The translations under genes were made by a program, and so were the position numbers. This document shows, one piece after another, positions 1-64,000 of a stretch of 64,000 bases of DNA. The stretch lies in NCBI GenBank assembly GCA_021209875.1, contig JAGYVD010000002.1:744001-808000 (forward strand), written 5' to 3'. Source of the DNA: Rosellinia necatrix (taxonomy: Eukaryota; Ascomycota; Sordariomycetes; Xylariales; Xylariaceae). Position 1 is the first letter of the stretch. Each line of letters starts with the position of its first letter. The notes beneath the pieces are model-generated. The model saw only the letters and a list, made by a program, of their open reading frames with translations, made no database searches and was not told the DNA's origin.

Positions 1-989
1 GGTCTGCCGGTATGATCCGCGGTTTCCTCAACGACGGTACCGTCGACTTCCGGTCGCACCACAGCGTCGACAGCCTCGCCTTCGGCCACTGCTACTACGC
101 TTACCGCAACCTTGGCCGCCCCTCGCAGATCAAGCTGCGCCAGACCGCCCAGTCTTTCAAGGTCGAGATCGACAACCGCCTGTGTTTCGAGAGCGACCAG
201 ATCACCATGCCCCCCGGCTACCAGTTCGGCATCACCGCCGCCTCCGCCGACAACCCGGATTCCTTCGAAGTCTTCAAGTTGGTGGTCATGACAGGGGACC
301 TCAGCGCGAAGGCGCAGGGCGATCCACCAGTCCAACAGCAACAACAACAACGGCAGCAACAACAACAGCAGCAGCAGCAACAACAGCAGCAGCAAAACAA
401 CGGACAGAACCAAGCGAAAGCCCAGATGAGCTACGGCCGGAGCAACAACCAGAATAAGAACAGCGCTAGGTCGAACAACAACGACGAGGACTTCGACGAG
501 GACCTGCCCGATGCGTCCGCCGACAGCATCACGAGCTCCAAGGCGCAGTTCGCCGACCTGCACAACCGCCTGCAGAGCGTGAACCACCACTTGTCCACCA
601 TCTTCCGTCAGGGCGCCGGCATGAACAACATGGGCGAGAAGCGGCACGAGGAGACGTCGCAGATGATCAACGACCTGAAGCAGTCGCTGGCGCGGCTGGA
701 CAAGCTCGACAAGCTCGACCGGCTCGAGCAGATCGCGGGCGAGGTCAGCAAGATGCAACGCGACATCCAGAACATCAAGACGGACCTCAACAACCGCATC
801 ACCCAGACCGAGAATAACCTGAAGCGCTCCATCACCTCCAACCACGGCACCATGCTCGACCACGTCGCCCTCCAGACCACCCCGCGCCACGGCACGCTCA
901 TCTTCGTCATCATCGGCAGCCAGATCATCCTCGTCCTAGGCTACATCTACTACGAGCGCAAGAAGATGCTGCCCAAGAAGTATCTGTGA
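1..989 (+). CDS. Emp47/ERGIC-53-like legume-type lectin, 5' partial
   Basis: Type I membrane lectin of the early secretory pathway (L-type lectin family), expected to act as a cargo receptor for glycoproteins between ER and Golgi. The frame is already open at the window edge (Ser-Ala-Gly before the Met at 12), so the start and the first part of the lectin fold lie outside. Visible from the Met at 12: the C-terminal half of the lectin domain (about residues 1-100, with IRGFLNDG and the PPGYQFGITA strand), a poly-Gln tract (about 105-130), a disordered Asn/Ser/Asp-rich linker, a long heptad-like coiled coil (about 185-285), one transmembrane helix (about 298-318) and a short cytosolic tail ending KKYL, which fits the KKXX retrieval signal. 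The gene ends in TGA at 987-989, followed by A-rich DNA with AATAAA-like signals. It converges with the aminopeptidase gene. The family is clear; which paralogue is not. Confidence 0.85.
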   Translation, partial: SAGMIRGFLNDGTVDFRSHHSVDSLAFGHCYYAYRNLGRPSQIKLRQTAQSFKVEIDNRLCFESDQITMPPGYQFGITAASADNPDSFEVFKLVVMTGDLSAKAQGDPPVQQQQQQRQQQQQQQQQQQQQQNNGQNQAKAQMSYGRSNNQNKNSARSNNNDEDFDEDLPDASADSITSSKAQFADLHNRLQSVNHHLSTIFRQGAGMNNMGEKRHEETSQMINDLKQSLARLDKLDKLDRLEQIAGEVSKMQRDIQNIKTDLNNRITQTENNLKRSITSNHGTMLDHVALQTTPRHGTLIFVIIGSQIILVLGYIYYERKKMLPKKYL

Positions 990-1750
990 AAAAAAAAAAA
1001 AAAGTGAACTAAGTAAAACACGACGAAGAAAGAAAAATAAAAAAAATAAACAAGAAAAAACCGAGGAAAAGGGACGACTTACCCCGTCACTCGTAAAAGC
1101 CGAAAGGCTTCAAAGGGGGAGAGAGGGGCCGAAGAAAGTAGAAGAAACATCAAAAGGAAAAAGTAAAGGCGTAAAAACGGGCGGGGGCGGGGTTAGTTTG
1201 TTGTTAATTCATTGTATAAAAGCGACCCCCATTCATTGTCTGGCGTGAAACTCGGTTGATTTATGGATCACGTCTTGTCAACCCCAGCCCCCTTTTTTTT
1301 GGTTTTCCTCTTCTTTTTTTTTTTTTTTTTTTAAATGGTTGTATTGTTTTTCCCAAGCTGCATATTTGCCTAAGGATATGGGACAGACTATAGGAAGTAC
1401 ACCAGGCGCTTGCTCCCTCTCATTGAAGCGAGAAGTAGTCGTTTTATACCCAGCAGTGTTGTCGGCCTGGTTCGGTTGGATGCATGTCCATGAACCGTCA
1501 TATTTGATGCCTGTCTGTTTGTTTGTTTGGTAGAGAGAGATAGACTTTATGGGATGATATGACGGTATATGCTAGCTAGTATAATACGACGGGATTATAT
1601 GACTTCCCCCGAAAGTCTCTATCGCTGTGTATTGTTTTTTTTTTCTCTCTCAAACAACACAATACTAAATGCCGAGAGGGAACAGGAAGGGCCCAGACGA
1701 GCCCTGTCTTAGAACACAAGACCTGCCTACGTCTTGGCTTAGCTTTTAGC
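990..1750. other. Intergenic space between convergent genes
   Basis: This stretch holds the 3' UTRs of two convergent genes. It has A-rich DNA with AATAAA-like signals near 1031-1050, a poly-T run near 1312-1333, and a smaller T run near 1636. No gene was recognised. Confidence 0.5.
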
Positions 1751-4177
<2,427 letters not shown>

Positions 4178-6742
4178 GACTCGGGAACCGAGATTCTACG
4201 TCCGAGAGCCGCTGAAGACCCAAAACCCAGATTCACTCTGTAGAGAAGGTGAAGAGACTAGAATAGTGATGATGATGGCGGTGGCGGTAGTGGTGGTGGT
4301 GATGATGGTGATGATGATGATGATGATGTTACGGGATGGCTCTCCTATCTAACCTAACCTAATGTGTTGGTATAAAGTAGGCAGGTACCAGGTATGTAAG
4401 TAAAGAAGTAATAACCTGCAGTGTCTCATTCCGTGTTAGCAGTTGCCTCGTTGTTCGAGGTGTTGGCGGATGCAAGGGTGGGGCTGTGGGGTATGGGGAT
4501 CTAACATTTAGGTGGTTCAATCAGCAGTGATTGAAGTTAGGTAGTTGTGTACAGTAGGACAGTAAGTACTTCGAAGGTAGGTTAGGTACCTAGTTAGTTA
4601 CCTAGGTTAGGTTCTAGGTTTTACCACTTTCATAACAGGTGGTAGATCAGGCTTAGCGCAGTCGCCGCTTTTGCTAAGACAGATAGGGCTATGTATGTAG
4701 TTATAACTTATGCAAAGAGAAACAGATTGCAAAATGTTTACGTTTTAGCAGTCAATAACCATCCACCATACCATAATACCATCGGTCTTACTTGCAATGA
4801 CACTGCGCTAAATGTCTAGTACATTTTCTTGTAAAGCATTACTGCGCCAGACTGCATCCTTTACTCTGGATTTACCATAGTGACCTAGGATCAATGACTT
4901 GACAGGGCAGTTCTAGATGGTAGATTGCATCTTCGTGAGATTTCATGACCCCTTCCTCAAATATACTACTATTTTATTTAAAATTTAGAAAACCCAACTA
5001 ATATAACATGCTGCCATTCTCTTCATACAGACGCTCAGCCAGGATATTTCTGATATATGATTGCCGCCAAGACAATGAAGCGAATCTCTGCAGGGAGAGC
5101 TATTCATGCCAAGGCTTTTGACCTCGTTTGGCTGCGCGTTGTCATTCTGCGGCATTCAGAAGAGAAACAGCAGGCAGCAGGCGGCAGACAAATAAACTGG
5201 CATCATAACCTGGAAAGCTTCGCCTCAACACCCAAACTACCTAGGTAACTAGGAAGGCAAAGCTGAGAAGTTCAGCGCACACTAGAACGCCAAAGGGAAA
5301 GGGATAGGAGGTAGTCAGGTGTGTATACGGGGTAAAAACGGTTTCTTTTGTTACAGTTATGTCACGTAGGGATTAGTTATATAGATTTATTCCTTCAAGT
5401 ATGTAAAAGCGGACTTTCCTGAAAGACAGACAGGCTTAGGATAGGCCCAGGCTAAAAGCAGCATGGCTCAGGAAGGTATAAGTAACTACCTAGGTACCTA
5501 GATAATTCCCATTAGTGAGAACTTAGCACGGTAAAACCTATCTATCGGGTAACTAGTTAGTTTGGTTAATTATTGGAAGTCAAGACCTACCTAGGTCCTA
5601 CCAATATCTCCTGAGGTAGGTACCTACTTCATTCATGCAAGCTAAAGGAGGTACCTGAGATATGTGCCTGCGCTCAGCTGACAGGTAGGTACCCATCCAG
5701 CAAATTCCCCCTTATGTGCTATGTGGCGGGTAATGAATACCATCAAGGACCCCAGGGGGGAACGAGGATATCCGTCCAGCCACGTATTTTTACCACTCAG
5801 GTCCAGCGGTATTGGCCCCATCAAAACAGAGCGGGAGAGAGGGGCTCCCGTTCCACGTTGATCCATTGACTGCCTACCTAACTTGTGCTACACTACACTA
5901 CACTACACTGCATACCAATCCAGTGCAGGCTTGATCATCCAGCCAGCTAATCCCCGACCAACGTCAACAACCGCAGCCCATCTACCCAACGCACTACCTA
6001 TGTAGGTATGTATGTATGTATGTATGTATGTATGTATGTATGTATGTATGTATGTATGTATGTAGCATTGAGTGTTGCGGACTTAATTTTCCCCCGTATG
6101 GGTTTCGTAATTAGGTAGGTGCGATATCTGCATACTTCTTCATACTTCTCCGTCTCCCTTGTCTCAGACAATCCAGGCCTTAGTCTGCAATGGGCTGGAT
6201 TGGGTTACCTACCTATACTTACACCCCACCATTGATACATGGGACTGACATGATATAATATTGGCGCCTAATATGAATTCATGATAACGACGGGAGAGCT
6301 TAGATTGAACGAGGCGAGCATAACGACCACGGGGTCATTGTGTAATGGTTGTAGCGGTCGCCTTCGGTCAAGCAGCTTAATAGTAATGAGAGACAACATG
6401 ATGTATCCAAACTTAAGTTTTTACGCGGCCGTGACTCAAGATGCAACGAGAACTTGCGTATGGAGTATTAACAAATATGGTATTTTACTAGGTATATACT
6501 TGCCCAGGGTACATTTGCGCCTCTATGCTCTCTCGTGTCATGAGTCGTCACGGGTAGCTGTTTTACATAGTAATCTCTCTCAGGGATTTCGTCTCCTCAT
6601 CGAACGTGGCCCCTATCCCCTTTGTCCAAGGCCTCGCAGGCACGTCTAAGCCGTGCGGTGGGTATCTTTTTTGCTCCCTCTTTGTTGCTCTCACTTCTTT
6701 AATGCCTCAGTCCCTTTTCGCCCGAAAAAAAAATCAATAGCA
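4178..6742. other. Intergenic region with microsatellites
   Basis: This is 2.6 kb upstream of pepP and downstream of the transcription factor. It contains a GATGAT/GGT trinucleotide tract (4266-4330), many TACCTA/TAGGTA motifs (for example 4570-4620, 5486-5505, 5583-5630), a CTACA tandem near 5888-5910 and a long TATG microsatellite (6001-6064). No coding sequence could be supported. Confidence 0.5.
6001..6066. repeat. (TATG)n microsatellite
   Basis: About fifteen uninterrupted copies of the tetranucleotide TATG, flanked by unique sequence. Confidence 0.95.
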
Positions 6743-9700
6743 TCAGTCCATCCCGTGCGGTGGGAACATGCCTTGCCAAGATGTATTGGCAAGCATGTGA
6801 TCGTAGTCTCCCGGTTGCCGCCGAAGTTGTTCTTGTTCCAGCTGTAACCCTTGGACGTGGGGCCGAAGCGGCGATGGGTGCATCTGTTGAGATGGCAACA
6901 TGGGATCTGAGTACATCTGGGCCGAAAAGGGAATGCCTGGGCCCCCTTGAGGCTGCATCAGATACGGTGGGAGAGGGCCCAGTAGCTGGCCTTCGATCCC
7001 GTCGTAGAGATGGGGTACATAATACGACGATGGATCGTGTGGTAATATATCGCCAGGGTTAGTATGGAGACCAGATCCGTGCATACCAAAATCGGCTCGC
7101 GGTTGGTTGGGATACGCCAGTGGGTCGTCTGAAGGAAACATTATGGCATCGAGTCGGTGTATCTGTTGGGCGGCCCCTGTTGTGCCATGTTGTAATTTAG
7201 TTTGGCCAGCATCGCTCAAGGCTGCCGTCGCTATCGAATCCTGGGATGCGACTGTCATATCTGAAGGGGAGAAGTGAAAGGAGCCACTGAACATCGCGTC
7301 GAAATCGGGACTAAGTATATGCTCATTACCCAAGGGACCGCTGTGTGACATCACCGTTGGCGAACGCTTCTGCATCTTTGCCGAGATGGCTTTAGATAAA
7401 CTAGGACCCTTAGAAGCACCACGAGACGATCCCGGAGAGCTAGCCTTCTTGACTGATGGGCTGCTCTCAAGCTTTACCCCCGACCGTGGTCGCTTCTTCG
7501 AGGGGACAGCCTGTGCCTCGAAGTCCTTGAGATTGACGGGTAATTGATCAAAAAGGGTCTAGGACGGTTAGTTCTCTAGGCTGTTACTAGTACGATGCGG
7601 GGGGATGACGTACTTCTAAAGACTGCGATATCCGATCCGCAACCATGCTCTTCGCTGCAAGCTCGCTGATCATGTTTTTTCCAGCTATAGCATCCGCTAG
7701 TATTTCCTTGGATCCCGGCTTGTCCTGATTCTCTAGAACGAAGAATACGAGGGAGATGATGGCAAAAAATTCCGAGAATAAGGTGAACCAATAAGGGCCA
7801 ACAAGGGACACTTGCCTCCGCATCTCAGTACCAATATGGACAATATTGCGGGCGACCGTAATATACGCAGCCCCACAGGCGTACGCGCGTTCGCTGACAT
7901 CCTTGCCGGCACAGAACCTCGGAGAGACGTAGTGAAGGAATGGCCTGTAAAGAACCATTTGAACATGAGCAAAGGCGAACCTGAGCAAGTTACGAATGCT
8001 AGTGAAGAGTCAGTGGGCTATTCATCGTACGGGCTATAGGCGCAAGAAAGGAAGAAGCCACCTAAGCCCGGAAGCAGTATGGTTTCTGGTCCCAACCCTA
8101 TCAACTTACCGTACAACTTCGGCTGGGCCATCGGGGTTGGGTCGCCAAGCGAACGGCAATTGTTCGTTCCACTGTTGAAGTTCCTCTTCCATTTCTTTGA
8201 TCCGTGCATAGCTGACCATGTACGAGGCGTATTGTGACTCATCACCGTCCGCTACTTTGGGGTCTATCCTCTTCAAAGGGTAGACATGCTTCACAACTTT
8301 GCTCAATAGATCCATCAACTTGACGTGCGCATTGAAGGCTTCGATGTAGGAAGGGGTACCAGCGGGTGGTGTCGTAATCCCTTCTCTTGTGATGAATTGG
8401 TCATCTACGGCAGTCGGGAGTAATTGGTCAATATCATCGTCATTGAGGAGCAGTGGAAATCCCAATAGTGCGGATACATAGGTGTCCATCTGTCGACATA
8501 TATAAAAGACCCTGCGTCTTGTTTCAGACTCGACGGGATCTAGCTTAATGTGAGGCAAATGGCGGTGCAGGCCCATTCTAAGCGCAGATCGTAAGGCGAT
8601 GCCAACAAAGCCATAGCAGGTGCTTAGATTCGAAATAGACTGTAGAAATAAGATCATGAAAAGCAAGGCTTGGAGTGATACAAGATCGCGGCATTCAGTA
8701 ATATCCTGTAATAAGTACCTGGCCGAACTATAGTAGTTGAGCCTGCATATAAAAATCGTCAGCTATCGATATCCAAGGGCTAATGGTCAGGGTTGTATTA
8801 CGCTTCATCAATGGATATCTTGTATGGTGGCGACCTTGTCACCGCGTCATCAGATACATCGTACATACAACCAAGAGCCATGGCTGAGTAAGCAAGGGCG
8901 AGGTTCCTATTGTCCTCTGTCCCATACTCGTCACTTGGTTTATCGTACAAACTATCGAGCATGCCGTAGAAAGTCGGTTTGTGGACGATTCGGAGTAGAC
9001 AAGTTGCGTTGTCCAGGGACTCGGTGCAAAGCGCAATTGCTCTCTCCTTCGGCGGCAGGTTGCTTATGGACGGGCCGGGAGTGGTGGCCCAAGGAGAGCT
9101 TGGTGTCGGTCTAGGAGAATCCAGTGTTGTAACGCCCGATGGACGAGGAGGCCGTGGCATGAAAGGAATTTGATAATCCTTTCCCAGCAAGGTCCGAAAA
9201 TGCTTCTTCATCTGTTTGAAGAAAACAGACCCGGAAGATGTGCCATGAAAGTCGTAGTCCCCGCTGTCGCTCAGGTCGAGCTGGCCCGCACTTGATATCA
9301 TGGACTGCAATTGGCCTTCCGAAGCTCCGGGTTTGGCTTGGTCCTTTCTCTGGGCAGCGGCGGCCTTCTGTCTCGCCTGCTCACGCATCCGAAATTCCTG
9401 CTGGACAGCGGGATCGAGGTTCGGATCGTTCAGGTCGACATCAGGCATGAACTTGCGAAGCAACGTCTCAGCCCGCGAAAGCTTATTCTCTAGCGCTTCA
9501 ATATACTGCGGTGCCGGGTTCCTCCTCCTATTCGAAGGCTTGTCATAGGTGCATTCTGGTAGTTCGATGAGTGACCGAGGGGGGACGAGAAGGGGGGTTG
9601 GGACATCAAGTTACCATAGCTGTAGACCTGGCAGTGTGTGCAAGGCTGCTTGCCGTCGCACTTGATTTTCTTGCGACGGCATTCATCGCAGGCGCGCGTC

Positions 9701-10074
9701 ACACGGCGGCGTTGCTGCAGAGGGACCGGGGGCCCCGGGCGAGAGGAAGAGTCGGAAGGCGGCTCAAGGTCATCCTGGGCCGTGTCGCGTGGAGATTGGG
9801 TTTCGGTGACCCGGATGGATGAGTCATTGTCACCAGCGAAGTCAGGGGCGGACGGGCTCGCAACACGGGATCGAGTCGGTGATCTACTCGATGTCGCTCG
9901 ATCCGCCGGAGGCTGTGAGGGGCGCGAGGAGGGGGTCATATCCAGCTGGAAGGAGTCGTCGACGACGCGAGACTGTCTGGTGCGACCAGAGGGCGTCCGT
10001 GGGACAGACAAGTGGTTCTCCCTGTCAGCGAGAAATCGTTACTTGTTGAAAGACGACGAGCGTCCCAGTGGCAT
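6743..10074 (-). CDS. Zn2Cys6 fungal-specific transcription factor
   Basis: Nuclear DNA-binding regulator. Exons on the minus strand: 10021-9615, 9555-8802, 8742-8110, 7998-7614, 7558-6743, with introns of 55-111 nt. A possible first exon is 10074-10043 (MPLGRSSSFN...). About 1008 aa if that exon is used. The Zn2Cys6 knuckle is in the first third and spaced C-x2-C-x6-C-x5-C-x2-C-x6-C (CDECRRKKIKCDGKQPC start); intron 9556-9614 falls inside its last Cys loop. A short coiled-coil linker (YIEALENKLSRAETLLRK) follows. The fungal-specific transcription factor (Fungal_trans) domain spans exons 2-4 and includes ALRMGLHRHL and ESETRRRVFYICRQMDTY. The last ~270 residues are disordered, starting with a basic PSKKRPRSG patch. 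The N-terminus is unresolved: only an odd 21-nt GT-AG gap links the first Met to the rest; otherwise the first in-frame Met is in LDMTPSS. The target pathway is not known. The cluster sequence does not match XlnR/Xyr1 as I remember it. Confidence 0.87.
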
Positions 10075-13000
10075 TTTGAACAGCTAGCGAAGGGTGAGAT
10101 AACGATGATGTTGGTGGTCAGTGTTGATGGAGAGGTGCAGGCGTGGAAGAGCGTGGGAGTGTGACAGTTGAGGTGCGTGTGCCAGATCTATCTAGATAGA
10201 GTGCCGGGAGTGTCGCCTGTCAGCGTGTGCATGGGTGAGTGAGTGCGAGTGTGCGTGGGTGTGATAGGGCGTACCCATAAACGATGAGCGAAGAGGGAGG
10301 GTGAGTGTGTGCTGTAAGTCTGAATGTAGCACCTTAGGTACCTAACAAAGGTGCGTCGTCAAACTCTGGGTAGGTAGGCGTGTGGTGGGTAGGTAGGTAT
10401 GGACTGGGAACAACGACGGGGAGAGGTGCCTCACGTACCAGGTAGCAGGTAGGGAGGTCGTAGGGGGTACGGAAGGGATACTGGTGGGCTCTGATGAGAT
10501 GCGTGTTGTGGAAACTGAATGGTACCAAAGTACGCTAGTGTACGCACGACTCACAGACCGAAAACAGGCGGTCCAATAGGAGCCAGGCGGATAGCGGATC
10601 GTGCTCAACCACGAAGATGGAGGTGTCCAGTGGGAGACCGGAGGATGCTATAAAGTGGAGACTACGTAACCTAACTTGCCTGCACCACGGAGGTGCTACC
10701 TAGGTACACACTGAAGGCTTGGGTAGTAGGGTAGTAGTGTAGTAGTAGTGTAGGTAGTTAGTGTACAGTACATACCTATAGGTACCTACAGTGTCGTAAG
10801 CAGAACGCGAGCTCCTGCACCGCTTGTACTACCCTATATGTACTATCTAGGATATAGTAGTACCTACTTAGGTACCTAGACCTACCTATGCTGTAGCTAC
10901 GGATCACTAAGTAGGTAGGTACCTACCTAAGATACCTATTTACTTAGATACCTACTACCAGGTAGCTAAAAACATATAGAAACAGTGAATAATTTATCCG
11001 ATGGAGAAGCTGTTCAGAGGGATTTATTATGAGGATTTAACCGTGCTATTCAATACCTAAAGACATCCCATGAATTTTAAAGGTTGATCTGTATGCCACC
11101 TACTTACTTAGTTATGACGCAGCGATCTCACACTACCTCTCTGTAGCACACATCACATATGCCTAGCCTATTTTGTTCTTAGACAACGGGTCTGGTAGGC
11201 TGTCTGTAGTGTGTATTGTCACCTGCTATGCAGATATTATAGGTGCTTAGATAGGTAAGGCTTGGAAGAACGCTGGGCGCCTTGTCCCATTTGTCGACAG
11301 CATCAAAGAGTACCAATATAAGACCATTCATGGCTTGGCTACCTCTTTACAATTCAGACAGTGTGGACTCACATCCCACCATGCTTTCATATCTTACGCT
11401 ACTAGGTACTTGGCAGGAAAGTCAACGGGTTTCAGGCCAAGCTGGAGATGACAGGCGACCAAAAAAAAAACACAAAAAAAACATAAAAAACTCCAATAGC
11501 CCGTCGTCGATCATAAGAAGCAAGAGACAAAATCGTCCTATATCTAACCCGCCCAATGCTGTGCCATTATGTGACGGCCTCGGTATTGTCGTCGCTCCCA
11601 GTCACGAGCACGTTGCTTCTCATTTGCCTACGTGTGGGAACCCCTGCCCCCTGGGCGCTCAACGTACTGATTGGCGGCTATGAACATTTTCAACTTACTT
11701 GGCATGCGCCTCTTACCGCATACGTATGCACCGACACTCATAGGACCGTCAAGCGATACATATCAAGATGTATGATACCTACCTATGAATGTGGCAATCG
11801 TTCGGTTCGAAGGAAGATGGTTCGAGTGAACCTGTATAAGCAAATCGAAGCTCCCTGTATACATAGTAAACCAAAGCACGGGTTCATTACTGATGGATAA
11901 GGGCGGCTGATGAAGGACCGCCGAGTTTTAAATTGGAATGGGACGGAATAGTTAGTTCCCCTCATTTTATTGGGGAATAGATCTTGGGCGTCATTCGCAC
12001 CAGAGACTACAAGGACAGGCTCCCCTCCTGACACCTAGTGGGTTTACACATCGTGGACGCACATAGTACATACATCGATTCGAGCACCCTGGCGGTACGG
12101 ATAGGATCCCGTACTGTTTGAGAAAGATCCGATGTACCAGGGCCAGAAACGACTAGCTGCAGATTTTCGAAGCGGACGATGTGTTATTGGATGGTGATCG
12201 GGTTGGTGATCGGGTTAATGAGGAGCAAGAAGAGATTCGGAAAGCATTCAACAGGATTGTATCCTGCCTCGTGGAATATGCTGGTGAGCACACGGCATCC
12301 CGGGAAAACGGCAAGTGAGGCTATGACGCTCGGAAAGCCCAAGACTTTCTTTGATAAATAACCAGCCTATAAGGAATTCCGACGAGGCAGGGCATGCAAG
12401 ATGGACTGCGGGCTATGGGCTGCAAGACTGCGGGTTGCGGGTTGCGGGCTGCGGATGTGGGCCGAGGGCTGGCTCGCACCGGTTGATATGCGGCCCAGTA
12501 TACCTACGTCGAGCCCTATGCAATGTAAAGCGTTGTCGGCGACCCCGGGGTGGTACGCTTGGGAGCCGGGAATCGGCAAAACCTTCATCTTCCACACACA
12601 ATTCGACTGCGATTCTTAGCGTTTCCACGCGCCGGAGCCACAAGTTGGTGGGGGCAGGCTTGGTTCAGTAGGAAGACGACATCACAGCCTACTCCTCGGC
12701 TCTACGCCGAGTGCGGTGTTATTCTCGGATCGATTGTCACCCTCGTCGAGGCGTCGGGAAATCTATGATCCTGCAAGATCTAAAAATATGGGCATCCAGT
12801 TTGTGCAGACCGTGCCGGTGCCTGGTCGAGTAAGCAAACACATCTGCCCGCAGTTTCTGGAAGGTTACAATCTTGAGATGCTCTAGTGCTACAATCTGAA
12901 AGTGAGACCGCGACGACTCGCTCTCTGGCCTGGTGATGGAAGGTATGTTGGCATATTGTCGAGTCAGCTAACCTGCCGACGGCTGATGCTGCTGCAGGAG

Positions 13001-13656
13001 GCCCCTTCTAAGACGACGGCGGATCCTCGGCCGGCCAGAGTCCAAGATAGGCATACATATATAGACACATACATATGTAGACACACTGCCCATCAAATCG
13101 AGTGAAATGGGCTATGAGCAAGTTACACTGCTTGTCTGTCCAGTGCGGGCGGCCCTTGCGTACGTTGTCAGCCGAATGAACCCTCGCCCGCGGATATAGA
13201 GCGCCAGCAAAGTTTTATCGCGTCCTATCCGCGTCCTATCCGCGTCCCTTTGTCAGTATAGCAGAGCTAATTTTAGCATCTCTAGACTTATAAAGGTATG
13301 GTGGTTAACAATAACCGAGAGAATGTCCCGAACTATGTCCCGAACTATGGAGGTTGTTGTGTCATGCTAGATCAGAGTGATAAAAGTGACCTTTTGGAGT
13401 TAAGCCTAGCGAAATGTCTACCTATCTCTAAATTGAATAGCGTCCAGTGGCCGCTGGTGGTAGGGTGGCTATTCCCGTTCTTGTCTCTGTATACACTACC
13501 TCATCTCTCGATGTTGTCAATTTGAAACAGTTTCGACAGCCAATGGACACATCGGAAATGTCGTATAGTACCAGGTATGTACTTATAAGTACTGGCCAAT
13601 TACCTACCTGCCTGCTCGAGGTCCTAGATACCCTCGATGATGTCACCCAACTCGTT

Positions 13657-13693
13657 CATATGTACATATGTACACTGTACATATGTACATATG
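13657..13693. repeat. Perfect inverted repeat, 17-bp arms, 3-nt loop
   Basis: CATATGTACATATGTAC at 13657-13673 is followed by ACT and then its exact reverse complement at 13677-13693. The arms are internally repetitive (ACATATGT), so cruciform or hairpin formation is possible. Confidence 0.95.
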
Positions 13694-14057
13694 CTGACGC
13701 GGAATAGACTGTGAGGGGCAAGGGTTAAAGGCTCAAGCCAAAACAGGCTCGATTTACTCAGTTGTCGCATATTTAGACAGAAGCAAGCTTGCCTACACTA
13801 CCTAGGTAGCTTGCACATGCGAGAGCTGTTCGTTATCTTATCGTCGCCATCTCAGAAAAATGTATCGTCACTCTTCCTCGCGGTGGCCATGTGCTGCAAT
13901 ACTTACCGGGGATTCTACCTACCTACCGTCGCCTCAAAGGGGTCAACAAAAACACAGCTCCTCCCACCACATCCCAATGGGAAAGGGATTAACTACTATC
14001 GACTCGGGTTACGTAACTCAACCCTCCAACCAACAACCTCTGAAGAGCTTGCCTTTG

Positions 14058-14180
14058 TTTGATGCCATTTGATGCTGTTGATGCTGTTGATGCTATTTTG
14101 ATGCTATTTTGATGCTGTTTTGTTGCTGTTTTGTTGCTGTTTTGTTGCTGTTTTGTTGCTGTTTTGATGCCTTTGATGCC
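14058..14180. repeat. Degenerate minisatellite GATGCTGTT / TTGCTGTTTTG
   Basis: Repeated units of 9-12 nt: first GATGCTGTT, then GATGCTATTTT, then TTGCTGTTTTG. The array lies just upstream of the methyltransferase start, so it probably sits in its 5' UTR or promoter. Confidence 0.85.
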
Positions 14181-14217
14181 CCTGGCTTGATGATGCACCT
14201 GCATCCTCACCTCGTCC

Positions 14218-15987
14218 ATGTCTCTATACCATGAGGCCGCTGACATCCTGTCGGCGCCATCGTCGTCCGGCGGCAACTTAAAGACGCGCATCTTCGGGAG
14301 CAAGAATAAACAGCTCAAGTCGCCCCCCCAACAAATCTATGCCCTTGCTCTAGAAACTTGCAAATGGAGCTCCGTGCTGAAGGAGGTCATAGACGCCTCG
14401 GAACTCCTCCGCCATGAGCGCAAGGTACGCATATATTCCCTAACAGCCTGGTCACGGTGGCTTATCTCCGCATAGCTCACTCCGCTGGTCGCCCTCCTGC
14501 TTGTCCATGATTTCCTACTGGCGCGGAAGGGCATCGCGCTTCCTGCCTCACACGGTCTCAGAGCGGCCATCGAGCGCCACAAAGCCCGTCTGACGGCAGA
14601 GCTGACTAGGGCCCGTCTACGGAGAAGAGCAGGGTCCATCGACGCGCTGCGTGAGCTAGTTGAAGTCGAATCCCTGGGGGAGGCCGGGTTGTATCCCCGT
14701 TGGGTTCGGGTGAACACGTTCAAGACTACGCTTCAGGATCAGCTGGATACCACCTTCAAGGATTTCACCCAGGTAGCGAGCGTAAAGGAGGTCATTGCCG
14801 GTCCAGCGAGAGGAAAATTGCTTCACGTGGATGAACATGTGCCGAACCTGCTGGCTCTCTCACCCGCGTTTGAGATTACCAAGACACACGCCTACACCTC
14901 TGGCGCTATTATCATACAGGACAAGGCCTCTTGCTTCCCGGCCTACCTGTTGAACCCGCAGCCCGAAGATGGCGACGTTATCGACTCATGTTCAGCCCCG
15001 GGGAACAAGACAACCCACGTTGCGGCCATTGTGAAGTCACACGTTGTCGAGGGTGGGGAGTGCCAGCAAAAAGTGTACGCGTTCGAGAAAGACCCGCATC
15101 GTGGACGTACGCTGGATAAGATGGTGAATCTAGCGGGAGCCCACGAGATCACGCGGATGAGTCTCGGCCGGGATTTTCTCAAGGTCGACCCAAACGCACC
15201 CCTATACAAAAACGTGGGCGCTTTGCTGTTGGACCCAAGCTGCTCCGGCAGTGGGATCGTCGGCAGAGATGCCATGCCGACCATCCACGTCCCGGAACGA
15301 CTTGGGGGCGCGGCCAAACAGCAGCCGGCGCCCGACAAGAACCGCAAGCGGAAACGGGCCGACGACACGGCAAGCGACGCCCGGCAGCAGATCATGGTCG
15401 ACGACGACGGCCAGGAGCTCGTGGTCTCCTCCGAAAAGGAGATGAGGGCGCGGCTGGAGGCCCTGTCGTCGTTCCAGCTGACGCTGCTCCTGCACGCCTT
15501 CGCGTTCCCCGCGGCGCGGAGGGTCACGTACTCGACCTGCTCCGTCCACGCCGAGGAGAACGAGCAGGTCGTCCTGAAGGCGCTCCGCTCGGAGGCCGCC
15601 GTGGCGAGGGGTTGGCGGATCATGGGCCGGGGCCAGCAGGTGCAGGGGATGCGCGAGTGGCCGGTCCGCGGATCCCTCGAGGCAAGCGATGGGGACGAGG
15701 AGGTCGCCGCGGCGTGCATCCGCTCCTACAAGGACGACGGGCGCGGCGTCATGGGATTCTTCGTCGCCGGCTTCGTGAGGGACCCCCAGGCCGGGGCGGA
15801 AGAGGCGGCAGACGCCGTTCGAAATAATCCCCGTGAGGAGTCGGAGACAGGGCAGCCGAAGGACCGGGATTTGCCTCACGATAATGGCACGTCAAAGGAA
15901 CCCCCAAGTGAAATTGATAGTGACTCTAGCGACACCGGCGACTCCGACAATTCTAGCGATGATGGATGGGGCGGCTTTGCCGATTAA
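14218..15987 (+). CDS. rcm1: NSUN5/Rcm1-type rRNA cytosine-C5 methyltransferase
   Basis: SAM-dependent RNA m5C methyltransferase of the NOL1/NOP2/Sun family. By similarity to yeast Rcm1 and human NSUN5 it methylates one cytosine of the large-subunit rRNA in the nucleolus. Exon 1 is 14218-14424, intron 14425-14475 (51 nt, branch-like CTAAC, ends TAG), exon 2 14476-15987; 572 aa. The N-terminus MSLYHEAADIL is typical of the family. Motifs: SAM-binding DSCSAPGNKT (about 239-248), LLDPSCSGSG with the first catalytic Cys (about 320-329) and VTYSTCSVHAEENEQ with the second (about 423). Between these lies a charged, disordered insert (about 345-390). The tail after about 500 is acidic and Ser/Asp-rich. 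It converges with the DUF1996 gene. The assignment to NSUN5 rather than Nop2 or Trm4 rests on the N-terminus and overall order of motifs. Confidence 0.9.
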
Positions 15988-16839
15988 GACCGATCAAAGC
16001 GGAAACTACAAAGACGCCAGAGGTAGCTTGATAGTCAGCCGCATCTCCCTTTGGATCAAAGGGGAAAAAAACTAACCAACCACGCTTGTATTGTCCCGAT
16101 TGCTCTGTAAACGTCTCCCTAGGGACAACAACGGAACTAGCATCGAGTCGATTTAGACGATTGATGAGATGACGTGGGTTAGATGTTAGCAGAAGAAGCG
16201 TTATAGCCGCGCGAGCAAACAATATATACCCAGTTCGCTATATAGACATTAGGCCACGGCCAATATAGAACTTGAAATAATATTCTACCATGAAACTACC
16301 ATTTACCCGTTGAAGCATATGTGTTCGAGGTTCCTAGAACTTATTGGACACATACTAGCCTGTACGTGGATATACCGCAAGCATTAGGGGTAGCACGCGA
16401 AGATTTGGACGGGTCAGAAGAATGAGCTGCTGAGTGTCTCGTATTCGAGGCCCAGAGGACCAGATACTAAAAATATACAATATGAATCGAAGACATAAAC
16501 CTGCCTCCCAACCCAGAGACGCAGAGTGGGCGAAACCCCAACATATCCTGTGTACAATACAAGACCACCACCGCCGCTGGAAATCAAGCGCTCAAAACCA
16601 TCTGCTCCGGTCTCGCTTGCTGCTTCACTGCGGCTGCTACAGCCTGCCTGCCCTGGTATATCGTTGCGCCGTCGTGTCCCTTTGGCCTTGAAAAAATATC
16701 CCTTTTATAGACCTTTCTTATAAAAATCGCCATGTTTCCAAATCCCCTGAAAAGTGGTGTACACGAAGATTAACAAAACAAAATAAATGGATTCCCCATG
16801 TGAGCTAAGTTATCGCAACACGGCTGGAATGGAGACCCC
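15988..16839. other. Intergenic space between convergent genes
   Basis: It holds the 3' ends of the methyltransferase and DUF1996 genes. No reading frame or repeat worth naming was seen. Confidence 0.4.
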
Positions 16840-18393
16840 TTAGCGGCGGGCGGCGAAGCTACCGCCGAGGTGCCGGGCGGCGTGGCCGTGGGAGTGCTTC
16901 GGGGCGCGGCGGTGCACGGATTTGGTGGGCTCGGGGGCCACGACGGTCGTGGTCACGGTCACGGTCACGATGTCCCAGACGGTGCTGATGCTCGGATAGG
17001 CACCGGCGCCGCCGTTCGCAGGCAGGCCGGGGGCTTCGGTGGGGGCCGGGGCGTCGACGGCGGGCTGCGAGACGGTGGGCTCCTCAACCGATGCACCGCC
17101 AGTGGCGCTGGTCGTAGGCTTAGCCTCGACCGTAGGGGAGGCGGCGCTGGTCTCCTCTGCGGCGGCAGCGCTGCTGCTGCTGCTGCTTGGTGCCGCGGAC
17201 GTGGCTACGGACGTGGCGGCTGAGCCCTTCTTGGTGGTGGACGAGGGCTGGGAGACGACAGGGGGGTCAACAGATCCACCGTCCACGCCACCCTTTCCGA
17301 AACCAGTGACGAGCTTGCCCACCACGGGGAGGTCAGAGACAATCTCACCGGTCTCGAGAATGCTGCCGTAGGCCGGCTCGATCTTGCAGTTGTTGTCCTC
17401 GTTCAAGCCGCCGGGGATCTGGGGGCACTTGTCCATGCCGATGTCACCGGCGTTGCATGTGTTGATAATGGTCTGTAGGGTGTTCTGGTCCCAGCCGGAG
17501 ATGAAGTCGGCGTGCGAGCTATAGCCGGTCGCGTCGCCGGAGGAGAGAACGAATGGCTGGGTCTTTCCATCGGGAGTCCAGTAGTCATCGAAAAGGGGAG
17601 TGTTCCAGTACACTTCAATGAAGATATGAGGGACGTGGACCCAGCCATCGGGGCAGTTCTGCTTGGCACCGGCGTTGGAGGGGAACTTCATGTTGGTCGT
17701 GTGGTCGTTCAGGCCAGCCTCGGGGTTGTAGCACGAGGGGAAGTGGATATCCTGGCGCAGGGGCGAAGCATAACCGTCGCAGGGGTACAGGGGAAAACCA
17801 GCACCGGAGCCCTGGTTGTTGGGGTCGACCATACCGGCACTGCTACCGTCTGAGTTGGTAGGGTATGAGGGCGGATTGTAGCTCGAGCGCGGGCAAGTCC
17901 ACTGCACAGGGTTGATGGGGATTCCGTTGTCGGGATCGAGATTGAGGGCACCACCAGACTTGGGGGCCGACCTCGTCTTCGCGTCTCCGCTCAACATCTT
18001 CAGACCGATAGGGAAGGGCTTGATCTGGTCATCGGTGGGCTCGAAGAAGTAGTAGACGTTCATGTAGAACAGAGGGACCTTCTGGAAGGTACCGTTCTTG
18101 GGATCCTGGAAGAAGAGAGAAGGAACCCAGTAGTTACTCTTGTCGTTCTTAATCTTGGCGGTCGTGCACGTAGAATCCATCAACTGATCTCCCTCAACAG
18201 TGGGACCAAAGCTGCTTCCACCCATGATGCTGTGGTAATGCGTAGAGATGGTGCCGGGGTTGACAACGGGGTCCATGGGACCCTCGGTCAAGAAACCATC
18301 GCCGTTGAATCGAAGGACTGCAAAGGTACGCTCGTCCTTGGCCGAGGCCAGGGTGGCCAATGAGGCCAAAGCTGTGGCGGTTGTAAATCTCAT
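16840..18393 (-). CDS. Secreted DUF1996-domain protein
   Basis: Single-exon gene of 517 aa whose biochemical role is unknown. A signal peptide (MRFTTATALASLATLASA) is followed by one DUF1996 domain (about residues 25-330) with its hallmark segments: LRFNGDGFLTEGPMDPVVNPG, STHYHSIMGGSSF, DSTCTTAKIKNDKSNYWVPSL and a histidine/aspartate-rich core that includes CPDGWVHVPHIF. Several paired cysteines suggest disulfides in the secreted form. The rest is Ser/Thr/Ala/Pro-rich, probably O-glycosylated or wall-associated, and ends with a His/Arg-rich tail (KHSHGHAARH). No GPI signal is evident at the C-terminus. The upstream region has long pyrimidine tracts on the coding strand (18550-18950), common in strong filamentous-fungal promoters. 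Start and stop are clear. Confidence 0.9.
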   Translation of the reverse strand: MRFTTATALASLATLASAKDERTFAVLRFNGDGFLTEGPMDPVVNPGTISTHYHSIMGGSSFGPTVEGDQLMDSTCTTAKIKNDKSNYWVPSLFFQDPKNGTFQKVPLFYMNVYYFFEPTDDQIKPFPIGLKMLSGDAKTRSAPKSGGALNLDPDNGIPINPVQWTCPRSSYNPPSYPTNSDGSSAGMVDPNNQGSGAGFPLYPCDGYASPLRQDIHFPSCYNPEAGLNDHTTNMKFPSNAGAKQNCPDGWVHVPHIFIEVYWNTPLFDDYWTPDGKTQPFVLSSGDATGYSSHADFISGWDQNTLQTIINTCNAGDIGMDKCPQIPGGLNEDNNCKIEPAYGSILETGEIVSDLPVVGKLVTGFGKGGVDGGSVDPPVVSQPSSTTKKGSAATSVATSAAPSSSSSSAAAAEETSAASPTVEAKPTTSATGGASVEEPTVSQPAVDAPAPTEAPGLPANGGAGAYPSISTVWDIVTVTVTTTVVAPEPTKSVHRRAPKHSHGHAARHLGGSFAARR

Positions 18394-21300
18394 TTTGATT
18401 GTAGGTGGTGTTAAAGGAGGGTGTCAAATGCTGGGCCGAAGGGTAGGCAGAGGCTTAAACAATTGTCCTCAAAGAATGTAACTGTTGTTTTTCTCGTGGA
18501 GGCTGGTACCGGAGCAGCGTTGGCAAACGAGAAGATATCTTGACGACCGGGTCAGAATGTGTAAACAGGGAGGATACAGATTCCGAGTCGAGGGTTGGTC
18601 AGGAAGAGTGGCTTGCCACGGTAAAGAATGGACCAAACGACAAAGAGCGTCTGTGGGTTAATGAATGAAGGACTGAGCCGGCAGAGCACGGGGGAAGGGT
18701 GAACAGAAAAAGGACTGTAAAAGGCAACAAGCCTGGCACAACAACACAATCGTCACAGGACGTGGTATGAGATAGAATGGGGGGAGAAAAAAAAGAGAGG
18801 ACCGGGTCAGGGTCGGGAAGGTTGGATAATATAGACAACGGTTTGTACGGTATGGGCAGAACCATGGATAGGGCGTATGGGTAACGGCGAGGATCGAGAA
18901 GTGAACGTGACCGGGGGGTTGTAGCCGGGCTTACAGCCCACTTGGCAGCTCGCAAGCGCTCTCCTTAGAGCCGATACCATGTTAGCTTACCACCCACCAC
19001 GCCCTTGTTCCCATGCTGCCCAAGCCAAGCCGATGCAGGGGTGGACCGGCGCGTTGTTCATGATGTGGCAGCGGCACAAGGGCGAGCGAAGCCCGTTTGT
19101 CTCTTTCATTGGACCAGCCGCCTTGGGGCGTTATTATTGTACTATGTATGTATTGTCTTACGCTTTCATGAGAAGAGGGAGGGGAGAGGGGAGAGGGGAG
19201 AGGGGGAAAGAAAGGCTGGAGAGGAAAGGAGAGGGGTTACCTATAGGCTATTCATTACCTAGGTATGCTATATGCAGTAGTCTAGTTACTGTACCGTAGT
19301 GTAGTGTACTGCAGTACCGAGTAGTCCATTCAAAGACATGTAACACATGGCTGGTTGTCTTGGTATGGCCGTCGACCAAGCACTTACTTGGTAGGCATAG
19401 ATAGGTAGGTAAGTATAAGGATTTTAGACGGGGATGTACGCATTCACTTCAATTATTACTGCACACATATGTATCATGTCAGCACAGACAGAAAGCACTT
19501 ACCTGGGTACTACGTAACTGCCTAGGTTAATAGGTAGTGTACATAAGTTACCCAAACTAGGTAATGTGAAATGGAGTACCTATTTCTTGAGCACTTGACT
19601 TGACTAATGTAAGGTAGCAGGTACCTGCCTACTTATGTATGTAGTGTATGTCGGCACACTTCGGGTTGGGCAGTACCATGTCGGCCAGAGATGTGCATAA
19701 TCGCAACGGTAGGTGGTCCGTATTATTGAAAACGCGGTGTAGCGTAGGCAACTAACTACCTGCTAAGTACGTACATGACATGCCCAGTAGTAACAAAGAC
19801 CGGGTTTCCGAATAACAGGAACTGGCAGCATTGGACCCGGTATATAGGGCTACACTAGACAGACACCATGTTACCACAATTTTCCAAAGCACTGGCGGAC
19901 GACGCTGGTATATAGTAAGTGGTATCTTTCCCATAGCATTGGTAATGTTGGTGAATATGATTGCATACCATACCATGTACACCATGGTCAACAGGTACCT
20001 ACCTCTTGTAAGTAAAGAAAAATGGTGGAGACGTGGCGTAATCTGAGACGACAGGCTTGAGAGGTTCCTTTTTCGTGCATCGTGTGAAACAAAACGAGGG
20101 CCAAGTAGCCAATCACTCATCACTATCGTCGACCTTCAGCAGGTAAAAATCAATTGGCGCCGAAAAGCTGTAAGGTACCGTACTACCATAGTGGGGTTAT
20201 CGACGCAAGGTACGCACTCATATCCCTTTTCCCCCCTTGAGGTGATCACTGACCCTTTTTTTTTTTCAACAATCAACTCCAATTTTAATTCATCTGACTT
20301 TGACAAGGTATGCTCGTTGTGGTGTGCATGTGATAAAACAGCGCCACAGACAGATGAGCTTCACGACACAAGCCACTTATCTCCTATGAGGGACATACGA
20401 TAATCAAGCACAAGTACGACAGTCCGCATACACGTGAACGGGTCCACTTGCCACCACGTTCAGGTCGGACACTGCCTTTAGGTACCTACCTAAGGTATGC
20501 ACATACATAAGCCTCTGCTTTTAGGGGCGTCAGAGCTCCTCCAACCACGTCGGCTGCTTAATTAGGAAGGGGAAGCACGATAACTTACCTAGGTAACGTA
20601 GGTGCTGTAACTCCTGTCCGACAGGCTGTCAGCCGTAGTCTGTTCTTTACACATGGACATAATCCCCGCCGCCCCCTTTCCATGTGCAACACTGCATCCC
20701 ACTGTGCTATACGTGGTGCGGGAGCGTTACCTCTATGGCATCTATCCATCCGCCCTTCCCCTCTCACCCCAATTCTCGGCAAGCGAATTCTATCTTGGAA
20801 TCATGGAAACCCAGACCGGTATTTACCGGATGGTCCGTGGTCAAACCAACCCCCACCCCCAACTTCGATTCTTGTTTGTTTTTTATTTTTTTTTTTTTTT
20901 TTTATACATATAGTTATATATTTTTTTAGTTCTTTTTTTTGTCTTATGTTTCTTGCCTCTGTCGATCCCTTGTGGGAAAAGATGGGGCGGCCGGGCCAGA
21001 TCAAGTGTTTCCCTGGAATCCGAACAACTAACGCTAGCATGACATCGTGTTTCGTGTACTAACCTTAAAGGGGACAGTAGCGTACCGGGGCCGTAGTGGT
21101 GGCGGGAAGGCAGGCGGCGCGGGCAAGCTGGTGCAGAGCAAGGCCGGCTCATATCCGACGAATCCCTGCGTAGCTCTTGTAAAAAAACACGAACATCTTC
21201 CAAAAAGCTGGGAAGATAGCGTCTCTAGATGGACATGATTGACTAGCTAGCCCTGGAAATATTCCGAAACACGCTAACTTCTCTGTGCTAAATCCAGTAT

Positions 21301-24300
21301 ATCTAGGGAGTTGCCTATGGTGGGGTTTAATAAATGGGTCTGCTGCCATTGGTGCATGCTTGACTATTGCACAGCCATTAGTAATCGGCTGCCCAGGTGT
21401 AGTGAACTCAAAGCACCCACATCCATTATAGTGTAATTTACAGGTACCTTGCCTGCCTACCTACAAGCATATGGCAGATACAGCACTAGTGGCAGGCGCT
21501 GGACGAACTGTCAAATCCGATCTCGAAACAATGAATCCAACCCAATCCAACCTAATCTCCCTTCCAACTTACCGACCATCTGAACGCCCTTTACACCCCA
21601 GTTTAAACAGGGGCGAATGACAGCGAAGAACCCTGAAAAACCAACGCCGGATCGTTCGCAACACTCTATATACACTACAGTCCCAACAGTATATACCAGT
21701 CCCTCGGCTCTGGCGAGGGGTGCCGCATAAAGTAGTTCATTTAAACCCATGCGGCTCTTCTCGGTCCTTCATCTCATCCACCAGTGTAAGTAATTATGCA
21801 TTTCATTTATCAATCTATGTAAGTACTTGCATTTGCCTGTGGTTCCTTGGAGTGGAAAGCGGATGTGTATGCCAGGGACCCGGTAGCCTACTGCCGTGTA
21901 TAGCAGGTAGTAGCCATGTGGTGGTGTCGTGCTGTCCTTCATCTATTCCTTCATTTATTCTGTTATCTGCTCTGCTGCCACACACAAGCTAAACCGGCGA
22001 GGAGGTAAGTCCGGTAGGTTGTGTTGTCCATGATATGGCGACTCGCCGTAGGGTCTTCACTCGACCAGCCACTTTAGAACGCCACTTTAGAACGCCTTAT
22101 CGAAGGAGGTCTCACAGCAACTAACTACAGCCCGAGAATATACTATGTATCACCCGGGGCGCAGTTCGGCTATGCTCCATAACCTTTAAGGGATCGAGGA
22201 GAGGATAGGAGGAGGAGGGGCGAGGGGCGAGGGGGCCGGGGGTGAGACGAACCAGTTCCCCTCATCCTTCGGTTTCTCTCTTCTGGTCCTTTCGTTAACA
22301 CCACGTAGTGTACATCTGATTGATTGACACTAGCAGCTGCGCTCAAGGTCCCGAGATGCGGGAATTACTATGGTACTGGAATCCATTCGAATCCAACGAC
22401 GATTTTTCAAAACCTAGCTTCGTCTAGGCACATGTCTATCTTTGGCGCGCGCAACTGCTGGCGAAGCCGAGAAGCCATGTTTGCCAACCAATAAATCCGG
22501 GTTTTCAGCCCAGGCTCGGCGCACGACGGCCGCCGTGGCTAATAAGCTACATAACGAAGAACTTACATACATGCTTCTTAGCTAGCTGATCTGCAGCCAC
22601 TAGGTACGAGGTATGTAGGCCCTGTTACGGGCTAACTGGGGATCCGTTGCGAGGCGACCTTGCCAGAGTCCAATGTCTCATCCAGGTCGTCAACCGTCAC
22701 GTTTCCATGTTGTTCTAGCCGCGCTGCTACGTTTCGCCTTTCTTTTCTCCTCGTCTTGCTCTGCTGCTAACACGGAAATTATCATCCGATATAATATACA
22801 TGTGTATCTCCCTATCTACGCCACGACGTCATCCATGGTGCTCAGCCCCTTGGGCAGTCCTACATGAGAAAAAGGCCCAATCAGCAGCTCCTGCACACCC
22901 AGCTTAATCTTTCCATTTTCACCCTCGTTCGGAGGCATCATCGCAGTACCACCCCGTTGCGATTGGTTTTCTCCTGCGCGCACGGCCCATGTCTGCTACC
23001 ACGCGCCGGTTCTAGGCTCTCCGGGAAATCCCACATCAACAGTTCCTAGGAATACCTCGTTCGGATCTGTATAATCAACGCTACCCAGCAACCCCTCGAT
23101 CATACTCCATGCAGTACGCGCGAATCAACTCGTCACATTGCCAATCAACACAGAATACCTATCATCCCGTCCTCAATGTCATGGCCACCTGGCCGCTCCC
23201 AGCCGGCTACCGAAATTGCATCCCGACAAAAACCTGATGAGCCAATTTCATTCGCTAGACATGTGTAAGAGGTCATTTTGACGTTTACTACCCGCTCTAG
23301 TGCCGTTTCGTAGTATTAATTAGACAGAACCGTCTCGGGTGGTTCCAGTGGTTAGCTTGTTAATAGGTAATTAAGAAGCACATACGCAGTACGAACGAAG
23401 ACAGGTAGAAAACAAAATCCACTACTTGTGGTCAATTGGCACGACCAATTCCGAAACCGTTGTGGAAGAGATCTTCATCGTATCACACCCTAAGCCAAGC
23501 CAAGCTGAGCCATTGTCGTGTTAGCACGACTTTGCCACGTGATTTATCTATATGCAATGCCTGCCAAAAAGCCTCATAGGAGTCACTAGCATAGAAGCCA
23601 GAAAAAGTATGTCGTTAGAGGCCAACTCACCAAGGGTTAGCATTATTCGTTTATGGATTGCACGAAGGACGCTCTTCGTTGGTGTGACTGGGCTGGGCGC
23701 CGCGTGATAGGTGTGTGCTGGCTCCAATGGGGTAGTATTAGTCTCTTCGCTAGCCGGCCCTTAATAACAAAGAATGAAGCGACGGTAAGTTACATATTTC
23801 AACCTAACCTCTAGGAGACACAGCGGGTTGCTATCTGCAGCGACAGGCAAGCATAGGTAGCTCATGTTAGGTTTGCTTGAGATAACTACGTGGTCACTAT
23901 GGCGTGAGCAAGGCAACTCAACTCCTACACTGCCCCTCGGTAAACTCAAGACTCTACTACGATTCCGTGAGAGAAGCATATGATGAATCGTGTATATGCT
24001 TCAACTAAGGCGACGAGATCCAGGAGTAAAGAACCTATTCTACCTCGTATGTTAACATCAATGCCATTAGCGAAATGTGCGTTATCTAATATAAGTACCG
24101 CAGCCCTTGCGTGTCGATAGACAACGAGAATATGATGAAAGTAGTCGATAGTTCCTGGTCATTAAAGATATGTAGTTATTTAAGAGTCTCATACATGCAC
24201 GCCGATTTACACTCTCATTTTGTGTCACTCTCACTGAACCAGCCGTAAACCACGACAAGCGTGATTTCTATATTGAATCTACCATCTTCATGGGCTGTTC

Positions 24301-24661
24301 CCTGTCCATCACCTAGACACCCCGATCGTGAGCGACAGACCTCTCAAACGACCTACCATCGCCTTTCATATCCATCACGATCATCATGTAGGTCGGTCAA
24401 GAGGGGTTAGTTCGTACGAGATGCGAAAGTTTTAGGGAAAAGCAACACACATAACTGTGATATGAGAAAAGTAGAGTGGCCCATCCAAATCTCGTCAAGT
24501 AAAATTATGTATAAAATTAATGAAATAAAACCCCTTTTTTTTAAAAAAAAAAAAAAAACCCCATACAGGCATCACCGTTCAGTCAGGTCCCCAAGGCCGT
24601 CCCAAAAGCAACCACCCCTTCCCCCTCCCTCGCGGTTCACCCTAAATGCTAGAATCCCCGT
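18394..24661. other. Gene-poor region of 6.3 kb
   Basis: No gene with recognisable codons, introns or domains was found on either strand. The DNA carries purine/pyrimidine tracts (18550-18950; GGGGAGA repeats 19180-19230; T-rich 20880-20940), TACCTA motifs (19240-19280, 19500-19640) and a T/A run near 24535-24560. GC content is ordinary and there is no RIP-like bias. Confidence 0.4.
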
Positions 24662-25833
24662 CTACAGGTCGAGCAGCAAATCGACCAGGCCATCGGGCTC
24701 GTCGAAGAAGTCCATGACGACGACGCCGAGCCGGCGGCCGCGCATCTCGGGGCCGGCGAGGAGGTCCCTGAGGCGGGCGTTGACGCCGCGGACGGCGCCG
24801 CGGGCGTCGCGGGCGCCGAGGGCCATGACGTCCGGGTAGACGGGGGGCTCGGCCTCGACGTGGGTGCCGGAGGTGAAGGTGATGAACAGGCTGTCGAAGT
24901 CGCCCGCGGCCGCCTTGCGCAGGTGGTCCGCGGCGGCGGCGAACTTGGCCTCGACGTTGGCCGCGACGGTCGCGTGCTCGGGCCCCCCCGGGTGGTAGTA
25001 GTCCTCGACGAAGGCGCGCGCCCCCGTCGTCTCGTTGTACACGAGCTCGAAGCCCGCGGGGGCGTTGTCCGGCCATTTCGTGGGCGATAGGTGTAAGCCC
25101 GGCAATAACAACGACGACGACGACGACGATGCGCCGCCGTTATTATCGTCGTCGTTGTCGTCGTAGTCGTGGTCGTGTTCGTCCAGGTCGAAACGGCGCA
25201 GCACCACGACCTTCCCGCGCGCCTCGCCGAGCGTGCCGAGCGCACCCCTCGCGCCGACCACGTACCGGGCGGCCGCGGGCCCCGTCAGCGCGCGGCGCAG
25301 GGCGGTCCGGACGACGGCGGCGTCGTCGGCGTCGGCGCGGGTGCCGCGCTCGTGCTGCAGGCTGGCCAGCACCGTCTCGGTCGGGTGGGCGTCGAGCCAG
25401 GCGTAGAGCCCCAGCAGGACGTCCTCGAGCGTCGCGCGCGCCGACAGCAGCGCCGGGCCGTGCCACAGCGCCAGCCGCGCGCCCGTCGGGTCCGCCGCGA
25501 ACCGCAGGTCGAGGAACCGGACCCCGGCCTCCAGCGCCGCCGCCAGGCTGCGCGTCTGGCACCGGTACGCCCGCGCCGGCCCCCGCCCCGTCGCCCCGCC
25601 GCACCGCGTCGCCCCCGACAGCCCGTCCTGCGTCGCCTGGCTGTAGTTCCACGTCGCCGAGTCGTGCGTCCCCGGGATCGTCAGCCGCGCCAGCGGGATC
25701 GCGTCCGGCAGCGCCGCCATCCAGCGCGCGTGCCGCCCCTGCCCGTGGTGCGGGAGCGCCGGCCGCGAGGGGAGGAATGAGGGGGAGTCGACGCTCTCGT
25801 CATTATTATCGTTGTTGCCATTGTTGTTGTTGT

Positions 25834-25867
<34 letters not shown>

Positions 25868-26047
25868 ATTGTTATTGTTATTATTATTGTGATCGTTGGT
25901 GAACTCGCCGAACACTTCGCGCCCGTCGTGCAGCACCTTTTCCAAAGCCAGCTGCCCTAATATGCTCCCGCCGCCGCTGCCAGCTGCAGCCACGACAAAC
26001 GCGAGGTGCGCCAGCAGGGCCGTGAATACCCTGGTGGCGTAACCCAT
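24662..26047 (-). CDS. Secreted PI-PLC X-domain (PLC-like TIM barrel) protein
   Basis: Single-exon gene; with the Met at 26047 the product is 461 aa and begins with a signal peptide (MGYATRVFTALLAHLAFVVAA), which is why this start is preferred over the longer open frame. After a low-complexity poly-Asn tract (about 53-80) comes an X-domain barrel like bacterial-type phosphatidylinositol-specific phospholipases C. The first catalytic His is in TIPGTHDSATW, followed by LEAGVRFLDLRFA and the second His in LALWHGPALL. Later segments VLASLQHERG, KVVVLRRFD and VVVMDFFDEPDG match the family's later strands. The coding DNA is strikingly GC-rich with long antisense open frames. A second Asp/Asn/Ser-rich insert occurs near 325-345. 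The substrate is uncertain; many fungal members have no proven lipase activity. Confidence 0.82.
25800..25890. repeat. (TTG/TTA)n trinucleotide tract encoding poly-Asn
   Basis: Repeated TTG, TTA and close variants on the plus strand, translated as runs of Asn in the PLC-like protein on the minus strand. Confidence 0.9.
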
Positions 26048-26707
26048 GTTTGTTATTATTGTTGTTGGGAATGGTAATTGTTTGGTTAAGGTAAGAAACT
26101 TCGATTTCAGCCCGAAGAGGCCCACAGTATGTATAGCTATGGTCGTGGCGCGAGGGGTTGGCACGGCTATGTACTTCACCTTGTATCCCGCATATGGCAA
26201 AGCCTCTTCTTAACTTCTCAACAATTGCGTTTTATTCACACTGTCATCCTTTCCTACCGGGTATTGTGGTTGGATGGCAAATCGCTCTACGTTGGCAATT
26301 ACTAGGAAAACCATCCACCCATGAGCTGTCACCCTGGGACGCAACGACAATAACGATAAGAACCTCTATGCTTGGTGTATGTTATAGACATTTGCCTGGC
26401 TAACGAACCCTCATTCCATGCGCACCCCGCTTGACCGTAACATGTTTGTCTTTCCATTAGCCGACATTTTCCTGATTGCTTCTCTTTTAGAACGCCAAGT
26501 CAACTTCGGATCGCAGAAATATACTGACCCGATCTATATTCCATCCACTGCGAGACAGGGACCCCCGCGTTCTTCGCCGATGCTGTATTTCGCCATTTTA
26601 CCCTACGATGCGCAGAGACTAATCGTGATTTCTAGATGCTCTGCCGTGACCATCTTAGTTGGTGTTAGTGAGGTGATGGCGAGGAGCTGGCGTATAAGCT
26701 TGGCCGT
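26048..26707. other. Intergenic spacer of 660 bp
   Basis: It lies between the tandem minus-strand gtr2 (upstream) and PLC-like genes, and holds the PLC promoter and the gtr2 3' UTR. No further gene was seen. Confidence 0.4.
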
Positions 26708-28003
26708 CTATTTCGGCTTCGTGATATCGAAGAACTCCTTTAGGCCTTGGACGACCACTTCCACGTTGATGTTCACCAAAGGCATTTTGTCATAGCTGTC
26801 TTCTTTCATGATCGCGACCAGCGCCAGGAACCTATCGACTTCGCGCAAGATGATCGGCTTGTTGCCATCGCTTAGCACCATGCAACTTTCCGCCCAGTTC
26901 GAGGCCACTTGATCTTCCAGTTTCTGGCTCCACGGTGCTCCCTCCAGCGCCTCGCGGTACTTCTCCGAGCGCGGCCAGCTGCCGTAGACCTCCGTGACAT
27001 CAATAATGACGTCGATGTAGTCGGAACAAATCTCGTAGCTCGTCATGTCCGCCGGCGAGCTGTCCGTCGCGATGTAGATCTTAGACGTAACGTCGAATAA
27101 GTAGGCTTTTTCAAACCGGCAAGTCCGACAGAGATTAGTTAACATGGCCTCCAGTATACCCAGGCGGGGTATCAGCTTTTGTATAACCTTGCTGAATGCT
27201 TCGAATATGCTGTGGTTGTAGATGCTCGTCAGGTGAAATGTCACCGGCGCGTTCTCAAACCCATGATCTGAAAGTTCGTCTTGAATCCGAATCGTAATGT
27301 CTCTTTGGATGTCTAGCTTGTAGTCATCCGAGAGGCCATCTACCTTATGTATGAACACTTCAACCCTAATGTTGGGATACGCCCGCTGGAGATTCAAAAT
27401 AGTAACGTTGAGGCGAGCCACCGCCTCCATATAGTCGTCTTGGGCATCGATGACCCATATAAGGGCCCCAATCTCTCCGAATATGGCATCAAGGTCGAAG
27501 GTTGGGTTTTCAAATATGTCGATCTGGCCGGGAAAATCCCAAACTTGGAAATCCATGAACGAGCTAGCAGAGCATTGGGTTAACCTAGGTATTCGATCGA
27601 GTTTCGCGGATCGGTGAGCTTACGGTAATTGATCCTTCTGAATACGAGCCGTGGATTCCAAAAATAGGGTCTCACTGGGTGGGAGTTTGTGGAAGACGAC
27701 GCTTGAAATGGAGGATTTGCCGCTTCTACTATGGTTTAGCTAACTCATCCGGGCGATGACGTGGGATTTGTAATAATACCTCCTCTGCCCCATGAGTAAA
27801 AGCCTGGGCTTCCCTTTGGATGACCCATCCGGAGGATGTTCAGAGGGTTTTGCGGCCATATTTTTCTGTTGTCTTTGCTCGTTCTGTTCAAATAATCGTG
27901 TTAGATTTAGTTGAGCTGGAGTAGGGGCATTCCCGCCGGCCTGTGCCGACCCCTCGCCATCACGCCCGAGGGAGCCGTCGTGTCCTTGTAGACGAGAAGC
28001 CAT
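26708..28003 (-). CDS. gtr2: Rag-family GTPase Gtr2 (RagC/D)
   Basis: Small GTPase that pairs with Gtr1 in the vacuolar EGO complex to signal amino-acid sufficiency to TORC1. Exons on the minus strand: 28003-27780, 27725-27624, 27563-26708; introns of 54 and 60 nt; 393 aa. Splicing rebuilds the P-loop [13 protein letters not shown] and then [10 protein letters not shown], the Rag form of the DxxGQ switch-II motif. The G4-like motif is in [14 protein letters not shown]. The C-terminal longin/roadblock half includes FLFDV-type [18 protein letters not shown]. The Ser at the P-loop and the overall sequence match Gtr2 rather than Gtr1. The N-terminus has a disordered extension of about 65 residues ([10 protein letters not shown]...). 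All junctions keep frame. Confidence 0.93.
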
Positions 28004-30472
28004 ATCGCCTATGAAAGTATGTGAAGATGATTCTTGGGTACAGTAGAAACTTCGGACACTTGTCCAAATAACTGCAGGTCCAAGGGCTATGAAACAGTCG
28101 GGTAGTTCGGAGCCGATACAATTCACTTTAGCGCATGGCGCCTATGGACTGAGTGTAATATATCCTGCCCCGGACATCGCCAGTAAGCCCGACTTTTATA
28201 TCTCTTGTGTCTGTATGTTGCCAGAAGGATGAGGAATGGGCAGGCTAGCAAAAGGTATGCGAGCGCGTTGTTGCGGGCCACCTAGTCCACTATTGGGCAG
28301 CTGAGAGTGCTACAGATACCCAGAACGGGACGGCGCAGCCAGCATTGAATCAAATATAATTGATAATAAAATGCTTGGATAGTTGTCGGCCTGTTCGACG
28401 GGCACGGTGATTTCACGAGGGGTCCGCCGTGGTAGAATCGAAGGAGGGGACTAGTACATGTTCCAATCTCACCGTCGCACAACCGGGAGACGGCCAAAAA
28501 GAGCTGTCTCTGGAAGTCCCAGCCGCAGGGTCGACTTGCAGTTACTGAACCTGAGCGGCTACCACAAATGTCGCATAGCTAGGCCATACTAGGGTTCTTG
28601 CGACAACGGACGAGAAGCTGGCAGGAACCAGTTGCATGAGACAGGCCGGCGGTGAATTTCCTCTACTTTCCATGGAATGAACAGAGGGATCGTAAACAAC
28701 CACCCGGACTTTAGGCGGTGAAGTACGTATGGCATGTACGTATGTGTGGAAGAGTGTGTGGAATACCGCGAGCGACGAGAGGTGGTGAAGGGCAAGCAAC
28801 AGGGCACGCGCACCATATCAAGAAACATGGTGGAGCAGACGAAACAAGAAAAAAAAAAAACCAAAAAACCTAAGAAGGGACTGATCTTACCTCCATCTTG
28901 CGGTAGTAATTGACAAGTGAGGACGGGGAGGACTAGGACAGGCTTGTGATTTGGTGGCTCAGCAAACGCGATAGCCCGATGATCCCCTGTCTCGTGGCAT
29001 CAGATGGTCAGGATACCCAGCCGGCTTCAGACAGAGAGCGGTGACCCAGCGGTGCCCGATCTCGTCTTTCGGTAACATTTTCTGAGTCAGCTCCGGTTAT
29101 GATTGAGTACCGTTGAAATAGCTGAGCTGACTCACCTTAGTTGTGCCGCGGAGCGACAAGGCCGCGACGGCTCCTACTGGTTAGGCAAGAGGCGTGACCA
29201 CCAACGTGTCTTGCTATGCTGCTGGACTTTGCTGGGCTTTGCTGGGCTTTCCTGGACCTTGCTGCTGCTGCTGCTGGACGGCCTGGCAACAAGGATGAAC
29301 TTCGACGGGCTTCCCGGCACTGCCTTTGTTCAGCAGCCGGTAGATCGGGGGTATTCCTGATGCTCACGTTCACGCGTGGTCACGTAACGGACAAGCATGT
29401 GTGTAAATAAATGGAGGCTGTCTCAGAGACGGTCCGGGGGGGGGGACGACTGCAAGACTGGACGACTGGTTGGTGATGGAGGTCCCGGCCGTGGCCCCCG
29501 AGCTATACCCCGCCAATGATGATGTCTGGCAAACAATGTAAGTGATAGGAGGGTGTGACGGGAAATCGGGAACCCGGGACGAGGAGAGCGCGATCAGTAG
29601 AGTGCCACAATAGAACTGCGCGATTAATCTTGGCGGAGAATACACATGATCGTTGCGAACAAACTCAAGATATCTGCATCCCGAAGAGTGCGTTTTAGCT
29701 TCCGAGGGATGGGGAAGGGTGGTTGGCAGCATGTACTTGCTTGGACCGGGGACTGGGCTAGCTAGAGTGTCAAACACAAGCCCGGCCAACTGTCAGCCCC
29801 CATCTCCAGCTGCAACTCCCACCCCCCCCATCAGCACCACTACACTAGCTTGCCGCTAGGCCGTCCAGCGCTCGCTAAGTTACCCAGCTACATGGTATCT
29901 AACCCAACGCGGTTGGCGGCGGTCAAGCTAAGCTCGAGCTCGTCTACCCGCGACTAGGTACCCCAGACTACCGGTGGTTTACGTAGCATGTCGTGGATAG
30001 ATTAAGCACGCACATAACCACCACCTATATTACCTCATACTAAGGCACTCGACAACATTGTCTATCCGTTGAAACATGCAAGCCATCACAGGGCTCGTCT
30101 ATATCGGCTAACTTAAGAAAAAACTGTGTTTTGAGCAGTGTGTGATTCGTTAACTACATGCAAGTCTAATAACCTGGACAAATCTGAGGTCCGTGTATTG
30201 TAATCCTGCGGGAGTGGGTTTGCCCAAAGCAAATGCCGTCCTACAACTGGGAAAGCCCTGATGTGGTCTCTGAAGTATAGCTTTCGCCGCAAGTCCTCCC
30301 AAAGCACTTGCGGGTATACCAGGCGATTAGTATAAACCGGTTCGTGTCTATGATATTATTAGTTCCTCCTTGCCGTCCTAGCTCCGGCCAGGGCAATCGG
30401 CGGTAATCGAGACATGGTTGTTATTTAGACGGAGGGACTCGCTGTTCACCTTCACATCTAGTCCGGTATGTC
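28004..30472. other. Intergenic region of 2.5 kb
   Basis: Upstream of gtr2 and downstream of the MIF-domain gene. It contains a CTGGACTTTGCTGGG-type short repeat (29217-29265), a CTG tract (29261-29275) and a G run (29436-29445). No gene could be supported. Confidence 0.4.
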
Positions 30473-31558
30473 TCATTTCTCCTGCGAGTTCTTGTTTCCA
30501 AATAATGCAAATCGAAGACTCTTACGGCGCGATGCGCTTTTCCGTACTTTCTGCTCCACTACCAGACTATCTCCCTCGTCGGCTGGTGGCGTGGGTGGTA
30601 CCTCTGGTATCGTTTCTATGCGTGCCGTCTCTCCCGAGTTACTTGATGGTGGTGTTGGCATATTCTCCGAAATATCAATCACCGAGTGTGCCTTGAAGCT
30701 ACCTAAGGACTACAGATAACTTAGCTTGGAGCCCCAGGGTATTCCCGTGCGTACATCCTCTCCCTAGAGAGGGCTTACCTTAACACTCTTCATAATGCCT
30801 CGGCTGGACTTGGACGGCTTCCTAAACATGTTGGACTTCTGATCGGCGTCGCTCCTGGACAGGCTCTCTATCTCTGCTGCAACTGTCTTGCCGCCAATAG
30901 CAACATTTTCCTTTGAGATTGGCTCAAATCGGATGTAACCGCGTGTCAAGGCGACGCCAAGAGTTTCGTAAAGATGTCGTTGGATAAGGGCCGCGTTTCT
31001 CCTGTTCGTCACTGGCTGTAGCAGGCTCGGAAGGGCATGTATAGCCATGGTATATGCCGGTTCAAAGGTGCCGCCAAACAGCATGCACATGCCATGTTGA
31101 AGGGTAATTGTGACTGACGATATTGGTCGTTGGTATCGATTCGATAACTGATAAGCTAGGTCCGTAATAAAGGCAAACTCGTCGCTTATGATGACGTTTG
31201 TTTTAATCTCGGCGGTGACCATGGCCTCGTTGAAGATACGATTCTGGATCGGGTCATCGGCCCTGTTGGGGCCAGCAAACTCTGACTCGAAATAGGCGCT
31301 TTTCTTCCTATTCGCTTCCGGATGGAGTTGTGAGTTGCGGCGTCCGACGGCGTCACCGGGGAGCGCGCGGTCTATGCTGCGCATAACATTATTACCCTCA
31401 ACGAGGACGGTATTGGGTGACCGCGGTTGGAGGGCTTTCCTTTCGGCAAATGACAGGCCGGCATGTTGTGGTCCGGTAACTGGGGAGTCCGGGCGACGAG
31501 TGTCTGCTGCGCCGGAAGAGGAGTTCTTAGCCGACCTACGGAGGGGATTTTCAAGCAT
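30473..31558 (-). CDS. MIF (tautomerase superfamily) domain protein
   Basis: Exon 1 is 31558-30779, intron 30710-30778 (69 nt, branch-like GCTAAG), exon 2 30709-30473; 338 aa. A disordered Arg/Pro-rich N-terminus (about 110 residues) precedes a single domain (about 120-235) that aligns with macrophage migration inhibitory factor: IKTNV, the strand SSVTITLQHG and MLFGGTFEPAY (MIF has LMAFGGSSEP), with a regular helix after it. The tail is Ser/Pro-rich with PTPPSSN and a basic SASRRKS patch. In true MIF the catalytic base is Pro-1, freed by Met removal; here the domain is internal and the aligned residue appears to be Val, so tautomerase activity is unlikely. Similar long MIF-domain proteins exist in fungi but their role is unknown to me. 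Possible roles are structural or regulatory (inference). Confidence 0.8.
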
Positions 31559-34441
31559 GATTGCTATTCACAAAAGCCGGCACGGTTTTCAGCCGTGCTT
31601 GGGACCGAGAATAGTATGCAAGTCCCGCACCCTCTCTTCGATTGGCGGATTTTTAGGAGGATGCAGAGGTACTGAGCAGGAGGCAGTGTTAGTGAGTGGA
31701 ATGGTGCATAGGCCGGCCATATACTATAAAGTACATGAATTAATACCAGATGTAGGCGACTATCGGAGGCCGTGGGGGTTTGTCAGGTATCTGGGTTGTA
31801 GTACCAGTGGGATATGTGGAATCGTGGCGTCACAGTAGTTATGTAGATAAGTACTAGTCGTGACAGTACCAGGGAATAGCAAGAGGAGCTATAGGTAGGC
31901 GGCTATATGGAAAAGTGCAGGTGATATAAAGTTTTTGCTAGTAGCACAAGGCCTCGGCGTTTCGGATACACAAGTGGAACAAGTTATAGAAGGCAGTGAG
32001 AGGACTTCTTCCTTCCACTTTCTAGCCCACAAACGGAGGTTGTCTACCTACTTGGGTGGATTGAATAGGTAGCCAGAGTCGAGCCAAGGCAGGCACCGAA
32101 GCACCGAGTTCGTATAGTAGGCAGGTAAGTAGGCAGGCAGGCAGGCAGGTAGGTAGGTAGGTAGATGGGTAGGTACGAATGCTGCGGTTACTTCTAGACA
32201 CTTAGTACCTAATAGGGGGCTGTAGAGGTCGTTTATCCTATCAGGTCTAATGGTGGCGCTAGTGGTAGCGGTAGTGGTAGCGGTAGTGGTGGTGGTGGTG
32301 ATGGTGGTGGTGATGGTTGACGGTGATAAAAGGTAATGATGGCGATGATGTCGTGGGTGGTTATTGTTTGAGAAGTTGCAGACGAGAGCCCGGGTCGCAC
32401 GGAGATGGCAAACTTTCGTTCCGCCCGTCCGCTGTAATTTAGACAAGCAGGAGAATGGGTACGTGCATGTCGAACATGTCAAGATATGTATGGGCATGTA
32501 TGATATGACCAGAGCTGAGCTAGCCGCATCTAGATTGAAGCTATTGTTGGCGGCAAAAGCAAACGGACGGGAGCGTGGCTGAGCTATTTATTCGCTGCGA
32601 CAACGACACGGGCCACAGGGACGAGCGACGAGCGACGAGCGACGACGGCAACACTAGTCAACGCGATGGAAGAATGGCTGGAATGCTGTCATCGAAGCGT
32701 AGAGGGCTGCTCGTCTATTTCACCTGGACCGTTGGCTGGCTGTGTTAGTGGCGGGCCAGATACAATCTGCCGGGCCCAATTGCGATGGGAATGTCGTCGC
32801 TATCGCCCAAAAGAAACGATATGCAGTCGCCAAGCCCACCTCCGGCAGGCCAACAACGATAGTAGGTCGCAGTAGGTCGTAGTAGGTCGTAGTCGGTGTA
32901 TGTATTACGTAGATGCGTCCCAATGTCATCCAGGATTGAGGTCACATCGTCCAATCGCCAGTTTCAATACTGCAACGCTAAGGATCACCCCTTAGAGAAG
33001 GCTGTCCGTTCGCACCTGACAGCATTATATAAACCTGAAATAGCCGATATAAACCTGGAATCATCGCTCTGCCTGCCGAGCTACAACGGTCCTGCACGGG
33101 TAGCACATGCCCATATAGGGAGGTGGATAATGCAGGTCGGTATCCATTCGCGGCCAAGTACCTGCATCAGTCTGCCAGATATCCTGTGATTGGTCGCTGT
33201 CGCTGTGCCACGCTGCTGTGGGTGTCGACGTCAGATGGTCGCACGCGATAGATTACTCAAGTATACATAACTACTGATTGAGCCCAGTTAAGCGAGGGGC
33301 GAGACGGCCAATCAGTGGACTTACCAATTGTGAGGTAACACCCCTCACCTGACCTGATTGAGCCGTTCGCTGCCGCATATGGCGGCTCAGCTCAGCTCGT
33401 TGGGGCAAGTTCATGTTCACTCACTTACATATGTACGTATATAGTATGTATATATTATGTATGTAGTGTGTATGTAATGTGTATGTATGTAGTGTGTATG
33501 TACGTTTGATGGGGAACCCACTCTCTGCCCGCTCCTCTATTTGAAACGTGCGCACGAACGAACACACGAACGAACGAACGAACGAACGAACGAACGAACG
33601 AACGAACGAACGAACGAGGGAGGGAGCGACTGACCGAGCGTGTGGACGAATCCATATCGCTCCTCCCCCCCTCCCCCCCAACTCGTGTGTCTATTAGTAC
33701 GTCGATATAAAAGTCCCGATCTCTTTCCCTCAGCTATTGAAGAGCTTTGGTAGAGTGGAATTCATTATGGCCTTCGCTACAATTCGTTGGAGATGAGTCT
33801 CCTTCGGAGAATGAACAGCATCTTGCTTTCTAGATACGGCCGTACACCGCACCGCCGGGGGAATCGGATATGCTCAGAGTTGCGCTCACATAACCGCACC
33901 TGATTGTTAGCCCGCCCGAGCTCATGACATCGTATTTTGACGATGGCCACCGTTGGAAGGCGGTGTGGCCAGTCACGGCGACTCCATGCCGAGGACCGAT
34001 ACTGTGCCCATCAATTCAGAGGTTATTTTTAACTGAAGTCGGCCACCACGCCTTGGGAACATAGAAGAAGTGGAGCGGCTTTTTTAGAGGGACCTTGCTC
34101 GTCTCCTTTTGCCCCGGACCCGGCCCCGAAAAAACGGGACCGTTAACGCGAACGGGCGAGGGTTGGACTTAGCATGAATCAGGAGCGCCCACTCATCCAT
34201 GTCGGGGAAATTAGGCTCGCGAAAACTTTCGACGCTTTCGACGCTTTGGTCTCCGGCCCTGGAGCCCACGCTATTTTTATGGGAACTAAGGCAACAGAAC
34301 TACCGAATTAGTCTTGGCAAGATCTCCTGCCTGCTAGGCTGCCTTGGATGCCTTGAGAAGATGGAGAACTCTGCCAGGGACCGTTGAACGATCATTCGGC
34401 CTAATTAAGAGAGTGGTCGAGGTGAGGATGGGAAAGGGGTC
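31559..34441. other. Intergenic region of about 2.9 kb with several simple repeats
   Basis: Contains GGCA/GGTA tetranucleotide repeats (32120-32175), a GGT/GTA trinucleotide tract (32245-32345), GACGAGC repeats (32617-32646), a TATGTAGTGTG minisatellite (33440-33505) and a CGAA tract. The longer open frames are built from these repeats. No gene was recognised. Confidence 0.45.
33553..33617. repeat. (CGAA)n microsatellite
   Basis: About sixteen copies of the tetranucleotide ACGA, slightly interrupted at the left end. On the minus strand it gives an artefactual Ser-Phe-Val-Arg repeat frame. Confidence 0.95.
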
Positions 34442-34450
34442 GGTATAAAA
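34442..34450 (+). promoter_or_regulatory. TATA box of the small secreted protein gene
   Basis: GTATAAAAG lies about 125 bp before the ATG at 34567 and is followed by an A/C-rich leader with CAAA and ATCATC repeats, the typical layout of a highly expressed fungal gene. Confidence 0.65.
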
Positions 34451-34566
34451 GGAGAAGAAACTCCTCAACCGGTTTAGAGATCATTTCTGGAAGCATCCTC
34501 ATCATCGTCGTCACATCTCAAACCCAAAAACAAGACTCATCTTTCCGACGATCAAATCAAATCATC

Positions 34567-34927
34567 ATGCAATTTACTACCGTCCTTGCTCTGGCTCTGC
34601 CCCTCGTGGCCGCCCTGCCCCAGGTACCTTGACGCGAGGAAACCGCAGCTCTCCGCGCCAACCGGCTAACCTTGTCGCTAGGCTACCCCGACCACCAGCG
34701 TCGCTGCGCCGAGCTCGACCCCCGATCTGGAGGCCATCTGCGAGGCACAGGCTTCCTCGTACAAGGACGTTTGCCCCCGGTGCCTCCACAACTGCGCCGA
34801 CTCGGCCTACCCGGACCAGTGCTACTACAGCGTCTTCTTCACCATCAACGGCATCCAGGCCGACTGCCAGGCGCACGGCGGCGTCGACTGCCGCAACAAG
34901 GCCATTGACATGGTCTGCGGACAGTGA
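34567..34927 (+). CDS. Small secreted cysteine-rich protein (effector candidate)
   Basis: Exon 1 34567-34623, intron 34624-34681 (58 nt with GCTAAC branch), exon 2 34682-34927; 100 aa. A clear signal peptide (MQFTTVLALALPLVAALP) and a short Thr/Ser/Pro linker precede a compact domain of about 70 residues with eight cysteines, in the order C-x8-C-x2-C-x3-C... including VCPRCLHNCAD and DQCYYSVFF. Four disulfides are possible. The mature part has aromatic residues and no transmembrane segment. I do not recognise the family. Size, signal peptide, even cysteine number, a TATA box and an isolated position in a long intergenic region fit a secreted effector or antimicrobial-type protein, but this is inference. 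The codons are GC-rich at third positions, unlike the flanks, supporting real coding sequence. Confidence 0.8.
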
Positions 34928-35884
34928 AATGCTGTAGAAAAAAAAAAGGAGGATAATTCCGGGTGCACGTGGTCCGCTGCGGGAGTGCCGATGACGAGGA
35001 GGAAATGGGGCTTGTTGGTCAGATGGGAGAGAGTGATGGGGCGTGTGGTTCGAACGGACTGCTATTTGGAACGCTGCCCCCCCAGACTTCGCTAGCACGA
35101 TATGCTAAAGTTTAATAAATATATAGAATTCAATTCAATTCAAAAGGTCACATCCGACCGAGCCCGGTCACTCTCAATCAAGCGCTACGCTATTTCCCAT
35201 CCGATGTCCACCAAGTCTCTGACTCGGCCCCGGCTGTGCCGTGCCGGCTCGGCACCGGGATGCCAAGTGTATCTGCCACGAGCATTCAGAACTCAGAGTG
35301 ATACTTGAGGGGCCATATAAGTTTCATGCGCTGGGGCGCCGGGGATATAGATGGGGCGACTCGGCGCGATTAATCAGCGCGCGGGTTGGAAATAAGTACT
35401 GATAAAGCTGCATTCCTGCGGCCACGTCTCCCCCATGAAACGCCGTGAAATACTCTCATTCAATGTTCAGACGAATTGACCTCACCAAGGGCAGCGCCGA
35501 AAAAAAAAAAAGGCAAAAAAAAAAAGGCAATACAATGTATATACAAGGCCGTCGACGACATCATAATCTCCTTTGCCCCATGAATCATCCCGGTCTGCTG
35601 CGAACCTACTCAGGTAGGGGACACAGTGTACACCTTAGTTCTTACGTTGTCTTAGCCATCATCACGAATGGGAATCGGCCCGGGTCCCTCCTCCCTCGAC
35701 ATAACGAACATAACGGCGTCAACGTCCCAACGTTCTTCCATTTATTGTATCTCGCTCCCAGCCCGACATAATATGCTCTCAACACCCCGCGGTCTGAGAA
35801 CACAAGTCGACTGCTACCTATGCCGCGCAATTATGCACGGCTCGATTCAGAAGTGGTAGTAGTAGTAGCAGCAGTCGTCGTCTT
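34928..35884. other. Intergenic space with A-rich repeat
   Basis: It holds the 3' UTR of the secreted protein gene (AATAAATATA near 35114) and a poly-A/AAGGC duplicated tract at 35499-35530. No gene was seen. Confidence 0.4.
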
Positions 35885-36674
35885 TTACGACAGGGCGGGG
35901 CTGCTCGGCTTCTGAGCGGCGGGGGCGAAGGCGCCGCTCGCCTTCCGCTCGAGGGTCATCTGGAGGCCGGCGACGGCGAGGACGAGGAACTCGACGGGGA
36001 CGAGGGCGACGGAGAGGTAGAGGGCGGCCTCGCTCTGGCGGCACAGGGCGCCGAAGTACGGCTCGACGCGCATGCTGGCGTAGCGCCACTGGCAGCTCCA
36101 GCTCTGCAGGGTGTCGGCCGTCGTGGAGGCGTTGACGGCGTAGAAGAAGGTCATGCCCACCAGGGCCGCGACGAAGGCGACGGAGGGCGCCAGGAAGGCC
36201 ACCGAGGTGTGGACGAGGGCCTGGTTCTGAAGCTGAGGAGACAGAACGCGCGCGCGTTAGCCGTATGAACTTGGAGGGGGTAGTGGGTGGACAGATGTCG
36301 TTGTCGGGAGAGTGGGAAAGGGGGGGGGGGAGATAAAGGCTTACCATCCGGACTTTGGTGAACACGAGGGACACGAGGTTGGCAACTATTATGATCGAAC
36401 TCCCCACGACGAGAGCCACGGCGGGCCGCAGGTCGAACTCGTCCGGCCACAGGGGAAGGTGGAAGCCGGCGGCCACGTGGGTGTTGTTGTATACCATGAC
36501 CGCGTTGGCGGACGTGCCGAGGATGGTGATGCCGCTCAGGAGCGCTAGGACGGTGAGCCCCACGCGGACGCTGTTGAGGAGGCGAATCATCCCCCGTTGT
36601 CTCTGGTAGGAGATATCTCGAGGGTCAATCTCGAAATTCGCAGCAGACGCCGAGCCCTTTTGTTCGAAAGACAT
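35885..36674 (-). CDS. Four-helix membrane protein, fungal hypothetical
   Basis: Exon 1 36674-36345, intron 36233-36344 (112 nt), exon 2 36232-35885; 225 aa. A short cytosolic N-terminus (MSFEQKGSAS...) is followed by four hydrophobic segments: about 32-58 (VGLTVLALLSGITILG), 82-106 (VALVVGSSIIIVANLVSLVF), 118-142 (APSVAFVAALVGMTFFYAV) and 178-203 (YLSVALVPVEFLVLAVAG). The loop between helices 3 and 4 has two Cys (SWSCQW and ALCRQ) that could form a disulfide outside. The arrangement resembles MARVEL-like or tetraspan fungal proteins, but no named family is certain. Transcripts would have a long purine/pyrimidine-rich leader (36675-36760). Confidence 0.72.
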
Positions 36675-38385
36675 TATGCCGGGTGTAAAAAAAAAAAAAA
36701 GGGTATAGATAGATATGGGTGGAGAGAGGGGTGGAAAAAAAGGGAAAAAAAAAGGAAGAGAAAGCTAATTGGTTCAAAGGGTGGTCCGTGAGAAGTGAAA
36801 AATGGGCAAGGAACGTGTCGAAGTATGTACGCGGAGAAGAGAAGACGGGTCTACCGGAGAGACTGACTGACAGGCTGAAGAACAAAGTACAGCCGAAGAA
36901 GATAGGAAAAGAGCAAAGTGGGATGGTTGCCCCAAACTCGACGACACAACGGCGGATGGAGGCAATTATGAAGGAAGAGCAACGATTCTAGCCGCCCGAG
37001 AGAATGCAACTACCTACGAGGGTATTTCCATCTTGCAGCCGGATGAGACACTGCTGGGATGAGACATCGCCGGGGTAGTTATTATTAAGAGGTGGTCAGG
37101 AGATACAAGTAGATAGCATCGTAGGCGAGGAGAGTGAGTGAATGAACCCGCCCCCCCCCCCCTTCTTCTCCCCTTCTTCCGCTCCGAAAAGGCGTGGTAT
37201 CTAGCGATGCGCCTATGCAGACTGGCTTCAACCGAGAGACCAGTAAACAGACCGCGAGCCGGGGGGGGGAGGGGATGGGTTGGCGCGAAGACCCCGCGAT
37301 CTGGCTCCCGGGGTTGTTTGGTCGTCGAGATGATGCTGGTGAGGTGCTTTACAGTGGTGCCATTCAGCCGCGGATTGGCTGGGACAGGCCGTGACGACCC
37401 AGCTAGGAGAGCCCATCACCGGCGCTTAACGAGATGGCTACTTGGGAGGACGGCCAATGACGATACAGCGATACCGCCTAATCCGGGTGGCCGTCTAAAC
37501 TAGCGCCCTAGAGCCGGTATTTCTTGCAGCTGGTTCCTTCAAGATGGGCGCAAGATTGGTCCGCTATAGGGCGCATAAGTGGGGCTATCATATCGAAGAC
37601 GACAGAGCTAGTGTATATAGCATTGGGAGTCTTCGATGTGGTTATAATACGCCTGCTATCGATACGTAGACATGAGTTGGAGTTGGTGGGAGTAATATAA
37701 CCATGTAACACCACGTATCTAAATATAGAATAGTGAAGAACGACACTCTCGACGACAACACTCCCCAACAACGCACCAGTCTAACTACAGAGATTCTTGG
37801 GGGTAGAGAGGTGGATACCGGTAGGGTATGTACACTATAGCTTATCGCTCTAAAAGGGTTGGCGGGTGCACGCTATCGACATTGACAACCAAAAAAGAGC
37901 CTATTCAGGTTGATACTTGAAGATAAATATCGAGGTAGATAGATGCCGTAGGTGGGAGATGGGTACGAGCTGTGTTTCTCTGAATCCTTGTTAAGGCGAA
38001 TTGAATTAGTTAACTTTGAACTGGCCGACCGTGTAAATGCGGCCAGATTCAACCATTCTCTGTCCAGCATCTATCTAGATACTTATCCAGGCCCAATACA
38101 GCAAGCATGCTGGAGACGCTTTTCCCCTCTAAACTATTTACGGAGAGTGGTGACGATGCAGGATGATTCATAATGAACCATGACTGGCGAATACGTCTAC
38201 ACTTGCAATCCTATCACATAATTAATGTGCATTTCTCATCTACCTCGTCTCGAATTCTGTAGCATTTTCGAAGTGGTATTTCAAGATCCCGCATCTAAAG
38301 ATCAAATTTGACAACTTCACTACTACGTTCCCAATCACCTTTTTTTTTTTTTTTCTTTCTCTAAGTAGAAAAAGGACGGACAAAT
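36675..38385. other. Intergenic region between divergent genes
   Basis: Upstream of the membrane-protein gene (-) and the ABM gene (+). It has A-rich tracts (36687-36700, 36735-36755), a C run (37149-37162), G runs (37261-37268) and a T run before the ABM start (38339-38354). No gene could be supported. Confidence 0.4.
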
Positions 38386-38848
38386 ATGACCGACAATAAC
38401 GGCTTAGACTCAAGCAAGTGGGACATTCCCGAAGGGGAATTCTGCATTTTTGGCACGGTATTTTGCTGGGTCTCTTATCAATAGTCAATTCCTCTCATCA
38501 TACACTAGATAATGCTAGAGTCGCTTAGATAAGTACTTCGCCGGATTCATCTGACCATGTGCCATCACATAGGTTTATGCATACCCCGAGAAGGCGGACG
38601 CGCTCGAGGCGGTCTACGCCGAAACGACACGGCTCGCGCAGCATGAGGCCGGGATCGTCTCCTACTGCCTCGCACGGGACAGGAAGGATCCCGCCGTCTT
38701 CCATTTCTTCGAGAGATACAGGGACAGGAAGGCGTTCGACGAGCACAACAGCCAACCCATCATCCAAAAACTACTGAACGAGGACAAATACATCAAAGAC
38801 GTGACGGCCCAGTTTATGAAGCCGATTGGATTGGAGGGCGGTCGGTAA
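38386..38848 (+). CDS. Small ABM-domain (antibiotic biosynthesis monooxygenase fold) protein
   Basis: Exon 1 38386-38457 (72 nt), intron 38458-38572 (115 nt, GTATTT...ACATAG), exon 2 38573-38848; 115 aa. The junction joins FCIFG-T to VYAYPEKADALEAVY in frame, giving the first strand and helix of a dimeric alpha/beta barrel. The rest fits an ABM domain: HEAGIVSYCLARD, AVFHFFERYRDRKAFDEHN, then a last helix and strand. Such small proteins include quinol monooxygenases, heme-degrading enzymes and inactive relatives, so the reaction cannot be given. It lies upstream of the convergent lipase gene. It is easily missed by single-frame gene finding because the first exon is only 24 codons. Confidence 0.82.
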
Positions 38849-39953
38849 ATAAACATCGTACGCCGTTTTATGGCCTCAGGCCTTACTCCGAGTTTTCTCT
38901 TATAGACGGGGTACACTTTATAAAAGAAATCGATTTGCATTTTAAGTCATTAAACCCGTATATCTAAGACCGGGGTTTCAATATACTTATTGACCTGCCA
39001 CGCCAACTTCCATACTGTAACACGATGCGTACTGCTGCTGCGCATCCGTTATGCTGTCTCTTTCCCCTCCTTCTTCCGTGCATGTATACTACGTATTGTA
39101 TTACAATAACCTATGCGGGTGCATGGCGCGACACACGTTCATCCATCCAGCCAGTAATCCTCCCCGCTCTCGCCCCGTCCCAGACTGCCGGGTTATCACA
39201 CCTCAACTAGCGTCTCGTATGTATTTTTCTCCGTCATTTAGCGTTTGCTCTCAATCGGGCCGAGACGATACGTAAGAGGGGCGTTTTCGCGAGACACTGA
39301 CAGCTTTTAGTATTGAGTATTTCATTACAGCGATGACTGACTGACTGATTGGCTGGTTGACTAACTAACTGACAGGCGACAGTGTTTGACGTTACCGTAG
39401 GGCATTCCAAACGTGAATGTGCCATATCGTATATTAGGCCAAAGTTGTCCCAATACCGGTAAAAAAGATAGAGCGTGCAACATTAAGTTGCGTTGACGCC
39501 ATGCGTAGTCTGGCCAAACCCGAATTGAGGTGAGAAGAAGTAGCTTGTGCAAGCACATAGAAGAATGGATACACTTATCACAGTGAATCAACCACCTTCT
39601 CTTGCGACGACGACAGAATAAAAGTGCTGCATAGAGGTATTGATATCTTCTAAGTCTGCTCCCAAACATAGACCAGTTTAATAAGCCACGCGCCAACCGC
39701 ACCATCCTTTCATGCACCCCCATAGTCTATAAAACGTAAACCATGCCAAAAAACCACACCTCAGCACGATTGCCTTTTTCTTGATTTGTTTTAAACCAAT
39801 CGCCAAAAAGGCGTCCTGTCCCGTATGCATGTATGTATGTATGCAGACCTATATAATGCCACCGATCCGCCTCTATCCTCTCTGCTCGCCCACGTTATAA
39901 AACCATAACGGGCCCCGTGCACCAACACCCCCCCCTCCTCCCCATTCTCCCAT
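38849..39953. other. Intergenic space between convergent genes
   Basis: It holds the 3' UTRs of the ABM and lipase genes; a CTGACTGA/TTGGC short repeat occurs near 39333-39375. One ATG-started minus-strand frame of 120 codons (39361-39723) has no recognisable features and is probably chance. Confidence 0.4.
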
Positions 39954-42900
39954 CTAGTTCGTCTCATCTGACGACCACCCCCTCCCCCTCCCCCTCCCCC
40001 TCCGCAGCCCCCCCCCGCGCCCTATCCCTGTCCCTATCCCTGTCCCTATCCCGAGCCCGATCCCCTTCCGCCGCCCGCGGATGACGGCCTGCAGGGCGCG
40101 GCCGACGGCCTCGAGGTCGCCGAGGAGGGTGATGTGGCCGCGGTCGGAGCTGACGCGGCCGCCGCGCGCGAGCGCGTACCCCTCGGGCGCCATGGCCTCC
40201 TTGGCGAGCACGACGCCGTCGCCGCTGCGGAATGCGAGGTCGTCGTACGCGCCCGCCCGCCCGATCGCCTCCCGCGACCCCACGTGCGCCGCCCACACCG
40301 TCGGGATGTCCTTGCCGTAGATCACCGCCAGCGGCGGGTACCGGTTCGCCGCCGCGTGGCCTGCCTCGTGTCTCGTCTCCGCCCGGAACCGCCGCGTCGC
40401 CGTCAGCGTCCGCGCCAGGTACGCCAGGTTCCGCTCCCGCTGTCCCGCGCTGCCGGTGCCGGTGCCGGTGCTGGTGCTGGTACCGGTACTGCTGCTCTCG
40501 CTGGACAGCATTCCTATCTGCGGTGCCAGCACGCGGTCTTGCGCCACTTCCACCTTCCTCGCGACCTCGGCCAGCATTGCGCGGCTGGGCGGCGCGTTGG
40601 CTGGTGGCGTACGCATGTCGCCCGCCGTGCTGTTGCCTCTGCTTCGTAGCGGCGACGGCAATCGCTCGGATAGCTCTCGCAGCGACGGCCGGGACGTCGT
40701 GCGGGGGTTATACGCCGGGAGCGCTGGCTCGACTATCGGGAATCGGGGGTTAGTATTCCGCAAGCTGCTGGGATATTGGAAAGGCGTCAAGGAACTGATG
40801 AGCCGCGATACCGAATCTGCCGTCATAGGGTAAACGAAAGACTAAAAATACGTACTGCAAGGTGACCAAGCATATTTGGCCCATTCCTGCGGGTCATAGA
40901 AATCGACGCGGTATTCTTCCCCCGTGTGTTTGTTTATGAAGCAGAACCCGTCTTCCGGTAGGAACACGAAGCTGGTTCGTAGCGAAAAGTTGACCTGTGC
41001 CGTTAATACTTTCTCGTTGAAGAGAACGGCATCGCCGTTTCGTAGTGGGCCCACTATATAAGTAAGTTATCATTAGAACTCGTGAGCTTTGATACAGAGC
41101 GGGCTAGAATGGTGAAATGTGTTGTTGATTGGACTGGTTTATCCTCGCTAAAGAGCGAGGTGGCTTATACTGAGTGAAGAGACGTGTCCAGCAGGATCGA
41201 CAAAATAGGTCGCATCGCATCTGCGACAGAAACCCTTGATATCATCTACCTGGAGTGCAATGATCGGGATTACTTACAGACATTGATACACTAAAATCCA
41301 TAGAGTTAGCGACTATTGGTTTGACAGATGGGTTTAGGTACATACCCTTTGAGGAGTGCCTGCGTAGATTACACCGGCGAACAGCTCTGGCTGTTGATTC
41401 ACAGCATGTCGTGTAATGAGGCCACCGAGGCTGTGAGCAATGACGGTAGCGCCTCTATCCTGATGATTTACTTGATCCTGGTTCGAAGGCAGGTTCCGGA
41501 GGAACTCTATTAGCTTGTTGGAGAGCAAATGCGGACTCAAGCGCCAATCATAGCCATAATCCCAGACTCGTAATTTCCCAGTCTTGGCATTTTCACACTC
41601 CCTTAGTTTTCGAAATAGTCGTTTTGACTGTGCAAAATTTAGGGTCAGCGAGCACTATAAGCAGGAGATAACAGTCCGAAGTTTATAGGGGCTGCGCTAG
41701 AGGGAGGGGATTGAGATTTGTGTAAGGGGGAGGATAGGACCAAAATACATACAATATCTACGGGCCCTATACTCTGAAGCATCCCGGAGGAATAAATCGT
41801 CTCTTCCATTCTCTCCTCGTCTTTGGGGTCCAAGCCAACCTCAAGGTTCACTTTTCGAATGTTGAGCCCAAGTTTGACTGGAACCCAGACTTGACGCTTC
41901 GTTCTTGTAGATCGGAGTATGGAGCCTCGGTAACCTCCCATAACAACAACGTCCCCTGTTAGTGCCTCAAGGGCGCGATCCAGTTCTGAGAGGTTGCTAT
42001 CTTTGGCCTCAGTGGTCGCGACTGGTCGCGGCTGGTCGCTTTGTGAGGATTCCGAGGTTTCCAAACCAAGTAGAGGATGTTTTTTCAACGGGGTGGGTAA
42101 CATGTTGGGTATGTTAGGTAATTGTGGTAGCTGTGGTAGCTTGAATGTCGGCCTATCCCAACTATCTGTGATGGCTTTGAACCTGCTGTTCCGCTGCTCA
42201 CGAATATGATCCCATCGTTCATCGTCACCATAAGATGAGACCCTAGACAGGGAATGATAGAGCATCGACTCATCAGAAGTTGATCTTCGTATTACTCGTG
42301 GCCTGCCCGACCGGATGGATGACGGAGGGTGTGAAATAGGTTGTCCTCCTCCTGGGTAACTGACTTGATCCGTTGGGGACAAAGTGTCTTGACTTACCGG
42401 ATATCCTAAAGGGGAGTCAATTTGCTTCGATTCTACCGCACCATCGCTATAAATGACAGATAATTTAGTATCTGAATCGGTGGTCTTCGCAGCAGATGGA
42501 CCGGAGAAGAAAGAAGATAGAGATATCGACGGCAGAGCCTCGCGTAGCCTTTTGAGCGTATCTTGGCCCCCCGAAGACGATCGTTTGTGACGATTGTTAC
42601 CGAAGACAGCAGCCATAGAAGATTTGGGACCGGATTCATGATCAACTATTAATTCCTTGGGGCCAGATACCCATGGCGACGGAAATTTGCTCATATATGG
42701 CAGACCCGAGGGTAGTTGGCCAAGAGTAAACCCCCTCTGTTGGCGTGCTCGATGTGGGAGGACCGGTGCAACGGCCTCATAGCTTGATTGATCTGGAGGT
42801 AGAAGCGATTTTGAATCGATAGTTGCCACGTTTTCAGCGATGCCAAATAGTCCACCGCCTGGCAACTGATCCATTGCGGCGGCCTTTTCGGCAGCCGGGG

Positions 42901-43102
42901 TTCTGGGCAGAGTAAGTCGAGTGGCCACGGGGCTCAGCGCGGGCTGGATGAACAACTGAACATCATCCTGATCAATGTCGAGAAGCTCCTCGGCATCGTC
43001 AGACGGGGAGGCTTCGTCATCAGAAATAGTCAATGCCTGCATGTCTATGATCGGGGCCCTCGGTGATATGGCGACTGAAGCCGCAGGTGTAACTGTTACC
43101 AT
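39954..43102 (-). CDS. Alpha/beta-hydrolase lipase-like protein with disordered N-terminus
   Basis: Exons on the minus strand: 43102-41753, 41627-41346, 41290-41278 (13 nt), 41053-40856, 40816-39954; 2706 nt, 901 aa, all frames consistent. The first ~370 residues are disordered and Ser/Pro-rich. The hydrolase part begins at VVVMGGYRGSIL. The nucleophile elbow is in ATVIAHSLGGLITRH (G/A-x-S-x-G), and RVWDYGYDWRLSPHLL is characteristic of fungal LCAT/lipase-like proteins of this type. The 13-nt exon supplies the join GTPQR-CINVLGPLRNGD, which matches the conserved PxxxxxNxLGPLRNGD region I recall from homologues. The candidate catalytic His is in TRFRAETRHEAGH-like sequence or later (GHITLLGD); GHITLLGD near the end looks likelier. 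The C-terminus is a Gly/Arg-rich repeat tail. The last intron (40817-40855) is only 39 nt. The true initiator is the ATG at 43102. Confidence 0.85.
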
Positions 43103-44801
43103 GGTGTCCAATTAGACAGGACCGCGGATGCTTGCCAATAAATTGTGGTAATAGGGACCGGCATATATTTAACGGGGTATAATAGCACGACACGGAGCAG
43201 AAGCACCTGCGTGTGGCCGTGTGTGTTACCCTCCCCGGCTGGCAGCTTGGGGGCCGGATCGCCGGATCGGCTAGTGACACTGAAGGATATACTAGGAGAG
43301 CTCCCAGCCCGTTTGCTAACTGTTCACTAACTAGTTTGCCGGGAGGAAGGGAAGCGAAGAGAAAGAGCGAGTAAGTAGGGTTGGGCCAATATTCTTCATC
43401 GCGTTATTAAGATTAGCGAAAAAAAAAAAGCTAGGTAATTAAGTCAAATAGATATGTGTATACATGGTCCACTTACACGGGCTGAAGTGAGGCCGGTATT
43501 GTATAACTAGTATGGAGTCTCGCCTGAGGGTGCAGGCATTCGGTATTATTAGTCTAGGTTCATTGCTTTTTCTATGTTGGAAATGACATGCTAATACAAA
43601 AAATAAAGGTCGAGTCGTGGTAATTACGAACCCGGTGTAAGAAGAGCGGAATGAAGAGCCTGTCGAGGAATGAAGAAGTTGATTAAGACATAGGGTGTTC
43701 TATTATTATCGTCGTTACTCGCTGCTGGTTTGGGTGTTAGTAGCGTACTGTGGTACTACCTACGTAGATGCATGAGAAATGCCTGCTACCTACTAACGAG
43801 TTGTCGACAAGTATGCGCCGAGTATGTGTACCACAATAACTACCTACCTAAGGTAGCACAATGTGCCCCCAACCTTGTGCTAGGTGCAGTGTACTGGGTA
43901 CATGGTCTTGCCGTAGTGAGACTAGCGACCAGACGATACCGGAAATTCCGTAGTGGACACAGCCACGCCCTGTGCTTCGAACTCCCAAGGACAGACCAAG
44001 GACATGCAGATGGTGAGATCCCCGCCGTTGTCGTGCATGCGAAAGTTGTTGCCTAAGGCAAGTAAGTATCTCACCTTACCCGGATGGTGTGAAATGGCCG
44101 ATCGATTTGGAAATCCGCAGCTTTGTCTGAGCTTGCCATCATTCGTCGGCAGCGTTGCGGCGTATGGAGAGAACCTGAGAGAATTTGAGAGGGCTTAAGT
44201 AAGGAAGCGGAACAGCTGCTGCTTCCAACGCCGTCTTTTGACGTCATGATTGAACCCAATCGGTACTTGTACCGCTACGAAGTACCTGCATACATATATA
44301 CATACATATATACATACATATTTGACTTTTAGCGAGTCATTTTAGGTGCATTAGAGCTATCTCGGCGAGAACGATATGCACTAATGGCAGGCACATGGGC
44401 ACTCCCATATCCGGAGATTAGTGCTGGATAGGCATGTCCCAAGGAGGGTTTATCTGGCGCTGACATGAGCGTCGATATCGTCGATTGCATGAACCAATCA
44501 CTCATGGATACGCAATTTATAATATGCATATATGCTAGATAATACACATACTTCGAGTTGAATGGTCCTTATTCAGCACTTGCCCCAGGTGTGATAGTAT
44601 ACAAGGTTAGAGGTAGTTATTGTTACGTTGATTGCTTTTCGCAATCTTTTTCGTATAGGCCCCAATAAAAACGCCACTCAGAAAAGGTACCTACTTAGTA
44701 TACACACAGCTTAGGTACCTAGTTAATGCCTCCCCACCCTTGGGAAAACACTCAATAAGCCTATGCCTATGCCCTTCGTCGTAGAGCTCCAACCAACTGA
44801 A
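43103..44801. other. Intergenic region of 1.7 kb
   Basis: Upstream of the lipase gene and downstream of the GST gene. It contains an A-run (43421-43430), scattered TACCTA motifs (43750-43855) and an ACATATATACAT repeat (44289-44322). No gene was seen. Confidence 0.4.
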
Positions 44802-45753
44802 TTAGAAGTCAACCCCCAAGCTGGAGTCGATTTCGTTGATTTTTGCGACGGCGTTCTTATAGCCAGGCTCTGACTGTAGTCGGTCGATGTAGGCGTACAA
44901 CTTGGGATAAACGGCCTTAGGGCCACCGGCCGGCCACGGGCCAAATTCCGCGACCTAGATTTCGAGCGATCAATAATCGAATGCTTACTAACGGATCCGG
45001 GCTGGCGGGGTGCTTACCTTATCCTTGACGGAAACCAGGCCGAAGCTAAGCAAGACATCGGCCGACGTCAGGTTCTTGCCGCATAAGAAGTCGCCCTCAG
45101 ACGTCTCCAGTTGCTTCTCGAGGAATGCAAGCTGCGTCTTTAGGTTGGGCAGAACGAAGGACGTCAGGATCTGGTTTGCCACCATGGACGTGATGGGGCG
45201 AATGAAGAAGGGGATTTTGTTGGATTTCAACATCCCAATGACCACGGCCATCATCAACGTCGACATGAAGGACCCCTCGACAAAATGTAGCGTGTACTGC
45301 CAGCGCATCCACTCCACCGTCTCGCCGCCGGCCTTACCCTCCTGTCCGTCGCGCCAGCGCTTCGGCGCCATAGTCGTCTCCTGACCGAAGTGTTCGCTGA
45401 GATATTGCGTGATGAAGCCACTCTCCGCCAAGATGATGGGCTCCGACGACGGCCCAGACGGCGTGATGGAGACCAGGGGAGATTTCCCAAGGGGATGGAT
45501 CTTCTTCAGCTCCGGCGGTGCGAGCATGTTGCTGCCGCGACGAAACGTCTTGATCTCATAATCGACCTTGAGTTCTTCGAGCAACCAGAGGATATTCTGG
45601 GCGCGAGACTTTTCAAGCCTACGGCACGGATTAATATCCAAGTTACGAGATTCATGATACCAACTACACAGCATCGGGCGATGACGTAGGAGGAAGCAGG
45701 TAGGTAGGTAGCTCTTACCAGTACAGGGTAACTTTGGGTGATTCTCCTGCCAT
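44802..45753 (-). CDS. Glutathione S-transferase (Gtt1-like)
   Basis: Exons on the minus strand: 45753-45719 (35 nt), 45618-45018, 44954-44802; introns of 100 and 63 nt; 262 aa. The N-terminal thioredoxin fold is MAGESPKVTLYWLEKSRAQN, then the cis-Pro region HPLGKSPLV and the glutathione-contacting Glu-Ser in ILAESGFITQYL. The C-terminal all-helical domain has the conserved N-capping/DVLLSF segment LTSADVLLSFGL. The arrangement matches yeast Gtt1-type fungal GSTs, which conjugate glutathione to electrophiles and lipid peroxides, often at membranes. It is divergent from the complex I subunit gene, with 492 bp between the two starts. The stop is TAA at 44802. Confidence 0.92.
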
Positions 45754-46245
45754 CTTGTCTGAGGATGTTTGGATGAAAACGGGGGTGAGAGTAGAAATCA
45801 AACTCGGGGCATCAGACGAGTTTAAATGCAGATTTACCTCGGTCGAAGTGTAAATTACTATCGCTTACCTAGGCACGTATCCTATTGTCGTCAGAGATAT
45901 CAATGCATTTTGCCTACCACCGTCCAAGCGATGCCGAGGTACAACGGTCGATAGCGCACCAGACCCAGACTAGAGGCTCTTGTAGATAACTTACAGTCGT
46001 TGCCAACATACCGCCAAGGAAAAAGTGGAACAACCTTACCTTCCACCAACTCAGGAGGCTTGGGATTAGACCGGTGGCGCAGCACAAGTTTCAAGCCACA
46101 CCTTTAACTAACGCTCAACGCCAGCTCCCCAAGAGCGAGCTCAATTGAGTTGTCGGACATTCCGCGATTCAATCGTCGACAGCCCACCTTCGACCAATAA
46201 CGACCAACAAATTACAACAGTCCGGCAACTCGCCTCTCTGTCAAG
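45754..46245. promoter_or_regulatory. Divergent promoter region, GST / NDUFB4
   Basis: This 492-bp space must hold both promoters. No TATA box or clear operator was identified; a CAAT-like CCAAT on the minus strand and GGC-rich patches are too common to weigh. Confidence 0.35.
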
Positions 46246-46880
46246 ATGGGTGGTCTACAGCACTACCGTACGTCGCAAAGCAACCGGTGGCTCGCAGCCA
46301 ATGGCCCGCAACCAGCGTCCCCTTCCGCTCGCACGCAGCAAGCGAGAACGGGCGCACCTCGCTAACCTAGTCGTCACAGGCATGGCCATGGATCCGGCGA
46401 TCCAAAAGCTGGGGAGTACGTAACGAACCCCCTCTCTCAATCGGGGCGCCGGCCCATTACCGTTTTGTCCCTCGGGAATACACGGGGCGTTGCGTTGCCA
46501 CGCCGAGAATCCCGCGCCGACGAATGCCAGGAAACCGGGACGACGAGAACCTGCCGCTAACCAGCCCCAACAGCCATGACCACGAACCGACACAAGTACT
46601 TCCGCTGGTCCAAGAGAACCGCCGGCATCACCGTGATGTTCACCGTCCTCATGCCCTCCATCCTCGGCGTTATCGCCTACAACACAGACGTAAGAGCCAT
46701 CCCGACGGCGGGAGGGGGAGGGGGGAGGGGGAGCGAAGCCTCCACCCTCCCACTCTCCCTCCCTTCTACACCTCTACCCGCCTTGCTTTTGTTATATAAC
46801 CGAGCTAACAGGTTTTTTTTTTCCAGGGGAAATTCGATTTACGGGGGAAGAGGAAAGGAGATTCAGTCTACGAATACTAA
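46246..46880 (+). CDS. Mitochondrial complex I accessory subunit, NDUFB4-type
   Basis: Four exons: 46246-46267 (22 nt), 46380-46415 (36 nt), 46574-46689, 46827-46880; 228 nt, 75 aa. The joined protein begins MGGLQHYRMAMDPAIQKLG, continues through NRHKYFRWSKRTAGITVMF, has one transmembrane helix (VMFTVLMPSILGVIAYNTD) and ends GKFDLRGKRKGDSVYEY. This matches the fungal NADH:ubiquinone oxidoreductase B4/B15-type subunit: a short single-span protein of the membrane arm, with PAIQK and the basic C-terminus ending in YEY conserved. Intron phases differ (1, 1, 0), and every junction has GT...AG and a plausible branch (for example GCTAAC before 46379). A GA dinucleotide repeat lies in its 3' region (46960-46990). 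Confidence 0.9.
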
Positions 46881-46956
46881 ACGGGAAAGGGAGAAGGCGG
46901 CTGGGGGAGAGAAAGGCCGCTTGCCGAGAAATATGAAGCATTATTCCCTTTTGTAC

Positions 46957-46992
<36 letters not shown>

Positions 46993-47754
46993 GAAACCTC
47001 GGTCGATTCGCCTGCCATTCTGTGGAGTATCTAAACTCGGAAGAGAAAGAAACGAAACGAAGAAAACCGGCAGACTCCATGTGCTTCGTTTTGTGTCCCC
47101 TTTAAACGCTGAGTTGTCGGATGAGGTTGTTGGTTTGAATATACCACGATAGTATACTACGACACCTATTTATGAAAGGGAACTGTAGTCGAGTTGGAAT
47201 CGGTTGTGAGACGTGGTGACCAGTAGCACCATGGAGCGTTAGCCATTGAGAATATGGGATGGATATGGATCGATACCGCCTATCGCGTAGGGGTATCTAA
47301 GTTCCAATTGGTCAAGATAGTCTAACTCGTTACCCCTAGACTAAACTCCTCATTTTAACACTTCTATCTTTGTCTCTCTCTTTCCTTCCCGTTGAGCGTC
47401 AACCTAGGAAGCCTCTTAGGCGCATTAGTCGATATGGGGGGATTATAGCCGCCTCGTAGCACATATATTCCGTACTGTGCCTCTCATCCTAGACCTAGTT
47501 TTGGCCGAGTACCATTCACCGGCGCCGCATTTCCCCCATCTCGCTCGCTTTTAAGATATAGCCCCCCCTTCACCCGCGTTCGCTAAGCGACTTTTTAACC
47601 GGCGGTGTGGGGTCCGCGTAGGCTCAAAGACTTCCAACCATCTTGGAACCACGCTATGTGTCCCCATCATGATGGCATATGTGCCATAACTGCCGATGCT
47701 GCCTAAATCATAGTGCTCTCGCTGCTCGCTGGATATATTCGACGTCGTATTTTC
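46881..47754. other. Intergenic space between convergent genes
   Basis: The 3' UTRs of NDUFB4 and SAP18. A (GA)n tract occupies 46960-46990. No gene was seen. Confidence 0.4.
46960..46990. repeat. (AG)n microsatellite
   Basis: Uninterrupted AG dinucleotides of about fifteen copies, 80 bp after the NDUFB4 stop. Confidence 0.95.
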
Positions 47755-48627
47755 TCAAAACCGGCCCCTGTTTCTCGGCGGACCGCCCGACGGCATATCC
47801 GGTAGTTTCTCTCCTCTCCTCCACTCACCCGCGGGCACCGCGCTCCTAGAGCCACGGGAGCCGAAGTGTTCGTATCCGGCCCTCCCACCCGCAGCCCCCC
47901 GGCCCCTGCCGTGGCGTGGAAACGGTGCGTCGCGGTCGCGGTCGCGGTCCCTATCGCGCGCGGGGCCGTCGGGGGCGCGCCCGACGGCGAGCCTCGACTC
48001 ACCGGCGCCGGTGCCGCGGCCCATGCGCGCACTCGAGGCCGGGGCGACGGAGCCGTCAGGCAGAGGCGGCAGGATGGCGCACGAGACGTAATCGCCGACG
48101 ACGAAGCGCGCGTCGCCCAGCGTCTTGCCGGGATCCGTGTCGCCGAGGGTCGGGCCGGCGTCGTCATCAGCGTCGAAGTCGGCGCCCAGGTCGGCGTCGA
48201 AGTCGACGTCCTCCGGGCTCAGCCCCGGCCCGCCGTCGCCGATCACCACGCTGCCGAGCTCCTTCACCGTGTACTTGCTCGTCGACGAGGCCGCCGCACC
48301 CCGCGTGTCTTGGAAGATGAGCCGGAAGGCGAGGCGCGTGCCGATCGCGGTCTCGGGCAGCAGCCGGTCGTCGGCCGCCGCGATGTGCTGCGCGAGCTCC
48401 CCCAGCGTGCAGTCCGGCCAGGTGTGCAGGGTGAGGTATGGCGGGAGCGAGCCCGTGGAGAACTCGTCCGGCCTAGGCCCGTGCAGTCTTTGTTAGGTGT
48501 CCGTTGCTGAATCCAGGTCTAGCCCGCTGGGGACGGATCGAGGGCACGGGAGGGTGACGAACCTGTGAAATGCGCCTGTCCTGTAGAATAGTTGCAGCGC
48601 AAAGGGCGACGTTGTCTGGCGATCCAT
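47755..48627 (-). CDS. SAP18, Sin3-associated polypeptide / ASAP complex subunit
   Basis: Exon 1 48627-48563, intron 48473-48562 (90 nt), exon 2 48472-47755; 260 aa. The joined protein begins MDRQTTSPFALQLFYRTGAF and continues HRPDEFSTGSLPPYLTLHTW, PDCTLGELAQHI, AFRLIFQDTRG, KELGSVVIGDGG and ARFVVGDYVSCAILPP: the ubiquitin-like SAP18 fold in full. SAP18 links the Sin3 histone deacetylase complex and, with RNPS1 and Acinus, the splicing-dependent ASAP complex. An acidic insertion (PEDVDFDADLGADFDADDD) interrupts the last part of the domain. The C-terminus is disordered with four Arg-Asp pairs (DRDRDRDRD) and Gly/Arg-rich sequence, as in splicing-related proteins. A GGTGAGT in the tail region could be a real donor, so the C-terminal end is less certain. 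It is divergent from prp18. Confidence 0.88.
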
Positions 48628-49316
48628 GGCGGATGTGTTTCAACGCAAGGTAGGCTCTTCGGAGGTTGACCACAACGACGAACAGGCAATGCGCCCGGCT
48701 CAGGTCATGGCTCGTCGCGACCTACTAGCCTCATTCAGGGTTTCGCAAGTGACGTATATTGGCAACCAGGACCAGACCGAAGCCGTTTTAATCGTGGCAG
48801 GAGTAGAAAAGCCTGTACAGGGAGAGCGTATATTGGGGGGGTCACTCGATCTGGTACAAATGGTCATGGATTGGTGGTGAGATAAGAGCGGGCTGGTGAA
48901 CATGAAGATGCATGTTAATGCAATGAGCGAAGATAACTACAAGCATCCTGGAAGCATCAATGTGGGGGCGACCGCCATGCCCCTTCCCCGGTCCGCTGGC
49001 CACTAGTGCACTCTAGCGCGCCTACCCAGCAGGTCGGGGCTTGGCACGCCAGCCTCCGATAGCTTTTCCGGGTTTTAAGATTCAAGATTATTATTAGCTG
49101 CATCGTTTATTCTTCCATCTCAACCACCCGACCAGACAAACACCCCCATAAACACCGACCCTGTTTACCGGCGGAACCCCGCAAGAAACATCACGAAACC
49201 CCTCCAGTAAAGCATCGCCGGCACAAACCGATAACCACAAACCCCATCCCATAACCCGTCGTCACCTTTGCCGGCCCCACCCACCACCAGCTCGCTCGCC
49301 TGCAAGAGAAGCCAAG
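48628..49316. promoter_or_regulatory. Divergent promoter region, SAP18 / prp18
   Basis: It separates two genes of RNA-processing character. No TATA box was found; the half near prp18 is C/A-rich. No other gene was recognised in its short frames. Confidence 0.35.
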
Positions 49317-50067
49317 ATGGACTTCGCGGCGTTGATGTCCAAAGAGATCGCGAAAGCGAAGCCGGCAGCCGACGACGACAGCAATAACAACAACAACAAC
49401 AACACAAACAAAGACAAGAAGTACATCCGGCGCGCCGAGGCCGAGGCGCAGCGCGAGGCGTCCTACCGCGCGGAGCAGGCGGCGCTCGAGGCGAAGCGGG
49501 CGGCGCGGGCGGCCTCGAAGCGGCAGCGCGAGGAGGAGGAGGCGGCGGAGTCGGCGGCGCGCGAGGAGCGGCGGCGGGCGCTGGCCGAGGCGACGCGGCG
49601 GCGGCGCGAGGAGGCAGCGGCGGAGGAGGAGCGGCGGCGTCGGAAGCGGCTGGGCCTGCCCGAGGTCAAGGCCTCAACTAGTAATAATAATAATAATAAC
49701 AACACTGACGACGACGAAGAAGAGGGGGAAGAGGAGGAGAAGGATATCCCCGACGAGGAGATTTCCGATAGGCTGCGGGCGCTCGGCGAGCCCGCGGTGC
49801 TCTTCGGCGAGACGCGGCGCGCGCGGCGCAGGCGGCTGCGGCGCCTCGCGACCGTCGTGACGGCCGGCCCGATCCCCACCACCCTGCGGCTCGTCGACGA
49901 GGCCGACATGAAGGTCCCCCCGGCCGACGCCGTGCCGCGCGACCGGGCCGGCCGGCGCTACCTCTTCCGGCAGCTGGCGTCGTACTTCACCATGGTGTTG
50001 CGCGAGTGGGAGGTGGCCCTGGCGCGCGAGCGCGCGGACGAGAAGGAGAGACAACAGCACCAACAGC

Positions 50068-50104
<37 letters not shown>

Positions 50105-50495
50105 GGGAGAGACGTTCGCGAGCAAGGCCGCCGTCAACGCCATGGTCTCGAGCCGCGCCAACATGGTCCCCTTGTTCCGCAAGTTCGAGAGCGGCGACCT
50201 CGACGACGACATCCTCAAGCCCATCGTCGAGATCGTCCAGGCCGCCCAGGAGCGCCGCTACGTCGACGCCAACGACGGCTACCTGCGCCTGAGCATCGGA
50301 AAGGCCGCCTGGCCCATCGGTGTTACCATGGTGGGCATCCACGAGCGAAGCGCGCGTGAAAAGCTGCATAATGGGGAGAGAGGGCACGTCATGGGTGACG
50401 AAGTTACGAGAAAGTACCTCCAGAGTATCAAGAGGTGCTTGACATTTGCCCAGGTACGCTGGCCTCCAGAAGATATTAGACAACTGATGGGTTAG
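49317..50495 (+). CDS. prp18: Pre-mRNA splicing factor Prp18
   Basis: Intronless, 392 aa; acts in the second catalytic step of splicing, stabilising U5 contact with the exons together with Slu7. Order: MDFAALMSKEI N-terminus, poly-Asn (about 23-29), a long Arg/Glu/Ala helix, a second poly-Asn tract, an acidic patch, the splicing-factor motif EEISDRLRALGEPAVLFGE (about 147-165; also found in Prp4), then the Prp18 domain (about 215-380) with AVNAMVSSRANMVPLFRKFE and, near the end, GKAAWPIGVTMVGIHERSAR, the conserved Prp18 signature loop. A poly-Gln run (about 245-262) interrupts the start of the domain. The ATG at 49317 is the first in the frame and gives the usual N-terminus. The stop is TAG. 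Confidence 0.95.
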
Positions 50496-50933
50496 GCGAA
50501 TTGTAAATTATAGCAATGAGCATTTGTGATTACCGTTCAGCTTCTAATATTACCTGTCTATGACAAGCTTGCGTCTCTAGCAGGCATCGCATTGATACCA
50601 TTTCCTCAGCCCCTCCTAGTAAGCACAACTCAGCGGTTTGACCTGCCCGGCCCAAATGATCATTTCGACTCAGAGTCTAGCCTTTCGCTATCTCTGCGTC
50701 GTCTTCCGACTCTTGATCGCGTGATTTCTCGTCGTCATAGCACCATCGTCCCCCGGTTTATTTTTTTTTTCAGGATCCGTCTATATCCCAACTCAAGAGC
50801 GCCAGCGTCTTTGGCATTTTCTTGCCATTCAACGCCATCTCTTTCCTCTCTGTCTCTGTTGCTCTCTTTGGCCCTTCTTTGGGTCACTTGCCATTTGATG
50901 CTCTTCAATCCGCAGCCTCCGTATCTCGTTTTT
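50496..50933. other. Intergenic space between convergent genes
   Basis: The 3' UTRs of prp18 and csn1, T-rich near 50759-50770. No gene was seen. Confidence 0.4.
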
Positions 50934-52625
50934 TTAAAGCACGATGCCGCTCAGATTATCACCGGTGATATCGTCAGGGAATAGTTCACCGAGGCCGGGC
51001 AAGGTGTTGGGACCAGGGGTCCCCTTTCGAGACATGCCTTTCACCTCAAGATCGGCGCCGACGAGACTCATACGTCTCATGTGTTCTAAGGTCTCTTTCT
51101 CATAGTTATTGGCGGTATCCAATACTTTCATTTGCATGGCCACGCGGGGTTCATTCGAGACCGTGACGAGAAGCTAGGTAATCAGCAGTATTAGTACCAG
51201 TTTCCCGGAGTGTTTCAACACCCAACCTACTTTGTCAATAGTATTAATCCGTGCTTTCAAATCCCCACTCTTTATCATCGATACCAGCTCCTTTTCGAGG
51301 TTCTCGTTAGGCTTGGCAAAAACCGCGTTCATGCTATCCAGGGTTACGCAAGAAAAGGGGACAAAGTATTGGACGATGCATTTCTTGCGAATCAGGGAAA
51401 AAATATTGGAGACGTGCTTTTGTAAATATAAGTCCAGGAGATAGTCGGAGCGATACCGCTCCAATATCTCTAGACACGCAGAGAAGCGGCAATTAACAAA
51501 CATAGACACAGCTTTGCGAACCTGAGGTTCTTGCTCAAGATAGGTTCTAAATGAGGAGTTGTCGAGGACTTTCTGCTGTAATTCATCTCGGTCCATGGAT
51601 GCGAGCGCCAACAACCCACCGTAGATCGCGACATCGTTGGGGGTGGCGACATTTTTATAAGGCAGGCACATGCTAGCATCCCCTGTGTCTAGGAAACACT
51701 TGGCTGCTTCGGCATATTTCTCAGAGCCGAGGTACGCCAGACCAGCCACCATCTTCTGGTACGGTTGCTCTTTAGCGATCTCTTCACCGCTCATGTTATG
51801 CGGCATGATCTTATTCACGCTCGCTAATATGCCGGTCCAATCACGCCTCTGCAGCATAATGTTGATCATACGTCTACCGACATCGACGATATGGGATGTC
51901 GTGGTTGAATCGGGTCGCATTTTGAAATAAGCATCGGTGGCCCCGAGCAGATTTCCTATGCTTTCCAGATGCTCACCAAGGTCACGATGGCCAATCTAAC
52001 AAGCACGTGGTTAGTCAAGGCTCCGGTATCGCATTCGTGCTCCAAGAGGCCACAAAGTCATACTCTTATACTCTCTTTGATCAGGTTATTCTTGTATCCT
52101 TTGAGCTCGGCTTCCAATTGGTGTGTGAGCATATTGTTTGACTTTGTAGTATCAGTAACCCAAGCAACGTCGAATCTGGCCTCGGGCTCGCCAGGGCCGG
52201 CCGAGTGGATCAGATCCATAACCTCGGTATACCGCTCGACATCTTTCCCTCTCTTGGCTTCCACAACGGCAGCTTTTAGGGCATCGAGGGATAGCGGTAC
52301 GGAGGATCGGCCGATTAACAGGAGCCGATCGAAACGAGTACGGCCTATATGGAGATGGGTGGTGGTGAGCATGCGAGTTCCGCGCGGGCCGGGGACAGCA
52401 CACGAAGGCTATGGGGGTCGTTTGATCTGCCATGACGAACCTTCGTAGTTGGATATATAGAGATCGAGGTCGAACTTGGGCATATCTAGCAGCGAAGCAA
52501 GGTCAACAGAAGGCGACAAGTCGTGGCCAGAGCCAGCCAGGAGGGAGCTAGGGGGGAGCTGGGGGGGAGCTGGGGGGAGCTAGGAAGGACGCACCTCGAA
52601 CAATGATAGCTCCTTGGTCCTCCAT
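50934..52625 (-). CDS. csn1: COP9 signalosome subunit 1 (PCI domain)
   Basis: Five exons on the minus strand: 52625-52595 (31 nt), 52485-52441 (45 nt), 52344-52064, 51995-51231, 51173-50934; 1362 nt, 453 aa. The joined N-terminus MEDQGAIIVRD-MPKFDLDLY matches the CsnA N-terminus I recall from Aspergillus. It is followed by ISNYEGRTRFDRLLLIGRSS, the helical-repeat region (IGHRDLGEHLESIGN, AYFKMRPD) and the PCI domain (LEKELVSMIKSGDLKARINT, then LLVTVSNEPR). CSN1 is a scaffold of the signalosome that removes Nedd8 from cullins and controls fungal development and light responses. The last intron (51174-51230) has a perfect TACTAAT branch. The C-terminal tail is Gly/Pro-rich. Intron 1 carries a G-run array on the opposite strand. 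Confidence 0.93.
52538..52584 (+). repeat. G-run minisatellite in csn1 intron 1 (quadruplex-prone)
   Basis: Four units close to GGGGGGAGCT lie in tandem on the strand opposite to the gene. Four consecutive runs of five to seven G separated by AGCT or AGCTA could form a G-quadruplex. Confidence 0.85.
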
Positions 52626-53402
52626 GGTGGTAAAAAAAAAGGCGAGAGTTGTCTCTGCGGACCAGGAGCCATGATGGACAACGACAGGGCGTGTCAAGAG
52701 ATATGCGTCGCGGGTATTGACAACACGAACAGTCGGATCAGCTTCGGGATGCCGCATCAATAGATGTAGCTGATTAAATGGCCAATAGACGTTGTCCTGG
52801 ACCGACAAGTCAAGAATGACCAAGCTAGGGTAACCTGGATGAGTAGGCCAAGTGACGCACTTGTCGTTGTACTCGATACTAAGAGAGTTAGGGTTAGAGA
52901 TAGGCCCTTGTTGACGTACATAGGTGGTAGGTAAAGTAGGTAGGTAGGTAGGTAGGTCAGTAGGCAGGCGGCAAGGATACCTAGGTACCCAGGTAGGCAG
53001 GCTACCTACCTAGGTAGGCAATACACTCAATTCAACTTGACCAAAAGAGATGTAGCTACCTAGGTACACTGGTGGATGGCGGGGTAGATGAACCTGGTTA
53101 GGTAAAACTACCAACTACCTATCGTACTACCTATCGTTATCGTGACACAAGGTTCACTTCGTGCCTTTCCCCTAAAATAACTACGAGTATCAAGTATACT
53201 TTTCTCACGGAGATAAAGAAGTACCCCCACCCGACCATGCCTAGACTCTGTTATTAACTCCGTAGCATATCCCGAAAGTGACCAGGAACATTCCATTAGG
53301 TACCTAAGTTAGTCTCAACGTACCAAAACACAGTCGTCATAGTTATACTTCCACATGCTCCATTCTTTGGGACATGGTGGTCCTCTGCCCCCCGTTTCGC
53401 GT
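52626..53402. other. csn1 upstream region, TACCTA/TAGGTA-rich
   Basis: Contains the csn1 promoter and dense TAGGTAGG/TACCTAGGTACC motifs at 52917-53070. Open frames here are chance. Confidence 0.4.
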
Positions 53403-53702
53403 TCAGCACGCAAAGCTGACCGCCTCGTTATTATTCACATCAATCATTGGGATTTGAGTATCTGCGTCGCCATATGCTACAATCCCAGACGGCAACCCGT
53501 GCAAATACACTGATCGGCTAGCATCGATCGTAGCTTCCGAGCCATCCAGGATTGTTACCGAGACTCTAGCGGCTAATAGGAGTATAGAGACGGCATATTG
53601 GGGAAGGTGGCGTAATGAGATGCGACGCGTGAGATGACAAAATGAGGCAACTTACCCCTGGCAGCGAGCTAGTCGTATCAAGTGATGGGGATTCAGGGAC
53701 AT
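53403..53702 (-). CDS. Possible two-exon small protein of 69 aa
   Basis: Proposed exon 1 53702-53656 and exon 2 53565-53403, with an intron of 90 nt (GTAAGT...GCTAG). The joined frame reads MSLNPHHLIRLARCQG, then VSVTILDGSEATIDASRSVY, and ends EAVSFAC before TGA. The strong GTAAGT donor, consistent frame and unbiased amino-acid mix suggest coding sequence, but no domain is recognised and no signal peptide or membrane segment is present. It may be an incomplete or truncated gene; a further exon past the TGA cannot be excluded. Confidence 0.3.
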
Positions 53703-55159
53703 CCTAAAATAGATCCCCTCGTCAGGGTGGTTAATGAGTCAATAGTATTGTGGTGCTTTTTATTCTTCCTTGCTTCTCTTTCATATTTCTTCTTTTTGTT
53801 CTCACATACAATACAATACATTCCGATCTGATCACGGCTCGAAAATGCCATCAAACAGTATCTCAACCGCGTGGACTTTTCAATATTTGCTTGTCCCGGT
53901 TCCTCCAGCTCAAGCCACAATACCACGTTCAGGACATGGCCGCCGTATAGATATACCGCAGAGAAATCCGCCCTCGCCGCATGTAGCAGTCGCAATTTTG
54001 GCTCGAGATTCTTTATTCCGTAAAGGGTAGTATAGTAGCCTCATGCCACGGCGTCCGATCGAGAGCGTTTCTGACTTGAGATCCAAGCCGCTTTGAAGCA
54101 TGCGTGCTACGTAATAGGGCAAGTTGCTTTTAGATGCCATCCCACAGGGTGTAGCTGGTATTAGTACATATATGATGGCCCCATTTCCTTTTACCTCTTC
54201 CCCTCTGTCCAAATTTCCTTCTTGTCATTTGTTTCCTCCGCTCCAAAATTCGCTGAAAATATCGCTCGACCCTACGACATCACAATTCCTGACCAAAAAG
54301 ATCCCTACAACTACAGAAGTTGTAACACCGACGAGCAGAACAAATCGCAAAATATCCAGGGGAGTGACTACCTCGAAAGGCTGTTCACTGAGCCTGGGGG
54401 AAATCGAAGGGTATAAGCACTGAAGTGATTGCAAAGAGATCTCCATGAGCTAGTAAGACCGAAGAACGTTCTAGTTATAATGGTCCTATGATAGACTAGC
54501 AACGATAGCAGCATCTAGGGGGTTCGTCAGCCCTAACGTTGCAGCTGATATCTTGAAGGAAATTCAGCCCCGACGTCTCGCCGGTGATTGGAAGAAGACT
54601 TGGAATTCTTCAGGCTTCATTTTGCTACCAACACTACTAAGATCTTTGCCTGCCCACCCACCAAAGGTCTGGTCTTTGTTGGGCGGATTAGTAGTGAAGC
54701 TATTCACAGTGGACGAACACACACTAAGCGATTTTCCTAGTTGATGCACACGTGGGCGGATTTATTATATGAGTCCAAAGTAAGAACGCTCCCAGCCTTA
54801 CTAACACTTCATCGCCGTCAGAATCTGAACCAGAAGTGAGAGGCTCTGCTTTGTATTTACTAGGGGTTTTGGAGCAGACCTCGTTATAGCCCCCTGACCA
54901 GCCTTGGCCACCAGCTTGCTTGCTCCTTATCATCGTCTGTATTTTCCCATAGCGCCACCAGCAATACATCGCCGTCTTTTCCTTAATCAAGTCTAGTCGT
55001 CCGAAAAAAAAAAAAAGGGAGACATATATCGTGCCACTACTATTACGAAGAGCGCCGAGAACTTTGTACTGATGAGCTTTATATTCTTAAAAGATAGCGT
55101 GCTGAACCAGTGTCACAGTTTATACTGCTAGTAGTTCTAGAAATAACTTATTGTCGCAG
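53703..55159. other. Transition zone with unrecognised ORF fragments
   Basis: Between the last supported gene and the AT-rich block. Three coherent-looking but start-less or unsupported frames occur: plus 54222-54416 (contains PYDITIPDQKDPYNYRS), plus about 54475-54744 (contains RRLAGDWKKTWNSSGF) and minus 54724-54990 (contains KYKAEPLTSGSDSDGDEVL). They may be pieces of a decayed gene or transposon. A run of A lies at 55003-55015. Confidence 0.35.
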
Positions 55160-55887
55160 AGGAACAGATGAATTATATAAGAACAGTGGAATTAAAGCCA
55201 AGCGATTAATGCAAGCAAGTTAATTTAAGCTTATAATAATAATCTATTTAATTAAGTTATATTATATAAAAATAATTAAACGAGCTAGCTTATATATATA
55301 GCTTAAAAAAATTATATTTTTTTTTTTTATAATTAGTTTATTTAAATAAATCGGACTTATATAAGCCTGACCGCTTATTTTAATAGCTATTAATTTAACT
55401 ATAAAGCTTATTACAGCATTTAAGCTATAATTACCAGCTTTTTATTAAAATTATTTATTTTATTATAATATATTTTTAAATCTAGTTAATTAAAGCTTAA
55501 TTTATAAAATAAATTTTAATAATTAAAAGCTTTTTTTTAAATAAAAATTATTATTTAAAATAATTAATAATAATAAAAAATATAATTATGAAAGCAATTA
55601 GCTAATAAATAATTTTATAAAAATAGTATAAATATTTTTAAATAAGTAGTAGTTTAGTTTTTTTTTTTTTAATTTTTAAATTAATTAATTAATTTATATA
55701 TAATTTTTAAATCGCTAATATTTTAGCATGCGTTAATTTTAAATGAATAATTATTTTTAATAATTTTAAATAATTTTTAAAATTATTTTTTTATAAATAA
55801 TTTTTTATTAAATATATGCTACAACAGGCAGTTTTATATATAATCGGTTGTTTTAATTAATATAAATAGTATTAAAAATTTATTATA

Positions 55888-56137
55888 AGTTACGGATAAC
55901 TGGTCCTTCCTGAAGCGTGCGTGGCACGCACGGGACATCCGTACACCTGTTGCCAACTGGTGCGCACAGACCAGCTGTAGCGCGCAGACTGGACCCACCC
56001 CACACACCTGCACTTAGCCAGAATTCTAGTGGGCTAATTCCTCCCACTTACTCTTTCCTTTTTTCATCTGTAGATTTTTCGTACAATACATCACTTATTG
56101 CTGGAGCCTTGACTTCTTATTTGTGACTGGTGCAACA
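55888..56137. repeat. Hairpin-bearing GC-balanced island A
   Basis: About 250 bp of ordinary base composition inside the AT-rich block. It contains a perfect inverted repeat CGTGCGTG (55916-55923) / CACGCACG (55925-55932) and the shared AATTCTAG motif at 56022-56029. Flanks share TTATA at both ends (55883-55887 and 56138-56142), a possible target duplication that is weak in such AT-rich DNA. Confidence 0.7.
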
Positions 56138-58479
56138 TTATATTTAGTTTTTTAAGCTGCTGTTTTTTTTTTTTTATAAATAATTTTTAAAAATTGTTTT
56201 AACTTTTTATATTATAATTAAAAAACTAATTTTGTTTTAAAATAAATATTTTTATATTATTACTACTACTACTATTATATTTACTGCTGCTGCTATTAAC
56301 GCTGCTGCTGTTTTATTTTTATGTTATTTATTTGCTTGCTTGTTTTTTTATTTTATTTTTATTACTGCTGCAGCTACTGCTGCTTAAACTATTACTGCTG
56401 CTAAAAAGCTAGGCTTAATTATTATTATTTTTGCTGTTAATTTTATTTTAAAAAAAGCTGCTAAGCTAATAATAATTAACGTTATTAATAAAACGTTAAT
56501 TAATATTTATAATATTAAAAATTAAACTTTAAGTTTAATAGTTTTATATTTAATTTAGCTTTATATATTTTTTAAAATCTTTTTATTAATTATATATATT
56601 AATTTTATTTTTAGTTTTTTTTAATAAGCTTTAAAGCTGATTTTTTTAATAAAAAGTTTTAAAGCTTTTTATACTGCTGCTATAACTTTTAATTAATAAC
56701 AAAGATTTTTTTTTTAATAAAAAGCCAGCTAGTCTAGCTTTTTATTAAGCTTATATTATATTAATAATAAATATATTAATAATAATAAAATTATTTTTAA
56801 AATATATGCTAAAAAAATTATTTTATAAAAATAAATTAAAAAATATTACTATTAAATTTAAGATTTTAATTAGCAGTATTATTTTTATATTAATAAATAT
56901 AAATATATTTTTATATAAATAGTTTTTTTTATAAGCGTTTTTTTTTATTAAAATTTTATATAGCTAAAAATAAACTAGTTTTTTATTATAGCTGTTTTTA
57001 AAACAGTATAAATTAAAAAAAACGTTTTAATAAGCTTTTTTTTTTAATTTAATTTTTAATATATTAGCTTATAAAATTTTTTAAATTTTTTAATTTTCTG
57101 CGCTTTTATTAAAGCTGCTATTTTTTAATTTAAATCTGCTTTTATTAAAAATAAAATAAAACAGGCTTAATTTTAGCTATAACAATTAAAAATAACAGCT
57201 TTAAAAAAAACTAAAAATAATAGTTTTAAGTTTAGCTGCTTTTTTTTTAAAAATAATAACGCTGTTATTAACGCCGATAATATTTCTGCTTGAGCAAATA
57301 AAAAAGTTATAACTGTTTTAGCAGCAAAAAAAGCTTTTGTTTTAATAAAAATAAATATTAAAAAAAAAGCAGTATTATTAAAATTTTCTTTTAGCTATTT
57401 ATATTATATAAAATAATGAAATATAACATAAATGTAATAATTTATAAGTTTAAAAATATTAATAAATATTATAAAATACTTAAAAATTATAATTGCTTTT
57501 TAAATCAAGAATTATAACATTTTGACATAAAAACTTTAAATTAAAAAAAATTATATATTTTAAGCTTTTTATAATATTTGCTAATTATTTAAAAGCTTTA
57601 ATCGTTAAAAATAACTTAAATTTTAAGCTATATATTTATATATAAAAAGAAAATACTCTTTTAATATAAAATTAGTTTTAATAATAATAATTCTACCGAT
57701 TTATTTATAAAAATAAATATTTAAAAATAATTTAAAAGATTTTTTAATTATAATTAATTAATTTTTATTGCTTATAAGGTATATTTTTTTTAATTTTATA
57801 ATTATAATTATAAAAATTAAATAAAATATAAAAATATTTAAATTAAACACGCAGTAAATTTTTATAAACTTGTTTATAAATATTTAAATAATTAAAAATA
57901 TTTTATTTTAAATAATGTTTTCTAATATTTTTGTTTTGCTTATATATTTTATATATTAATATATTATAATTTTATATTAATTTCTTTTTATAATTAATTT
58001 AATTATTAATATATTATTTTAATAAATAGTTTATATATTTTAAAATTAAATAAAATGTTTTAAAAAGCTTTTTAATACTATAATCTTTCTAGCTATAAAA
58101 ACAATGGTTTTAATTTTAGCTTTAATAGTTAATATTATAACAATATTTTATGTTATTATTTTTAAATAAAAATCTTTTAAAAATTAATATAATATATTTA
58201 TAAAATAATTTATAAGTTTTTTATTCTTTATAAATAAAGCGTTTTTAATAATTATAAAACTTATGTTTTTAAAAGCTTATTTTAAATTTAACCGCTAAAA
58301 ATCTAGTTTTATATAAATATTTAATTAAATAATTAATTACAGCATAATAATTAGCGCTTCAATCAATTAAAAACTATAATAATATTCCGATCATAAAAAC
58401 TATATTTATTTTTAATATTATTTCATTATATAGCGCTAATTTAATTTTTTTTTAAATAAGCTTTTATTTATTTTTTTAT

Positions 58480-58753
58480 AACTTAACCTAAGTTATATTG
58501 TTAGAGTAGGCAAGGGGTGCCAGGCTTGGCACCACCAGTTGCCCCACTGTAAGATTAGATAAGGTGGCCCAGGCCACCTGGGCTAGCCCACTTGGGCTAG
58601 GCCCACCCACCTACCTGTACTAGTAGGTGGAATTCTAGGACTGCACCTAGAATTCCACCATCTTCATCACCAACTACGTACAACACCACAATACAGACCA
58701 GCATACAGCAAAATACAGCTATTTACAGCTTCATACCCCTGACCAGACTTATC
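58480..58753. repeat. Hairpin-bearing GC-balanced island B
   Basis: About 270 bp. Hairpins: GGTGCCA (58516-58522) / TGGCACC (58527-58533), GGTGGCC-CA-GGCCACC (58564-58579), and GAATTCTAGG (58630-58639) / CCTAGAATTC (58646-58655). It carries the shared core AGATTAGATAAGGT at 58552-58565. Confidence 0.75.
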
Positions 58754-59379
58754 ATATATATAAAATTTTTATATAATAAAAAAATAGCCGGTATATAAGC
58801 TAAATTATTTAGTTTATAACGTTTAATAATTTTTTTAATATATTAATTATAAGCTAAAAAAATTATTTAACCTTTTTAATTATAGATTGTTTTAATTTTT
58901 AAAAATTATTTAATATTGCTTTATTTTTTAAATTTATATGTTTTTTAATATTTTATATAATTTTTAATTTTTAATTTCATAATTTTTATAATAAAGCATT
59001 AAAAGTTATTTATATAAAAATTATAAATATAAATCGATTTTAATATAAAATAAACAAAACTTTTTTAAAAAGCAATTATTTTTAGTATTTTAAATATTAA
59101 TAAAAACTGTTTATATTAAAAAGCTAAAAAATTTAAACTATATAATATTTTATTTAATAATATTGCTTTATTTAATTATAAAAAGGTTTTAAAACAACAG
59201 CATACTACTAGCGTTTTTTTTGTTTATAAAACATTTAAAAACATAAAATTATATTAAACTGAAGCATTTTTAAATTAAAATATATTATTAAAACTATTAT
59301 AAGCTTAAAAGTTTTTATAACAAATATTGTTATATAAGTTATTTATAATATATTTTTTAGCTAAAAATTATTTTATATA

Positions 59380-59610
59380 GTCACGGATGCCACACACCCC
59401 TGACTAGGACCCACCTGGAAAGGTCCTTCCGGTGGTGGGCCAAGGCCCACAATACCTACGTACAGCACGTGACCTAGCATCCGTGCACCCACAAACTAGT
59501 ACATACCTAATTTCTACCTAGATAGCTTTTTCGGTTCCCCATCTTCTGATCAATATACATATGGGACCCTAACTAGGAGCATTGCTTCTGTAAAGGACAC
59601 CAATCGTGAC
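59380..59610. repeat. Hairpin-bearing island C with terminal inverted repeats
   Basis: About 231 bp, starting GTCACG (59380-59385) and ending CGTGAC (59605-59610), flanked on both sides by ATATA. Internally CACGGATGC (59382-59390) pairs with GCATCCGTG (59477-59485), and GTGGGCC-AA-GGCCCAC forms a hairpin at 59435-59450. Confidence 0.75.
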
Positions 59611-60919
59611 ATATATTATAATATATAATTTATATTGTTTAATATATTTTTTTTTATTAAACTTATATTAAAATATTTATTTAAATAATAATAAAAATTT
59701 TAAAACTTTATTTAGTTTTATTATTTTAATTATTTTTTTAAACGATTTTATTTTTGTATAAATATTAATATAAAACTGCTTGCTTATTAAATAATTATAA
59801 AGATTTTTTTAGCTTTTTAATAATAGTTTTAATAAATTGTTTATATATATACGCTTTTTTAGCCTAGCATTTATTTTTTTTGTTTTATTTTAGTTTATTG
59901 CGGCTATAAATATTATATATAATATTTTATGTTTTTATTTTTTATAAAACGTTTGTTTTAATTAAATAAATAAGTTTTTATAAAGTTATATTAATTTTAA
60001 TTATTTAAAACTTTAATAATATTAGTTAAATAAATTATAATAGTAAATATAAACATATTATTATTTTTTTAATATTAAATTAAAGTTTTAGCTTTTAATT
60101 TTTAGCGTAAATAAAAGCTGTTAAAATATTATATATATATATATATATATATTTTGCTAGTTTATTTAATCGATTAATTAATTAATAAACTGTTTATATT
60201 TTAATAATTAATATTTTAAAGCTATTTTATAATATCTGATTATTTTAGTTTTAAAAAACGACTTTTTAAGCCTTTTTTTAAAGCTGATTAGCTTTATATT
60301 AAATAAAAAGCTTTATTTTATTTTATATAATCGTTTTATTTTTTACTTTTAAGCTTAAAAGCTTTTTTTAGCTTATAGTTTATTTTTTTATTTTTAACCT
60401 TTGGTTGTTTTTTAGTTTAAAAATATTTTAAAAAGTTATAAATTTATACAGCTAAATATTATAAGCGCCGCTTTTAACAGTTTATTTTTCAGCTGTTTTT
60501 ATTTTTAATTTTTATTCTGCTAGTTAGTTATTTTAAAGTTTATTAATTAAATTAAAACATTTTTATAAAAAACAGAAGTAATAAAAGTATTTTTAAATTT
60601 ATATGTAGCTATAAGTTAAATATTTTATATATTTAATATAGCAAAAAAATCTAAAAGCTTAAATTTAATTTTTATAATCTGTTTAAAAAAAGTTTTATTT
60701 ATTTTAATTATTAGTTTTTTGCTTTTTAATAAAAATATTTTTATTAAATTTAATGTTTTATATAATAATTATTTTATTTAATTAAAAATTTACACGCGGT
60801 ATAAATTATAAGCTTAATAATTTATAAAATATTTTATATAAATATAAACTTTAATTTTATATTTTTGCTAATTATATTTAGCAAATTTATTAATTTTTAT
60901 TAAATAAGCTTTATATTTA

Positions 60920-61102
60920 GTAAGGTTTACTAGGGGTAGTGTGGTTAAGTCTGTAAAAGTGTGATGTAGAATTAAGGAAGGAAGGGCTTCTGGTCCCGCA
61001 GGGACCAGAAGCCTTAGGCTAGTACCTTATCTAATCTACACAATCCTTATCTAGCTAGCTGCGCTAGCTAGATAAGGAGCCCCCCTCTTCCTGACTGTGA
61101 CA
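60920..61102. repeat. Double-hairpin island D
   Basis: About 183 bp. Two perfect hairpins: a 13-bp stem with GCA loop (60985-61013; arm GGCTTCTGGTCCC) and a 15-bp stem with TGC loop (61045-61077; arm CCTTATCTAGCTAGC). Between them, on the minus strand, lies the shared core AGATTAGATAAGGT (61024-61037). ATATTTA flanks both ends (60913-60919 and 61103-61109). Confidence 0.8.
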
Positions 61103-63284
61103 ATATTTATATATATATATTTTGTTTTAATTAAAATATAAATTGTTTATTAGCTTTTTAACGTGTTTTAAAATATATTAACAAAATAAATGCTTAAACT
61201 AGTTTTTTAAAACATAATAAAATATATAATAGCTTTTTATAGCAGAAAAAGCTTTATTATATAATTAAACTGCTGTTTTAACAGTTTTTAGCCAGAGGTT
61301 TTTTAAAAGTTCTGCTTTTTTTAATATTTTCATAGTTTAATTAATAATTTTTTAGCTAGCATGTTTTAACACGCTGTTTAATTTAAAAACTTTAATAAAT
61401 ATTAGTTTATTTTTAATTTTTAATATTTAATTTAACGTTTATATTTTATTAAACTTTTAATAATAATTACTTTTTTATTATTATTTTAAATTTTATATAT
61501 TAAAAGTTTAAATTATTTTATTATTTAATATTTAAATTTTATAATTAAATTAACAACTGTTTTTTTACCTTTAGTCAAAAAAAGAATATATAAATTATAC
61601 TTGTGATAGGCTATACCTGAAGGTACACTTATTAAAGTAGTAAATAAGGTCTATTTTTTAGCTAAATAGCCGAAGTTATAAACAATATAGGCGTAGCTTA
61701 TAAAACGTAGTTTTATAAAGCTGGTTAGTTCTAGTTATATTTATCCAGGTTTAATAGTTAATTTACAAGCTATTTAATAATTATTTAAAATAAAAATATA
61801 TAATAGTTTGCTTATATTAGCCTGTACGTTAATATTTTTTTATAAGCACTGCTTATAATATTATTTTTTTTTTTTACGTTTTTTTAAAAAAGTCGCGGGC
61901 TAGTCGTAAACTGTTTTATAGTTTTTATGCCCGTATTTTAAATTTATAAATAAAGTTTTTTTTTAGTTTAAAAAAAGTTTTTTTATTAAGTTTTTCTTTA
62001 TTTATAAGTTTTAATTTATATATAAATATATATTTTTATTAATTTAATCTGCTAAAATGTTCTAACGCTGTTTATAAACATTTTATAATATTATTTTTTT
62101 TTATTTATTACTTGCTAGTTTTTATATACTTTTTAAATATTTTAAATATTTACGCGCAACTGCTTTTTAAAATTCTGCTAGGCTTTATTTTTTACCGCTT
62201 TATATACAGCTATATAAAGCTTTTAAGCTGCCTGCTTTTTTTTTTTTTTTTAATAATAATTAATTTTATAAGTTATTTTAATTTTTATAATGTTTTAATT
62301 TATTGTTTAAGCCGTTTATAAATCGATTTTATTTTATTTTGCAAGCTGTTTAACGTTTTATTATTAATATTATATCTGTTTTTTATTATTACAGCCGGGC
62401 TTTATTTTTATTTATATTCTGGCCGGCCCGTCGGTTTAGCTTGTTAGCGCAGCTGTATTTTTTTATTTGTTAAAAGTTAGCTTTAAGCTGTTTATAATTT
62501 TTTTATTAATTAATTAAACGGTTGTTTTTTATTATATTAAAACAAGCTATTTTTAGCTATTATTTTTATATTAATTTTGTTAATAAAAAACAAAAATAAC
62601 GTTTTTTTAGTTTTATCTGCTAACTTTTTTTTTTTTTTTAGCGCCTAGCGCTGTTTTTATTTATTTATAAGCTTTATTAACTAAGTTTTAACGTTATTTA
62701 CGCCTTTTTTCTGCTTTTTGTTTAGCTTTTTTTTTATTTTTTTTTATTTATTTTTAAAAGTTTTTTTTTTAATTTTTATTTTTAAACTATTTATGCGCTA
62801 TTTATAATAGGTTTAAAAACCTTTTTTATTTGTTTTATCGCAAGCTAGCCTTTTATTAATATTTTACGCAGCTTTTTGTTTTGTTTTATTTATAAGCACG
62901 CCATGCTATATATATGCTGTATTAACGAGCTGGCAAGTAGCAACTTTTCAGTTTTTTATATTAATTAAATCAGTAATACGTTTTTTTTTTTTGCAAGTTT
63001 ATTACAAGCTAATTATAAAAAAAACGTGCTGTTATATATTATATATGTTATATAAACAAAAAAAAATATTTTAAAATAACCTAGCTGCTGTTATAACTGT
63101 TTATATTTTATATTAACGTTATTTATAAAAAAGTTTTTAATAATTTTAAGCTGTATTAAATATTTTTATATTTAATTAAAAAGATTTATATATATAATAA
63201 ATATATTTTTTATAAGTTTTTTTTTATTAGCTGTTTATTATATGCTTACAAGTTTTTTAAGTAGTTAAAATAAATTTGTTAAAG

Positions 63285-63490
63285 CTTTGATAGAGTCCCC
63301 GAAGGGGCCCGTATCAATCGAGCCAACGGCTCGTGTATTATTAGATTAGATTAGATAGGTTGCACAGGCTACGGCTGGCAACAGGTGGCCCACGGCCACC
63401 CCTGCAGGGGTTAATTCTAGACTTACTAGAATTCCCCACCTAGCAGAGGAATTAATAGAAGCATCTTTCTTTCTACCCTTATACCAATCT
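63285..63490. repeat. Hairpin-bearing GC-balanced island E
   Basis: About 205 bp. Hairpins: CGAGCC-AAC-GGCTCG (63320-63334), GGTGGCC-CAC-GGCCACC (63384-63400), the palindrome ACCCCTGCAGGGGT (63398-63411) and AATTCTAG (63413-63420) / CTAGAATT (63426-63433). It carries the shared core as AGATTAGATAGGT at 63348-63360. Confidence 0.75.
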
Positions 63491-64000
63491 TTTCAAGCTT
63501 GTTTAAATTTTTTAAAATATTTAACTTATATTAATAAAATATTAAAAATAAGTTTTAATTTTAATAATTATTATTTATATTTAGTTTATATATTATATAA
63601 ATAAAATTATTACTATTATTTAAAGCTATATTAAACAGTTTTTAAATAATAAAAAATTAAAGGCTGTTATATAAATATTTTGTTTGCTGTTCATGTTTTT
63701 TTATATATTATTTATTTAATAAAAAAATAATTGCTTTAAAAATAAATAATAATTTATATATTTTATTATAATTTATAAAACTGTTTATAAATTTTTCAAA
63801 GCTGTTATTTTTTTATAAAAGTTTTTTTAAGTTTATATAAACTATACTAAAAATATAAGTTTTATTTTAATATTAATTATAAATAGTTTAAAAAAAAAAA
63901 TTAATTAAAATTTAAAACGATATAACAAATAATATAGCTGCAGCTGCACTTTTTTTATTAAATATATTAGCTGTTTTTACGCTAATTATAAACAAAGCTT

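What the first reader, a model, noticed from the sequence alone, without database searches (positions are those of the whole stretch)
55888..63490. A family of hairpin-rich, non-RIP islands scattered in an AT-rich block
Five islands (55888-56137, 58480-58753, 59380-59610, 60920-61102, 63285-63490) of about 180-275 bp stand out sharply from the AT-rich matrix. Each has perfect short-loop hairpins. Islands B, D (minus strand) and E share the core AGATTAGATA(A)GGT in the same order: hairpin, core, hairpin, AATTCTA. A also has AATTCTAG and C a weaker AATTTCTA. They are rich in CpA and TpG, unlike the matrix, so they either arrived after RIP or escaped it. RIP normally leaks into neighbouring DNA, which makes late insertion more attractive. 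I infer a non-autonomous mobile element or a conserved structural RNA/DNA element; this resembles in style the double-hairpin elements of fungal mitochondrial DNA but here lies in a nuclear-looking context.
Basis: partly seen in the sequence, partly recalled or inferred. Interest (0 to 1): 0.85.

Follow-up and report, generated by a model that had tools for sequence, protein, structure and literature searches.

The report
Retrotransposon end-repeats spared by RIP
The five GC-richer islands in this mutated, AT-rich stretch of a fungal chromosome look like lone end-repeats (solo LTRs) left by retrotransposons, probably still readable because they are too short for the fungus's repeat-mutating defence, which is a known phenomenon.

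Summary
The islands are real and dispersed: each has at least dozens of relatives in the same 49 Mb fungal genome (Xylariaceae or close, by protein similarity; species unnamed). Each window copy sits between exact 5-bp target-site duplications. A, B and C were found as the two LTRs of longer elements. A and C flank elements with RIP-broken reverse transcriptase; the bases after their 5' LTR complement a stretch inside the LTR, as in Tf1-type self-priming (for C only against the window copy). B flanks 2.4-2.8 kb elements that carry a gag-like frame and no polymerase. D and E share ends, duplications and, with B, a promoter-like layout, but no full element was found for them. So I read the islands as solo LTRs, not MITEs or a structural RNA.

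Solo LTRs that lack RIP marks are published for Podospora crapaud. Here even the LTRs of full-length B elements stay legible (84-94% against 65-77% inside). Mutation is concentrated on the inner side of 5' LTRs; in 3' LTRs the opposite tilt is weak. I read this as RIP fading at the edge of a repeat.

Folding excess is strong in B, D and E, marginal in C, absent in A. Verdict: new members of a known kind, with a useful side-result on RIP.

The parts
55888..56137 (+). Island A: solo LTR (AGTTAC..CAACA, 250 bp) of a Gypsy-type element; target duplication ttata at 55883-55887 and 56138-56142
   Evidence: full element with two such LTRs at C1:1078851-1085661
56022..56028 (+). AATTCTA box in A, 44 bp before the inferred RNA start
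   Evidence: promoter role inferred
56066..56075 (+). ATCTGTAGAT in A, complement of the 10 bases that follow the 5' LTR in the full-length element (inferred RNA start, self-priming)
58499..58754 (+). Island B: solo LTR (TG..CA, 256 bp) of a gag-only element; target duplication tatat at 58494-58498 and 58755-58759
   Evidence: full elements in L006/L007, L069, L070
58552..58565 (+). Core AGATTAGATAAGGT in B
58631..58637 (+). AATTCTA box in B
59379..59611 (+). Island C: solo LTR (AGTCAC..GTGACA, 233 bp); target duplication tatat at 59374-59378 and 59612-59616
   Evidence: full element at C7:1546172-1552869 with an RVT_1 match holding six stops
59541..59550 (+). ATCTTCTGAT in C, complement of the 10 bases after the 5' LTR of the full-length C element
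60918..61102 (-). Island D: LTR-like (TG..TA on the minus strand, 185 bp); target duplication atatt at 60913-60917 and 61103-61107
   Evidence: no full element found
61024..61037 (-). Core AGATTAGATAAGGT in D
60967..60973 (-). AATTCTA box in D
63288..63495 (+). Island E: LTR-like (TG..CA, 208 bp); target duplication agctt at 63283-63287 and 63496-63500
   Evidence: no full element found
63348..63359 (+). Core variant AGATTAGATAGG in E
63413..63419 (+). AATTCTA box in E

Best explanation
The islands are solo LTRs. Retrotransposons were inserted by integrase into DNA that RIP had already made AT-rich, giving 5-bp target duplications (duplications shown). Recombination between the two LTRs of a young element removed its interior and left one LTR (inferred). 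At 185-256 bp the solos are probably below the length at which RIP recognises repeats and stay unmutated, while copies that kept their interior were mutated (contrast shown for B; cause inferred). A and C are LTRs of Gypsy-type elements with a Tf1-like self-priming layout. B is the LTR of a non-autonomous element with a gag-like frame. D and E are LTRs of relatives of B whose interiors were not found (inferred). The shared AATTCTA box lies 44 bp (A) and 31 bp (C) before the inferred RNA start and is read as a core promoter element; the AGATTAGATAAGGT core is read as an upstream activator site (both inferred). In full-length B elements mutation also fades towards the outer edge, clearly in 5' LTRs and weakly in 3' LTRs, so these LTRs stay legible too.
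For: Many copies of each island in the genome. Exact 5-bp duplications at fixed ends: A 20 of 30, B 6 of 8, C 19 of 24 with ends found, E 21 of 21, D 21 of 27; shuffled flanks give 1.0%. B copies as identical LTRs of one element with shared duplication, primer-like site and a 411-codon frame; two more full elements. A pair with shared duplication around an RVT_1 match over cut-off with 3 stops. C pair with shared duplication around an RVT_1 match over cut-off with 6 stops. In-LTR complement of the post-LTR bases: A 10 nt, F 11 nt. 12 B solos carry 0-8 C/G losses, 19 3' LTRs of full elements 4-34.
Against: No full-length element was found for D or E. Ends are canonical TG..CA only in B and E; A and C read AG..CA, D TG..TA. 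A, B and C reach exact duplications less often when ends are set by length alone (18 of 39, 11 of 34, 11 of 30; that set includes LTRs of full elements). C has only a 7-nt in-LTR complement against its own mutated LTR. B's primer site was not matched to any tRNA. LTR-LTR recombination itself was not observed.
Confidence: 0.88

Rival explanations
1. Single-LTR mobile units: the 185-256 bp islands move as units, using retrotransposon-type ends, without passing through a full-length stage.
For: Solos are nearly unmutated while LTRs of full elements are not; no full-length D or E found; they outnumber legible full B elements (9 same-strand pairs at 2.1-2.8 kb among the first 100 of 173 core places).
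Against: A, B and C occur as paired LTRs with a shared outer duplication; a single LTR holds no primer site or interior to be reverse-transcribed from; at least one unmutated full B element with identical LTRs exists, so young full elements are available as parents.
Confidence: 0.07
2. MITEs: short derivatives of a DNA transposon.
For: Short, non-coding, many copies, fixed-length target duplication; ends of C share an imperfect inverted repeat (GTCACG).
Against: No long terminal inverted repeats are seen; the same sequences flank reverse-transcriptase or gag-like interiors as direct repeats.
Confidence: 0.03
3. A conserved structural RNA or DNA hairpin element whose function keeps it unmutated.
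For: Strong folding excess in B, D and E and the shared order hairpin, core, hairpin, AATTCTA.
Against: No Rfam family at gathering level. One-sided breaks outnumber two-sided kept pairs in every family (A 99 against 20, B 61/9, C 111/45, D 61/7, E 21/3) and nearly all two-sided changes are G-C to A-T, as C-to-T mutation on both arms gives. Ends and copies are explained by LTRs. A shows no folding excess.
Confidence: 0.02

Closest known systems
Solo LTRs of crapaud in Podospora (PMC10787394; section 11 and passages seen)
   Same: Solo or fragment LTRs mostly without RIP marks beside RIP-mutated full copies; small size given as the likely reason; LTR-LTR recombination before RIP, or gene conversion, offered as explanations.
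   Different: There LTRs are 339-443 bp and full-copy LTRs fall into high-GC and low-GC groups; here LTRs are 185-256 bp, several families, and the LTRs of full B elements stay legible with an inner-side bias of mutation.
Tf1-type self-priming LTR retrotransposons (mechanism as described in passages of PMC5445492)
   Same: In A and F, and in C against the window copy, the bases right after the 5' LTR are the exact complement of a stretch inside the LTR.
   Different: RNA start not mapped; no phylogeny made.
Fungal GalEa Copia elements with a Conserved Hairpin Site (PMC5445492, passages)
   Same: Conserved hairpins tied to fungal LTR elements.
   Different: That hairpin lies directly after the 5' LTR; here the hairpins lie inside the LTR, mostly upstream of the AATTCTA box.
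Non-autonomous LTR elements (TRIM, gag-only types; recalled, and listed only)
   Same: B elements are short, with LTRs and a primer-like site, and no polymerase seen in three complete copies.
   Different: B keeps a gag-like frame, so it is not a TRIM in the strict sense; its helper is unknown.

Membership tests
Solo LTR of an LTR retrotransposon | Target duplication of fixed 4-6 bp at fixed ends | tested here: met
   5 bp; all five window copies
Solo LTR of an LTR retrotransposon | TG..CA termini | tested here: inconclusive
   Met in B and E; A and C read AG..CA, D reads TG..TA
Solo LTR of an LTR retrotransposon | Same sequence found as direct repeats around an interior | tested here: inconclusive
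   Met for A, B, C; not found for D and E
Ty3/Gypsy element (A, C) | Reverse transcriptase, zinc knuckle, protease, integrase in Gypsy order | tested here: inconclusive
   RVT_1 over cut-off in both; single frame pieces of A reach RVT_1 and zf-CCHC only below cut-off; protease read by eye; integrase order not tested
Tf1-type self-priming | Site after the 5' LTR complementary to the RNA 5' end | tested here: inconclusive
   Complement inside the LTR: A 10 nt (1 of 2000 shuffles), F 11 nt; C 7 nt in its own LTR, 10 nt in the window copy; RNA 5' end not mapped
Non-autonomous gag-only element (B) | LTRs, primer site and gag without polymerase | tested here: inconclusive
   LTRs and a TGG-starting site shown; three complete copies have room for no polymerase; gag identity rests on layout and one named relative, with no Pfam match over cut-off
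RIP | C-to-T losses in repeats biased to CpA | tested here: met
   L069 interior CpA 98/243, CpC 39/291, CpG 33/180, CpT 52/255; weaker in L070: 43/240, 27/287, 28/174, 31/247
MITE | Long terminal inverted repeats | tested here: not met
   Ends compared by eye; only short imperfect matches
Known structural RNA | Rfam match at gathering score | tested here: not met
   (55600-64000)

The most novel reading that the evidence does not exclude
RIP does not act evenly over a dispersed repeat: it fades over its outer few hundred bases, so the LTRs (promoter and integrase ends) of RIP-broken elements are kept in near-working order. Broken elements could then still be transcribed and moved in trans, and the genome fills with legible solo LTRs. 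The hairpin and core layout shared by B, D and E would be a structured U3 module kept across otherwise dissimilar LTRs.
Probability: 0.3. Interest if true: 0.6.

Novelty: new member of a known kind. Interest (0 to 1): 0.38.

Why it matters
It turns a puzzling pattern of unmutated islands into an ordinary, checkable thing and warns against reading such islands as MITEs or structural RNAs. The side-result, a difference between 5' and 3' LTRs in where RIP-type changes fall, gives a natural measurement of how RIP treats the edges of a repeat. That bears on how repeats are recognised and on why LTR promoters outlive the genome's defence.

Tried and rejected
MITE, structural RNA, mitochondrial-type double-hairpin element and unmutated ancestral remnant were considered and set aside. 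A link of the AT-rich matrix to the interiors of A, B, C or F: no match at E 1e-4. An E primer site like B's: no exact match. E pairs through a diverged query: none among the 40 listed. Of 17 RVT_1 matches, four outside contig C12 hold no stop; I looked at the flanks of one of them only (1463-codon frame), and it carries a different LTR, F, not A-E; the other three were not followed. GATA-like sites: D 3 (9 of 500 shuffles reach it), B 2 (31), E 2 (38), C 1 (185), A and F 0: weak. My first end for D was one base off and gave 0 of 19 duplications; corrected. The gradient of 'solo' copies is not used, because one search showed that the three most mutated of them are LTRs of longer elements. Paper searches bearing on prior art.
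Full report
What was checked. From about 55,000 to the window's end GC is 0.12-0.23 per kb, against 0.45-0.70 before. Five islands of 185-256 bp with GC 0.47-0.51 stand in it. CpA and TpG are depleted in the matrix (0.53, 0.63) and not in the islands (1.15, 1.00).

Copies. A search of the whole genome (49.1 Mb, 12 contigs, unnamed) finds each island many times. Only 40 candidates per search are scored, from first-look lists of 303 (A), 183 (B), 47 (C), 295 (D) and 187 (E), which are not verified counts. Identity of the 40 best to the window copy, itself left out, is 90-97% (A), 95-98% (B), 73-96% (C), 92-99% (D) and 92-99% (E). The core of B and D occurs 173 times against once for the reversed control.

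Ends and target duplications. Each window copy lies between exact 5-bp repeats of matrix sequence. In the genome the exact repeat is seen in 6 of 8 B copies (the other two are the LTRs of one element), 20 of 30 A, 19 of 24 C (no ends found in 6 further C loci), 21 of 21 E including the window copy and 21 of 27 D (0 of 19, where the end was one base off). With ends set by length alone, 85 of 163 copies of six LTR families have it (A 18/39, B 11/34, C 11/30, D 21/27, E 23/26, F 1/7), and flanks shuffled between copies give 1.0%. The duplicated bases are mostly AT-rich, so these insertions came after the matrix was mutated.

What B belongs to. Two B copies (C2:1363755-1366162) face the same way, are identical over 256 bp, share the duplication gttgt and enclose an unmutated interior that begins AATTGGTGCC and has a 411-codon frame. 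I take the site as a tRNA-type primer site from its TGG (recalled); no tRNA was matched, and a 7-nt complement also lies in the LTR. Pfam gives only matches below cut-off, mostly coiled-coil. The one database relative is a 'putative probable transposable element' of Rosellinia necatrix, 73% identical over 59% of the query. I call the frame gag-like from its layout (coiled coil, an LLRGQALEWW stretch in the relative, RG-rich tail); that is recalled knowledge, not a test. L069 and L070 are further complete B elements of about 2.75 kb with duplication gtttt. The interior has 57 matching pieces from 40 scored candidates, apart from itself at 65-86%.

What A and C belong to. Two A copies on C1 bound a 6.8 kb element with duplication attat and a purine tract beside the AGTTAC end. 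It holds an RVT_1 match over cut-off with three stops on the fitting strand; single frame pieces reach RVT_1 and zf-CCHC only below cut-off. The 10 bases after its 5' LTR are the exact complement of a stretch in that LTR; 1 of 2000 shuffled LTRs gives as much. The place corresponds to positions 179-188 of the window copy. Two C copies on C7 (1546172 and 1552644) share duplication gttat and lie either side of an RVT_1 match with six stops. Bases after that 5' LTR match 7 nt of its own mutated LTR, but 10 nt of the window's C. The interior next to A's 3' LTR has 40 scored candidates of 105, the others at 68-79%. A stop-free RVT_1 frame elsewhere carries another LTR, F, with an 11-nt complement of the same kind.

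D and E share with B the core, the AATTCTA box and 5-bp duplications, but no full element was found, so their place is inferred. In the first 100 of 173 core places there are 9 same-strand pairs 2.1-2.8 kb apart.

Promoter-like layout. AATTCTA is exact in A, B, D and E at positions 126-135 and one letter off in C at 132; shuffles of A-E contain it in 6-14 of 500. It lies 44 bp (A) and 31 bp (C) before the inferred RNA start. The core holds a GATA-factor-like site (recalled consensus); enrichment is weak.

Hairpins. Folding excess is strong for B, D and E, marginal for C and absent for A. Within families (37 A, 20 B, 25 C, 25 D, 25 E copies) one-sided breaks outnumber two-sided kept pairs, and the latter are nearly all G-C to A-T. 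This gives no sign of selection on the hairpins in these copies.

RIP. In L069 the interior lost CpA at 98 of 243 sites and other C/G at 124 of 726, its LTRs 11 of 86 and 4 of 172. In L070 the interior lost 43 of 240 and 86 of 708, the LTRs 5 of 84 and 3 of 168; there the CpA bias is weak, so part of the difference may be lineage divergence. All 17 further 3' ends that I fetched have a legible LTR, 84-94% to the window copy, beside an interior of 65-77% to the unmutated element; these are not the same reference. All 20 further 5' ends fetched align too, 84-96% over aligned bases. C/G losses by quarter of the LTR from the TG end: 22 5' LTRs 4, 8, 40, 23%; 19 3' LTRs 16, 9, 13, 6%. By halves: 5' 6.4 and 32.4%; 3' 12.0 and 9.3%. 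So the inner side is hit much more in 5' LTRs, and the opposite tilt in 3' LTRs is weak and not even. The difference between the two sets runs with position (rank correlation -0.66; 0 of 2000 label permutations as low). The two sets are not fully matched by insertion. GC also falls inwards in the A and C elements, where no unmutated reference exists. I read this as RIP fading at the edge of a repeat. The one search for this in print returned one unrelated paper; I recall edge effects being mentioned for Neurospora.

Solo copies. Of 15 B copies met outside the complete elements, 3 are flanked by primer-site or pre-LTR sequence and so belong to longer elements (35, 14, 38 losses). The other 12 have 0, 0, 0, 0, 0, 0, 1, 3, 2, 8, 6, 2. 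Five of the 12 were picked as best matches; the other seven were neighbours of A or C copies. 3' LTRs of full elements have 4-34. This fits solo formation before RIP, one of two options offered for crapaud; that paper also cites a size limit of about 400 bp, not strict (PMC10787394).

Host. A window gene (16840-18393, minus) has its best named relatives in Xylaria, Nemania and other Xylariales (to 80%; 120 of 471 matches listed), so the host is in or near Xylariaceae.

Verdict. Real and mobile, but of a known kind. The added value is the edge profile of RIP-type changes and the shared U3 layout of B, D and E.

Noticed in passing
L006/L007 (C2:1363755-1366162) against L069, L070 and P0001: The unmutated B element lacks some 360 bp inside its gag-like frame that relatives have, yet has identical LTRs, so it seems to have been moved recently with help from elsewhere.
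   Followed up: partly
LTRs of full-length B elements: The inner half of 5' LTRs is hit far harder (32%) than the inner half of 3' LTRs (12%); this asymmetry is unexplained.
   Followed up: no
window 55050-64000, matrix: Matrix keeps CpG at 2.15 and GpC at 6.57 of expectation while CpA is depleted; islands have CpG at only 0.40.
   Followed up: no
window 58480-58494: AACTTAACCTAAGTT, a near-perfect palindrome, lies just left of island B's target duplication; it is not part of the LTR.
   Followed up: no
L053, and C6:157029-157929: Nested insertions: a C copy inside a B LTR with duplication of B sequence, and an E copy between two pieces of an A-type interior.
   Followed up: partly
L127/L128 (C10): A further LTR family, F (about 270 bp, identical pair, self-priming-like site), flanks an element with a stop-free RVT_1 frame.
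   Followed up: partly
contig C12: RVT_1 matches there are interrupted by TGA only, as expected of a mitochondrial contig read with the standard code.
   Followed up: no
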